Below, in pieces: positions 1-64,000 of a stretch of 64,000 bases of DNA; the first letter of the stretch is position 1, and every line of letters begins with the position of its first letter. The stretch covers positions 18,975,170-19,039,169 of the forward strand of contig OZ038467.1 in the NCBI GenBank assembly GCA_964036295.1, written 5' to 3'. Source of the stretch: Plumapathes pennacea. Lineage: Eukaryota > Cnidaria > Anthozoa > Antipatharia > Myriopathidae. The position numbers and the translations under genes are program-made. The notes below the pieces were generated by a model, which saw only the letters and a program-made list of their open reading frames with translations, was not told the DNA's origin and did no database searches.

Positions 1-396
1 AATTTCAACTCGAAAGGAGGTGCAGAGAGAAAGAAGAAAAGGCAAAACGAAAAGAATACCACTGTTACTGCATGTTTATGTAATCTCGTTGTATATATGT
101 TGCTTTGTTTCCGATAATGAATCCACAGTTTCATTAAAGAAAACCTATCCAACTAATTGTGCGCTAAGTATATTGGCCTGATTCAACTGGCTGATACAAA
201 TCTGACGATGACATCATCTCTGACTCGGTGACCAAGCAAGTGAAAAAAGGAAATGGCTCTATACAACTTGGCTATGAAAACTAAACGTCATATCCAAACG
301 GTGAGTTCATCTGAAGAGGGGCTCTGGAACCTCAATGGTCCTTTTGAAATCACATCGAAATCTACGAGTCGAAAAGCAAATCCAGAAAATTAGCGG
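1..396. other. No recognisable feature
   Basis: AT-rich sequence without a convincing exon, RNA or repeat structure. It borders the minisatellite that starts near 397. Confidence 0.4.
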
Positions 397-2700
397 TTGA
401 TCAAAGTTAAATTTCTCCTTCATTACCTAACCAGCCGTATGTAGTTTAGTTGGGAGAAAATGGCAAGTGATCTCTTGCTTGGTTTAAGGGTGATCAGAAT
501 CGAAGTTCTCTTCATTATCTAATCAGCTGTATGTAGTTTAGTTGGGTGAAAATGGCAAGTGATCTCTTGCTTGGTTAAGGGTGATCAGGGTCGAAGTTCT
601 CCTTTCGTTATCTAGTCAGCTGTATGCAGTTTAGTTAGGAGAAAATGGCAGGTGATATCTTGCTTGGGTTAAGAGTGATCGGAGTCAAAGTTCTCTTTTC
701 ATTAACTAATCAGCTGTATGTAGTATAGTTAGGAGAAAATGGCAGATGATCTCTTGCTTGAGTTAAGTGATCAGAGACGAAGTTCTCTTCATTATCTAGT
801 CAGCTGTATGCAGTTTAGTTAGGAGAAAATGGCAGGTGATCTCTTGCTTGAGTTAAGTGATCAGAGACGAAGTTCTCTTCATTATCTAGTCAGCTGTATG
901 CAGTTTAGTTAGGTGATATCTTGCTTGGGTTAAGAGTGATCGGAGTCGAAGTTCTCTTTTCATTAACTAATCAGCTGTAAGTAGTTTAGTTAGGAGAAAA
1001 TGGCAGATGATCTCTTGCTTGAGTTAAGTGATCAGAGACGAAGTTCTCTTCATTATCTAGTCAGCAGTATGCAGTTTAGTTAGGTGATATCTTGCTTGGT
1101 TTAAGAGTGATCGGAGTCGAAGTTCTCTTTTCATTAACTAATCAGCTGTATGTAGTTTAGTTAGGAGAAAATGGCAGATAATCTCTTGCTTGAGTTAAGT
1201 GATCAGAGACGAAGTTCTCTTCATTATCTAGTCAGCTGTATGCAGTTTAGTTAGGAGATCTCTTGCTTGGGTTAAGAGTGATCGGAGTCGAAGTTCTCTT
1301 TTCATTAACTAATCAGCTGTAAGTAGTTTAGTTAGGAGAAAATGGCAGATGATCTCTTGCTTGAGTTAAGTGATCAGAGTCGAAGTTCTCTTCATTATCT
1401 AGTCAGCTGTATGCAGTTTAGTTAGGTGATCTCTTGCTTGGGTTAAGAGTGATCGGAGTCGAAGTTCTCTTTTCATTAACTAATCAGCTGTAAGTAGTTT
1501 AGTTAGGAGAAAATGGCAGATGATCTCTTGCTTGAGTTAAGTGATCAGAGACGAAGTTCTCTTCATTATCTAGTCAGCTGTATGCAGTTTAGTTAGGAGA
1601 TCTCTTGCTTGGGTTAAGAGTGATCGGAGTCGAAGTTCTCTTTTCATTAACTAATCAGTTGTATGTAGTTTAGTTAGGAGAAAATGGCAGATAATCTCTT
1701 GCTTGAGTTAAGTGATCAGAGTCGAAGTTCTCTTCATTATCTAGTCAGCAGTATGCAGTTTAGTTAGGTGATATCTTGCTTGGTTTAAGAGTGATCGGAG
1801 TCGAAGTTCTCTTTTCATTAACTAATCAGCTGTAAGTAGTTTAGTTAGGAGAAAATGGCAGATGATCTCTTGCTTGAGTTAAGTGATCAGAGACGAAGTT
1901 CTCTTCATTATCTAGTCAGCTGTAAGTAGTTTAGTTAAGAGAAAATGGCAGGTGATCTCTTGCTTGAGTTAAGTGATCAGAGACGAAGTTCTCTTCATTA
2001 TCTAGTCAGCTGTAAGTAGTTTAGTTAAGAGAAAATGGCAGATGATCTCTTGCTTGAGTTAAGTGATCAGAGACGAAGTTCTCTTCATTATCTAGTCAGC
2101 TGTAAGTAGTTTAGTTAAGAGAAAATGGCAGGTGATCTCTTGCTTGAGTTAAGTGATCAGAGACGAAGTTCTCTTCATTATCTAGTCAGCTGTAAGTAGT
2201 TTAGTTAAGAGAAAATGGCAGATGATCTCTTGCTTGAGTTAAGTGATCAGAGACGAAGTTCTCTTCATTATCTAGTCAGCTGTAAGTAGTTTAGTTAAGA
2301 GAAAATGGCAGGTGATCTCTTGCTTGAGTTAAGTGATCAGAGACGAAGTTCTCTTCATTATCTAGTCAGCTGTAAGTAGTTTAGTTAAGAGAAAATGGCA
2401 GATGATCTCTTGCTTGAGTTAAGTGATCAGAGACGAAGTTCTCTTCATTATCTAGTCAGCTGTAAGTAGTTTAGTTAAGAGAAAATGGCAGGTGATCTCT
2501 GCTTAGGTTGAGTGATCAAAGACGAAGTTCCCCTTTCATTAACTAATCTACTGTATGTGGTTTACTTGGGGAAAAGTGGCACGAATCTCATGATTGGGTT
2601 AAGAGTGATCAGAGTCAATTTTCTCCTTCCAATACTCAGTCATTTGTACGTAATGCATCATTCAGGAAAAAGTGCAAACAGACCACTTACTCATCAGGGC
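397..2700. repeat. 90-bp minisatellite with 180-bp higher-order units
   Basis: About 2.3 kb of tandem repeat downstream of gene 2. The basic unit is 90 bp and contains TAGTTTAGTTAGGAGAAAAT and CTCTTGCTTGAGTTAAGTGA. Between 1921 and about 2500 the units are nearly identical and alternate between GGCAGGTGAT and GGCAGATGAT, which gives a 180-bp higher-order period. Between about 600 and 1900 complete units alternate with shortened ones. Both ends (before 600 and after 2500) are more diverged. Short ORFs inside it are not genes. Confidence 0.9.
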
Positions 2701-2860
2701 CTGATTGTTCAAAGCCCGATCAAGCTAATTCAGGGTTAATCAAATTCTTTGCTCCATACTCTTGGCTGATAAACTGAAAGATTTTGTCACTAAACCACTA
2801 ACTGCAAACAAGTAGCTCAGTGCCTCAGGGAGAAAGACACTTAATTGAGCCGGTTAATAG

Positions 2861-2866
2861 TTTATT
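2861..2866 (-). terminator. Polyadenylation signal of gene 2
   Basis: AATAAA on the minus strand, about 50 nt after the gene 2 stop codon at 2920-2918. Position and consensus fit a polyA signal. The cleavage site itself cannot be seen. Confidence 0.6.
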
Positions 2867-2917
2867 GTACTGACTTCCTAACTGACGAGCTCTGAGTGCA
2901 TTTACCTTAGAACTCAG

Positions 2918-3022
2918 TCAGTGTCGTCTTCTCTTCGCCTTACAGGAACCTTTAGTGAAGGTAATATCATCGATAGCGATGTCACCACGGTAACTGTCGC
3001 CCACCGTAGCTTCAATGACAAT
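2918..3022 (-). CDS. Gene 2 exon 16: MAM5 part C and stop
   Basis: Residues 845-878. [25 protein letters not shown], then the basic tail KAKRRRH and TGA. The tail length after the last cysteine equals that of gene 1. A GTAAGG inside the last cysteine codon could serve as an alternative phase-1 donor, but the in-frame stop and nearby polyA signal favour a terminal exon. Confidence 0.82.
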
Positions 3023-6000
3023 CTATAAGAGAAGTTTTTTTTTTTAGGTTGAGTCAAATATTGTAGATGGTTAAACACGCAAGAAATGGATTCTCGAACT
3101 ACAGTAGTACCCTAAGGTTCTAACCTTTAGGTGGATTCAATAGTTTTTAATACAACGCCGTATTTTTTATACGTTCCTGGTAAAAACCAAGCTAGCCAGG
3201 GAAATAATGACCGGCAAATGAGCCAATCAGAGCGCCCGATTTCACCGGTAGTAGCTAAAGCCATATAATAAAACGCTGTATTGCAAATACGTACCTGGTG
3301 AAAACCAAGCTGGCCAGGAATATCAACCTCTGCTTTTTGCCACTTGTCGCCTTGACTTCGTTCCAATCTGAAAAGCACAGGGGGCGCAGCACTTCCAGGT
3401 TTGATGGCAGTGGCTTTGTTGTCCCGGGAGACGCGGTAGACTTGCAGTGATCCGATGTTGCTGCCGTGCATGTGGTAGTAGAACTCCATGCAAGTCGAGA
3501 ACGGCAAAGCTTTTAGGATTAGTCTGGCCGTATCCCCGAGCTTCCTTGGTGAGGAGGTTTCTATGAATATGTAATATCCTGACAGGAAAGAGAAAAAGAA
3601 TTGAAATGAATGTTTTATTTATACACGATATACAATCAGAAAGGCTGGTGGGGTCGTAAATTTGATGTCCAAGCGACACAACAACGTCGTAAAATGCAGT
3701 GTAGACACGCGGAGTATCGATCACTCATATCTCGCACTGCAGACAACTTTTATGCTCGGTTTCACAAGAGATGCAAGCACAAGCACAAGTATAAGCACAA
3801 GCACAGGCACAGGCAAAATCACAAGGACAGGCACAAGCACAAACACTAGCAAAAGCACACACAAACAAAAACAAAGACACAAGCACAAGCAAAAGCAAAA
3901 GCACAAACACAAGCAAAGGCACAAGGACAGGCAAAAGCACAAACACAAGCAAAGGCACAAGGATAGGCAAAGGCACAAGCACAAGCAAAGGCACAAGGAC
4001 AGGCAAAGGCACAAACACAAGAAAAGGCACAAGGACAGGCAAAGGCACAAGCACAAGCAAAGGCACAAACACAAGCAAAGGCACAAGGACAGGCAAAGGC
4101 ACAAGGACAGGCAAAGGCACAAACACAAGCAAAGGCACAAGGACAGGCAAAGGCACAAACACAAGCAAAGGCACAAGGACAGGCAAAGGCACAAACACAA
4201 GCAAAGGCACAAGGACAGGCAAAGGTACAAGGACAGGCAAAGGCACAAGGACAGGCAAAGGCACAAGGACAGGCAAAGGCACAAACACAAGCAAAGGCAC
4301 AAGGACAGGCAAAGGTACAAGGACAGGTAAAGGCACAAGGACAGGCAAAGGCACAAGGACAGGCAAAGGCACAAGCACAAGCAAAGGCACAAGGACAGGC
4401 AAAGGTACAAGCACAAGCAAAAGCACAAGGACAGGCAAAGGCACAAGGACAAGCAAAGGCACAAGGACAAGCAAAGGCACAAGCACAAGCAAAGGCACAA
4501 GGACAGGGAAAGGCACAAACACAAGCAAAGGCACAAGGACAGGCAAAGGCACAAACACAAGCAAAGGCACAAGGACAGGCAAAAGCACAAGGACAGGCAA
4601 AGGCACAAGAACAGGCAAAGGCACAAGGACAAGCAAAGGCACAAGCACAAGCAAAGGCACAAGGACAGGCAAAGGCACAAACACAAGCAAAGGCACAAGG
4701 ACAAGCAAAGGCACAAACACTAGAAAAGGCACAAGGACAGGCAAAGGCACAAACACAAGCAAAGGCACAAGGACAGGCAAAGGCACAAACACAAGCAAAG
4801 GCACAAGGACAGGGAAAGGCACAAGGACAGGCAAAGGCACAAGGACAGGTAAAGGCACAAACACTAGAAAAGGCACAAGGACAGGCAAAGGCACAAACAC
4901 AAGAAAAGGCACAAGGACAGGCAAAGGCACAAACACAAGCAAAGAGACAAGGACAGGCAAAGGCACAAACACAAGCAAAGGCACAAGGACAGGCAAAGGC
5001 ACAAACACAAGCAAAGGCACAAGGACAGGCAAAGGCACAAGCACAAGCAAAGGCACAAACACAAGCAAAGGCAAAAGCACAAACACAAGCAAAGGCACAA
5101 GGACAGGCACAAGGACAGGCAAAGGCACAAACACTAGAAAAGGCACAAGGACAGGCAAAGGCACAAGCACAAGCAAAGGCACAAGGACAGGCAAAGGCAC
5201 AAGGACAGGCAAAGGCACAAACACAAGCAAAGGCACAAGGACAGGCAAAGGCACAAGGACAGGCAAAGGCACAAACACAAGCAAAGGCACAAGGACAGGC
5301 AAAGGCACAAACACAAGCAAAGGCACAAGGACAGGCAAAAGCACAAGGACAAGCAAAGGCGCAAACACAAGCAAAGGCAAAAGCACAAACACAAGCAAAG
5401 GCACAAGGACAGGCACAAGGACAGGCAAAGGCACAAACACTAGAAAAGGCACAAGGACAGGCAAAGGCACAAGCACAAGCAAAGGCACAAGGACAGGCAA
5501 AGGCACAAACACAAGAAAAGGCACAAGGACAGGTAAAGGCACAAACACAAGAAAAGGCACAAGGACAGGCAAAGGCACAAACACAAGCAAAGGCACAAGG
5601 ACAGGCAAAGGCACAAACACAAGCAAAGGCACAAGGACAGGCAATAGCACAAGCACAAGCAAACGCACAAACACAAGCAAAGGCACAAGCACAAGCAAAG
5701 GCACAAGGACAAGCACAAGCACATACGCCAACCAAAATCATTTGTCTTGTTTTCCAAAATAATTTTGGTGCTCAAAGTCGATAGCATAAAAATAGGGAGG
5801 AAGTGGGGGGAGGGGGAGCTTATTACATAAATTGACCTTATAGAAGTGCAGGGCTTATTAGAGCATTTACGGTACCACAAGAAACGCGTACAAATCTCAG
5901 GTGCATCCGTTGGTTCTCTTAAAGTTTCGCATTAGCTAGACAATCAGATATGGCAAAGCCAGGTAAAAAGGTAAGCGCGCTTCTAGAGCAAGTGTAACCA

Positions 6001-7939
6001 CGGCTTATGTAAAGGATATGTGTGGATTATTTGACGGCCTGACAACCAACATAATCCCACCAATTAAGTTTCACAGCGCGTGGTAATAAAACAACGAGCT
6101 CTCACTTTATGAACTCTCCAATTAGTGAACCCATCGCAGCAAACGATTAGAATCAAGTCGAGTTATAGATACCCTCTCCCCGTAGACGCTTTGCGCGCCC
6201 ATGTTTATATTTACATCCGGCATCCGGAGCTCGACGGTCCTGAGGCGCCCACGTTATGACTGATCGATCTGATTGTCACTGTTTGCCATATTCAATAGAC
6301 GCTCTGGGTTTTTGCTGATTTATTTCCCGATAAAACGTAGAAAAACATAAGAATCCGCCATTTTCGTACAATACGAAAATGGCCGCCGTCTGTCACTGGG
6401 CGCGCAAAGCATCCACGGTGAGAGGGTCTCTTTAAAGGTTTTAGAGAAAACAGGCAATGTAAGGGACAAACCGTTGCCACCGTGGTCATGATTGGGGCCT
6501 GTGTTACCCGAAGGTGTTCTGTCTTTCTGCACAGTCCAGTCAAACTTGTCGGTATCATCGTTCTTCCATTTGCAGAAATCCTTCGAGTCGAAATTGCAAT
6601 CACCTGATGATAAAAAAAAAAAAATTATAATAATAACAACTAGCGGGTACCCCGTAAAATACGGGGATCGAATTTTTTTTCTTTCTTTTTTTTCCTTTTT
6701 TTTTTTTTTGAAGTCCATTTAGAGTATCTCGAATGCAGTTTCCAGTGTCAAAAAGTAGACTTCTCTGTAGTGCGTGTACCACTCAACCGTATCACTCGAC
6801 GAATTGCCGATCGATTGACATAAAATCTCCATGCTTTTCGAACATGCGGCAGCATCAGCCCGACATCCAGTCACCTGACAGCACAAATTCTCTTTTTAAA
6901 CTCATTTCCAATTTTTAAAAGAACTGTGGTCGGCATACAAGGCCAATATTTATCCTTAGTTTCACTCGATGTGGCGGCCATCTTGGATTTCTTTATGGGA
7001 AAGAACGTTACGGACGGACGGACGGACGGAAGTGGCTTAGCGTATTACTAGATGGACTAGCGGGACCCCCGTAAAATACGGTGATCGGAGTTTTTTAAAT
7101 TATTATTCTTTCTTCTTTTTTTCTTTTTTAAGTCCATTTCGAGTATCTCGAATGCAGCTTACAGTGTCAATGTACAAATTTCTCTGTAGTGCGTATACCA
7201 CTCGACCGTATCATTCGACCGTATCACTCAAAAAATTGCCGATCGATCGACATGAAAATCTCCCCGTTTTTTGAACATGCGGAAGCATCAGCCCAACATC
7301 CAGTCACCTGACAGCACAAATTTTCTTTTTAAACTCATTTCCGATTTCTAAAAGAATTGTGGTCGGCACACGAGGCCAATATTTATACTTAGTTTCACTC
7401 GATATGGCGGCCATCTTGGATTTCTTTATGAGGAGGCCTGGGAAGGAGCGTTACGGACGGACGGACGGAAGTGAGTTAGCGCATTATTATATAGACTAGC
7501 GGGACCCCCGTAAAATACGGTGATCTGTTTTTGCAATTTCTGATTGTTCTGGCTTTTCTCGCTTGGGAAACGTCATGCTGACAACCGAGAACATATCGAA
7601 ATACAAACCAAGAGAAAGCTTTTTGAGACATTCACAAAGCGACGGCATTTCAATCTTGTTGTATTTCATCTTCGATACTGTTTACAGTGTACAGTACAAA
7701 CGAAGCAAAAACAGAAAATTCGGCGAATATAAATGTCACCTTGTATTCTTATAAAGGCTTCTTCGCATTTGCATCGCTCGGTTACGAGAAACTCAGCTTG
7801 ATTTTCACAGCGATCTTGCCCGTATGACAATTGTCCGGGTGAGTGCTTCAGTACAGGGTCCAAGGTAACTGACTTGAAGTCATTTCAACTCCATGACAAT
7901 ATTTGATATTTGGAAGTGGCTTAGCGTATTATTATGTAG

Positions 7940-8029
<90 letters not shown>

Positions 8030-11000
8030 GTAATAATAATAATAATAATAATAACAGCATAGACAACTTCCGTTTAACGGTTACCCCTCCAAGGTGGACA
8101 TCTAGTAGGGGCGGTCTCTGTAGTTTCATCATGTACTCTAACTGAAATATCTTTAAGAGTAATACCTCTAAACGGACAGTTGGAGCTGGTCCTGAGGGTG
8201 TCCGTCTTAGAGGGGCTGAACTGTACTGAACTTTATTGAGTATTTTGACGTCATCAGTATGGAATTCTTCAGCTCGAATTCGTGGGACACTTAAAAAATG
8301 CTCAGTTGTACTACTTAAGAGGGTTCCCGCTGTAAACTCGAGTAATTATCACAGTAAAATAAAAATAATTCTTGTACCAACACAATTTAATTGTAATTGA
8401 GAATTTTTGCCACTTCCTTAAAGACCTTGATGCCCGGCATCTTTTACTGTAACACCGAAAAATAATTCACAAAACTCTCCAAGAAACAGGAGGACAAATA
8501 TTCCTGTCAAACTCTTATTTTGCAATGATAACGCACGTATTACTGTACATTGAGCTAGGAAGGTAACCAAAAACATTCACATCGATCTTCCCTTACGCTT
8601 CTCGACTTTTTCGGTGTTTCTCATAAATACTCACGTTACATGTTACAACTAGGAAACCAACATAAATCACAGAAATAGCGCTTCTTTTTCTGCTGCAGAC
8701 TTTTTGCGTGCATTGCTCGAATTTACAGCGGAAAGCCTCTTAATAATTATTGGTGCGGCAATGTTAGTTAAACATCGTCCTGATAAGTTCTCATCTCGAT
8801 CACCCTTCACGCTACTCTTGGTAACCTTTAGGGAGAATTTACATGTGCATTTGTTTTCAGAGGATTAATGAATGTGGGGTTCTTACCCGTGTCCACTTTG
8901 TATGCAGCGTCCAAGAATTGCACCTCGACATCGCTCTTGGAACAGTTTCCCGGCGTGGTGCTGATGACGTCAAGAGCAATGTCCCCCTGGAAAGCCAGGC
9001 CTCGCACACCAACGAAAGAAACCTGGTGACGAAAGCGGACGCCATCGATTTAACACGCGCATAGGCAGGAAAGCATACTAAATTGAACAAGCAACACAGG
9101 GAGCTTAAAGTGAACTGTATCAGACGCCATATACTATCTGAGGCGCCATCGATTTAACACGTGCACCATACAGCTTGAACAACAAAGATCGACCGAGCCA
9201 GGGTAGGAACGCAGTAAATTACTCTAGTCTGTTAACACCCTACGTCTTCATAAGCACATCTGTTTTTCGTTGACTTTAATGGCGTACATCTTCTCTTCCT
9301 CAACAAAATAAATGCAGCAAGGCCTCGCCAAGACCATCAGCTTTGTTAGACACTTGTGCCCCTAAATACAATTTTCCTATTTTGTACCAGCTGCTGTCAT
9401 TGTCCAAGGCTAATAAAGACCAGGTTCATTTTAGTGATGCCGTTGATGTGACGTCACGTGCCACGTGTCTCTACAAAAGCTGACAGAGTATCACCCTTTC
9501 TCACATTCATAGAATCCTAGACTGACAAACGCTCTCACCTTGTAGTTTGTCCCATTTAACTCTACAGACCCCAGCAGCCAATCAGGGCCTTGGTCTCCCA
9601 CCTTTGACCACACAACGCGTTTTTGATCCGTGTCCAGGTCCCAGAGCTCCACTTTAAGCTCGGCCACAAATTTGCCGTACATGAGGTAATAAAACTTCAA
9701 ACAAGTGGCGCCAGACAGCATTTTACTGTCAAGTTTGGCTGTTTGAGTCGGTTTCCTTCCTGAGGCTTCCATGTAGATGTACTGTCCTACAACAAAATTA
9801 TCGCAAAACTGCAATTTTTTGGTTCTTGTGTAAGGATGCGCAAATGGAAACTGGGAGGATTCGGGAAGCATAGACTGCTGCAAGAAGTGAGTTCGACTTA
9901 TTGTTTCATCAGTAAGTAAATAAATCAAAGAAACAAACAAACGTTCTTTACTTCCCTCTGTATCTCATTCACGCACATAGCCTTCAAAAAACCAACAAAT
10001 ACCAACACTGAAGTAAAGTTCATTTATTATGACGGGGAGGGATATCCAAACTTGAAGCATAAAAATTTAGCAGCCGTCCTTCCTAGCGTTTCAATTTTTT
10101 GGCTGCCCCCTTGGTAGTTGAAAAGAATTTCAGAGGCCCCCGTCCCCTCTCTTCCAACAGTTTTTTTAGAGTCCCCCTAGGGGTGTCTATAAATATTCGG
10201 AGCCCCCCCCCCCCCCCCCTCCAATATCCTCATCCCCCCTTGTCATAATAAATGAACTTCCAAAACAACAACAATAACACAACAACTATCAACTCTCGTT
10301 ACATTTCTCATACACTTTCCTCTTGAATGTTTGGGAGAATATGCATGGTGAACTTAGAAGTGAAAGAGATAAAAAAGCACAAACCTGTTCCGTCGTAGTC
10401 ATAACTCGGTCCAGTTTCCGAGGACGGAGTGTCCCCTGAATGGCGTACCCAGTCGAAGTCGTCATAAGCGGAGTTAAACCAATGACAGAAGCTGTTTTGA
10501 AAATTACAGTATTCTGAAGGTAGGACAAGTAGAAACAAGAATGGCTGAATTAGTGTGAAAAATTACAGTACTCTGAAGGGACTAGAAACAGAGATACATC
10601 ATACAGTATGGAGGATTTGGCTTTTGATAGCTTGCTAATGTCATAGCTGATTGAAATATCTATTCTCATTGCATCACTCACACATTTTCTTCTTGAATGG
10701 TTGGGAGATTCTGCATTATGAACTTGGGAGTGAAAGTGTTAAACGCCTGCACTGTGACTCTGTTTACGAACCGCTCTCTAAACATAACCGAAGTTTTTCA
10801 CTTTCGATTTTTACCAACAGACTTACAGTAAAACATAACTTATTTTAGAGCGGTTTTCGGATGGCTGTCGAAAGTAATTGTGTGATTGCTTTGGTTTTGC
10901 GTTTGCTTCGCTTTCGGATTGGTCCACATGAGTTTGTCAGCATGCTCAGCCAATCAGGAACAAAACCAAAACCAAAACCAAACACTTCTCACGCAAGCAA

Positions 11001-12823
11001 TGGCGTGTAGTCGCACTGCTGATTGGAAAGTAAAACCAAACGCAAGACCAAACGCAAATTACTTTGGCTTCCAATTGGCTGAACTGTTTTCTCTCAGTCT
11101 CTGTGATTGGCCTGTGTGATTACTTTGGTTTTGGTTTTCGACAGTCATCCGAAAACGGCTCTATATATTTCTTGGCAGTCGACCTCACAATCAGTCTCGG
11201 TCGTTACCTCCTTGAGTCTTGACAACCAACGACTGGTCAGGGGTCGTTATTTTGGTGTCATTAATGACAGGACACTTTTCAGGGGTAAACTCGATCTCGT
11301 CAATACCAATGTCTCCTCTCCAACCCGACCCGACCGCCGCCTCGATGAACATCTGTACAGAAAGAAGACACAAGTTGTAACGAAGGACTACGAGGACAAG
11401 ACGAAGGGGACGCGAGTTGTAGCAAAGCAATACGAGGGAAAGACGAAGGGGACACGAGTTGTAACGAAGCAATACGAGGACAAGACGAAGAGGACAAAAG
11501 TTGTAAGAAGCAACACGAGGACAAGACGAAGGGGATACGAGTTGTAACGAAGAAATACGAAGGAGACATAAGTTTTAACAAAGCAATACGCGGGCAAGGC
11601 AAGAGAACACGAGTTATAACGAAGCAATACGAGGTCTAGACGAAGGGAACACGAGTTATAACGAAGAAAAACGACGGCAAGACAAGGGAACACGAATTAT
11701 AACAAGCAAGACGAGGACAAGACGAGAGAAACGAGTTGTAGCAAAGCAATACGAGGACAAGACGAAGGGGACACGAGTTATAACGAAGTAATACGAGGAC
11801 AAGACGAAGGGAACACGAGTTATAACGAAGCATTACGAAGGGGACACGAGTCAAAACGAAGCAATACGAGCGCAAAGAGAAACGGGCAAGTGTGCGCTTT
11901 TTAAACGTTTTGGCAATGACGTAAAGTTGTTGAAAATAAGCGGTTTTTTTTTTTATCAACCGACTTGCCCTCTTTACCTGGTAAAACATATGGCTGCAGT
12001 CAATATCAACATAGCCCTGAAGCCACTTGTTGCCATGGTTTCCGCTTCGGCGCCAAACAATCTCATTGTTCCTGTACACCGTCAACGATCCAACGTCCGG
12101 GCCGTACATGTGGTACTTAAAGCGCATGCACCAACTACCACTCAGACTACTGCTGACCAGCATTGCCTTCTGTCCCCGGAATCGAGGCTCAGAAGCTTCG
12201 ATGTACGCGTAGCCACCTGGGATAGAAACCATATGAACACAAGTCGAAACACACAATATGTTTCCAAGTGTCCAAGTGAGCATTTGCGTGTGCTTTTGCA
12301 CAGGTTGTAGGGCCTTGTCAAATCACCCCCCCGGGGAGGGGCACTCCCTTAAACTAGGTATGGGCCTGAGTCCCTGTGACCCTGACCCTGTTCCAGAGTA
12401 AAGAAAGGTAATTTTGCTACCCTGTTCCAGACTACGAAGCGACTCCACAAATCGGAAACGGTTTTCTTGAATAAACATGTGGCGTTGCGTGATTTAAAGC
12501 AATGGTTCAGAGCTGTTTTGCAGCGACAGACTCGACTATAAATCATCAAGGATTCTGGAAGGAAGAAATATCGACCTTGTTCCAGAGCCAGACTGAACGA
12601 AAATTATACCCTGTCCCAGAGAGAGACGGTGATTTGCATACCCTGTTCGAGAGTCTGAGAGGCGAAAAGTATACCCTATTGAGCGGCACATCCCCGTATA
12701 GCCCATATAGGGGAGTGCCCCCCACCGCTCACCCCCGGGTCAAAACATCGTTATCGTTAATAGAGCGAAATTAGACCAATAATTTATCATTAGACCAATA
12801 ATTTATGAATGTGCATAGCACAT

Positions 12824-12870
<47 letters not shown>

Positions 12871-15800
12871 TGTATGTATTTTTTTTTTTTATTTCTCTGT
12901 TAATGTTATTTGATTTGTCAGTCAATATGCCTATGCAATATAAGCCTCTGGCTTTGGCTATTAATTTCAAATATGTAAAAATCATAAAACAATAAAGGCA
13001 AATTATTATTATTATAGAGAGATGCGTTTAACTGTACTTTCTTTGGTTGCGGGCTAGAGTAGTCTCCAGGAAGACTGCTGTTGGTGACTGAAGTGTCGAC
13101 TCCCTGAGTGGATGTCAAGTGAAGAGATTTCGTCAGATGATGGCATTTATAGCCGTTTTCACATGAATGTCGAAAGTAATCGTGTGATTGCTTTGGTTTT
13201 GCGTTTGCTACGCTTTCCGATTGGTCCAAACAAGTTTTGCAACATTCTTGGCCAATCAAGAGCAAAAGCAAAACCTGGTTGCGATACTCTCACCCAGCTG
13301 ATTGGTTAGTAAAACAACTCGCATTTACTTGGTTTTGGTTTTGGTTGTACTAGAACGTTTGGACGTGTTTTTTGCTTTGGTTTTGGTTTTCGACAGTCAT
13401 CCGAAAAGCGCCGAAAGATGTCTCTGGTAGTTGACGTGATTGGTTTGTTTTTTCGTGATCGATTGGTCGAGAAGACTTGGGAGTGTTTCGTTATTGGAGA
13501 TCTGTTGTTCTTTCGATCCGTCTATTAATCATTCAGCTGCGTTTGATGCCGTCTATCAGTCTAGTCCAGAATTTCTTCGACTAAAAGTCGCCTAAAGCTG
13601 CTTCAATCCTGGCTTTCAATTGGCTAAACTGTACAAGTAGTGTACAGTGTCCAATTGTCCTCATCTGGGGACTTTTATGACTTTAACCAGCGCCAATGGA
13701 GCAAACCCCACCCATCCCCCCTAAACTCCATTTTAAGGTGACAAAACACTACTGAGGGGGGTGGTCGCCACCAAAAATTAGTATTCAAAATGAGAATAAA
13801 TGGTCGCAGTACACTACTTGTACACAGGGGAGAGCGTACCTCGGCCAGAGGAGTCAGCGGTCGGTCCAGTCCCTGAACTCGGTGTTGTTCCATTGCCCCA
13901 TGTCCAAGAGAAATCACCGAGTCGAGACTCCTGCCAGTTGCAAAAATCCTGGTCGAAGTTACACTTGACTGAAACGCAGCGAGAACTGATAGTTTAATGA
14001 GCTGAGCAAAGGAATCAAAAGTCAAGTTCTCCTAACTGTAGGATATATTTCTGGTGAGAAACTGAAGGAGAAATTTGAAGTTGATCACTCTTGGGAGTGA
14101 AAGATTTGAGTGATTAACTTCGATTTTCTCCTTCAGTTTCTCACCAGAAATATATCATATAGTAAGGAGAACTTGGCTTTTGATACCTTGCTCAGAAGAT
14201 AGCTGATTAAACTATCAATTCTCACAACATCACTCATACAATTTCCTTTTAAAGGTTAGGAGAATCTGCGTTTTGAACTTGGGAGTTAAGAAACAGCGCC
14301 GCGAGTAAATGTTCTCGTCGAGATCTTCACGTTTTTAGGTTTCGTTTCGTTTCGTTTTGTTTGAGAGTTCAGGAGTTGTTTTTTTTTTTCTGCTCTATGT
14401 TTGTCAGTGAAACGTTTACAATATCAAACGCACAGACCTTTTTTCGCGGCGTCGGAGCCTTTGGTAGCAAGTGAACAGCAGTCGCCATCCGTGACCAGCA
14501 AGTCGTCGATTGCAATGCGTCCCTGATTAACCAAACCTGACGAAACGCCTTCAATAATGAGCTGTAAGCAAAGGAAAAAAATACCAATGTTAAATTACAA
14601 ACCGCAACAACACTGCAGCAGACGCACATATGCCGCACGTATATACGTATGTGGAGCGCTTTTCGGATGACTGCCAAAAACCAAAACCAAAGCAATCACA
14701 GAGCCAATCAATGAAGCGAGCCAAAGCACTTCCGACCTATTAGAAGTGCGAACAAAAACTCGACCAAAACCAAGTAATTGCGACTGGTTTTGCGGACCAA
14801 TCAGCAGCGCTAGAACGCTACTGTCACTTGCTTCCTTGCGTGGGAATATCGCAAATGTTGCTTTTGTTCAAGAATGTTAGGACCAATCGGAAAGCGTAGC
14901 GAACGCAAACCAAAGCAATCACACGACTCCTTTCGACAGTCATCCGAAAATGGCTCTATGTATGTATGTACGTATGTATGTATAATCGAACCCCGCTAAG
15001 TCTCACGGTACATGAAAAAAAGTTCAAAATAGCGGGGTTTCGAAGTAACCAAGCTACAATTCTGGCCAAAAGTTGTGGGACACTTAGCCTTTTATGTAAA
15101 AATTATGACACTTTCCCTCTTCCCGCCCCCCTTCCCTCCTACAATGTTGACTGAGTGTGCTCAAAGTGCACTCCCTTTATGCAACATTGTATGGGGGGGG
15201 GGGGGGGGGGGGAGGGCTACCTTTCGGAAAAAGAGCCGCTTTCGTTATTTAAAAGAGAGTAATGTTAAAAAATAGCATTTTTCAGAGTGTCCCACATACT
15301 TTTGGCCAGGATTGTAGCATCAAATTAAAAGAGTTTGTATTTGTATTGTTTATTTGAGTAAGGGCTGATCCACAGCTGTATGTAAGCACGTTAAGACAAA
15401 CTTCCAAGCTTTCACAACAGCATATGAAGATACAGAAGATGGGACACTGCCGAGCAATATTACGTCATCGACTAATAAATCAGTACGAGTTCAATTAAAA
15501 TTCAATATTTCCAGCTGTACTCTGATGTGTTCTGTTGTTTGTCCATAAAAGTTGACCAAGTTCGAAATAACAAGGTCGAATTTAGATCAAGGAGAACATT
15601 AAAAGGAGCAGTTCGAAATAACCGAGTAAATAACGGGGACTTCGAATTAACCAAATCCGAAATAGCGGGGTTCGACATAGAGCCGTTTTCGGATGACTGT
15701 CGAAAACCAAAACCAAAGTAATCACACAGGCCAATCACAGAGACTGAGAGAAAACAGTTCAGCCAATTGGAAGCCAAAGTAATTTGCGTTTGGTCTTGCG

Positions 15801-18800
15801 TTTGGTTTTACTTTCCAATCAGCAGTGCGAGTACACGCCATCGCTTGCGTGAGAAGTGTTTGGTTTTGGTTTTGGTTTTGTCTCTGATTAGCTGAGCATG
15901 CTGAAAAACTCGTGTGGACCAATCCGAAAGCAAAGCAAACGCAAAACCAAAGCAATCGCACAATTACTTTCGACAGTCATCCGAAAACCGCTCTAATATG
16001 TACGTAATGTGTACGTGCATTTATGTGACGTTGCTGATGACGTCACTGCCATGTTCTGCTCTACCCACAGTTCATCTGTGTGTGGATACATAACCTTACC
16101 CTATAGCACTGCGAGCTTTCAGCGTTGAGTTCAACCATGTGCTCGTTCCACGTTTGTCCCTGGTTTCCTGAGATGGCCACAATCCTGTCAGGGTCCTCGG
16201 AGTGATCCGTGAGTACCTTGTACACGTTAAGTTGGCCGGCATTGTAGCCGCTCATGAAGTGAAACAGCTGAAAACAACGCGTTCCGCACATCGGTTTGCT
16301 CAGAAGCGCCGCGTGTTTTCCTTGCTTGTGTCTTGCTCCATCAAAATAGTAGTACTTCCCTCCTGCGTGAAACGAGCACGTAATCAAACAAAGAAACATG
16401 ACCAAGTTCCTGTACACAGTAAGTTGGTTATGATAGTCCGGGTTATAGTAGTCTCCAGGAAGACTGTTGTTGGTGACAGACGTTTCGACTCCCTGAGCGA
16501 AAGTCATCTTCAGAGTCAAGTGAAAGGATTCGTCAGATGGCGGTATTTCTGACGAATCCTTTCACTTGACTCCAAAGATGACTTTCGCTCAGGGAGTCGA
16601 AACGTCTGTCACCAACAACAGTCTTCCTGGAGACTACTCTAGCCCGGACGATCATAACCAACCTACTGTTCACACTCCCAGGTTCAAAACATTTGCCATG
16701 TTCCTGTATACAGTCAACTCTCTCCAAAGCGGACACTTCTCTAAAGCGGACAGCATGCAGAGTTAGTCCTTGTCGATTTTCGCTTGTTTCTCTGTAGCTG
16801 AACTCTCTCTAAGGCGGACACGGCGTCCGCCTTGAGGAGAGTTCACTTTTACCTCTACAGCATCGATCACGCGAAGTAAGGCAACACTGTCATGGATTTA
16901 TCGCGTGACAAATTTTCCTGCTTTTAAATTTCAGTGAAAGTTGTGCACAAACCCTTTCGAAAACATGTGACAAACTCTGTGTTATAGTTAGTCGATAAAT
17001 ATAGCTAGAGTTGATTATAATTGGGAGGCGCGTGTATGTCCACTATGTATGTATGTATATGTATACTAAAAGGGGGGAGGGGAGAGGGCAATGACAGTAC
17101 ATTTCACTCAGAATCTAAAGTAGAGAAACTTAGAATAGCCTATTTATTTTACTTTTTGTGGGTTTTTGTTTTCTTTCTTTGTATAATGTCCCCAATTAGA
17201 CTTAGCAATGCTAAAAGACCATCTGGCACTTCAACCCTTTCACTCCTGAACTCATAATACAAGTTCTCGCAACCATTCGTGAAGAAAATGTATGAGCAAT
17301 GTGGTGAGAATTAATAATCCAATCAGCACTCTTCCTAGCAAATTATCAAACATCAAGTTCTCCACACTGTTTGATATATATCTCTGGTGAGGGACAAAGG
17401 AGAATATTGAAGCTGATCGAACCTGAACCACAACCACCAACTGCACGGTGCCGCCATCTTGGATTCAAAGCGAGGCTAACCTGACACGAAATTCGCCAGA
17501 CATAAAGCAAGAGAGTTTTCTATCACTGTGAAGTACCAGGGAGTCCTAAGATAGTATGCACATATGTTTCATTTGGGGAGTTACGTGCACAAATTTCCAA
17601 GGTAACTTTCTCAATTATGCTAGGACAGCCTCGTTTTGAAGCTTGTTCCAGTTTCCGTGCAAAGAACTCATCCTGTACGCAAACGCATTCAAAATATAGT
17701 TCTGTTTAGTGCTAGTTTTCCATTGTTATCAAAGAAAACCCACTTACCGACTTTTCCCCCATGATCCTTCTTGGGCTGCACACGTGGTCGATAGCTGGAG
17801 AGCTTCCAGTCCAGAGCGTCGCTCAATTTATCGTTTTCCCATCCACACGGACCAAGGTCGAAAGAGCAGCTCCCTGCATGAAGAGAGTTTAATGAAGCCA
17901 GGGTTTATTAATAGTAAAGACTTTCAAAAACCAAGAGATTAAAATATATCACTTGCAATGGCCAAGTTGAATGAGACCAAACAAAGCCGAACCTGATAAG
18001 AACTATCGTATACAGGAAGACTTTACAGAGGTTAAAGGGGCCTTCTCAGCCTTTTCAATGTTTTTTTTTTTTTACATCTGGAAAATGCAAGGCTGAATTT
18101 GGTTCCCAACACGAAGAACGTAATTAATCAAAAGAAAAATAGGTTAGTAGCACTTTTAGATCAAAAGAATCTAATCTTCTCCTCAAACGAGTGGGATGGA
18201 AGTGGATTGCTATTCGTCTTTCGACTTTCGGGGGCTCCAAAAATGGCGGAACCAAGGATTTCGGCGCGCAAAGGACTGTGGTTGAGAGGGCCCCTTTAGG
18301 ATTGCCGTATTCCGAAGTCCGCAAAGTCACACGTCAGGTCTGGCATATTTATGCTATGTTTTTGCGGGGAGGGGAGGGGCGCTTATTCAATTTTCCCTGG
18401 TCATTTATTTTTGCAATGCGTAACATTTGCCCGTAAACAACAACATAACGTTAGTTAACGAAACACAACCAAGCCGACTCGACCAACCATAGACCGACAT
18501 AACGGACCAATCACTTCTACAACCAGAGACATATATACCGCCATCTGACGAATACTTTTCACTTGACTCTGAAGATGACTTCCGCTCAGGTAGTCGAAAC
18601 GTCAGTCACCAACAACAGTCTTTCTGGAGACTACTCTAACCCGGACGATCACAACCAACCTACTGTTCACACTCCTGGGTTCAAACCATTTGCCAACATA
18701 ACGTTAGTATTACTGTACAGAGCCATTCGTATAGTTCTAATAGCGACACACTTAAAGTCATGTAACGTCGATTTCGATTTCCTATAGTGTTAATTTACCG

Positions 18801-21800
18801 TTTGTGCAAAAACATCACATTTTATAGAGGGGAGGGGAGGGGAGCTTATTTCATATTTTGGCTGAGAGGAGGGGCGCTTATTCGAGGGGGGGGGGTAGGG
18901 GAGAGCGGTGGAAAATTGCACGGCTTGCTTTTTCGTGCCCTTCATCTTAAACAAGACAACAAGAAACGTCATCTCTCACCGTTCCCTCCGTCTGAGCTAG
19001 AAACTACACTAACGGTGCTTTCCCCGTTACAAGAACCAGGAACGAATGAAATGTCATCAATTGCAGCATCGCTCGTGTAACTTCCACCAACGCTGGCTTC
19101 AATGCTTACCTGCCGACAGAATGAAACAAAACGCGGTTACTCCAGACTACTGCTCTCAGGGTTCGTGCAACTTTTCAAATCAAAATTCAAGGACTTCTCA
19201 AGGACAATTTTCATTTTTCAAGGACTGGAATTACCTGTTGTCTGAGAAAAGAAGTTAGCGTTCCTTGAAGGTTTTCAGTTTCTCATGAGCTTCTCACTGA
19301 GTACATCTGAACAGTCTTCCATACATGCTGTTCTTCAAAAAAGTGTTTGACTTGGTGGTCAAATTGCTAGTCCATAAATTTCTGGATTGAGTCATTAGCT
19401 ACCCTTAAAAATACATGACCTTTTCAAGGACTTCTGTCCGAAGGACTTTTCAAGGCGTCAAACAAATTCAAGGACTTTTCAAGACGAGCAGTCAAATTCA
19501 GGGCTTTTCAAGACTGTGCGAACCCTGTGCTTTGTATCTCCATCTGTACCTCATGTCCCAGAGCTCAAAATTTCCGCTAGCCCGACTCCCGGGGCTAGTA
19601 AAATTTGACATCAGACTACAGTAGCCAGAAACATTCGTTCGGTGTTCGACATGCAAGTAGACTTTCAAGTTACGCGATCACTGCAGTTGGTATTAAGAAG
19701 AGGGCTATGTTCAGGGCTAAAACCTTCTGATCCCGGGCTTCTGTGCTTGTATTACCTGCTACAATCCTGGTCAAAAGTGTTGGGACACTTAGCAATTTAT
19801 CTGATAATTATGACACTTTGACTCTTCCCGCCCCCCTCTCCCCATATAATGTTGACTGAGTGTGCTCAAAGTGCACTCCCTTTATGCAACATTGTATGAG
19901 GGAGAGGGGGGAGGGGAGAGTTAAAGGAGCCGCTTTTGTTGTTGAAAAGAGAATAATGTTGAAAAAATAGCATTTTTTTCAGTGTCCCACATACTTTTGA
20001 CCAGGATTGTAGTTCATGGCAGTAGTGAAAAACAAGGACATTTTTCGAGCCACGAATGCGTTCAATTCAAGCCCCACCCACCCCTCCCTGACCACTATAG
20101 GGAATATCAGTAATTGTGGAGTAAAATTGTAACCCTGGATGTCATGAGGACTCCACAGGTAGGGCTACAGTCTTCCGATCCTGGATTTCTACCCTTGTAA
20201 TACCAGCTACTTCATGGCAGTAGTGAAAAACAAGAACATTTTTCGAGCCCGGAATACGCTCAATTCAAGCCACCCTTCCCTGACCAATTATTTTTGGGGT
20301 AAAATTGTAAAATTGTAACTTACCACATAGCTTTTACCGTACAGCGTCACGTTACTTGTAAGCCAGTCCCGACCTTTGTTTCCTTCTTGTGACCAAAGAA
20401 CTGTCTTCAAATTGCCGTGAGTTATGATCACATTTATTGAACCCATAGCGTTGCCGAACATGTTGTAAGAGAAGCGCATACACTGATCACCACCCTGTTT
20501 TGGACTGTTCAGTACCGCTTTGTCACCCTTCCGCCGAGGCGAAGAGGCCTCGATGAAAATGTAGTAGCCTGTAAACAAATCAAGGCCGGTCAGAACCGAG
20601 ATATTGCACAACAGCGGTGTTCCGAGAAATGTTTTGCTTTCTGCACTAAAAGGTGACGAATCGTTCCATTGAAGGCTTTTAGAGTCACATAGGCCCGTTT
20701 CAGACTCCGCTCCTCGCATGCCCCGAACATAATGCAAATAAGAAAAATCCATTGTTTGAGCTCATTTGCATCAAGTTCGGCACATGTGAAGAGCGGCGTC
20801 TGAAACAGGCCTTAGAAATCAAAGCGCAATTCATTAGTTTTCTTGAACAACACTTGGAAATCTGAGCCAGTGTATTCCTCTTCGTTTGACCTTCCCCTTC
20901 TCTCATTCTTGTTTTCCTTTCGTTTCCCTTTCAATTCTTCCTCCCAAAAATTCTTCTCTCAACTCTTAAATTTTTTCACTACTCACAAAGATCTTCTCAT
21001 ACTCCAATCGTCTAATTTCTCTGTCCCATTCTCTGTTCTTAAGAGGGTTTCCGCTGTAAACTCGAGTAAACTCTGTAAACTCTAAGCCATTTTCTCTACT
21101 ACAATGTAACTATTTTTGCTTTAACTGTATTTCTTTGTATACTTGCACTCCACTTGCACTTATATCTTATATAATATATCCCAGTAATTTTAGAGGAAGC
21201 TTAAATGATATAAGCCTCCGGCTTCTTTTTTGAGCTCCCTCACCACACAATAATACAAAGAAAAAAATATCAATACGTATATGTATATAGTAATTTAGTA
21301 ATATAACTGTGTGTGGAAACAAAAAAAAAAAAAAAAAAAAACGGTAAAACGAAACAATTATTGTACCAACACAATTTATTTATGATTTCGAATTTTTCGC
21401 CACTTCTTCAAAATCGTGATGCCAGGCATCTATCACTGTAACACCGAAAGTAATTCACAAAACTCTCAAAGAAAAAGGAGGACAAATAATCCTATCAAAC
21501 TCTTATTTTGCATTGATGACGCACGTATTATGGCGCATTTTGAGCTAGGAAGGCAGCCAAAAACACTCACATCTTCCCTACGTTTCTTGAATACTTTCCG
21601 TGTTACTCATGCATGATCGTCTTACATAGAAAACCTTTTGATAATTTTTGGTAAAGCAATGTTAGTTAAACATCGCCCTGATAAGTTCTCATCTTGCCCT
21701 TCACCCTACTCCTCGTAACCTTTAGGGTGAGTTTACACGTGCATTTGTTTCGAGGGAATGAATAGACTTTTTGTGTGCATTGCTCGAATTTACAGCGGAA

Positions 21801-24800
21801 TATTTCTTCATTATTTCTTTCCCTCTCATTTTGTTCCTCTACTGTAAAGCCTGGTTTCCATATAATATCGTCTCTGACGTAGGGATCGTCTCTGTCGCAG
21901 AATTTTTTGTCAAGCGATCGGGACGCGATTATATGGAAACACTCTTGCGATTGTTTCAAACGATTCTTACGTCAGAAGGACTCGATCGTCCCGATAGAAC
22001 CGTGTTCTATCCTTGCGTCGACAAAAATTCTGGGACAGAGACGATCCTTACGTCAGAGACGATTATATGGAAACCAGGCTTTAAGCCTGGTTTCCATATA
22101 ATCGTCTCTGACGTAAGGATCGTCTCTGCATTTCCGGTCGTCTCCGACGCAAGGATAGAACATGGTTCTATCGGGACGATCGAGTCGCTTCTGACATAAG
22201 GATCGTTTGAAACAATCGCAAGAGTGTTTCCATATAATCTTCCCGATCGCTTGACAAAAAATTCTGCGACAGAGACGATCCTTACGTCAGAGACGATTAT
22301 ATGGAAACCAGGCTTTAGTCTCTTCTTGTGAATTCGTTGTGTGTTTCATGATTTATCACTCACCGTTTCCTGACGTGTGATCATTATTGGGTCCTGTACC
22401 ACTGCTTGGTGTTCTTCCTGTGCGTCTCACCCAATCAAACTGATCTTCCTTGTCATTAGTCCACTGACAGATGTTCTTGTCGAAGTTACAATCACCTGAA
22501 AGAAAATTCGCGATCCAGGTAATTTCTCTTTCCCGACGTCAGATACTCCTCTTTACACAAAAAAATCGCGACACTTTAATTTCGCAAATTTCGCGACTAT
22601 GAAAAAAAATCGTAAAACTTAAAAGTGCGAAATTACAGGGCCCTCTCAGCCTTTTCAATGTTTTTGTTTACATCTGGAAAATCCAAGGCTGAGTTTGGTT
22701 CCCTTCACGAAAGAACGTAATTAATCAAAAGAAGAATAGGTTAGTAGCACTTTTAGATCAAAAGAAACTAATCTTCTCCTCAAACGAGCCGGATGGAAGT
22801 GGATTGCTATTCATCTTTCGACTTTCGGGGGCCCCCAAAATGGCGGAACCAAGGATTTCGGCGCGCAAAGGACTGTGGTTGAAAGAGCCCCTTTAAACCA
22901 AAATTAAAGTGACCTAGGATATAAATTTTTCGAAAATCGCAAACTTGCACCCCCAAAATCGCGAAATTAGCATATCGCGAAAAGTTCACGTAATTTAGGT
23001 ACGCAAAATGTGCATGAACAGCGAGAAAAACTCGGTGACAGGTGGTTTTGCTATTAACCCTTTCACTGCCAAGCTCAAAATGCAGATTCTCCCAACCTTT
23101 TACGAGTAAAATGTATGAGTAATGTAGTGAGAATTGATAGTTTAATCAGCTTTCATCTTAACAAGGCATCAAAAGCTAATTTCTCCCTACTGTATATGTT
23201 TCTGGTGAGAAACTGAAGGAGAAAATCGAAGTTGATCATTATTGGGAGTGAGAGGGTTAATTGGCCGCAAAAAAAAACTGATAAAGTTTTCGCAGGAAAG
23301 ACAGTAAAAATATAATTCCTTTAACTTCTTCACTCCTGATCTCATAATTCAAATTCTCCCAAAGAAGAGAATATGAGAATTGATAGGCCAATCAGCTTTC
23401 ATCTGAGCAGCCTGTCAAGCAACAAATTCTCCATACTGTACACTGAGACTGAAAGAGAAAATTGAAGTTGATCACTCAGGAGTGAAAACAGGTTTTGAAT
23501 TATTTGACAGGCAGAACAAAACCTTGAGCGACAAGGAGAAACAAAAATTTGAAGTAACAAAAAAAAGACAAGGAAAACAGGCATATAAGGCTGAATCTCT
23601 GTGCAAATGCACAAAAATACAACACAAAAAAACAAAAACAAAAAAGAACTCAGTTTGAGTGTTCACAAGTCAGTATCAACTTGATGAAGAATAAGTCGAG
23701 TGATTTCGTTCAGTGATTAATGGCTACCGACACAGCTGGAATAGTACTAATGAAAAATGCAGCCAATTTATCCCAAGCAGATGCTTGTCAGCTGCAGCTT
23801 GTCAGCATGTTGCTCTCATTGACGGGCGCTGTCATTAAGTTAGGAATTTTAGCCTTGAATGAACAGTGTAGTTGCCAAAGTCTTCCTCGGTGGATTTCAA
23901 CTGATTGTAGTTGCGTAGGCGTGCGCCCAAGTAGCGCATAATGATGGAACAGAAACTCGATTTTAAATTCCGAGTTTTTCGGTTTCCGGATGACTGTCGA
24001 AAGCCAAAAACCAAGTAAATACACCGCCAGTCACGGAGATGCTGTACAAAGAAACACTTTAATCAAACTACCAGAAGCAAAGTAATTCATGATTGATTTT
24101 ACTTTGAATATTTGCAGAGAAAACGCCATCAGCATTGTTTCCTCGTGTGAGAACGAAACAGTTGGGTTTCGAAAAGTAATTATCAGTGTCAAATGGCAAA
24201 ATTTGCAGCCTTCTGCTGCTGTTTATTGTTTATACACGAAAAGTTCTAAAAACCTTAATTAATTTACATAGAACCGCATTAAAATAAGAAATATACATGC
24301 AAGTTTAAGCTTAGTGATAAAATCCCTCCCATCCCTTTAGGCATCCAAAAGGTTGACGACCTTAAGTTTGCTTTTAAATGAGTCTAGGGATGCGGCCAAA
24401 AGGAATGCGTATTGAGAAAAAACGACAGAAACCCCGGAGGAACGTTTGGTTTACCATAAAACCACATCCAACGGTTGTACTAAAAGGTTCAGGATATTCA
24501 ACCTAATTACAGTCAAAAGGATACATGGGAGACATTTGTTATTATTGAGTGGGTGGAAATGAGCTCTAAATACGTGTAAATTAACAGTCCAAACATCACA
24601 GGAAATGGATAAAAGTACTAAAAGTTTACTAAATTTGATCAAAACTCCGCGCTCAATAGATTGAAGCTCCAAGTCGAGGAAGAAAGTCTTTAGTTAGACT
24701 AACAACTTGTTCGCTCAGGCCAAGAATTTACAAAAGTCGCACTATTTCACAAGGATTAAAACTCATCGCGAAGACTTTGTGACTGTTTTTCGTTTAGTTC

Positions 24801-25149
24801 GCAACAAAAGTAGACGATGTATTGTAAAATGAACTCTGGTATTCGTTCAATTTAACAAAAATATGAAGGTTCAGAAACCTGATCACCGAGTGTACTGCAG
24901 CCGGGCATAGTTCGATGTACATGTACGCGTTTCGTCATGTGCAGGTATTGCACAACGGTAGCGAAAATAATCATCAAAATAATACAAACTGTCCTGTGCA
25001 CAGCAGAGAAAAGCTCCAGAAATGGTATCAGGATAATTTAAAGAAAACACAGAGGGAAAAAAACCACCTTTAAACTCACCATCAGCAGCCAGTGCGGTAG
25101 ACGTGAACAGAAAAGTCCCACAAAACACTAAAAAACACAAACGCATCAT
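2918..25149 (-). CDS. Gene 2: secreted protein with five MAM domains (16 exons, 878 aa)
   Basis: Predicted secreted multi-MAM protein. The exons, 5' to 3', are 25149-25080, 22495-22364, 20568-20324, 19109-18980, 17873-17748, 16362-16100, 14561-14438, 13968-13840, 12216-11978, 11352-11208, 10513-10385, 9786-9539, 9022-8887, 6603-6472, 3578-3295 and 3022-2918. They sum to 2637 nt (878 codons plus stop) without a frame break. Residues 1-23 form a signal peptide. MAM domains lie at about 24-192, 193-363, 364-534, 535-705 and 706-878. Each is split A (phase 1-1), B (phase 1-0), C (phase 0-1), with the usual four cysteines: two in A, one in B (CMRF type) and one in C (GSC type). No membrane segment follows the last domain; the tail KAKRRRH ends at TGA. 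MAM domains are known adhesion modules of meprins, neuropilins and receptor phosphatases. The function here (extracellular adhesion or matrix) is inferred. Gene 2 is a tandem paralogue of the upstream gene 1. Confidence 0.88.
3152..3318 (-). repeat. Degenerate duplicate of the exon 15 donor region
   Basis: The end of exon 15 and the start of its intron (3318-3272) recur at 3200-3152 on the same strand: AGCTTGGTTTTTACCAG then GAACGTAT instead of GTACGTAT. The second copy has lost the GT donor. Confidence 0.6.
3295..3578 (-). CDS. Gene 2 exon 15: MAM5 part B, longest of its kind
   Basis: Residues 750-844. [37 protein letters not shown] and QGDKW. About 12 residues longer than most B exons because of an insertion ([17 protein letters not shown]). 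Ends GFHQ at a GTACGT donor. A mutated copy of this exon end lies 120 bp downstream in the intron. Confidence 0.9.
3762..5730. repeat. 18-bp/6-bp minisatellite (GGCACAAGGACAGGCAAA type)
   Basis: About 2 kb of purine/CA-rich tandem repeat in the last A-B intron of gene 2. Units are 18 bp, built from AAGCACA, AAGGACA and GCAAAG hexamer-like blocks. Because 18 is divisible by three and most frames lack stops, it yields ORFs of up to 668 codons that are pure repeat ([17 protein letters not shown] type) and are not genes. Confidence 0.95.
5731..6471. other. Intron sequence without recognised feature
   Basis: Remainder of the gene 2 intron between MAM5 A and B. Unique-looking sequence; no exon or structured repeat seen. 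Confidence 0.4.
6472..6603 (-). CDS. Gene 2 exon 14: MAM5 part A
   Basis: Residues 706-749. [26 protein letters not shown] and RTPSGNTGP. Donor GTTTGT. The following intron of 2.9 kb contains the 18-bp minisatellite at 3762-5730. Confidence 0.88.
6639..7938. repeat. Three tandem copies of an interspersed element
   Basis: Units begin ACTAGCGGGACCCCCGTAAA at 6639, 7056 and 7495. Units one and two (417 and 439 bp) are similar throughout and include GTGGCGGCCATCTTGGATTT and a (GGAC)n stretch before AAGTGGCTTAGCG. The third keeps its first 30 bp and its last 28 bp (about 7911-7938) but has a different interior. Confidence 0.75.
7939..8053. repeat. (TAA)n microsatellite
   Basis: About 115 bp of almost pure TAA repeat at the end of the third tandem element copy. 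Poly-Asn or poly-Leu ORFs here are artefacts. Confidence 0.95.
8316..8835 (+). repeat. Interspersed repeat, three copies in window
   Basis: Shares blocks with 21040-21770 (same orientation) and with 45440-45620 (inverted). Common blocks include TTGTACCAACACAATTTA, GGAGGACAAATA and CAAACTCTTATTTTGC. No coding capacity recognised. Confidence 0.65.
8887..9022 (-). CDS. Gene 2 exon 13: MAM4 part C
   Basis: Residues 661-705. [18 protein letters not shown] and TPGNC, then a linker of about 20 residues to MAM5. Phase 0-1, GTAAGA donor. Confidence 0.9.
9023..9538. other. Gene 2 intron, nothing recognised
   Basis: Intron between MAM4 B and C exons. Contains a short duplication (GCCATCGATTTAACACG at about 9042 and 9147); otherwise no feature seen. 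Confidence 0.4.
9539..9786 (-). CDS. Gene 2 exon 12: MAM4 part B
   Basis: Residues 578-660. [36 protein letters not shown] and NGTNYK (a possible N-glycosylation site). Phase 1-0, GTGAGA donor. Confidence 0.92.
10385..10513 (-). CDS. Gene 2 exon 11: MAM4 part A
   Basis: Residues 535-577. [36 protein letters not shown]. The phase-1 donor is GTTTGT, a pyrimidine at +3 as in the MAM5 A exon of this gene. Confidence 0.85.
10848..11161 (+). mobile_element. MITE of the CCAAT-rich TA family
   Basis: Terminal inverted repeats of GAGCSGTTTTCGGATG then RCTGTCGAAA flank about 310 bp, with TA on both sides (10846-10847 and 11162-11163). The interior has ACCAAAACCAAA tracts and repeated CCAAT/ATTGG pentamers. 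Other copies are at 15680-15993, 41348-41676, 14654-14956 and 13152-13417, with a decayed one at about 23975-24180. The TA duplication suggests Tc1/mariner-type mobilisation (inference). No transposase. Confidence 0.85.
11208..11352 (-). CDS. Gene 2 exon 10: MAM3 part C plus linker
   Basis: Residues 487-534. [19 protein letters not shown], then EKCP and a long Thr/Lys/Gln-containing linker to MAM4. The acceptor lies directly against a tandem repeat that fills most of the intron. Phase 0-1, GTAACG donor. Confidence 0.87.
11365..11895. repeat. ~42-bp minisatellite abutting the MAM3 exon C acceptor of gene 2
   Basis: Imperfect units built on AAGCAATACGAGGACAAG and ACACGAGTTGTAACG fill nearly the whole B-C intron. 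ORFs on both strands are repeat artefacts. Confidence 0.9.
11978..12216 (-). CDS. Gene 2 exon 9: MAM3 part B
   Basis: Residues 407-486. [35 protein letters not shown] and GNHGNKW, ending [11 protein letters not shown]. The extra cysteine near the end is also present at the same place in MAM3 of gene 1. Phase 1-0, GTAAAG donor. Confidence 0.92.
12312..12745. mobile_element. Interspersed element with CCCTGTTCCAGAG blocks
   Basis: Bounded by GGGGAGGGGCACTCCCTT and an inverted GGGGAGTGCCCCCCACC. Contains repeated TACCCTGTTCCAGA motifs. A close relative lies at 56640-57010, and related GACCCTATTTCAGACC blocks occur at 26040-26340 and 42400-42665. Confidence 0.6.
12828..12867 (+). repeat. Poly-T tract
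   Basis: About 40 T in a row. Similar homopolymer runs occur at 26925-26960 (T), 50850-50880 (A) and 62444-62474 (A). Confidence 0.9.
13023..13560 (-). mobile_element. Foldback-family repeat split by a MITE
   Basis: 13023-13151 and 13418-13560 together match the left half of the 49640-50062 foldback element. The junction (GGCATTTATA / TGTCTCTGG) corresponds to an uninterrupted GGTATTTATGTCTCTGG there. The intervening 13152-13417 is a CCAAT-type TA MITE. Confidence 0.7.
13152..13417 (+). mobile_element. CCAAT-type MITE nested in a foldback repeat
   Basis: Degenerate inverted ends GCCGTTTTCACATGAATGTC and GACAGTCATCCGAAAAGC surround ACCAAAACC-like tracts and CCAATCA motifs. Inserted at a TA in the older repeat. 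Confidence 0.7.
13840..13968 (-). CDS. Gene 2 exon 8: MAM3 part A
   Basis: Residues 364-406. [23 protein letters not shown] and TTPSSGTGP. Phase 1-1, GTACGC donor. Confidence 0.88.
14438..14561 (-). CDS. Gene 2 exon 7: MAM2 part C
   Basis: Residues 323-363. [20 protein letters not shown] and TDGDCC. The doubled cysteine is shared with MAM2 of gene 1. The phase-1 donor is GTCTGT, a weak match at position +3, so the exact 3' border is less certain, although the frame requires it. Confidence 0.78.
14654..14956 (-). mobile_element. CCAAT-type MITE
   Basis: Inverted ends GAGCGCTTTTCGGATGACTG and its complement, about 300 bp, interior ACCAAAACCAAAGCAATCAC. Located in the MAM2 B-C intron of gene 2. 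Confidence 0.8.
15054..15317 (+). mobile_element. MITE with CTACAAT...ATTGTAG ends
   Basis: Inverted ends of about 28 bp (CTACAATTCTGGCCAAAAG then GTGTCCCAC). A second copy is at 19759-20012. It sits inside an AT-rich repeat whose flanks (14990-15050 and 15540-15678) carry GAAATAGCGGGGTTCGA, so it is nested. Confidence 0.8.
15680..15993 (-). mobile_element. CCAAT-type MITE, well preserved
   Basis: Ends GAGCCGTTTTCGGATGACTG and its inverted partner, with TA flanks at 15678-15679 and 15994-15995. Nearly the reverse complement of the 10848 copy. Confidence 0.85.
16100..16362 (-). CDS. Gene 2 exon 6: MAM2 part B with extra cysteines
   Basis: Residues 235-322. [15 protein letters not shown], then [21 protein letters not shown] and GNQGQTW, ending SSQCYR. 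Besides the canonical cysteine it has one extra in MCGTRC and one in SQCYR. The same two occur in MAM2 of gene 1. Phase 1-0, GTAAGG donor. Confidence 0.88.
16420..16700. repeat. Large palindrome of two foldback arms
   Basis: Two arms of about 130 bp in inverted orientation meet at about 16553 with almost no spacer. The arms hold GGGAGTCGAAACGTC and CACCAACAACAGTCTTCC. Transcribed, it would fold into one long hairpin. It begins about 60 bp 5' (in transcript sense) of the gene 2 exon 6 acceptor. Confidence 0.85.
17748..17873 (-). CDS. Gene 2 exon 5: MAM2 part A, divergent
   Basis: Residues 193-234. [15 protein letters not shown] and ALDW keep both cysteines. The usual TPSxxTGP stretch is replaced by [15 protein letters not shown]. 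Normal acceptor and GTAAGT donor, phase 1-1. Confidence 0.85.
18039..18299 (+). repeat. Interspersed repeat (GGCCCTCTCAGCC family)
   Basis: Begins near GGCCTTCTCAGCCTTTTCAA and ends near GGCGCGCAAAGGACTGTGG. Other copies are at 22640-22897 and 46403-46680. All three contain AAAATGGCGGA. Confidence 0.7.
18470..18700 (+). mobile_element. Half of a foldback-family element
   Basis: Matches the right half of the 49640-50062 element, from the central spacer through the CTGAAGATGACTTCCGCTCA arm to TTCAAACCATTTGCCAAC. Contains the best-preserved + strand hammerhead-like fold at 18564-18608. Confidence 0.75.
18564..18608 (+). ncRNA. Hammerhead-like fold in a foldback arm
   Basis: Order on this strand: UGACU, CUGAAGA, one U, a stem II of 7 pairs (GACUUCC / GGUAGUC, one mismatch, loop GCUCA), GAA, AC-GU, C, AGUCA. 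UGACU pairs with AGUCA (stem I) and AC-GU can form a two-pair stem III. This is hammerhead topology with one unusual U between the core A9 and stem II. Self-cleavage is unproven and the very short stem III argues against strong monomer activity. Confidence 0.35.
18980..19109 (-). CDS. Gene 2 exon 4: MAM1 part C
   Basis: Residues 150-192. [19 protein letters not shown] followed by ISFVPGSC gives the last strands and the fourth cysteine. A short polar linker rich in Ser follows. Phase 0 in, phase 1 out, GTGAGA donor. Confidence 0.9.
19759..20012 (+). mobile_element. MITE with CTACAAT...ATTGTAG ends, copy 2
   Basis: Ends CTACAATCCTGGTCAAAAG and its inverted complement. The interior resembles the 15054 copy (GACTGAGTGTGCTCAAAGTG). 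Confidence 0.85.
20324..20568 (-). CDS. Gene 2 exon 3: MAM1 part B
   Basis: Residues 68-149. Starts [18 protein letters not shown] and contains [16 protein letters not shown] and NKGRDW, the middle of the MAM beta-sandwich. Acceptor TTTACAG, donor GTAAGT after SYV (phase 0). Confidence 0.92.
21040..21800 (+). repeat. Interspersed repeat, copy related to 8316-8835
   Basis: Shares AAGAGGGTTTCCGCTGTAAA, ACCAACACAATTTA and CAAACTCTTATTTTGCA with the 8.3-kb copy. A poly-A tract of about 20 nt lies inside at about 21322. Confidence 0.65.
21846..22317. mobile_element. Two abutting palindromic MITEs
   Basis: Two copies of about 237 bp (21846-22083 and 22082-22317) touch at GGCTTTAAGCC. Each is itself an inverted repeat with ends AAAGCCTGGTTTCCATATAA and arms containing CGTCTCTGACGTAAGGATCG. 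Confidence 0.85.
22364..22495 (-). CDS. Gene 2 exon 2: MAM1 part A
   Basis: Residues 24-67. Starts [12 protein letters not shown], contains DQFDW and RTPSSGTGP, the usual first third of a MAM domain with both N-terminal cysteines. Acceptor CAG at the high end, GTGAGT donor at the low end, phase 1-1. Confidence 0.92.
22640..22897 (+). repeat. Interspersed repeat (GGCCCTCTCAGCC family), copy 2
   Basis: Close to 18039-18299: GGGCCCTCTCAGCCTTTTCA through GGCGCGCAAAGGACTGTGG. Confidence 0.7.
23057..23265. mobile_element. MITE, AACCCTTTCACT family
   Basis: About 200 bp between inverted ends AACCCTTTCACTNCCAAG and CTTGGGAGTGAAAGGGTT type. This is the commonest dispersed repeat here. Other copies: 14090-14290, 17228-17420, 23325-23492, 31099-31290, 44342-44545, 46193-46403, 58868-59062 and 63383-63594, with fragments near 10570-10745 and 36280-36400. 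Confidence 0.75.
24190..25079. other. Gene 2 first intron, 5' part: nothing recognised
   Basis: Unique-looking AT-rich sequence 3' of the signal-peptide exon. No exon with MAM or EGF character seen. Confidence 0.4.
25080..25149 (-). CDS. Gene 2 exon 1: signal peptide
   Basis: Encodes 23 residues ([13 protein letters not shown], then [10 protein letters not shown]) with a hydrophobic core and an ALA-type cleavage site. It ends in phase 1 at a GTGAGT donor and so fits the A exon at 22495. Two adjacent ATGs (25149 and 25146) are both possible starts; the longer form is annotated. Confidence 0.85.
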
Positions 25150-25244
25150 GTTCGGCGTTAAAGTCTCGCAAACTCCCGTTTCTCTGTCACTCCTTACTCC
25201 CGCGCGCGATGCTACAAGTGTACACCCTAACTTCACTGTCCAAA

Positions 25245-25252
25245 CTTTTAAA
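25245..25252 (-). promoter_or_regulatory. Possible TATA-like element of gene 2
   Basis: TTTAAAAG on the minus strand about 95 nt upstream of the gene 2 ATG. Suggestive spacing only; the transcription start is unknown. Confidence 0.2.
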
Positions 25253-25259
25253 CTTTCAG

Positions 25260-26909
25260 TGGAATCTCAAAAATGAAAACACCCGTCAGGATTTTCTTTC
25301 AAGAAACGAAATACGCTCAATTAAATTGTGCAGTGTTCGTCTCGTCGCCACAGGACGTAAGCTGGAAAGCCTGTTGGACATTGATTAACAACAGTGGTTC
25401 ATGAGGTTTTCCTGCGCGCATGAAAAACAAATTGACAGAAGCAATTTTCAATGTAAGCGCGGGGTAGTTTTACCAACACGCGATGTATTTCTGCGTTTTC
25501 TAAGTGAAAAGTAATTTATCAACACTTTTCAACACGCGACACACGGAAAATGTTTTATCAGTTTAATTTAAAATGTATTATTTAAAAATGTAATAAATCA
25601 ACAAATCTCCACCCCAAGCCTAGCAGGGGTTTTCGTCGGCCTTGCTCCGCCGGCATGCTAAGACACGTAACTCACAACATTCCAAACCCACGTTGTTCTA
25701 GAAACGCGCGTTAAGAAAGTTAAACGGCAAGCAATGACTCTATACGGGTTGTTGAGAAGTACCGCGAGAAAACAAACACAAGCAACGAAACATATAACTT
25801 CCTACTGTGCAGAAAATGTGTATGTGTACTTTTCTTTTCAGAGGAAGTCCTTCACAATATCTTAAAGCTTCCATAAAATATGACAGCTTAATCCATGGCT
25901 TATTCATCGCCTATTACGTTCCGTCAAACAAGGCTCCATCAATGGTGCAGAATTGTCTAGAACTCAAGGGAAACTGCAGATACGTGTCGCCGGTGATAGA
26001 TCCGAGCCATTATTTGAATTTTTTCGACATCTGGTTATTCAGTCAGTTTCAGTGGTACGGAAATACTAACAAAAAGTGCAATTTTAACCGTTTTGAGACA
26101 AAAATTTGCAACTTTCGACCCTAATTTAGCCCAAAATGTGCAGTTTTCGACCCTATTTCAGACCAAAATGTGCGATTTTCGACCCTTTCAGACCAAATAT
26201 CAAAATCTCCGACCCTATTCCAGACCAAAGGCTCAAAATCGAAACCCCATTTCAGACTAAAAACGCTGAAAATGATACCCTTTGGGGCGGCACATGACTT
26301 ATATAAAGGAGCCCCCCCCCCCCCCCCCCCTCCCCTCCCCCCGATACTAACAAAAGAATCTGTCGCTAATACGCGGCAGAACAAAAAGCAACAAAGATGG
26401 TGAAAAAATAATAGTCCACGCAGGTTTCCGTGGGAAGCAAATACCTTACAACGTATCTGCGTTTGCTTAGCCTGGGTGTTGTGAGTTAAAAATCGACCAT
26501 GAAAGGAATCCAAGAGTCGCGCAAGTAAAATATCATTCACGGATTTAAAGTCTTTAAAACTAATAATTTCTAGCCAGTAATAAAAAATATCGTAATATGT
26601 GAATCGTTACAGCACGACCTCGTTTACACGGATCCTGGCATAACCTTGTAACATGAAAAAGTGTAAATGCCAATCTGACACTTATAATGTATCAGGTTGA
26701 TGTGGAGAAGCTTAACTTTGGTGTTCCGACAAGGGACTGGCATTGCATTATATATAAGTGTGAATAAATGTTACAGCTTTTTACTTGGTAGTAAATTATC
26801 CCATTTTCAAGCAAATAGACGAGATCTCAGACCGAGAAATTTTTTCACCTATCCCCTTTTCAATCATATGTACGAGAACTCAGATCGAGTGTTTTTTCTT
26901 TTTCTTTTC

Positions 26910-26960
<51 letters not shown>

Positions 26961-28020
26961 CCTAAATATGCATTAAGATAAATCTCGCAGTGTTTCGGGC
27001 CTTTACTTTGCACATTTTAGGCTAAAAAAATATTACGTATTAAAACCCGAAGTCGATTCTCTGCGCGGCAAACGACAGAGAATACGTTCGCGTAAACGAG
27101 AAAACTAAAAAAAACATCAATAAAACGCGCTCCTCTTAGGAAAATAATCTAGATCATTAGGGTGCTGCTAAGAAGTTTGAAAAATATTATATTTGTCGAT
27201 CAATTTATGTTAGGAGGCCATTTGAATGCACTTTACTTAGAATTTGTGCCAGTGCCCTGTTTCATCTTGTTGCTGTTAAATTAGAGAATTTCTTTCACAT
27301 GAAGGCGGTTTTGCCTGACAACTGCCCGATAACTGATCAACAATAGGTCAAGTTCATAGCTTAAGTTGCCAACGTCTAGCAAGCGGACACTTAGGAGACA
27401 CTTGTATTCTTGTTCATTGTTTAACATTCCCATCAAACCCCGTTGAAAGGAACACAGCTAAAGCGGTGTCCTAATTAACGAGATTGTAGTTCAAACAACA
27501 GCACGCAGGAATTGTGCCGGGAAAATGCGCTGTTTAGGAAGGTATTCGTACTCTAAAGAGGTGTCCGTACTATGAAGAGGTGTCTGCACTGTAACGAGGT
27601 GTCCCGTACTATAGCGAGATGTCGCCATATCTGCCTGTATTACTACAGAACAAACTTTGAGCATGAAAATAAACTCCAGGCACGAAGTACTGATTTTATG
27701 GTCGACCTTAGTTGCAAGAATGTGTTCTTGATCCATGTAAGTTCGTTGTTAACAATCCAACCATACATTTCTCAGTATCCTCACATATAGATCTGCGTAA
27801 TTAAAAAACCAAGCCCTGACGTACAGAAAATGATCGATGATTTATACAGACCTTGCCTACAGCTGCTTTCACAGAAAGCGCGCGTACTCTATTTACGTAT
27901 GATTTTCTTTTCTAAATCGCCGATACGAAGCTCGCTGATACTGTAGACGCAATGGATACGCCAGAAATTGCCAGTAAGCAAGCCTCGAACAGCTGGATGT
28001 GTGCACGGTGACCTCATGTG
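25260..28020. other. Intergenic region between the paralogues, gene 2-proximal part
   Basis: Probable upstream region of gene 2. Contains CCCTATTTCAGACC-type minisatellite at 26040-26340 and a poly-T tract at 26925-26960. No coding feature seen. Confidence 0.45.
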
Positions 28021-28028
28021 TTTAAAAA

Positions 28029-28330
28029 GACACGCTATTCACGAAAACAAAACGACTAGACTCTAGAAAGCACCTTGAGCTCATTGGGCCAATTGAATAA
28101 AACAATTACAAATGAGAAGTTGGGCCAATTAACACTTTCAACCTAAAACCACGACCAAATGCTGTTACAGCTATGCATAGACACGTAATTCACGAAAACA
28201 AAACGACTAGACTCTAGAAAGCACTTTAGGGTTCATAAGGCCAAATTGAATAAAACAATTACAAATGAGAAGTTGGGCCAATTTACACTGAAACAACTTT
28301 CAATATGAAACCCATGGCCAAATACTGTTA
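28029..28330. repeat. 151-bp tandem duplication
   Basis: CACGAAAACAAAACGACTAG and about 130 following bases occur twice with a 151-bp offset (28040 and 28191). A related sequence with CCATGGCCAAA and AAATACACGTG lies at 36700-36860. Confidence 0.7.
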
Positions 28331-28639
28331 CAACTATACATTTGAGACTTGTGTCCATAACATTTAAAGGCTTTCATCAGACTAAAGTCCGCTTTTGGTG
28401 TTGTTAGAATAATGGTCCATCTTGCAAAATACACGTGTACTAAAATGTTTATTAAATTAAATGTGAATCCAGAAGCCGACCAGACAAAGCAGCAGCTCCG
28501 ACGGATCCGTATTTGCATACATTGCGTCAAAGGGCAATACTTTATGTTGTCATTTTTTCCTCAACTTTGTGCCTTCAGAGCCAAATATGCATGTGATCTT
28601 GGTTCATTGGTGCTAGTTTTTCCCTTGTAGAGCCTTGTT

Positions 28640-30410
28640 ACATTCAGACCCATCGTTAATGTAGTCATCCTGTTACACGGAGCAGGATTATCCTGAGTAG
28701 ACCGTGCTGGCAATTTATTTCATCGATATACATATTCCTATTGTATTACCATTACTGCCAATGGAATTATAAGTAACGCCGTTGACTGATAAATAAGTAA
28801 TATGTGTTTGGATAACTGTTTCTAGAATGTTCTTCAAACTTCTGCTATAATATGTGCCTGGTTTCCATCGAATAACACGGTTTTAAGTTGCCGGATTATC
28901 ACAAAGCAGAAATCGTCTAACCTACCCGTGCATACACAATTCGAAAATGAGTTCTTCTTAAATGAGTTTAGTCAGCTTTCGAGAACTCTCAGTGCACTCA
29001 CTGTACCAAATATTAATAAGCCTAAATATAAACAACTTTGCTGAGTGTCCACCTATCGACCTTCCCCGGCAAATCGGGATTTAAATTGTAGGGGAAACTT
29101 TAGCGAGTGGGGTGTCTTAATTTTGAAATCTGGAGGCCCTGAAACACCATTTCCAGCACACTCAGACGAACTAGTATTCTGTCAAAAGCCTTGGTAAATT
29201 AATCGTCATTTTTAGGCTTATTTTCCATAAAATCGCTCAAAAAATATGCACAATGCAATCCCGCTGACAGTTTGCAGGCTATAAAAGAGTGCACGGTGGC
29301 TGATTTTAAGTGGGTATAATTCTGTAGACCATGAAAATTGCCGTGACAACAACAAGAAATACATAAGCAGTGCTGGGAGAAAAGCATCGAAAAATTGTCG
29401 TATGACAAGTATCATCGGGATTCGAGATTTTCAAGCAAAAATCGGGATAATTCCGACGAAATCAGGATGGTCGTTCACTGTCTTTGTCAAATAATGACCT
29501 CGACTACTGCGTTTACAGAAACATGACCGTGTGCAAGGCGCGCGCACAAAACGTGCAGTGAAATTTTAAAAACTGGAAACAACAATATTATGACAATTAT
29601 TTGCAGCTTACCGTGTGTTCTGCTCACGTGTCATGCCAAGAACTGCCAAGGCTCTCTCCACGGTCCAGACTCTCATTCCTGGTGCTCTGTGCATCCCATC
29701 AAATATTCATAGTCCTTGCCACGGTTTCCTTCCGTTGTCCTGTCGGGTATCAACGCAACGGCTCGCATAAGTCGAATAATTCAACAGAAGTCACTGAGTC
29801 ACGTGTGATAACTTCTCAGTGAAAGTGCAGGTTTTTTAGGCCGCGTACCGTAAAAATGGACCTTTTCATTAAACAACTATCCCTTTAACTCTGACTCTTT
29901 CGTATTTTTTCCCTCTTTGATGTCTGGTAGTGCCACAAGAACGCAAAAAGCCGCTCCTCGACTCATTGTTCGCTGACCCGCCATTTTGATTTTGTGTTGG
30001 TGACTGCTGGATTCAGCGCAGGCTCAACTAGCAAAGACAGACTGAGGGACGGGTGGGTGAGTGGAAATTAATTGGGCACAAACAAACTGAAAGCACCAAA
30101 TGATTCTATTCATATCATCCCTGAAAATTTTCTCAACTAAAGACTTGAAATGAGATAGTCAAGTAACGGCTTAGCTACTGATTTCCGGATCAGACTCAAT
30201 AATTGATTGTGTCGCAGTTCTTTGAGTAGGGTCGACAAAATCTGATATGTATTAAAAGGCCCAGAATAACCGTAACCGCTATGCATATCACAGCACCTGA
30301 CAAGTACCATAAATTTAGACTCCATAACCCACGCACTGCGTGGATGGAAATTTTGCTTTTTGCTAAATTTTTGGCAAAGGCGTTTTAGTGAGGTTTTCAA
30401 GGTCGAGTGG
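28640..30410. other. Intergenic, nothing recognised
   Basis: No exon, RNA gene or clear repeat identified. Short ORFs show no family resemblance. Confidence 0.4.
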
Positions 30411-30414
30411 GTGT

Positions 30415-30593
30415 GTTCGATTGGTCTATTCAACGTTTTGCTTGTTCTCAGGGAGATTTAGATTTTTTTTTAAACCTCTATGTGCTTGCATTTTGAGCAA
30501 TTCCCCGACTCATCCTAACCCTAATCATCTCCAAACCAATAAATTTTACCGATCAGCGGCGCTATTCCTATTCCGGAATACACCAAATCGAAC
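30415..30593 (+). mobile_element. MITE with GTTCGATTGG ends
   Basis: Shares inverted ends GTTCGATTGGTCTATTC... and ...ATTCCGGAATACACCAAATCGAAC with the better copy at 57591-57789. Confidence 0.65.
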
Positions 30594-31974
30594 TCGCCTT
30601 CTGATTGTTCTACACGAAAATTACTTTCATACGCACAGGATTTACGCGGCATGAAATCAGTGCAGCACACATGTTATGACTATTAGTCATTACATTGTCA
30701 GTGGCAAGGCCGTACGCTTCTACTCAGAAATTGAATGACTTCGAACGGCTCCTTTTACTCCAGTGCGCTTAGGGCCACAGTATACCTAAATTGAAAAAGC
30801 TGTCTCATTTTTGTCTGGGCTAGAGAGGACGTTTTCTCGTCTTGCCTTTCTTGCAATTCTTGCGCACCGTTCCAGCGGAGAGCGTATTAAAGAGGATGGA
30901 ATCAAAGCAATTTCCGGGACTCCTGCCCTGCACCAAAGGAAACAACGAAACTAGCAATTGAAATTAATTGACTCCCTTCACAGCAGGCTTTATCCATCCA
31001 AGGTCACCCAAATATAGAACTTCGTGAATAACTGATCAAAAAACTACCTCACTCGGGTATTAGTTTTACTAGAGGAGCTGTGGATGTTTGGCTTCAGCCA
31101 ACCCTTTCACTCTCAAGAGTGATCAACTTCAATTTTCTCCCTCAGTTTCTCACCAAGGATATATAATACAGTAAGGAGAACTTGGCTTTTGATACCTTCC
31201 TCAGATGACAGCTAATTAAACTATCAGCTCTCTCTATATCACCCATACATTTTATTTTTAAAAGGTTGCGAGAATCTGCCGTTTTAACCCAAATTCCGAA
31301 AGAACTGCTCCACAGAATTGTTTTCGATCTTTTTTCTTCAAAATACAGATCTTACATAAAGAAACATACTAGAAATACGATATTCGCAGATAATCCCACG
31401 CCCATGTAATCGGTTTTATTTATAATTATATCTATATCTATAGTAATTCCTGTTTGAAGAAATTGAATAACCGTTATCCAGTTTATAATTAGGCGTTAGT
31501 TGAAGGAAAACTACACCGACATGAAGTAACCGGGAACGGATGATGCGTACCCCTTTTGCGTGTAGAGAAGCGGTGCAGCATTGTGGTTTTCCCTTTTTTT
31601 TGGTGTCGTTTTTCCCAACCGATGGAGCGGATCATCTCTCTCTTAACGGCCTGGGGCGATAGCATTACCATATTCAAAATATAAACCTTTATAACTCGAA
31701 GGCGCAGCGTTAAAAAGCAGACTTATTCTAATAGTCAACATATTTCCGTCATGTAGATTCGATTGTAGATATATCATTTTTGGGCTTATGTGCACTTTAA
31801 GCTTGAGTTAAGCACTTTAAGCGGAGTTTTGTCGTCCCGTATCAAGAAACTTAATGTATCCGTGATGAAGCAATTTACAGATATACTGAAGATCAGAGAC
31901 CTCGTACTTCTACAAACCAATAATCAAGGCTTGATCGAACACGCTCAGAGAATGCTTTTAATTCACTTCAGTGA

Positions 31975-32195
31975 AGGTTGAAGAGGTGACGGAGGAGCAC
32001 GACTTTTGAAGAGGAAGATGAGAAGTGAAGAGGAGGAGAAGTGAAGAGGAAGAGAAGTGAAGAGGAAGATGAGAAGTGAAGAGGAAGAGAAGTGAAGAGG
32101 AGGAGAAGTGAAGAGGAAGATGAGAAGTGAAGAGGAAGAGAAGTGAAGAGGAGGAGAAGTGAAGAGGAAGATGAGAAGTGAAGAGGAGGAGAAGC
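31975..32195. repeat. Purine-rich minisatellite (GAAGTGAAGAGGA)
   Basis: Units AGAAGTGAAGAGGAGG and AGAAGTGAAGAGGAAGATG alternate. All ORFs across it are repeat artefacts. Confidence 0.9.
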
Positions 32196-32885
32196 ACGGG
32201 TGATAAAGAAGAGAACCGAGGAGCATGAACAGCCAATCAGTTGCCATAACACAAGCGATGTTATCAGACAGACAGACAGACAGACAAGTTTATTAGAGCG
32301 CCTTGTTACGGGTGACGCACATAGGCAGTATCCTCTATAATATTCTGGGGCTTAAGTGCTAGTGTTTATGAGCTGTTGTATAATTTTAAAACATTCATAG
32401 ATATATTGTGCTGTTTGTGCCGTGCATTTTCCTGGTGCTATCAGTTTTTTTAAATTGTACTCCCTTTTTCTTTGTATATGGTACATGCAATTAGGAAATG
32501 TTCTCGTCCTCCATCTGTCGGCATTGGGGGCATGTCCTTAATTCAGGGCTTACATAGTTTTTTGTTGTATCGTCCGCGTTCGATTTCTAATATATGATCA
32601 CTTATTCTTAGTTTTGTCAAGGCTCTGCGGTGCTCGGTGTTCCGTGTACAACTGTTAGGTAGTTTTCAAATTTGAATTCCGTTTTAAATTCGCGGTAGGT
32701 TCTTAGTTCGTTTTTTCTTACGGATCTATCATCATCATTGAAAAGGCTTGATCTCCAGTCTCGTAATTCTATATCTGCTAGTCTTTGGTGTATGTCTCTG
32801 TGTAATGCTTTAATCTCGGGTATGTTTGCTCGACTGATAGTTTGTTTGTATTCCCATAAAAAAAAACCGAAGCCAATTTTAAATA

Positions 32886-33481
32886 CAGTAGAACCTCGCT
32901 ATCTCGAACTCGGATATCTCGAAATCCCCGCTGTCTCGAACAGAAATCGATTTTCCCTTAAAAAAGAACTTGATAGAAATTTTCTTTGGTAGAAGCCCGC
33001 TATCTCGAACTCGGTTATCCCGAAATCCTCGCTATCTCGAACAGAATCCAAATTCCCTTGGAAATGAACTTGGTAGAAATTTCCCCTTGGTAGAGAACCC
33101 CGCCATCTCAATTCCCCGCTATCTCGAATTAGTATATACCACACAAGTGAATAGTGCTTTTCGTGCGCTCTGATTGGCTCCTCAATCTCGGAATACCAAG
33201 TACTATTCACCTCCCGGCGGCTTCCGGTAAAACAAAATGGCGCGCGAACCCAGTTTTTGCCCACTTTTGTCGGAAATAAAATAGCTATTTGGGAGTTGGC
33301 TATTAAACTTGTGTGGTATATACTAAAACAATTATTTGCCTCAGTGTCGGTGAATAGCGGTGGATATTTACCTCGCCGAAACGGCTCGGTAAATATCCAC
33401 CGCTATTCACCTCCACTTCGGCGAATAATTGTTAACTATTTCTCGTTTGCCTTAAGAGTTCGAAATAGCGGGGTTCTATTG
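32886..33481. mobile_element. MITE inserted in the LINE
   Basis: Inverted ends CAGTAGAACCTCGCTATCTC and its partner (GCGGGGTTCTATTG) with TA on both sides (32884-32885 and 33482-33483). Contains repeated TATCTCGAAC blocks and itself holds a palindromic element at 33131-33328. Confidence 0.8.
33131..33328. mobile_element. Inner palindromic element nested in the MITE
   Basis: Ends TAGTATATACCACACAAGTG and CTTGTGTGGTATATACTA. A truncated relative lies at 50191-50360 (TAGTATATACCACAAAAGTG ... TAGCTATTTGGGAGCTGGC). Confidence 0.75.
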
Positions 33482-33945
33482 TAATAAAGACTTAATTTGG
33501 GCTGCCCAACTTCTTCCGTGTTGGAGCATGTCCATTCTCCTTGTAAGAAGGTCCAAAACTGTAAGCTTTTCGGCCTATTTCTGCTCGGCAGGCTTTGTTG
33601 ACGGCCTTTTTACTCAAGCCAGGTTTTGCTTACAGAATTTGACGTGAACTTGCTCAATTGGATCACGCGTTTCGTTATATTTTCCATCGAAACCCCATAT
33701 TTCGCAGCAGTACGTGAGGATAGGGGTTTGGTAAGTGTGGGGATCACCCTGTTTAAGACACGAAAATGTAAAATGGTATACCCTGTTTAAGAGAACAGAG
33801 AACCCTGACAACGATAACCTATCGGGCAGGACGTCCCCACCCCTCCCCCCCCCCCGCCCCACGGAACTCGCGGTCGCCCACTAAAACTAACTTTTCCTGA
33901 AAAAATGTACAATCTAGTTGAATGTGTGTTCATCGGGAGCCTTTC

Positions 33946-34050
33946 TCACTTTGTGCGCGCTTTCACGAAGCAACTCCCCGTTAAAAATCCAACGTCATCA
34001 ATACCAATATCTCCACTGTATGAACGTCCCCGGACGCCTTCAATGAGAAC
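33946..34050 (-). CDS. Gene 1 exon 24: MAM5 part C and stop
   Basis: Residues 1201-1234: [35 protein letters not shown]. The same length and layout as the last exon of gene 2 support a true end. A GTGAGA overlapping the stop could be a phase-2 donor, but no compatible exon is visible downstream. Confidence 0.8.
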
Positions 34051-35979
34051 CTGAGAATAAGAAACGTACTGGCTTTAGATTTACAAGGGTTCACGTTATC
34101 ATTATCACTGCCATAACTGCCAAGGTCACTATGATCGTTAACGTCAGCACAATCACAAATCACCATCAACACCAGTATATACACGCATCAAGAGTTCCAG
34201 CTTTTGGTTGGATCGCACTGCATTCTGGATAGGCTTGGCTCAGAAAAGTGAGCATCAACTCCACAATATCCGCCATTTTGTACTTAACGCTTGGAGCTCA
34301 GTCAACTTCTATCCGTTATAAAACCTACACATCTACCAAGCTCCAAACTTGAAATGCAAAATGGCGGATATTGTAGGAAGTTGATGCTAACACTTTTTAG
34401 CTAAACCTACCCAGAATACAGTGCGACCCAACCAAAAGTCGGAACTCTTGATGTGTATATTGGCAGTGTAAACCCATAGATTACTACGTGATGGATAAAA
34501 TATGAGCGGTCGATCTTTATGGTCATTTACAATGGCGAGCCGCCTGCTCCGTACTTCTGAAATGAAACAGTGACTGGAATGTACGTCATTGTTCTGTGCA
34601 GTGAACAAATCTTTATAAAAAGTTATGCATACTAATCAGTACGTGGCAAATGGTTTGAACCCAGGAGTGTGAACAGTGGGTTGGTTGTGATCGTCCGGGT
34701 TAGAGTAGTCTCCAGGAAGACTGTTGTTGTGACTGACGTTTCGACTCCTTGAGCGGAAGTCATCTTCAGAGTCAAGTGAGTTGATCAGAGTTATTTCAGG
34801 GTAAACTTCAGGAAGTCGAAACGTCAGTCACCAACAACAGTCTTCCTAGAAACCACTCTAACCCGGACGATCACAACCAACCTACTCATTAGTGCGGCAA
34901 CAAATCTTTAAGAAAAGTTAAAATACTGATTCATCAGATTTTTATTGGCATTTACAAAGTGTGCATGTGACTCAAATGCTCAGCCCGAATTGGTTTGCAC
35001 ACTTATAAATCACTGATGAATTTTACAAGCAAGCATACACACAGTAAGCACTAGATCACACCTACCCAGTACGAGTCGCCTGCTTTGATCGAAACTCTCG
35101 CCCTCCTCCACCTGTTGGTATGTGAACCACTCCTGGTCCACAGCAGTGTGGGCCTGGGATCTACGCCCATGCGCTGTTGATAGATGTTAAGCGAGCCCAT
35201 GCCCCCGCCGTACATGTGGTAATAGAAGTACAAGCAGCGCTCGGCACCAGACCCCTGTATCTTTAGCACGGCATTGTCCCCCGTTTTCCGTGGAGATGAG
35301 GCTTCAATAAACGCGTACTGTCCTGAAGGAAGAAAAAGAACGACTTGCTTATGATCGCAGGGGAACTTTTCTTTCAATATACAGTGGAACCTTCCATAAC
35401 CGACCGCCCTTCGTTCGTCTTTAAGTGGTCGCTTACAAGAATTTCTCGCCATGGGAGGCCTAAGTGAGATCCAGCTTTGAGCCACAACCAGTGTGAAATA
35501 ATGCAGTTTTAGTGAGTGAATAGCATCTTGGGTCGATTTTTTAAACAAAGTCTAACTTAGACCTTGTTTATTGCTAAATTGAAGTTTAAACGGACGCCGT
35601 AAAACAGGGTTAGCCAACCGTTGAATTGCATTTTTAGAACATGGATCGGAGTCGGTTTATAAAGACGACGTTTCGCCGTTGTCCGTTAAGCAAGGCTATT
35701 GTTTAAATCATGTTTAGACCAGGACTTTCTTAACTGTGGTCTAGAGCTTGTTTAGGAAATCGGCCCATGAAGTTTTAAGAAAGCAACCTTGTGTCCTGTT
35801 GCACGTTACATTACAGATGTCAGTGTTTTGTTCGGTCCAGTTTCTGCAAGGAAGTTGGTCCTTGCTCAGGAAATTGCTCTTTGAGAGCACAGAGCGGTCG
35901 CTTACCGGAGGTACAAAACAATTAAAAAATAATAAAATTAAAAATAAATAAAAAATAAAATAAAATAAATAAAAAAATG

Positions 35980-36025
<46 letters not shown>

Positions 36026-36039
36026 TAATAATAATAATG

Positions 36040-36123
<84 letters not shown>

Positions 36124-36574
36124 CTCAAACGGTGAGCCTCAAAGGTGGTCGCGGTCGCTTATGAGTGGTGAACGCTTACGAGAGGTTTCACAAACAGAAA
36201 TTTGACCGAGGGACGAATCAGTCATTTAGTAAGTGGTCGCCCAGGAGGGTGGTCCCTAAAGGAGGCTCACTGTAGTTAATCAAGGTTAGCTTAGTATGGA
36301 GAAAATGGCATTCGATCTGTTGTTTGGGTTCAAGTTAGTCGGACTATTAATTCTCCTAACACTACTCATACATTTTGTTCAGGCAGGTTGGGAGAATTAG
36401 TTGCTAGATCTTGGGTTTGTAACTCACCGTAACCGCCGTGTCCCGCCTCGGGACCTGTAAGACCTGAAGGTGTGTGACCACTCGTGAGTGTCCAGTCAAA
36501 CTTGTCAGCGGTAGCTTCATTTTTCCAGTCACAGAATCCGGAGTTGAACGAGCACACGTCTGTGGGAATAACGT

Positions 36575-36612
<38 letters not shown>

Positions 36613-39600
36613 CTGTGCTCTCGTACCATTATTACTCTTGATACTGGGGTCAATTTAATAAAGCATTTACAAGTGTATTTTACAAGTTGGACTAATTCCT
36701 CTGCACGTTAAAACACACTTCAATCTAATACCATGGCCAAAAACTGCTACAGATATGCATGTGAGACATGTAATATTTTGCAGATTCTTGCTTGATAAGA
36801 GTCCGTTTAGTGATGTTTGAATAATGGCCCAACTTGTAAAATACACGTGCAATGTTTATTGAGTTTACCCCTGGATAGATCACAATTCAAATTATGACCA
36901 TGACATAGGTTGTCTGAAAATAGCCTGGGCTTAATCGAACGGGTAACGTTAGTCAACTGGACATCAAGGAGTCAGGCCTAGTACGGTACAGTGGAAAAGA
37001 TGCAAACACAATCACATCAGCATCAAACACACCGGAACAAAACAAATGAACAAGTTGCACCGGTCGGTATGTGGTCGGAATATAGTCGGCATGTAGTCGG
37101 TATATGGTCGGAATGTGGTCGGTACAGTACAATGGATAAGATGCAAACACAATCACATCAGCATCAAACACACCGGAACAAAACAAATGAACAAGTTGCA
37201 CCGGTCGGTGTGTGGTCGGAATATGGTCGGCATGTAGTCGGTATAGGGTCGGAATGTGGTCGGTACAGTACAATGGATAAGATGCAAACACAATCACATC
37301 AGCATCAAACACACCGGAACAAAACAAATGAACAAGTTGCACCGGTCGGTATGTGGTCGGAATATAGTCGGCATGTAGTCGGTATATGGTCGGAATGTGG
37401 TCGGTACAGTACAATGGATAAGATGCACACACAATCACATCAGCATCAAACACACCGGAACAAAACAAATGAACAAGTTGCACCGGTCGGTGTGTGGTCG
37501 GAATATGGTCGGCATGTAGTCGATATATGGTCGGAATGTGGTCGGTACAGTACAGTGGATAAGATGCAAACACAATCACTCACTCACTCACTCGCTCACT
37601 GAATCACCAGAACTCTGACTGAACCAAACACCAAAATAACCCACTGACTGACTAACGGATTAACAAACCACGCAATTAGCAAGCCAGACCAATAAACCAG
37701 GTCACCGCTGCACGATAAACCCGCCAACCAGCCTACCTTCTAACCAACAGGCAAAACCACACACTTTTCAAGTAATTCACAGTATCAAAACTGCTCTTGA
37801 ATTTGCTTTTTCGGCTTGGAAAATGTCATTCTTCAGCCATTTAGAAATACCGTAAATCCTCGAATAAGCCCGGAGCGCTTATCTAAAGTTTAGTGGTATA
37901 GCGGTATAGCGGGGGACGCTCATTCCAAGAGAGGCGCATATTATATTTTTCCCAAATCATGGCAAGATGGTGATTCATTTTTGTAATGTGTAACATTTTC
38001 CCATAAAAAAAAACATAACGTAAGCTGTTCGTATGGACACACTTGGCAAACATTTTCGTTTAGTTAGTTCTCTAAACGTGTACAACGTGTTCACAAAACG
38101 TTACGTCGATGGTGTTAATTTACCGTTTGTGCAAAAATAGCAAAACAGAGGGAGAGGGGAGGGGGCGCTTATTTTAAATTTAGGTTCAGAGGAGGGAGGG
38201 GTGCTTATTCGAGGGGGACGTTTATTCGAGGAGAGGGGGGGGTCGCTTATTCGAGGATTTACGGATACTAAGCGTAAAACCGACCAAACTTCAATTCAAA
38301 ACTCTTCTTTTATGACACTGTTGCTATGGATACATACTTGTGGGTGAGTCTGCCACTACATTGTTGAGGCAACGTCCAGGAGCAAGACTGACGGTGTCGA
38401 CAGAGATGTCACTCTCGAAAGAGGTGCCGCGCGTTCCGACAATGGCTACCTGTTACGGAATGAAAGAAATTAAAAATGACAAACCAGTTGAACAGAGCGA
38501 AATACCGCTGTGGGCCATGTTTTTTTACTCGAATGACAGCTCTCAACGAGTGCATTCTAATAGCAGTGTATATCGGATGTTCCCTTCCAACTTCTGAACT
38601 GTCAAATGAAACCTAAAGGTGTGACCACTCAAATGAAAGCTCTCAATGAGTACATTCTAATAGCAGTGTTCACTTCCAACTCCTGAACTGTCAAATGCCA
38701 ACTGTCAACCTAAAGGTGTGACCACTCAAATTTTAAAGAGGACGTTGTTATAATAGCAAATTTAAGTCCACATTGTTATTGAAAGGAGATCGTGTTTTCA
38801 TCCTCTCAAAGTTTTATTCAGACAACTAAAACATGGCAGTTAAAGATTTCCAGCTGAGCAAACGCCATTAATACTCGCTCTTTCTTCACTTCTTTACTTC
38901 TTACCTGATATCGCTGGCCCGAAACACTGACACTGGTCGCGTGCCAAGAATTACCCTGGTTTTTCTTCCTGCGCCATCTAGTGCGCCAAACGTTGGACCC
39001 AGTCTCTTTCTGCTGCACTGACAAAGAACCGATGCCTTCACCCAGCATGTGGAACCTGAACGACAGGCACTGGGCACCACTCATGTAGCCACTGATCAGT
39101 CGAGCCTTATATCCGAACACCACCAGAGAGCTTTCCATGTAAATGTACAGGCCTATCAAACAAAGAGACTCAGATCAAGTTGCACCGGTCGGTATGTGGT
39201 CGGCATATGGTCGGAATGTGGTTGGTAAGTGGTCGGCATATGGTCGGAATGTGGTCCGTAAGACAAGTGATCGACACATTGTCGGTACGTATTCGGGTGC
39301 ATGGTCGGAATTTGGTCGGTACGCGGTCGGTATGTGCTCGTATTTAAAGACAGTGTTATCTTCGAAAACACAGACACAAGCTGGAGGCAGAGAAGAAGGG
39401 AGGGAGCAGTGCAGATGGATATGCAGACTTCTCGCCCGTAATGCAACAAAGACCTCACCATTCCCGTCAGCGTCAGAGTTAGGTCCTGTATGAAGCGAGA
39501 CGGTGTCGCCACTGTGTATTCTCCAATCAAAACCATCTGTTTTGTCGTTCTTCCACTGACAGAAGTGACCGGGGAAGGTGCAGTTACCTGGAACAAATCA

Positions 39601-41161
39601 AACGAGTTGAACCAAATGACGTCACTGACGCTCCAGTTAGCACGTGACCAGTGCTCGTCCACAGATCCTTCTCGTTCATAACGTACTGGAAGGAACTGAA
39701 GAGGATTGGAAACGGCACAGCAAAGATGGATAGATAGAGGGAAGGATAGAAAATTGGAAGGGAGTAGAGATGCAAAGAGAACAATACGGAAGGGCAACCG
39801 GGTGGGAGAAACATGACGCTGATGTGTTGGCGGTCGTTGGAAACTCTTCGTCAGAACAAAAAATCGAGAAAGCCGCCACGTCGACGCAGACCAAGACTAC
39901 TTCTCGGGGGGTGGGGATGAGGGTGAGGTCTTGGGGGATCTGGGGGGGGGGGGGGGGGGAATCAAAGCGAGAATTTTCAATAATGGTGCTCACCGTCAAA
40001 ATGTGTGTTGGGCTGACTGATAGGCGGCCTGATGGTCGACATGTTTTGTAGTGCGTGCTTGACGGGGGGACATTCCCCCGGGATAAACTCGAAGTTATCA
40101 AGTGCAATGTCGCTACTCCATCCACCAACTTGTGCCACAACTTCAACCTGACAACAAAAAGTACAACGTGAAGCCTCAACGGCAGACTCGCGGGTATAGA
40201 ACTCACAGTAGAAAACGTGCAGCCATGAAAATGCTTTTGAGCAGCAAAATATACTGGACGAAGGGAAAAAAAGATAGTAACATAGCACAGTGGAACCTCC
40301 CGTAAGCGAACACCCTTCGTTCGGCTTTAAGTGGCCGTTTACGGGAGGTGGTCGCTTACGGGAATTTCTCACCATGGGAGTCCTGAGTGAGATCCAGCTT
40401 TGACCCACAACCAATGTCAAATAATGCAGTTTTAGTGAGTGAATGGCATCTTTAAGAAATCAACCTTGTTTACCGTTGTACGTTATATTACATAGGTTAG
40501 TGTTTTGTCCGGCCCGGTTTCTGCAAGGAAGTTAGTCCTTACTCAGAAAATTGCTTTTTGGGAACATAGAGTGGTCGTTTACCGAAGGTCGAAAACAATA
40601 GAAGAATTCAAACGGTGAGCCTCAAACGTGGTCGCGGTCGCTTAAGAGAAAAGGTCGCTTACGAGAGGTTTCACTAATAGAAATTTGACTGAGGGACCAA
40701 TCGGTCATTTGGCAAGTGGTCGCTTACGGGAAGTGGTCGTTCAGGAAGGTTCCACTGTAACAAAGGATGAAAGATTGAGAGAACAAAAAAGGTATCGAAG
40801 AAATATAAAAGACATTGAGTCACATTGAGAAGGAAAAAGAAATTTGGCGGGAAGAAACGTCAGGAACAGCAATGAAAAAGAAAAGCAAGACACCCACGTG
40901 GTACGTAGCTGGCTGACATGGAAGAGTGACCTGGCCTGCATGCCACTGGTCGCCTTGGTTACCAAACTTCTTCCACAGCAGGGATCCAACCAGACCGTTG
41001 CCAAGGAGATAGAACGCCAGAGAACCTGTGGTCTCTCCAAACATGTGATACTTGAAGCGCATGCACTGAAGCCCCTGTAGGTCACCACTGATCAGGATAG
41101 CCTTGTCTCCTATGTTCCTTGGCTCCGACGATTCAATGTAGATGTACTGCCCTGTCATGTG

Positions 41162-41198
<37 letters not shown>

Positions 41199-44100
41199 CT
41201 TTATTTATAAAGGGTAACACTAAATAGAGTAGTGCAGAGTACTGCAGAGTACTAATAACCTCGTGGCCATCATATAAACATTGTAAAAATCTAAAAGTAC
41301 CTAATTATCCCAAATGCTAATAAGTATTAATAGCTTATATTACATTAGAGCGCTTCTTGGATGACTGTCGAAACCAAAACCAAAGCAATCACAGAGCCAA
41401 TCAACGAGGCGAGCAAAAACACGTCGGACCAATTAGAAGTACGAGCAAAATCAAAACCAAAACCAAGTAATTGCGATTGGTTTTACAAACCAATCAGCAG
41501 TGCGAGGACACGCCATCGCGACTTGCTTTCTTGCGTGAGAATATCGCAACCAGGTTTTGCTTTTGCTCTTGATTGGCCAAGAATGTTGCTAAAGTTGTTA
41601 TAGCCAATCAGAAAGCTTAGCAAACGCAAAACCAAAGCAATCACACGATTACTTTGACAGTCATCCGAAACGGCTCTAATATTCATAACTATTAAAAGGA
41701 CTAATTATTAACTAATAATACTCTAAGACTAATTACATAAGTAAAGTTAAACATTTTGAAAAGTAGCCAACTGATTATATTTAATTCAAAAGTTTTCTTA
41801 ACGGCTGAGTTATAGCTCGGCCGTTAAAGAAGTGTCACTGAGTGGTAAAAAGCTGTTGACAATGTGGGTGAAAACCAAACCAATCACCCTATTACATTCT
41901 AAAATAGAGTAAAGCAGCTTTCTTTATACACGGTAAATATTTTCAGCTTGCAGTTGGTGGAGCCGTGCGGTTATTACATGTAAAAGGCAGACGGAAGGCA
42001 AAAAATCAGGGGGTAGGGGGTGGGGACTCCCCACATAAAAAGGGAAGGGATACTGTCGTACTTCAAAATCACGGCTTAAGATGCTCAAGATTAAACGCTG
42101 ACGTTTTTATGTAACTTGGAACTGTTCAGGGGTCGGATTTCAGTCCAATACACTTTTCACGCCAACAGACAAAACTGTTTTAACAGTTAAAATGGTCATT
42201 GTCACATAATATATGGATGTCACTTTGTATGCTTTTATTGGTACCAGAGGTTTCAGGGGTGAAAATAAGCTCGAGGGGGGGGAACTATCCTACTACTGCA
42301 GGTCGAACCCACGGCCTTCTGTTTCAGAGCTTCACTGCCCCCCACCCCCCCCCCCCCCCCTCCCGTACTACTCAAAATTTTGAGTGGGAGTGTGCGGCCT
42401 GGGAAAGAAAACCCTTACCCTATTTCAGACCTAAATGTGCGATTTTCGACCCTATTTTAGACCAAAATGTGCAATTTTCGATCCTTTTTCAGACCAAATG
42501 TCAAATTCTCCGATCCTATTCCAGACCAAAGGTTAAAATCGATACCCTATATTAGACTAAAATGCTGCAAATGATACACTTTGGGTGGCACAATATCTAT
42601 ATGGCTCATATATGGGAGTACCCAGCCCCCCTCCCCCCCCCCCCCCTTCCCCCACCCCCCTCCCGGGCTTCACTGACGGATGTTGGTCCACCAACCCAGA
42701 CCAATCGTCTACTGAATAAGTCCATTCAACGAAAACATGTTGGCTTTAATTTGACTAAATCTACTGCTGCTACTGAATTATTACCTTTTCCATCGTGGCC
42801 TGCAGCTGGTCCTGTCCCAACACTTGAGGTTCCTTCTTCATTGAGGGTCCAGTCGAAGTCGTCTTTGGGAGAGTTGCTCCACGAGCAGAGACCCTCATCA
42901 AACGTGCAGTTCCCTGGTGATCAATAAGTATACTCATAATTAGAAAGGCTTATTTATGTTTCACTACACTACATTTCACAGCACCACACTACACTTCACT
43001 ACATTACATCACACCTAGACATGCCACAATAAACTACCATACACTATTAAAGAAATAAAGCACGTGTCAGCGTGCGTTATTGAGTTATAGATGCACGCGG
43101 GAATTTGAACGAACACGAGAGAAGTTTGGAGAAGCACGAGGCCGCCGAGTCGAGTGTTCGTTCAAATTCCCAAGTGCATCTATAACTCAATATACGTACG
43201 CTGACAAGTGCTTTATTTCTTTTATAAGATAAGGCAAACGAATTTTGTAAAAAACAACAAAGGAAACCAACGAAATTTGATGCAAGCTGACGTCAAATTG
43301 ATGCGAGTTTATGTAAAAGATCCACTCACTCACTTACTACATCTCCATTTCTTCAACTTACCGACTTCACCGCTGTCAAACGTCCGCATCCTTAGCGCAC
43401 AACAACTCCCCTTCCTTATGATGACGTCATCCACGGCAATGTCGCCTTGAAAGCTTCGCCCAATAACGGCCTGTAGTACCAACTGCGTTTGCGGGGATAA
43501 GACACGAGTAAGGCACGGGTGAAGCACAAGTAAGGCACGAGAAAGTCACGAGTATGAGGAACGATTAGGACAAGAGTAAGGCACGAGTAAAGCACGAGTA
43601 AGACACGAATAAAGCAAAAGTAAGACACAAGTAAAGCACGAGTAAGGCACGAGTAAGGTACGAGTAAAGCACGAGTAAGACACGAGTAAAGCACGAGTAA
43701 GACACGAATAAAGCAAAAATAAGACACAAGTAAAGCACGAGTAAGGCACGAGTAAAGCACGAGTAAGACACGAATAAAGCAAAAATAAGACACAAGTAAA
43801 GCACGAGTAAGGCACGAGTAAAGCACGAGTAAGACACGAGTAAAGCACGAGAATAAAGAACGACTAGGACACGAGGAAGGCACGAGTAAGGTACGAGTAA
43901 AGCACGAGTAAGACACAAGACACGAGTAAAGCACGAGTAAGACACAAGACACGAGTAAAGCACGAGTAATGAACGATTAGGACACGAGTAAAGCACGAGT
44001 AAGACCGAGTCCTTGTTATAGTCTACATCTACCGACAGATCAAGTCATCACAGTAAACGTGGTACAGAATCGGGCATGTTTCTTATCGTAAATTATCTGT

Positions 44101-47100
44101 TTGTCCACAGGCCTTATTACATAAAGGCGACGACTTCTATTTTTCTAAATGCTCGGTTTCTTAATTTTCTTGCTCCTTCAAAGCTTGAGCAAGTGTTTCA
44201 TCTTACAAAAATGTGTACATTTTTACAAAAATGGCCGAGTTGCTCATTACAAAAGGACTGTTTGATGCCAACAACTATGATAAACATACAGCTGTTATCA
44301 TTGTCCTTAGAATTAAGTATTACTGAAATGCGTTCTAGTTTAACCCTTTCACTCCCAAGAGTTTCACTCCCAATTTTCTCTTTTCAGTCTCCAATCAGAG
44401 ATCTATCATACAGTAAGGAGAATTTGGCATTTAATACCTGCTCAAATGACTGCTGATTAAAACACAAATTCTCTTTTCATCACTTAAACATTTTCTTATC
44501 TTATGGTTAGGAGAATTTGTATTTTGAGCTTGGGAGTGAAAGGGTCCACAGCGGCACATACCTGATAGCACGTCCCTCCAAGGTCCACTAGTGCTTCAGT
44601 CCAATTCCGTTCCTGCCTCCCGCTCCGGGTCCACATCAGGTCGTCATTTTTTATTCCTTCTCTCTTGTACAGGTTCAGCGAGCCCAACCGATAACCATAC
44701 ATGTAGTAGAAAAACTGCACGCAAAGCTGACCACACAAGCGGGGGCTCAGCAGTTGAGCAGTGTGACCGAATTTCTGCGGTTCCGAGGATTCGGCGTAAA
44801 TGTAATGTTCTACGAAAAACAAATAAATTGAGAAGTTTTCCGATGTATATTCGAGCAATGCACGCAAAAAGTATGTACCAGGAAAAGAAGCACTATTTCT
44901 GTAATTTATTTTGATTTGCTAGTTTGACTCTGTGTGATGATCAAACATGAGTAGTAATAATTATAATTTCAGAAATAGCAACAAACTCAAGGTGCCCCGG
45001 TTCAATACCTATTTCATGAAAAACTCTATAGCCCATAGGGGCCCTATAGTTTGGAACGCACTTTCAGCGCACTTACCCTGCGATGAAACACTATCTGCTA
45101 CAACGTATGTGAAAAGGGCCAAAGGAACAAAAACACTTCGTAATATAGATTTTAACGCCCTATCAACCCAGTCCATCCCAGATTTTAATGAACATTTTAG
45201 ATATTATTAATTATACATTATACCAGCACGCTATTGTTATTGCTGTTATTATTATTAGTATTTTTAGATATTTATTATAGGAATGTTAGTTTTTACTAGT
45301 TATTAATAATTTAAATATAGGTTACTGATTAGCTTATTACTATTTGTTTTTATACACGACCCCACAAGCTGATGCTTAAACTCTTATCGTGTTTAAATAA
45401 AGATTATCGTATCGTATCGTATCGTAGCACCGAGAACAGTCAAGGAACCTAAGGGAAGATGTGAGCGTTTTAGTCGCCTTCCTAGCTCAAAATGTGCTAT
45501 AATACGTGCGTTATCATTACAAAATCAGAGTTTGATAGGAATATTCGTCCTCCTATATATTGGAGAGTTTTGTGAACTACCTTCAGTGTTGCGGTGAAAA
45601 ATGCCTAAGTGGTGAAAAATTCTCAATTACAAAGGTGACCGTTTAGTAGAGGTGATATACAATAAAATTAGCCAATTGGGGAATCTAAACGGTGACCGCG
45701 TCCGTTTAATAGAGGTGACCGCTAAATAGAGGTCAGGTTTACAGTAATTAAGTGGAGCAATTTCCGGGACTTTGATAAGTGACCCGCTTAATAGAGGGTG
45801 ACCGCCTAAAAGAGGGCCTCTTAATAGAGGTTTTACTGTATGCAGTTCAGATAAAAAGTAAAATAAACGTACTGTTCCTTCCCGAGTGGTCCTCTCTTGG
45901 TCCAGTGCTCGGTGTTCCTGTTTTCCCTTTCTTCCGCTCCCAATCGAACTGATCACCAATTGGCAGATTGATCCAGTCACAGAAACCAGAGTCGAAGTTA
46001 CACGTTCCTGGCCAGACACAAAAATGTCATCCGTATTCCAAACAAAATCGGATCATGACAACAGATGGTAAGCCACTTTTATACACATGCCCATCTCTCA
46101 TAGTATTTCATTTCCCGTATAAAAGACTGGCCGTGAAAAAAATAGTTTTGTTTATGCATAGTTACCACTGTAGCGCTTCTCCACTCTGCCCATTAACCCT
46201 TTCACTACCAAGCTCAAAATGCAAATTCTCCCATATTTAAAATAAGAAAATGTATAAGTAATGAAATGAGAATTAATGTTTTAATCAATTATCATTTGAG
46301 CAAGGTATCAAATGCCTTATTCTCCATACTGTATGATATATCTCTGGTGGGAGATTGAAAAGAGAAAATTGAAGTTGATCACTCTTGGGAGTGAAAGGGT
46401 TAAAGGGGGCCTCTCAGCTTATTCAATGTTTCTGTTTACATCTAGAAATGTGTAAAAATATTTGGCTGAATTTGGTTTCTAACATGAAAAAACAAACAAA
46501 TCAAAGGAAAAACAGGAAAGTAGCACTTTTAGGTCAAAAGAAACTAACCCTCTGCTCAAATGAGTCGGATGAAAATTGGATTGCTATTCATGCATCTTTC
46601 GACTTTCGGGGGGCGGTTAAAAATGGCGGATCGAGGATTTCGGCGCGCAAAGGACTATGGGTGAGAGGGTCCTTTAAGTTTGATCGTGGCCCTCTCAGTC
46701 ACCACAACTGTGCGCGCATCGGAAGGTGACTTATTGTAACACCTATAAAGCACGCATTTAGGTGCACCGTCACGAGGTTTTCGGTTACGACTTTATATTT
46801 GTCAGACCATAAATTCTCCCGATATCGTTTATAGAGGATATTACACGGTGGCGCAAAGATATGAATTTTATTTTCGAGTGGTAAAAACAATATTTTACGA
46901 ACGAGCGCTTCGCGAGTGAGTAAAAATGTTGTTTTTACCACGAGAAAATAAAATCCATATCTTCAAGCCGCCGTGTAATTTTCTTTTTATTATATTAGAC
47001 ACGAGTGTTTTACGAGAAATTGCACAAACAACCGTGCAAAAGCGGGAAATGATGCCAACGATATCCTCACTAGTGAGGATATGGAAAATACGCCACTCGA

Positions 47101-50100
47101 GTCCCGGATGTAGTTTCGTATGGATTTTACGCACGGTATATTTTCCAGTAAAACACTCGTGTCTATATAATAAACGCCTTTACTTCATACCAAGTGTAGA
47201 GAATCTGGATCCGTGTTATATATTCACCTGGCTCTCCAACTAGCTCCAGCTCATGGTCAGCGCGGGTCCCTTGAGTGTCATTTACGGCCTCCCCTGAGCA
47301 GGAGCCATTTTGAAACGTGATGTCATCAATGGCAATGTCTCCTTGATAGGTTCTGCCTACCCTTCCCACAAACATGACCTGTGGATAAAGGTGGGTTCAT
47401 CATCATTTACTAGAAATACAATAATCGCAGATACCCCCTCACTCTGCTATTGATGGGACTTTTACTTTGGTAACTCCCAACAAGAGTAGCCTTTGTTTTA
47501 CCGAAATGTTGACTCAATTTTTTCTTCGAACTCAAGTGCTACACGCAAACGAAGGAGAAAAAGAATGGTGTGTGTTATACTTTTGTGTTGAAAAAAGAAT
47601 CGATTGCGTGACGAAGTACGTATTTCCCACGGTTGGCACGTCAAATTAATTCATACAGTCTGCCAAGCACGTTCTCAAAATTTAATACTCAAAGTTTGAA
47701 GTTGGTCGGCCGTCGTAGTACGAGAAAGAAGGAACACTGATTTCCAATTTTGAATTCATAGGCAGTACAATTAAATAGGCTTCCTGTGCGATTTGTTTTT
47801 ACTCTGGACTGCATGTAACCAGGCTCAGGCATGCATATTTAATAGGCTCGAATTGTTTTGTATGTGAACCCACTCAAAACAACAAGATTTCTCCCAGAAT
47901 CAAAGCAAAACTTGAACAGTTTACTTCAAATCATACACGGGCTTCAGACCCAGTAATACTTCTAAGGGCTTGTGAACGATTCTCGCTGCAATCACCGCGT
48001 GTCAGATTACAGAAAAATAAGACATCTGACTAAATCATTCAAGACTCCAAGTTCCGATTGCTCTGAGCGAATACGGTAGCCGAAACTGGCGACAGAAGCG
48101 TAGTAAAACATCGAGGGAAAATGATCAGCATACAGATTTTAATAAATTCTTGAAGTGATCGAGTTACAAGCTATACGGGATAGAATATATTTGTCACGGT
48201 GATTGTTCGATTTTCACTGACTAACCTTTGTTGCTTGTCCTTTCTAAATAAGTATGAGTTTAACACAAAACGGCGTCTGAAGCTCCCGATTTGCTTTCAA
48301 GCGCTGTTCCCTTTGCGGAGCCGTTTCTTTGGCACGCTTCCGTTCATGGTGCTGTCGGTTATAACATGTTTGTCGTCTTTTCTCTTGACGGATTTGGCGC
48401 TGTTCGATTGTTTCACGATTTCGCCTTGCCCGTGCCTGTTTCCTTCTCTTTTGAAGACGAGCTTCGCGAGACTGTTGTGTTTCAAGTTTTCCAGTTTTCC
48501 ATTTTCGTGAACACAGCTACGATATACTGCTTCGTTCAATCTAATTTCTCTTATTGCGAGTAAAACTACAGGGCCACACGTGATCGATCCGGCCTTTGTT
48601 ATTGGTTCTGCAGCGACGCGATAGGAACTGGGGACGAGGTCGCACGACAGACTGACAGACTGACAGACGAACATTAGATTTCGAGATGGCGACACGCTTG
48701 GAGTCTCCGATAAGGCGATAATACTACTGCATTAGCGTCGTGAGTATTTCCTTCACTTCGTTCGGGGATAAACGAGCTGTGGACGAAGAAATTTTTGAGA
48801 GCGGATTTAAAAAAAAAAAACGTTTTCAAACAAAAACGGATACTGGGGACTGAGCCTGCAGCGCACCTGTGTGAACATTTTCGAAAACTTTTTGAAAAAT
48901 GCTAAACGCAGAACGGAAAACAAAGGTTGCATTTGCAAACGAAAACAAATTAGTTTCGGCGACAAAAATAAATAAATAAATAAATAAACAATCGAAAACG
49001 CTATTATGTGAACGAAGAAACCGCGTTTGAAAACGAAAACGGATAACTGTGAACGGAAAAACGAATCGAAAACGCTATCGTGTGGACAAAGAAATTTTTG
49101 AGAACGGAGAAAAAAACGTTTTCAAACAAAAACGGATACGAGTGTACGGAAAACGGACACGAGAAGACGCGGGGCGTACCTGATAGTTCCTTCCGTACAC
49201 GGTGACATTTGCGGAGTGCCAGCCTTTCCCTTGGTTGGTGTATTTTCCCCACAGGAAATTTCCTGTGTCTGACTTGCTCTGTCTGAGGAACACCTGCAGA
49301 TCGGCCACATCGATTCCGTACATGTAGTGAAAAAATCGCATGCACTTTGTGCCTGAAAACGGACCACCAACAAGACGAGCTTGTTCACCACGCCTTCGTG
49401 GGTACGACGCCTCCATATACACGTAGAAACCTAGAAAAAGTCAAATGTGGAGCTCTCTATACTACTTCCGTATACATGTAGTAACCTAAAAGAAGTCAAA
49501 TGTAAAGATCTCTTGATGGTCACAGAGCAATAATGTAGCAACTATAATGCTTGTATATACATATAGTACCCTGGAAGAAGTCAAATATAAAGCTCTTTTG
49601 ATGGAGCAGAGCAAAAACTTAGCAACTACAATGCTTGTGGGAAGTGGTTTGAACCCAGGAGTGTCAAAAGTAAGTTGGTTGTGATCGTCCGGGTTAGAGC
49701 AGTCTCCAGAAAGACTGTTGTTGGTGACTGACGTTTCAACTCCCTGAGCGGAAGTCATCTTCAGAGTCATGTGAAAGGATTCGTCAGATGGCGGTATTTA
49801 TGTCTCTGGTCGTTGAAGTGATTCGTCCGTTAGTTTTTCGTCCTATGCTTGGTCGAGTTGGCTCGGTTGTGTTTCGTTATTGGTCAGTTGATGTTCTGTT
49901 GTCCTGTCGATTTGTCTATTGTTCTGCCATATATCGCCATCTGACGAATCCTTTCAATTGACTCTGAAGATGACTTCCGCTCAAGGAGTCGAAATGTCAG
50001 TCACCAACAACAGTCTTCCTGGAGACTATTCGAACCCGGACGATCACAGCCAACCTACTATACTGCTCGTATATAAAAACAAAGAACACAACGAGCAGAG

Positions 50101-50847
50101 AAGATTAAAACAAGAGAGGATCGAAAGGATAAGGCACAAAAACGTTGAAACTGCGCCCACAACAATTTCCGACATATTCCTTTTTAATTAGTATATACCA
50201 CAAAAGTGAACAGTGTTTTCGGCGCTTTGATTGGCTCCTCGATCTCGGAAAAGCAAGTATTATTCACCGCCCGACGGCTTCTGGTGAAACAGTTTCGCGC
50301 GCAAACCCGATTTTTGCGGCCATTTTTGTCAGAAAATAATAGCTATTTGGGAGCTGGCTGGTACAAACAGTTCCTCCATCTTGCCCTAAAGAAGCTGCGA
50401 TTAATGTTGCGCGTGATGCTGACCAACTTAAATGCAAGTAAGAGATCACACGGACCAGTTTGCCTTTGAACAGATCACACTTAAAAATAAATTTAACGAG
50501 TTGGGGTTGCCCCCCCCCCCCCCCCCGGACTTACCGGTGCCAGAGTGGTCAGTAAGGGGGCCCGTGCCGCTGCTGGAAGTCTTGCCTGTGTGACGAGTCC
50601 AGTCAAAGTCATCTCCATCCTCGTTTCCCCAAAGACACGTGCCCAACTCGAAATCACAATCTCCAGGCTCTGTCACTAGAAAACCAAGCGATGCGTTGAA
50701 GTAAAGATCATAATATTGTAAAGTTAGATAACACTGACGAACACAAATAGTGTAGTGTAGTGCAGTGTAGAGTAGCGTTGTGTTGTGTTGTGTTGTGTTG
50801 TGTTGTGTAATGTTTAGTGTAATCAGAATACTGCACAATGTCCTGGT

Positions 50848-50885
<38 letters not shown>

Positions 50886-53800
50886 TGAGCCCAAGTAATA
50901 GCAGCCATGGACAGCTGTTTCGGCCTTATTAGGCCTCGTCAGCATGGCATAGCTATACTTGGGCTCGGGTTCCCACAATGTTTAGTGTAGCTGCTACGAA
51001 GCAGGTTTTAGGGGGACTCGCTTTTGGACTTGGTTGACTTCTTTATTCTTGGATGACGGCTGGAGCAGCTCTTTTACACTGAACTCTCGGGCTCCAAGTC
51101 ACTCTGAACTCTTCACTACAACCTAGCGATTATATGCTCAGGGAGCACGTACAGTGGTTACAAACTTCCTTTCGGGTAAACAACTAAATTAGATAGCAAA
51201 ACCACGATGACATCAGAACGAAAAAGGTGTAAAGAATTCCGCGACATAGGTGACTGCCAAGGCCCCGAACGTGCCTGTGCATCACGATGCCGTGCAAATA
51301 CTGAGCAGCTTGCTCAAAACGTGCAGATAAAGCGGACCGACAGGCACGTTCGTAACGAACGGGCACACGTAAATGCTGCGCTCACCTCATTTATGAACCA
51401 TGCTCCTAAAGGGCTATTGTAAGCCCATTTGGAAGGTCAAGTCTGAGCTCTTCCGTTTGCAAATACAAGTTCGTTACAGGATAGCCAAAATATTATTCTT
51501 GATAATAAATTTCCAAATTGTTCCGAATTGTCCCTTGACATAGCGTAGTGTCATGGTAATATAGTGCATGTGGTTTAGGATAGCGTAGTATACAACTCTC
51601 TCTAAGCAGACGCTCTCTAAGGCGGACACCTCTCTAATGCGGACAATAAATTTGGTCCCTGCCGAATTTCACTTGTTTCTCTGCCACTGAACTCTAAGGC
51701 GGACATCGGACATTTTTATCAAACATTTCATTCAAAAAACTTCAAAGAGAACACCCGACGAATTTTATAACAGAGACCCGAAATTAGCGCAATCTGATGA
51801 CAAGTACGTCTCTGGTTTTAATAAAATATACCAGACCTGACAGTAGGAAGTAATCAATGCATATCGTCACTTTTCCTGTCAGTTATACACTTCACAGGCA
51901 AAATGACACACTTGCGCAGCCTTGTACTGGAGTCACATGCATTCTTCTTTCGCTTTTTCGCGTCTTGGTTTCGATCAATGACAGTTTTAATCTTCTCGTT
52001 TTATTTGTCCATGCAACCTTGCTATCTAGGCCACAGCCTCTGAAACACCTTGAACCTTGTACTTACAAAGTTTTTTTCGTAATGAATAAAGGGGGATGAA
52101 CCCTGACTCCAAGTAAAGTAACAAGCGACACAAACAATTTTGTTATTAAGGTTAATTCACAAGTGTCTAAAGCGCCTGTTTCAAAACGAGGACTAAAGCG
52201 AAACTTTTCGAATGACAATTTGTCTATTAAATTTTCATGAAAATAAACTAGGCCTCGGTTTGAAACAGAGGCGACAGGCATCTCGGGAATGAACTTTTGA
52301 CTAACTTACCCTCTGAACAATTCTTGCCAGTATATCCACCAACACAAGTACACTGGTAATCGTTGACCAGGTCCATACAGGTTCCACTGTTCTGACACGG
52401 GTAGGGAGAACAATCGTCGATATCTTTCGAGAGAAAGGCAACAATAAAATAAATGTCTTCAGCCGTCAGTAAACGAATTGTAACCTAAAGGAGATTGAAT
52501 TAGTAAAGTACTGTGAAACACCTTGAACTTAGTATAAGTAAACTCGTTAAGTTCCCCATATTCAAAATTGTCTAACTTACTCTCTGAACAATTCTTTCCA
52601 GTATATCCATCAACACAAGTACACTGGTAATCGTTGACCAGGTCCACACAGGTGCCACTGTTCTGACACGGGTAGGGAGAACAATCGTCGATATCTTTCG
52701 AGAGAAATGCAACAATAAAATAAATGTCTTCAGCCGTCAGTAAACGAATTGTAACCTAAAGGAGATTGAATTAGTAAAGTACTGTGAAACACCTTGAACT
52801 TAGTATAAGTAAACTCGTTATATTCCCCATATCCAGAACTGTCTAACTTACTCTCAGAACAATTCTTTCCAGTATATCCATCAACACAAGTACACTGGTA
52901 ATCGTTGACCAGGTCTACACAGGTGCCATTGTTCAGACACGGGTCGGGAGAGCAATCGTCGATATCTTTCGAGAGAAATGCAACAATAAAATAAATGTCT
53001 TCAGCCGTCAGTAAACGAATTGTAACCTAAAGGAGATTGAATTAGTAAAGTACTGTGAAACACCTTGAACTTAGTATAAGTAAACTCGTTATATTCCCCA
53101 TATCCAGAACTGTCTAACTTACTCTCTGAACAATTCTTTGCAGTATATCCATCAACACAAGTACACTGGTAATCGTTGACCAGGTCCATACAGGTTCCAC
53201 TGTTCTGACACGGGTAGGGAGAACAATCGTCGATATCTTTCGAGAGAAATGCAACAATAAAATAAATGTCTTCAGCCGTCAGTAAACGAATTGTAACCTA
53301 AAGGAGATTGAATTAGTAAAGTACTGTGAAACACCTTGAACTTAGTATAAGTAAACTCGTTATATTCCCCATATCCAGAACTGTCTAACTTACTCTCTGA
53401 ACAATCCTTGCCAGTATATCCATCAACACAAGTACACTGGTAATCGTTGACCAGGTCCACACAGATGCCATTGTTCAGACACGGGTCGGGAGAACAATTG
53501 TCGATATCTTTCGAGAGAAATGCAACAATAAAATAAATGTCTTCAGCCGTCAGTAAACGAATTGTAACCTAAAGGAGATTGAATTAGTAAAGTACTGTGA
53601 AACACCTTGAACTTAGTATAAGTAAACTCGTTATATTCCCCATATTCAAAATTGTCTAACTTACTCTCTGAACAATCCTTGCCAGTATATCCATCAACAC
53701 AAGTACACTGGTAATCGTTGACCAGGTCCACACAGGTGCCATTGTTCTGACACTGGTCGGGAGAACAATCGTTGATGTCTTTCGAGACAAAAGTAAAAGT

Positions 53801-56800
53801 TATGGTAGATTTCTTTATTGGCAGTTACACGAATTGTGCATGACCTAAAAAAGATCACATTAACAGAAACCGTGAAATACCTTGCACTAATATATTAAAA
53901 AACAAAACAAAACAACATATTCACCATATTCAGAACTGTCTAACTTACTCTCTGAACAATTCTTGCCGGTATATCCCGCAAAACAAGTACATTGGTAATC
54001 GTTGACCAGGTCTACACAGATGTCACTGTTTCGACACGGGTCGGGAGAGCAATCGTTGATGTCTTTTGAGAGGAAAATAAAATTAAGGTACATTTCTTTA
54101 ATCGGCAGTTACACAAATTTAATTCAACCTATTATAAGAAGATTTAATTTGAATAATACTGTGAATAACCTTTAGTTAACTTCATATGACGAAACTAAAA
54201 ATATTCCCCATATTCAGAACTGTCTAACTTACTCTCTGAACAATTCTTTCCAGTATATCCATCAACACAAGTACACTGGTAATCGTTGACCAGGTCTACA
54301 CAGGTGCCATTGTTCAGACACGGGTCGGGAGAGCAATCGTCGATATCTTTCGAGAGAAAGGCAACAATAAAATAAATGTCTTCAGCCGTCAGTAAACGAA
54401 TTGTAACCTAAAGGAGATTGAATTAGTAAAGTACTGTGAAACACCTTGAACTTAGTATAAGTAAACTCGTTAAGTTCCCCATATTCAAAATTGTCTAACT
54501 TACTCTCTGAACAATTCTTTCCAGTATATCCATCAACACAAGTACACTGGTAATTTGACCAGGTCTACACAGGTGCCACTGTTCTAACACTGGTCAGAAG
54601 AACGATCGTTGATGTTTTTCGATACAAAAATGAAATTAACGTAGATCTCTTTACTCGGCAATTAAACGAAATGTAACGTAAAGGAGATTGAATTAGCTTA
54701 ATACTATGAAATACATGTAATGGTAATGTAGTGTAATGATTCTGATTGGCTGAGCGCACGTCAATTTATCCCAAACAGTGCAAAAACGTGAAATTAACAG
54801 TGCAGAAATGTGAAATTAACAGTGCAGAAATTTGAAATTAAAATTTGCCGACAGCTGGCGCGCGTATTTGCGAAGCCAAACAAAACAAAAGGGCGTGTTT
54901 TCAACCCTCAGGACGATTCCGATTCTGTTTGCGAGAAAACAAAGTTCTTGAGATACATTTGTGAACTGTAACGAAATTGAAAAAATTGCGCGACGTAAAT
55001 CATGTTATTAACAAGTAATCACATGATTTCTCGTGCAATTTTGGAATAAACAAGCACTCGTAAATTTTTCAAAGACCACAAATTGCGCTCGCGCGGCGCT
55101 CGTGCAATTTTGTCGTCTTTGAAAAATTTACTCGTGCTAATTTATTCCAAATTGCACTCGAAATCATGCGATTACCTATACTTAGTGTAGTGCAGTGTAT
55201 GCAGTTTAGTGTAGTTTACTTTACTTTAGCATAGTGCATTGTAGCGTAGTGTAATCTTCGTAGTTTAGTGCAGTGTAGTGTAATGTAGTTTAGTATAGCG
55301 CAGCGTATAGTGTAGTGTAGTGTGGAAGCGGCTCGTACATTGCAAAGGTATGCAGTTGTGCAATTTCATTGCATGTTTCACTGATTTCGATACATCATTC
55401 ATAATTGTACTCATGGCAGTATTCGTAGAGAAATTGACGTCACTGATTAGCGCCCCAACCAATCAGCGTGTGCCAATTCCGACCCCAAGGAAAAACTTTT
55501 CCATTTTAATACTTGGCCCCGCCTTCGGCAGGCCAAGTAAATATGTAAAACTGAGCCAAAATAAATTTTAACAATAACAGTAACATTGTCCTTTTCACGT
55601 TCACGACAACGGTGCTTCTTGTGTCTATCTCGTGTTGACTGATTACATTTTCCTGTCATGTCTTGAGCCGTTTCAGTTCTATTTGGAGTTGACCTCCACG
55701 GGGATGCTCGTCGAGAATTTTCGTTGTGACCCCTAAGAGGCAATAAAACGGGCGTGGCTCGAGCTTACTTTGACCCCTAGAAGGTACCAATGAAAGCATA
55801 CCAAGAATTTAAAGTTTCGATGCCTTCAATTGCTATAAAGATGATATCATCAAGCACTTTATCCCTTGCTGTTTTCAAACAAAAAGAGTTCATTCGACTG
55901 ACACCCGAACCCTAAACGGTACCACGTCACATAAGTGTCAGCGTTTGGTGTCGAACACCTAAAGGCCGATTTTCATTAGTGAAGTAAGCGGAGACGGAGA
56001 AGGAGGCGGGGACGTAAGACACTTGCGCGTGTGAAAATTAGCGAACGGAGACGGAAGCGGAGAAGGAAGCAGAACGGAAGGTTTTCTTTTTCTTGCGTCT
56101 CCGTCTCCGCTTACTTCGGTTACGTTCCTGTGAAAATCGATTGAACGGAAGCGGAGACGGAGACAGAGCGAATCAACCAATCTCCCGAGGCTAAAATACT
56201 ACTAGTTCCCATGCCCAACGCGTCTTGCCACCAAACAGAAACAAATATGTCATTTAACCTGATTTCTTTTATCAGGTTTTCGAACTGCCCGTGGGTTTTC
56301 CTCTTCAGAAACATCTCCCTGACCCAAAATCTCTTTAGTTGTCTCTGACAAGCCAGTTCTCGTCTCCTCCGCCGCTTCAAGAACAGGAAAAGAAACAGGA
56401 GTAGTTTATCATCGTCGTCCCCCATGTTTACAAAGATGTTGAGGCCGATAAAAACACTCCGCGCGACCGTACGCCAAAAATAGCATCTCCTTCCTTCTCC
56501 GCTTTCGTCTCCGTTCGCTAATTTTCACACGCGCGCAAGTGTCTTACGTCTCCGTCTCCGCTTACTTCACTAGTGAAAATCGGCCTTAAGCGGTACCAAA
56601 ACCATATTTTTTGACCCGGAAGAGGTACGACGAGCACCTCCGTCCTTTTTTAGATGGGAGTCTCCCCCCCCTCCCCGTTCCAGACAAAATGGTGAAAATA
56701 GATACCCTGTTGCAGACTAGAGGCGACTCTACAAATTGGAAATGGCGTGTTTGAATAAACATGTGGCGTTGCGTGATTTAAAGCAACAGTTTGGAGCTGT

Positions 56801-59800
56801 TTTGCAGCGACAGACTCGACTATAAATCAACAAGGATTCTGACAGGAAGAAATATCGACCTTGTTCCAGAGACAGACTGAACGAAAAATATACCCTATTC
56901 CAGAGAGAGCCGGTGATTTGTATACCCTGTTCCAGAGTCGGAGAGGCAAAACGTATACCCTGTTGAGCGGCACATCCCCGTATAGCCCATATATGGGATT
57001 GCCCCCCTCCCCCCGAATAGAATCCAAGTATTAGACAACCTCTTGCAGAGAGGAATACTCGTGAGGCCTTCAAGAACTTTCTAACGACACTGCTATGACA
57101 AATATGTTACCATGTGGACAGCTTTGCCAGATACAGATAGCGACAATGGAGTCTTAATCATCGCCCTGGATGAGGGAAAGATCTTTTTATATGAAACTAA
57201 TACAAGAGATAATTCTGGGATTTTTTGCAGAATACGACATTCGAAGAGGAAATTCCAATCGCAGTGCGAACGAGAAATATCTCCTTACAATCAGTGGGGG
57301 ATCATTCTAAATTAAAAAGTAATCATATAGTACATTTGACAAATGCTCTTCTAATCGAAAAGTTTTAAATACTGTATTGAACTGTTAACACGTCTTGGCA
57401 CCGTTCGAAGTTTCGAACTACACGAAGCGATTTTCGTATTTTAATGGTTATATTTCAAGTCTGACCCTACGACACTAACCGGACCTGAAGATGTTCCATA
57501 CAATATATTCAGGTGGTACAACAATGAAATCTAAAAACATGTACAAACACGAGAAATAAAATACACATATCTAGTAAATATTCAGGGCGCGTTCGATTGG
57601 GTCTATTCCGGAATAGGAATAGCGCTGCTGATCGGTAAAATTATTTGGTTTGGAACTGATTTAGGTTAGGATGAATCGGAAGCTGTTCAATTTGCAAGCA
57701 TGGAGATTCTTAAAACAATTTCGAACAAAATCTTCCCCAGAGCAAGCAAAACTTTAGCTATTCCTATTCCGGAATAGACCCAATCGAACGTACCCAAAGT
57801 GTTGCTGCCAAGCTTCCACGCTTTTATATTTTCAAGAAGGACTAGTATTTATTTTTCGAGTTCTTCCGGCTATCTTCAATGGAATTTTTCAATTTAAAAA
57901 GAATTAAGAAGTTAGAAGAGGTTATGACCTGATGAATATAATGACAAATAAAACATGTATTCCATAATGTCATTAAATAAATCAATATCAATGTCGGGGG
58001 CATACCTTCCAGATTTTTCTTATCATGAGAAAGAAATAGTTTTCGCAGATGTTCGAGCAGAATAGTAGCGAAAGAAATCTTTCGCCAATGACAACTCGCT
58101 TTCGTTCACAAACAAAAATTTAGCATCCTTGGCCTTCGAATTTAACGAGACTGGTACATACTCTGATAAATGACCCTTCGAGGTAAAAATAAGCAGAAAT
58201 ATTTTAATTACAGCAATGAAGTAAAGAAACAATCACTCAAGCATTTTTTCAGTCGTCAATCAGTGTCCCGAAAAGGCCTTTTAAACCAACTATCTGTAGC
58301 ATTTAATTAATTGTATTTCGACAAAAAATGTGATCTGTTTAACAGGTTCTGTGATTGGTGCTGTGCTAACTTTGTTTTTGGTTTTACGAAAGTCACCCAA
58401 AAACCGCTTTTTCACTCAGGAAGTCAACAAATTCTTAACGCGCGCGAAATTCTAAACCGAGAGGGGACTGGTGATTACGGTTTCACCCCATTTTTGACGT
58501 TTGCGTTTTTTTGACGACTGCATGTTTCCTCGATTTTACTCCGTTTTTGAAGTTGACCAAAGATCGTGTCGACTAAAGTGCTGTACAAAGGCTGTTAGTA
58601 TTCTTTAAAATCCGGTTTCTCGCCGGTAATCTTGTCAGTTTGCCAATAGCATTATACGTTAAACCCATCGAATTAAAATATTGTCTAATCCGTTGACAGT
58701 GTCGACATAGATTGCGCTTGGTTCAAAGATGATGATCACAAAGTCTAGACTTGGCGCGTCAATGTCTCATACAGTATCACAAGTGAATATCACGGTTTAG
58801 TTTCTTAATCATCGAACGTGATTGAAGAAAAACATCGATCTACCGTTTTAGAGAATAACTGGAATAATTAACCCTTTCAATCCAAAGAGTGATCAACTTC
58901 AATTTTCTTCCTTCAGTTTCTTACCAGAATTATATGTCAGAGTAAGAAGAACTTGGCTTTTGATACCTTGCTAAGATGAAAGCTGATTAAACTACCAATT
59001 CTCACTATATTACTCATACATTTTACTCTTAAAAGGTTGGGAGAATCTGCAGTCTTTGGGATTACTGACTTGTCGATCAACTGGTTAAGAGGCCGTTTTA
59101 TGGATGAACTGCACTTATAAAAATCGATAAAACTTCAGCTAATGCATGTTTATCGTTATTACTGGACGGTGTTCGTGTTCTTTGCATTTTAAAGTTCAAT
59201 TTGGACAGAGAACAACAGTGAAAAAGGTCAAGCAAGTAATTTTAGGGATCCGTGCCAAAGTCCTTTAATTCCATTTGGTTCAAACTACGCTCGAACCCGC
59301 TGTTTTGACGGGTTCTCAACTAAAGACAAAATAAAGTAATCAGAAGTGACTCCATAAACTGTTGAGGTCAAGTTCATTCGTTTCCTTGTCTTAGTTATGT
59401 TTGGCAATAAAAAAAAATCACTGCAGGCGACTGATTTGTGTATAAGACCGCACGTGGTGATTGAATTACCTCAAACCTTGCGGTTTTACTCTCTTAACTC
59501 GTGGCACTGTTTCAATGAAGCAAAACGAAAATGAAATGATCGATGAGTAGTACATGCAAGCCATTGCATTTTTATAGTTTAATGCACGAGCTGTAACCAG
59601 AACAAGCTATTAATCGCTGCCACGTTTTCCATACTATATGATATAATGAAAGAGAAAGTCGAACTTGAAGGTGGAATTGGACAGAATGAACAAAACGGTG
59701 TGAAAACCCTTGAAGTTTAAAGGTTACAATTGAGTCGGAGTTGAATACATGGGGTATTCTTCGCACGGTCAAAAATGGTGTTATGCGCCGCATTTCGTGA

Positions 59801-60555
59801 ATTGTGGGGACTCTACTAAGCCTCTACTATAAACAACTCGCAAAAGATTCCATTACTTCTACAAAAACGTCGAAGTATTAAACTTGCAAAAACAGTCGTA
59901 TTCATATAAACCTGATACTGACAAACCGCCCACCCAGAGAGCGGCGAGCCGGTTATGATTACAGCCACTACACGCGCTCAAAATACTGTCATCTGGGAAT
60001 CACTGCGGAATCAACATTTCGGCTTGTACTCGCATCTCGACGGTTCTATTGCATGCTCCGGCGGTGCTTCCATGCTTTACCGAGAGTGCGCAAGTCAATT
60101 TTCAGAATCTCTCAAGTAAAAACGTTGCGTGTAACCACACTTTCCGAAAGGATCGGCGTGAATTTACAGACGCTTATCGTTCGACGCTACGCAAACCACA
60201 GAACACATCAGCAAATAGAATCAGTAGAAAAACATATAAGCCGATAGAGTATTAAAATCAATCACCATAAATACATAAATAAAACAACAGTGCTGTACAA
60301 ACAAAAACAAAAATAGCACATACACTCACCAGAAATCGACGAGTTGCCGGAAGGATCCGTCCCATTTGTTGCTTGTGAAGACTGATTTCTTTGTTTCGTT
60401 GCGTTTGAAGACTCGTTTCCGTACGTGAATGACTGCGTCCCGTTTGTTGTCGACGGTTGCACTGTGTTGTGGTCTACTGTCCGTGCTTTCACGACCAGGC
60501 AGAGCACTGCTCCGCCAACGCAGAGAAAATACGCCACCGCTTGAAGAATCCGCAT
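33946..60555 (-). CDS. Gene 1: secreted protein with eight EGF and five MAM domains (24 exons, 1234 aa)
   Basis: Predicted secreted or cell-surface-associated modular protein. Coding exons, 5' to 3': 60555-60330; EGF exons 54346-54233, 54062-53949, 53778-53665, 53507-53394, 53236-53123, 52965-52852, 52694-52581, 52423-52310; MAM exons 50675-50535, 49430-49180, 47378-47228, 46007-45873, 44809-44562, 43482-43362, 42913-42785, 41151-40898, 40147-39994, 39587-39459, 39152-38905, 38449-38338, 36559-36428, 35322-35066, 34050-33946. They total 3705 nt and stay in one frame. Residues 1-26 resemble a signal peptide, about 27-75 are Ser/Thr/Asn-rich with six N-glycosylation sequons, 76-379 are eight EGF domains and 380-1234 are five MAM domains. 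It ends FVKARTK and TGA, with no membrane anchor afterwards. The function (adhesion or matrix) is inferred from the domains. No canonical AATAAA was found close downstream, so a further 3' exon cannot be fully excluded. Confidence 0.87.
34173..34462. repeat. Inverted repeat, about 100-bp arms
   Basis: TATACACGCATCAAGAGTTC pairs with GAACTCTTGATGTGTATA, and ACAATATCCGCCATTTTG with AAAATGGCGGATATTGT. Intronic in gene 1. Confidence 0.75.
34645..34890. mobile_element. Foldback-family inverted pair
   Basis: Arms GGTTGTGATCGTCCGGGTTA and TAACCCGGACGATCACAACC with a spacer of about 50 bp. The left arm holds a minus-strand hammerhead-like fold at 34774-34730 (UGACU, CUGAAGA, U, GACUUCC/AGGAGUC, GAAACGUC, AGUCA). 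Confidence 0.75.
35066..35322 (-). CDS. Gene 1 exon 23: MAM5 part B
   Basis: Residues 1115-1200: [50 protein letters not shown], ending DSYW. Phase 1-0, GTAGGT donor. Confidence 0.9.
35978..36119. repeat. (AAT)n microsatellite
   Basis: About 140 bp of AAT repeat with a few TGA interruptions inside a MITE copy. Confidence 0.95.
36428..36559 (-). CDS. Gene 1 exon 22: MAM5 part A
   Basis: Residues 1071-1114: [42 protein letters not shown] (TTG)n microsatellite lies about 18 bp upstream of the acceptor. Phase 1-1, GTGAGT donor. Confidence 0.9.
36985..37580. repeat. 141-bp tandem array, four units
   Basis: GATGCAAACACAATCACATC recurs at exactly 141-bp steps (about 36999, 37140, 37281, 37422, 37563). 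141 bp is 47 codons, so both strands carry an open frame of about 200 codons. Intronic in gene 1 (MAM4 C to MAM5 A). Not considered a gene. Confidence 0.95.
37850..38264. mobile_element. MITE with CCGTAAATCCTCGAATAAGC ends
   Basis: Inverted ends CCGTAAATCCTCGAATAAGC and GCTTATTCGAGGATTTACGG, 415 bp, G-rich interior with GCTTATTCGAGGGGG. Related fragments at 18330-18430 and 18815-18910. Confidence 0.85.
38338..38449 (-). CDS. Gene 1 exon 21: MAM4 part C
   Basis: Residues 1034-1070: [23 protein letters not shown] and a short linker. Donor GTATGT after ACA-A; phase 0-1. Confidence 0.86.
38905..39152 (-). CDS. Gene 1 exon 20: MAM4 part B
   Basis: Residues 951-1033: [45 protein letters not shown]. 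The usual PRxxGD is replaced by LVVFGY. Phase 1-0, GTAAGA donor. Confidence 0.9.
39160..39345. repeat. GGTCGGTATGTGGTCGG repeat tract
   Basis: Starts AAGTTGCACCGGTCGGTATG, the same words as the 141-bp array at 36985-37580, then degenerates into GGTCGGCATATGGTCGGAAT units. Begins just upstream of the exon 20 acceptor in transcript sense. Confidence 0.8.
39459..39587 (-). CDS. Gene 1 exon 19: MAM4 part A
   Basis: Residues 908-950: [36 protein letters not shown]. Phase 1-1, GTGAGG donor. Confidence 0.9.
39994..40147 (-). CDS. Gene 1 exon 18: MAM3 part C plus linker
   Basis: Residues 857-907: [24 protein letters not shown], then a long linker with NMS and [13 protein letters not shown]. The CP after the last cysteine also occurs in gene 2 MAM3. 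Phase 0-1, GTGAGC donor. Confidence 0.9.
40290..40757. mobile_element. MITE with CAGTGGAACCT ends
   Basis: Inverted ends ACAGTGGAACCTCCCGTAAG and GGAAGGTTCCACTGT; interior repeats GTGGTCGCTTACGGGA. A longer copy at 35384-36275 holds an unrelated insert (about 35535-35755) and a (AAT)n microsatellite (35978-36119). Confidence 0.8.
40898..41151 (-). CDS. Gene 1 exon 17: MAM3 part B
   Basis: Residues 772-856: [43 protein letters not shown], ending [10 protein letters not shown]. The extra cysteine matches IDCSHMFYQ in gene 2 MAM3. The donor GTGGGT follows a YH rather than a YQ; border slightly uncertain. Confidence 0.88.
41348..41676 (-). mobile_element. CCAAT-type MITE
   Basis: Ends GAGCGCTTCTTGGATGACTG and CAGTCATCCGAAACGGCTC with TA flanks (41346-41347, 41677-41678). 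A (TCAA)n microsatellite precedes it at 41161-41198. Confidence 0.85.
42785..42913 (-). CDS. Gene 1 exon 16: MAM3 part A
   Basis: Residues 729-771: [40 protein letters not shown]. Phase 1-1, GTAATA donor. Confidence 0.9.
43048..43222. repeat. Inverted-repeat element
   Basis: Arms AAAGAAATAAAGCACGTGTC and GACAAGTGCTTTATTTCTTT, with further pairing TTGAGTTATAGATGCACG and GTGCATCTATAACTCAA. Confidence 0.75.
43362..43482 (-). CDS. Gene 1 exon 15: MAM2 part C
   Basis: Residues 689-728: [25 protein letters not shown]. The doubled cysteine also occurs in gene 2 MAM2. Phase 0-1, GTAAGT donor. Confidence 0.9.
43497..44015. repeat. GAGTAAGACAC/GAGTAAAGCAC minisatellite abutting an exon C acceptor
   Basis: About 520 bp of short units (11-14 bp) with AAGCACGAGTAAGACACGAG. 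Its edge lies about 15 bp from the exon 15 acceptor. In the transcribed strand the units read CTTACTCGTGTCTTACTCG. ORFs are artefacts. Confidence 0.92.
44562..44809 (-). CDS. Gene 1 exon 14: MAM2 part B with extra cysteines
   Basis: Residues 606-688: [41 protein letters not shown], ending GGTCYQ. The extra cysteines in LCGQLC and GTCYQ match MCGTRC and SQCYR of gene 2 MAM2. Phase 1-0, GTATGT donor. Confidence 0.92.
44946..45426 (+). mobile_element. 5'-truncated LINE with (ATCGT)n tail
   Basis: An 87-codon plus-strand ORF (44947-45210) has the look of a non-LTR reverse transcriptase C-terminus: [18 protein letters not shown] and [13 protein letters not shown]. It ends in AT-rich 3' sequence, AATAAA and TATCGTATCGTATCG, a simple-repeat tail. 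Inserted antisense in the MAM2 A-B intron of gene 1. Confidence 0.75.
45440..45840. repeat. Adjacent interspersed repeats
   Basis: 45440-45620 is an inverted copy of the 8316/21040 repeat. 45635-45840 has GACCTCTATTTAGCGGTCACC-type blocks, related to 62742-62860. Confidence 0.6.
45873..46007 (-). CDS. Gene 1 exon 13: MAM2 part A
   Basis: Residues 561-605: [35 protein letters not shown]. Donor GTACGT after AAC-A; phase 1-1. Confidence 0.88.
46193..46403. mobile_element. MITE, AACCCTTTCACT family, best ends
   Basis: Near-perfect inverted ends TTAACCCTTTCACTACCAAG and CTTGGGAGTGAAAGGGTTAA, 211 bp. A GGCCCTCTCAGCC-type repeat starts at its right edge. Confidence 0.8.
47228..47378 (-). CDS. Gene 1 exon 12: MAM1 part C plus long linker
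   Basis: Residues 511-560: [25 protein letters not shown], then an acidic linker ([19 protein letters not shown]) to MAM2. Phase 0-1, GTGAAT donor. Confidence 0.9.
48297..48695 (-). other. Unassigned 132-codon ORF inside a gene 1 intron
   Basis: In the MAM1 B-C intron, same strand. The C-terminal 80 codons are hydrophilic and rich in Lys, Asn and Ser ([30 protein letters not shown]). It is not simple-sequence, so it might be a small intron-nested gene, an exon or a repeat fragment. No family recognised. Confidence 0.25.
48740..49140. repeat. Repeat with AACGTTTTCAAAC blocks
   Basis: Internally repeated GAAATTTTTGAGARCGGA and CGTTTTCAAACAAAAACGG at about 48785-48840 and 49085-49140. Probably a degenerate inverted-repeat transposon. 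62518-62728 has a similar style. Confidence 0.5.
49180..49430 (-). CDS. Gene 1 exon 11: MAM1 part B
   Basis: Residues 427-510: [36 protein letters not shown], ending GRNYQ. Phase 1-0, GTACGC donor. Confidence 0.92.
49640..50062. mobile_element. Complete foldback element
   Basis: Inverted arms of about 150 bp (left 49640-49806, right 49920-50062) around a GT-rich spacer of about 115 bp. The arms carry GTTTGAACCCAGGAGTG, GGTGACTGACGTTTC and CATCTTCAGAGTCA. Relatives: 13023-13560, 16420-16700, 18470-18700, 34645-34890. Confidence 0.8.
50535..50675 (-). CDS. Gene 1 exon 10: MAM1 part A
   Basis: Residues 380-426: [40 protein letters not shown]. Phase 1-1, acceptor CTAG, donor GTAAGT. Confidence 0.9.
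50676..52309 (-). other. Intron between EGF and MAM blocks
   Basis: Holds TTGTG pentamer repeats (50752-50810), a poly-A tract (50850-50880), a hammerhead ribozyme (50887-50966) and a repeat with GCGGACACCTCTCTAATGCG at 51590-51720 (related to 16716-16850). 51850-52300 shows nothing recognised. Confidence 0.7.
50887..50966 (-). ncRNA. Type I hammerhead ribozyme
   Basis: Reading the minus strand from 50966: outer stem I GAGCCCAAGTA pairs with TACTTGGGCTC (11 bp, 897-887 in the last three digits). After an internal loop, CCAUG pairs with CAUGG (inner stem I). Then core CUGACGA (50942-50936), stem II GGCC/GGCC with loop UAAUAA, GAA (50921-50919), stem III ACAG/CUGU without a loop, then C17 at 50910. 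The predicted cut is GUC|CAUGG. All invariant core bases are present. Such type I motifs with a tiny stem III are known from Penelope-like elements and retrozymes. Here it is in sense orientation in a gene 1 intron. Activity is not shown by sequence. Confidence 0.87.
52310..52423 (-). CDS. Gene 1 exon 9: EGF domain 8
   Basis: Residues 342-379: [34 protein letters not shown]. Last EGF before the MAM block; donor GTAAGT, and its phase-1 codon joins the MAM1 exon as Val. Confidence 0.92.
52581..52694 (-). CDS. Gene 1 exon 8: EGF domain 7
   Basis: Residues 304-341: [35 protein letters not shown]. Confidence 0.92.
52852..52965 (-). CDS. Gene 1 exon 7: EGF domain 6
   Basis: Residues 266-303: [28 protein letters not shown]. 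Same protein sequence as EGF domain 1. Confidence 0.92.
53123..53236 (-). CDS. Gene 1 exon 6: EGF domain 5
   Basis: Residues 228-265: [35 protein letters not shown] (Ala where the others have Gly). Confidence 0.92.
53394..53507 (-). CDS. Gene 1 exon 5: EGF domain 4
   Basis: Residues 190-227: [16 protein letters not shown], ending YTGKDCSE. Exactly 271 bp from its neighbours on the array. Confidence 0.92.
53665..53778 (-). CDS. Gene 1 exon 4: EGF domain 3
   Basis: Residues 152-189: [16 protein letters not shown], ending YTGKDCSE. Phase 1-1. Confidence 0.92.
53949..54062 (-). CDS. Gene 1 exon 3: EGF domain 2
   Basis: Residues 114-151: [26 protein letters not shown]. The most divergent live EGF unit; its flanking introns are 170 bp, not 157. 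Confidence 0.92.
54233..54346 (-). CDS. Gene 1 exon 2: EGF domain 1
   Basis: Residues 76-113: [16 protein letters not shown] then [18 protein letters not shown] and NCSE. All six EGF cysteines; DIDD before the first and CxDxxxxYxC fit the calcium-binding type. Phase 1-1, 114 bp. Confidence 0.92.
54504..54617 (-). pseudogene. Dead ninth EGF exon
   Basis: Clearly homologous to the other EGF exons but with three lesions: the acceptor AG is changed to AC (AAAAAC before ATCAACGATC), the codon after the third-position Cys is TAG (TGTTAGAAC instead of TGTCAGAAC), and two bases are missing at GTCAAATTAC (GTCAACGATTAC elsewhere), shifting the frame. The donor survives. Confidence 0.9.
54770..55185. 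repeat. Inverted-repeat element in gene 1 intron 1
   Basis: Arms AATCACATGATTTCTCGTGC / GAAATCATGCGATT and AAATTTTTCAAAGAC / GTCTTTGAAAAATTT around GCTCGCGCGGCGCTCG. Confidence 0.7.
55190..55325. repeat. GTAGTGTAGTG degenerate repeat
   Basis: Imperfect GTGTAGTGTAG pentamer-like units. Confidence 0.7.
55963..56586. mobile_element. PIF/Harbinger-derived non-autonomous element
   Basis: Inverted repeats of roughly 100 bp starting AGGCCGATTTTCA, with a 3-bp TAA duplication (55960-55962 and 56587-56589), the target preference of PIF/Harbinger. The interior keeps a transposase N-terminal remnant on the minus strand. Confidence 0.8.
56210..56425 (-). pseudogene. Harbinger-type transposase N-terminal fragment
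   Basis: ATG at 56425: [20 protein letters not shown], then [20 protein letters not shown] and KEIRLND. The WVR..F..R...G.F.NL..E.R.ND pattern resembles PIF/Harbinger transposase N-termini as I know them. After about 60 codons the resemblance stops; the DDE catalytic part is missing. Confidence 0.6.
56640..57010. mobile_element. Interspersed element, copy related to 12312-12745
   Basis: Shares TTGAATAAACATGTGGCGTT, TTGCAGCGACAGACTCGACT and GCGGCACATCCCCGTATAGC. Confidence 0.7.
57591..57789. mobile_element. MITE with GTTCGATTGGGTC ends
   Basis: Near-perfect inverted ends GTTCGATTGGGTCTATTCCG and its complement, 199 bp. Second copy at 30415-30593. Confidence 0.85.
57790..60329. other. Gene 1 intron 1, 5' half
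   Basis: Apart from an AACCCTTTCA-type MITE at 58868-59062 and a partial CCAAT-type relic near 58340-58410, nothing is recognised. An ORF at 58023-58232 (minus) lacks family resemblance. Confidence 0.45.
60330..60555 (-). CDS. Gene 1 exon 1: signal peptide and glycosylated linker
   Basis: Starts at ATG 60555: [17 protein letters not shown], then LCLVVKA. The rest is rich in Asn, Ser and Thr with sequons NGT, NES, NAT, NQS, NGT and NSS. Ends in phase 1 at GTGAGT, matching the phase-1 EGF exons. The hydrophobic run could instead be a type II membrane anchor. An apparent upstream start at 60567 is TTG, not ATG. Confidence 0.82.
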
Positions 60556-60624
60556 AGTGAAAAGCAATCACCAGTTCTGCGAGATTGAAAGAGGTCACTT
60601 CACGAGCTCAAACCACGCTTCTGC

Positions 60625-61035
60625 CTACGCAGTGAACTGTAAGTAAGGAAATAGCGTGCTAAACCAAGCACTATATCGCCACAACCTCTTGACCTTACGG
60701 AAACTATCGACAGATGATATTTCATAAACATTTTCTAGGCATTTAGATGAGATCACGTTTCTGACCAAGCAGTAAACTGCAAATAAGCAAATAGCGTGCT
60801 AAACCAAGCACTATATCGCCACAACCTCTTGACCTTACGGAAACTATCGACAGATGATATTTCATAAACATTTTCTAGGCATTTATATGAAATCACGTTT
60901 CTGACCAAGCAGTGAACTGCAAATAAGCAAAGAACGTGCTAAGTCCAGCAGTATATCGCCACAACCTCTTGACCTTACGGCAACTACCGACAGATGATAT
61001 TTCACTAAACATTTTCTAGGCATTTGTCCAATTGC
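60625..61035. repeat. Three 140-bp tandem repeats upstream of gene 1
   Basis: CCACAACCTCTTGACCTTAC recurs at about 60679, 60819 and 60959. The first two units are almost identical and the third has drifted. They start about 70 bp upstream of the gene 1 ATG and so probably lie in its promoter or 5' UTR. Confidence 0.9.
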
Positions 61036-61544
61036 ATCAATTACAACAGACGTGCTGCACACTGAAGTTGTAGATAACGACATGAAACGCTGGTACGCTT
61101 TCTGCTCAAAAAACAACTCTGAAGAAATAACTCCGAATAATAATTCAATGCATCATGAACGCATTTTGTTCTATTAATCTTTCCTTTTTTTACTATTATT
61201 ATTATTTTTTTTTTGTTTAGCTTTTTCTAATTATTTTATCCCCCTAAGTCATTCCGGGGGAGCTACTGCTCTAGAACCTTCGTGCACGTTTGTGGAACAT
61301 TTCATGCATTTCATCGAATGCCAATCCAGGGGGCATCTCATTAACGAGTGTGGTAAGTTATGGACTGTTTTTCTGTCGTCCTATTCGCATTTGAGCCTAC
61401 AGGTGAGAACCAACCAAGCAAGCGAGGTTAGTAAGATATTCTTTTCCTCTTTCTGTAAATTGACCAATCAGGGCGTGCGTACTATTTATGTCATGTAATA
61501 AAACAATCTATTGGTCGGTTTGTGACCAATTACCAGGAGTAAAG

Positions 61545-62100
61545 GACGAGAAAAAAAACAAAAAAAAAAAACAAAACAACAACAACAACAAAAAAAACAA
61601 AGGCAACACAAAACAAAACGAAACGAGTGTAAAATAAAAAAATAAAAAAACACCAACAACTACACTAACAAAGGACAAAGCAAAACAAAACGAAACGAGG
61701 ACAAAGTAGAAAACAACAACAACAACAACAATAACAAAGGACAAAACAAGGATAACAACACAAAACGAAACGAGGATAAAATAAAATACAACACTCACAA
61801 GGGACAAAACAAAACAAAACGAAACGATGACAAAATAGAAAACAACAACAACAACAATAACAAAGGACAAAACAAGGAAAACACAAAATGAAACGAAACA
61901 AAACGAAACGAGGATAAAATAAAATAACAACAACAATAAGGATAACAGTAACAAAGGACAAAGCAAGGGCAACACAAAGCAAAGCAAAACGAAACGAGGA
62001 CAAAATAGAAAACAACGACAACAATAACAAAGGGCAAAAAAACATGGACAACACAAAACGAAAATAAGAATAAAAGAAAACAACAAAGCAAGAGCAACCA
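61545..62100. repeat. AACAAA-rich minisatellite
   Basis: Units such as GACAAAATAGAAAACAACAA and AACAAAGGACAAAACAAGG. Overlapping minus-strand ORFs (Phe/Leu/Cys-rich) are artefacts. Confidence 0.88.
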
Positions 62101-62285
62101 GAATGTGTACGAGAACAAAGCATTACCCAGAATTGCATTTTTACTAAATCTAACTATACTGTAGGATAAAATGGTACATAACTCCATGTGTTTCTATTTC
62201 TTATCTCACACTAATGTTAAAATCCACTGAAGTGCAACAATGCCTAATAAATAAAAAGTACTTTGTAGCATTGTATTTTATGTGG

Positions 62286-62407
62286 CTACTCTGACAGCAT
62301 ATCGCTGATCGCTCGTTTGTGCTGTTCAAATTTTTCTCTTTCTAGAGTGGCCTTTCCGAGGTCCTTGCAAAACAACTCCTCAGTGTAATCGTTAAACGCT
62401 TCTCTCG
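62286..62407 (-). CDS. Probable last exon of another minus-strand gene
   Basis: A long pyrimidine tract ending TTTTCAG precedes a 40-codon open frame, AREAFNDYTEELFCKDLGKA then TLEREKFEQHKRAISDMLSE, and TAG. It is charged and looks helical or coiled-coil. The ideal acceptor and amphipathic composition suggest a real exon (phase 1). I cannot name the protein, and no upstream exon was identified before the window ends. Confidence 0.5.
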
Positions 62408-62442
62408 CTGAAAAGAAGAAGAAGAAGACGAAGAAGAAGAAG

Positions 62443-62443
<1 letters not shown>

Positions 62444-62474
<31 letters not shown>
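62444..62474 (+). repeat. Poly-A tract
   Basis: About 30 A following (GAA)n on the plus strand. On the minus strand it supplies the polypyrimidine tract of the 62407 acceptor. Confidence 0.9.
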
Positions 62475-62475
<1 letters not shown>

Positions 62476-62517
62476 AGAAAAGGAAAGAAAATAAAGTGAC
62501 CAAAAACGCTAAAATTC

Positions 62518-62728
62518 GTCCACACTAATCCGGATAATTTTTTTCGGTGACCGAATACGGATATTTTCGAAAACGCTCTCCAGAGTGGATATTTTCGAAA
62601 ACTCCGGTTTCATGTTGTAGTTTGGACGGCGAAAACGGAGCTTTTCGAAAACGTGTGACATCATGATGCGCATGCTCAATCCGGGGATTTAGAGTTTTCG
62701 TTCGGTCCAGCGTATTAGTGTGGACAGC
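62518..62728. mobile_element. MITE with GTCCACACTAAT ends
   Basis: Inverted ends GTCCACACTAATCCGGA and CGTATTAGTGTGGAC; interior repeats ATTTTCGAAAACGC. Confidence 0.7.
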
Positions 62729-63109
62729 TTAATTACTGTAAACTTGACCTCTATTTAGCGGTCACCTCTATTAAGCGGACGCGGTCGCCGTTTAGATTTC
62801 CCAATTGGCGAATGTTATTGTATATCACCTCTATCAAACGGTCACCTAATTAGATAACAATGCGATATGACACAACGATAAGCCAGGCATGTTCAGCTTC
62901 TTTTAGCAGCTCATCAAACAATATGTAATCAGTGTAAAAATGCCATTACTTGGCAGCGAACGTCAAATTCCTCTTTTAGCACAACACACTAGTTTCTCGC
63001 TCTCTGATTGGTCGATTTAGCGTGGTAAATAAGAGTCCAGACAACGATGCTGACGCCAGCATGTCACGTTTTGCAGCGAAATACAACGAAAGTTTCCTGT
63101 ATATTTCTA

Positions 63110-63322
63110 AATGTTGTGGTAAAAATAAATTTCCACTGGTTTGCCGTGGTGTGGACTCTTATTTACCACGATTTACGTCATCACATGGTCAAAATTAGTT
63201 GCGGACTCACTCGGCGAAGCGCTTCGTGAGTCCACAACATTTTGACCATGTGATGACGTAAATCGTGGTAAATAAGAGTCCACACCACGGCAAACCAGTG
63301 GAAATTTATTAATTTTACCAGC
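63110..63322. repeat. Near-perfect palindrome
   Basis: Arms of about 100 bp (AAATTTCCACTGGTTTGCCG to ATGTGATGACGTAAATCGTG) meet at GGCGAAGCGCTTCG. Probably a palindromic MITE. Confidence 0.85.
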
Positions 63323-63382
63323 TTCCGTTCCAGTCAGACACAATGTAATTAATAATTAATTAGCTGTTAGAAGACCTCTATT

Positions 63383-63594
63383 AACCCCTTCATTCCCAAG
63401 AGTGATCAAGCTCAATTTTCTCCTTCAGTTTTGGAAGCACAAATATATACCATACAGTAAAGAGAACTTGGTTTTTGAAACCTTGCTCAGATAATAGTTG
63501 ATTAAACTATCAATTCTCACTACATCGTTCATACATTTTCCACTTAAAAGATTGGGAGAATCTGCATTTTGAACTTGGGAGTAAAAGGGTTAAA
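63383..63594. mobile_element. MITE, AACCCTTTCACT family
   Basis: AACCCCTTCATTCCCAAGAG to AACTTGGGAGTAAAAGGGTT. Flanked by GGTCACC/TTAAGCGG blocks of another repeat. Confidence 0.75.
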
Positions 63595-64000
63595 CGGTCA
63601 GTTGGCTATCCCCAAAGGTGACCGCTTAAAGTGCCTATAAACCTTCAGACGTTACGTTTTGATATGAAAGTAGGAAGTAGTCTAAACAACTAATGGCCAA
63701 AGAAACTCCGCTCCGAAGCGTATTTATGTATTTTTCCGCCCGGCAAACATGCGATTTTGACCGCCATTTTGAACCTGACCGCGCAAAGTTTTTCGATCGA
63801 GAGCCTGGGTTATGACGTCAGAGGAGGGACTCGTTTCTTGTCAAACAAAACTTTCACACAGATTTTGCAGTTGGCGAGGTGAGAATTATGCCTCATAGAT
63901 GTGTTGTCGAGAAAAACGTAACCAAGGTAAAAAACCAACTAAGGCAAAGAGACGCCAAAGCGATGCCAGTCCCTCCTCTGACGTCACAGACCCAGTCTCC

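What the first reader, a model, noticed from the sequence alone, without database searches (positions are those of the whole stretch)
50887..50966. Complete type I hammerhead ribozyme in sense orientation in the intron between EGF and MAM blocks
Seen: CUGACGA core, GGCC/GGCC stem II, GAA, ACAG/CUGU stem III, GUC cleavage triplet, a 5-bp inner and 11-bp outer stem I separated by an internal loop. Known: type I hammerheads with minimal stem III occur in Penelope-like elements and retrozymes and often act as dimers; some vertebrate introns also carry hammerheads. Inference: cleavage in the gene 1 pre-mRNA would sever the signal/EGF part from the MAM part, or affect splicing of this intron. Only one copy was found nearby, so it may be a lone retroelement relic.
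Basis: partly seen in the sequence, partly recalled or inferred. Interest (0 to 1): 0.88.

Follow-up and report, generated by a model that had tools for sequence, protein, structure and literature searches.

The report
Intronic hammerhead retrozyme, likely Penelope-mobilised
The self-cutting RNA motif in this intron is real, and it is one of many copies of a tiny known kind of jumping element; the marks its relatives left on insertion point to Penelope-like elements as the machinery that moves them.

Summary
The hammerhead is real: Rfam type I, 34.0 bits, minus strand 50904-50948, predicted cut between 50910 and 50909. It lies sense to a minus-strand EGF/MAM gene, in a 1,634-nt intron, 234 nt before the 3' splice site. 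It is not a lone relic but one truncated, internally deleted copy (50822-50976, 13-bp target duplication) of a ~253-bp repeat with 44 listed matches in the genome, some in tandem: a metazoan non-LTR retrozyme. Whether it cleaves or affects splicing is untested. The stronger result lies in the relatives. In 90 loci, 113 of 122 arms end at one of two points 38 nt apart; all 32 two-armed inserts are head to head, and 25 of the 26 with both ends classified carry one end of each type. A Penelope-like element (PLE) of the same genome shows the same geometry in 9 of 9 inverted pairs examined, three of them in this window, with a ~30-nt offset. This resembles the "tail" signature reported for PLEs (PMC11167929, PMC3846280). 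A 2020 review said metazoan retrozymes show no motif that would reveal their helper; these fossils point to PLEs.

The parts
50887..50966 (-). Type I hammerhead ribozyme with full stem I (80 nt); RF00163 core match 50904-50948
   Evidence: 34.0 bits, E 1e-6; 9 other places in the genome are 80/80 identical; strict motif 1 in window, 0 in 60 simulated windows
50909..50910 (-). Predicted self-cleavage site, after C17 of GUC
   Evidence: sequence; cleavage itself is inferred
50822..50976 (-). The retrozyme insertion: 5'-truncated single arm, ends at site A; lacks unit positions about 39-100
50809..50821 (.). Target site duplication, left copy AATGTTTAGTGTA
50977..50989 (.). Target site duplication, right copy AATGTTTAGTGTA
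50852..50882 (-). Run of 31 T in RNA sense (A on the + strand), where other units have a shorter or interrupted T-run; the next ~61 unit bases are missing here
50820..50850 (-). Remnant of the unit's RT-start region (unit 101-131), ending at site A
   Evidence: 31 bases, 96.8% identical
50676..52309 (-). Host intron, phase 1, GTAAGT ... TTCTAG, holding the insertion in sense
   Evidence: read from sequence; no transcript data
50535..50675 (-). MAM exon downstream of the ribozyme
   Evidence: PF00629 25.4 bits, just under the cut-off 26.4; positions 1-40 of the domain; next MAM part within 49075-49440, 52 bits
52310..52425 (-). EGF exon upstream of the ribozyme (5' limit approximate)
   Evidence: PF00008, 35.9 bits
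49638..50059 (.). Head-to-head pair of Penelope-like element ends (one site A, one about A+30) in the next intron of the same gene; no exact target duplication found

Best explanation
The motif is the hammerhead of one degraded, single-arm copy of a metazoan non-LTR retrozyme that inserted into an intron in sense. Shown: the family has many copies, in ~253-bp units with one type I hammerhead each, single, in tandem and in head-to-head pairs, about half with an exact target duplication of mostly 9-15 bp; its inserts end at two points 38 nt apart downstream of the cleavage site, one of each in nearly every fully classified inverted pair; a Penelope-like element of the same genome has the same kind of end geometry. 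Inferred: retrozyme RNA is copied in trans by the PLE reverse transcriptase/endonuclease, which opens both strands of an A+T-rich target and starts copying inside the RNA at site A on one target end and site B on the other, so the retrozyme behaves like a PLE pseudo-LTR without an ORF. Many templates were not cut by the hammerhead, since 37 of 51 arms found without using the hammerhead run past the cleavage site. In the window copy a single hammerhead could cut the intron but cannot by itself release a unit or a circle; I expect no strong effect on the host gene.
For: Hammerhead. Copies: 44 matches, 10 of them 80/80 identical, the window's own included (40 of 221 candidates scored); tandem units of about 253 bp, 47% G+C. 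Ends (90 unique loci): 122 arms, 70 at site A (unit 124-143), 43 at site B (160-184), 9 elsewhere; these windows cover 45 of 253 positions. They were drawn after seeing the ends; with the narrower windows first used (126-138, 161-179) 108 of 124 arms fall inside. The 51 hammerhead-chosen loci, whose query does not touch the 3' ends, give 57 of 68 arms. A second real unit as reference gives 68 A, 41 B, 10 other of 119 (arms scoring under 40 left out). 32 of 32 two-armed inserts are head to head; of 26 with both ends classified 25 are A+B and 1 is A+A, against 47% unlike expected for independent arms; 20 of the 25 share an exact target duplication of 8 bp or more. Such duplications: 48 of 90 loci; 1% of 2000 swapped-flank pairs. 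Same-genome PLE: RT plus GIY-YIG ORF; 9 of 9 inverted pairs examined have one arm near A (+0 to +7) and one reaching about A+30, after which the flanks differ; exact duplications of 12-15 bp at five of the nine pairs and at the single insert W18k. Literature: a purified anole PLE extends both target strands and starts at two adjacent internal RNA sites, the stretch between them being the 30-40-bp 'tail' (PMC11167929); [quoted passage not shown] 37 of 51 arms cross the cleavage site.
Against: No RNA, protein or cleavage data. The retrozyme offset (38 nt) differs from the PLE offset (about 30 nt), and no sequence similarity beyond chance between the unit and the PLE copy L118 was found. 42 of 90 loci gave no exact target duplication of 8 bp; nor did W49k, W34k and L121 among the PLE pairs. 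In vitro the anole PLE showed no difference of start site between the two strands (PMC11167929), so the strict one-A-one-B rule is not explained by that paper. L083 has two arms tail to tail 188 bp apart, left out of the pair count by its 120-bp limit. 38 loci were chosen by the tail or upstream part of the unit, which favours arms that reach site A. Three arms counted in pairs are under 40 nt (L061, L087, L113). A circular template is not proven: laps within an array differ by 3.6% against 4.9% between arrays. 16 of the 37 crossing arms cross by only 6-13 nt. The minimum-energy fold of the motif is not the hammerhead. In loci not chosen by the hammerhead, 9 of 19 complete hammerhead spans keep the core pattern, so many copies are probably dead. 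The helper could be another PLE family than the one sampled.
Confidence: 0.77

Rival explanations
1. The retrozyme is moved by a LINE; the inverted pairs are ordinary LINE twin priming.
For: Target duplications of 9-15 bp and 5' truncation also fit LINEs (recalled). PMC7229834 names LINEs as possible helpers. No LINE of this genome was examined here.
Against: Two fixed start points, one of each in 25 of 26 classified pairs, and arms that overlap on the RNA in several pairs, differ from LINE twin priming, where the second start is variable and the two parts do not overlap (recalled). The same-genome PLE shows the same geometry in 9 of 9 pairs.
Confidence: 0.1
2. The inverted pairs do not come from priming on both target strands but from self-priming of the copy on an antisense template, as proposed for rotifer PLEs.
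For: Arkhipova and colleagues infer self-priming on an antisense template from palindromes at inverted junctions (PMC3846280 passages).
Against: 20 of 25 A+B pairs have a target duplication around the whole pair and the two outer ends are of different type; a purified PLE extends both target strands (PMC11167929). Junction palindromes were not analysed here.
Confidence: 0.12
3. The intronic ribozyme has been co-opted: its cleavage regulates splicing or processing of the EGF/MAM transcript.
For: Sense orientation, full core, 234 nt before a 3' splice site. Intronic self-cleaving ribozymes with proposed roles exist, e.g. Cpeb3 (PMC10919898, start of abstract in a listing only).
Against: It lies in a retroelement insert that still has an exact 13-bp duplication; the same 80 nt occurs unchanged at 9 other places; no conservation could be tested.
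Confidence: 0.06
4. The arrays are satellite DNA spread by recombination, with no RNA step.
For: Tandem units of similar length; type I hammerheads were first found in newt satellite DNA (PMC7229834).
Against: Dispersed single and partial copies with target duplications (48 of 90 against 1% in the control) and fixed ends.
Confidence: 0.03
5. The mobilised template is linear, uncleaved multimeric RNA, not circular RNA.
For: Units within an array differ nearly as much as units of different arrays (3.6% against 4.9%). The anole PLE used unprocessed RNA as its main substrate in vitro (PMC11167929).
Against: Several arms are close to whole numbers of units with both ends near site A, as expected from laps of a circle; metazoan retrozymes are abundant as circles in the species tested (PMC7229834).
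Confidence: 0.4

Closest known systems
Metazoan non-LTR retrozymes (Cervera and de la Pena 2020, PMC7229834)
   Same: Units of 170-400 bp (here ~253, 47% G+C), one type I hammerhead each, dimers and trimers, non-coding, target duplications longer than 4 bp; the paper reports them in corals, jellyfish and sea anemones.
   Different: Sequence not compared with published coral retrozymes (their supplement could not be read). Head-to-head A/B pairs and two fixed 3' ends are not mentioned in the parts read (1-4 of 6).
Penelope-like elements, Penelope/Poseidon group (PMC11167929, PMC3846280)
   Same: Two internal RT start points, 'tail' on one arm of head-to-head pairs, target duplications of similar length (12-15 bp in this genome's PLE, 8-10 bp in the rotifer passages), hammerhead upstream of the start points.
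   Different: No ORF in the retrozyme; canonical rather than minimal hammerhead; offset 38 nt (about 30 in this genome's PLE, 30-40-bp tail in the paper); no sequence similarity found to L118.
Schistosome and newt type I hammerheads (kinship recalled; model RF00163)
   Same: Rfam type I model matched over its whole length; short stem III.
   Different: Different carrier element; loop 2 UAAUAA in the window copy.

Membership tests
Hammerhead ribozyme type I (RF00163) | Conserved core and three helices, open-ended stem I | tested here: met
   (34.0 bits against a cut-off of 34, full length; not listed by the whole-window scan)
Hammerhead ribozyme type I (RF00163) | Self-cleavage at the GUC site | not testable with these tools
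   needs in vitro transcription
Hammerhead ribozyme type I (RF00163) | Loop 1 - loop 2 tertiary contacts | not tested
   an internal loop in stem I is possible; contacts were not modelled
Metazoan non-LTR retrozyme | Short (170-400 bp) repeats with type I hammerheads, from dimers to multimers | tested here: met
   for the family; the window copy itself is a truncated single arm
Metazoan non-LTR retrozyme | G+C below 50%, target duplications longer than 4 bp when present | tested here: met
   unit 47% G+C; duplications of 8 bp or more at 48 of 90 loci
Metazoan non-LTR retrozyme | No LTR, primer binding site or polypurine tract | not tested
   no dedicated search was made
Metazoan non-LTR retrozyme | Expressed as linear and circular RNA of unit length | not testable with these tools
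   no RNA data
Penelope-like element (as mobiliser) | Two fixed internal RT starts 30-40 nt apart, tail on one arm of inverted pairs | tested here: met
   38 nt, 25 of 26 classified pairs; seen on genomic ends, not on the enzyme
Penelope-like element (as member) | ORF with RT and GIY-YIG endonuclease | tested here: not met
   unit of about 253 bp, too short for such an ORF; so it is not itself a PLE

The most novel reading that the evidence does not exclude
Animal retrozymes are satellites of Penelope-like elements: a dimeric PLE enzyme docks on one retrozyme RNA at two fixed sites 38 nt apart, each protomer extending one end of a double-nicked target, often for more than one lap round a circular RNA. 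The retrozyme would then be a PLE pseudo-LTR reduced to its ribozyme and its RT-start region.
Probability: 0.5. Interest if true: 0.78.

Novelty: new member of a known kind. Interest (0 to 1): 0.6.

Why it matters
The ribozyme itself is a known kind. What matters is the helper. A 2020 review states that metazoan retrozyme repeats show no conserved motif from which the autonomous partner could be deduced (PMC7761336 passages); it and PMC7229834 propose PLEs from shared features and co-occurrence. The insertion ends seen here give a countable fingerprint that points to PLEs and can be tested in other retrozyme-bearing genomes and with a purified PLE protein. Searches of the held library for retrozyme with Penelope-like and target-primed reverse transcription (0 papers), for retrozyme with pLTR (2 papers: passages of PMC11722881 read, PMC8969392 seen only in the listing) and from 2021 on (3 papers: PMC9695139 and PMC12029980 seen only in the listing) showed no report of this signature in retrozymes in what I read; unread papers and subscription journals may hold one.

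Tried and rejected
Lone relic: rejected. GIY-YIG hit L117 as the PLE: rejected; its 1,413-aa ORF matches helicase-type AAA and Viral_helicase1 models and GIY-YIG but no RT model, and no Rfam match reached E = 1. Sequence kinship between the unit and PLE copy L118: nothing beyond chance. Circularity from within-array identity: inconclusive. Rfam on L118: 16 matches, all to microRNA families and all below their cut-offs; its minimal hammerhead (CUGAAGA ... GAAACGUC at the ATG) was seen by eye, not by a model. Species: not determined; COX1 on contig C24 is split with about 0.85 kb between the pieces, which with recalled knowledge suggests an anthozoan cnidarian.

Rows dropped before counting: L064-L068 (another element); L092 (same locus as L037) and L107 (duplicate of L106) but not. 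Arms more than 120 bp from the main arm were left out (L083, one of L043). The A and B windows were chosen after the ends were seen and were widened. 5 of the 10 PLE loci were chosen because one search listed an inverted partner there, not by their ends; single PLE arms may have a partner beyond the fetched stretch. The reference stops at A+30, so one search was run to see that the flanks differ from there on: they do, within a few bases, in the 10 arms matched (the W16k arm was not matched by that pattern).

Mended on the second look: the core-integrity count (now 9 of 19, replacing a looser count), the self-priming rival added, and confidence lowered by 0.01 for it.

Full report
1. Observation. 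The sequence at 50887-50966 holds a type I hammerhead on the minus strand. Rfam's type I model matches 50904-50948 over its full length with 34.0 bits, E = 1e-6 for 601 bases; this equals the curated threshold, and the whole-window gathering scan listed nothing. A strict core-plus-stems pattern occurs once in the window and not at all in 60 simulated windows. The predicted cut is between 50910 and 50909. Geometry needs two corrections: stem I can be 6 bp, a small internal loop, 4 bp, a one-base bulge and 11 bp; stem III as a monomer would be 2 bp closed by AGCU. The hammerhead fold (-36.3 kcal/mol) is not the minimum-energy fold (-43.6), which pairs part of the core; loop-loop contacts are not in that energy model.

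2. Host gene. On the minus strand an EGF exon ends at 52310 (PF00008) and a MAM exon spans 50675-50535 (PF00629 25.4 bits, slightly under its cut-off for this part-domain; further MAM parts downstream). The intron between them, 52309-50676, has GTAAGT and TTCTAG ends in phase 1. The ribozyme is therefore sense, 234 nt before the 3' splice site. There are no transcript data.

3. Many copies. The 80-nt motif has 44 matches in the 290-Mb genome, 10 of them identical over 80 nt, the window's own included; only 40 of 221 candidates were scored, so this is a lower bound. RF00163 gives 37 hits, 34 over the cut-off, from 74 scored candidates; the window's own copy is not among them. Fetched copies show units of about 253 bp, singly, in dimers and trimers, and in inverted pairs. 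The unit has one hammerhead, a T-run of variable length and a non-coding rest, 47% G+C. This is the anatomy of metazoan non-LTR retrozymes (PMC7229834, parts 1-4 of 6 read).

4. The window copy. It is a single arm from 50976 to 50822 with an exact 13-bp duplication of AATGTTTAGTGTA on both sides. It keeps the hammerhead complete but has lost unit positions about 39-100; a 31-base T-run stands there. One hammerhead can cut but cannot release a unit.

5. Insertion ends. I numbered the unit from the base after the cleavage site. In 90 unique loci (51 found through the hammerhead, 38 through other parts of the unit, and the window), 122 arms were mapped: 70 end in RNA sense at 124-143 (site A, median 132), 43 at 160-184 (site B, median 170), 9 elsewhere. 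The windows were drawn after seeing the ends; the narrower ones used first hold 108 of 124 arms, and 57 of 68 arms in the hammerhead-chosen set, whose query does not reach the 3' ends. Another real unit as reference gives 68, 41 and 10 of 119. Of the 90 loci 58 have one arm (41 A, 14 B, 3 other) and 32 have two, all 32 head to head; one further locus, L083, has a tail-to-tail partner 188 bp away that the 120-bp limit left out. Of the 26 two-armed loci with both ends classified, 25 are A plus B and one is A plus A; independent arms would give 47% unlike. 20 of the 25 carry an exact target duplication of at least 8 bp around the whole pair, so both arms probably arrived together. Such duplications occur at 48 of 90 loci, commonest lengths 13 (13 loci) and 14 (10), 71% A+T against 58% in the fetched loci, and in 1% of 2000 swapped-flank pairs. 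The 5' ends vary. In the 38 loci found through other unit parts, 37 of 51 arms cross the cleavage site, 1 stops at it and 13 are shorter; 16 stop at unit 240-249, just past the site. Those 37 came from templates that had not been cut there, or were joined there again.

6. The Penelope match. Locus L118 holds a PLE copy with RVT_1 and GIY-YIG domains, itself an inverted pair. The query from its end had 1,584 first-look candidates, of which 40 were scored. Among 15 PLE inserts examined (L118, ten fetched loci and four in the window), all 9 inverted pairs have one arm at A (+0 to +7) and the other reaching about A+30; of the 6 single arms 4 end at A (+1 to +4) and 2 at about A+30. Beyond A+30 the flanks differ from locus to locus. 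Exact target duplications of 12-15 bp were found at five of the nine pairs and one single insert, one pair (W16k) had 9 bp, and three pairs gave none of 8 bp or more. Frangieh et al. found that a purified anole PLE cleaves and extends both DNA strands and starts reverse transcription at two adjacent sites inside its RNA, the distance corresponding to the 30-40-bp 'tail' of genomic copies; they saw no difference in start site between the strands (PMC11167929, parts 1-3 of 4 read). Arkhipova and colleagues describe the 31-bp tail, optional on one of two inverted pLTRs, and head-to-head as the most frequent inverted form, which they ascribe to self-priming on an antisense template (PMC3846280, passages). 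The retrozyme inserts carry this kind of signature. A 2020 review says that metazoan retrozymes show no motif revealing their helper and proposes PLEs from shared hammerheads and co-occurrence (PMC7761336, passages).

7. Mechanism, with grades. Shown from sequence: the hammerhead, the family, two preferred ends, unlike ends in pairs, target duplications, similar geometry in the PLE. Inferred: PLE enzyme acting in trans; internal starts at A and B. Undecided: circle or linear multimer; laps in one array differ by 155 of 4,296 positions (3.6%) against a mean 4.9% between arrays. Activity: 9 of 19 complete hammerhead spans in loci not chosen by the hammerhead keep the core pattern. Effect on the host gene: no evidence; a copy that cuts slowly in an intron may be tolerated.

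8. Verdict. A new member of a known kind, with fossil evidence that the kind is moved by Penelope-like elements.

Noticed in passing
window 16417-16702, 18456-18695, 34641-34891, 49638-50059: Four Penelope-like element inserts; three are head-to-head pairs with one end at A and one at about A+30. The one at 18456-18695 is identical to L118 over 240 bp and has a 15-bp target duplication, so it looks recent.
   Followed up: yes
L064-L068 (hammerhead near the middle of each locus): A different repeated element, at least 2.4 kb and mostly 98-99% identical among the five copies compared, carries a type I hammerhead (38.5 bits, 11 such hits) with CAAAUA loop 2; a second GUC-CAUGG stretch lies upstream, so a type III-like pairing is also possible. 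The element was not identified.
   Followed up: partly
L117:377-4618: A 1,413-aa ORF with helicase-like and GIY-YIG domains; GIY-YIG ORFs of 1,359-1,443 aa are listed at four further places. Not a PLE; identity open.
   Followed up: partly
L077, L080, L082-L084, L086, L087, L090, L091, L093, L095, L097, L100, L101, L105: 5' ends of 16 arms at these 15 loci pile up 6-13 nt past the ribozyme cleavage site, next to stem II, as if reverse transcriptase stalled at the folded, uncut hammerhead.
   Followed up: partly
window 52459-53568 and beyond to about 54564: Row of EGF exons in very similar units of about 271 bp including intron sequence (ORF list), suggesting recent tandem exon duplication.
   Followed up: no
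window 13050-13561: More diverged relative (73-76%) of the same Penelope-like element.
   Followed up: no
G000 contig C24:4629-6872: COX1 in two pieces about 0.85 kb apart, with TGA and one TAA inside the read frames: mitochondrial contig, probably an intron in COX1.
   Followed up: no
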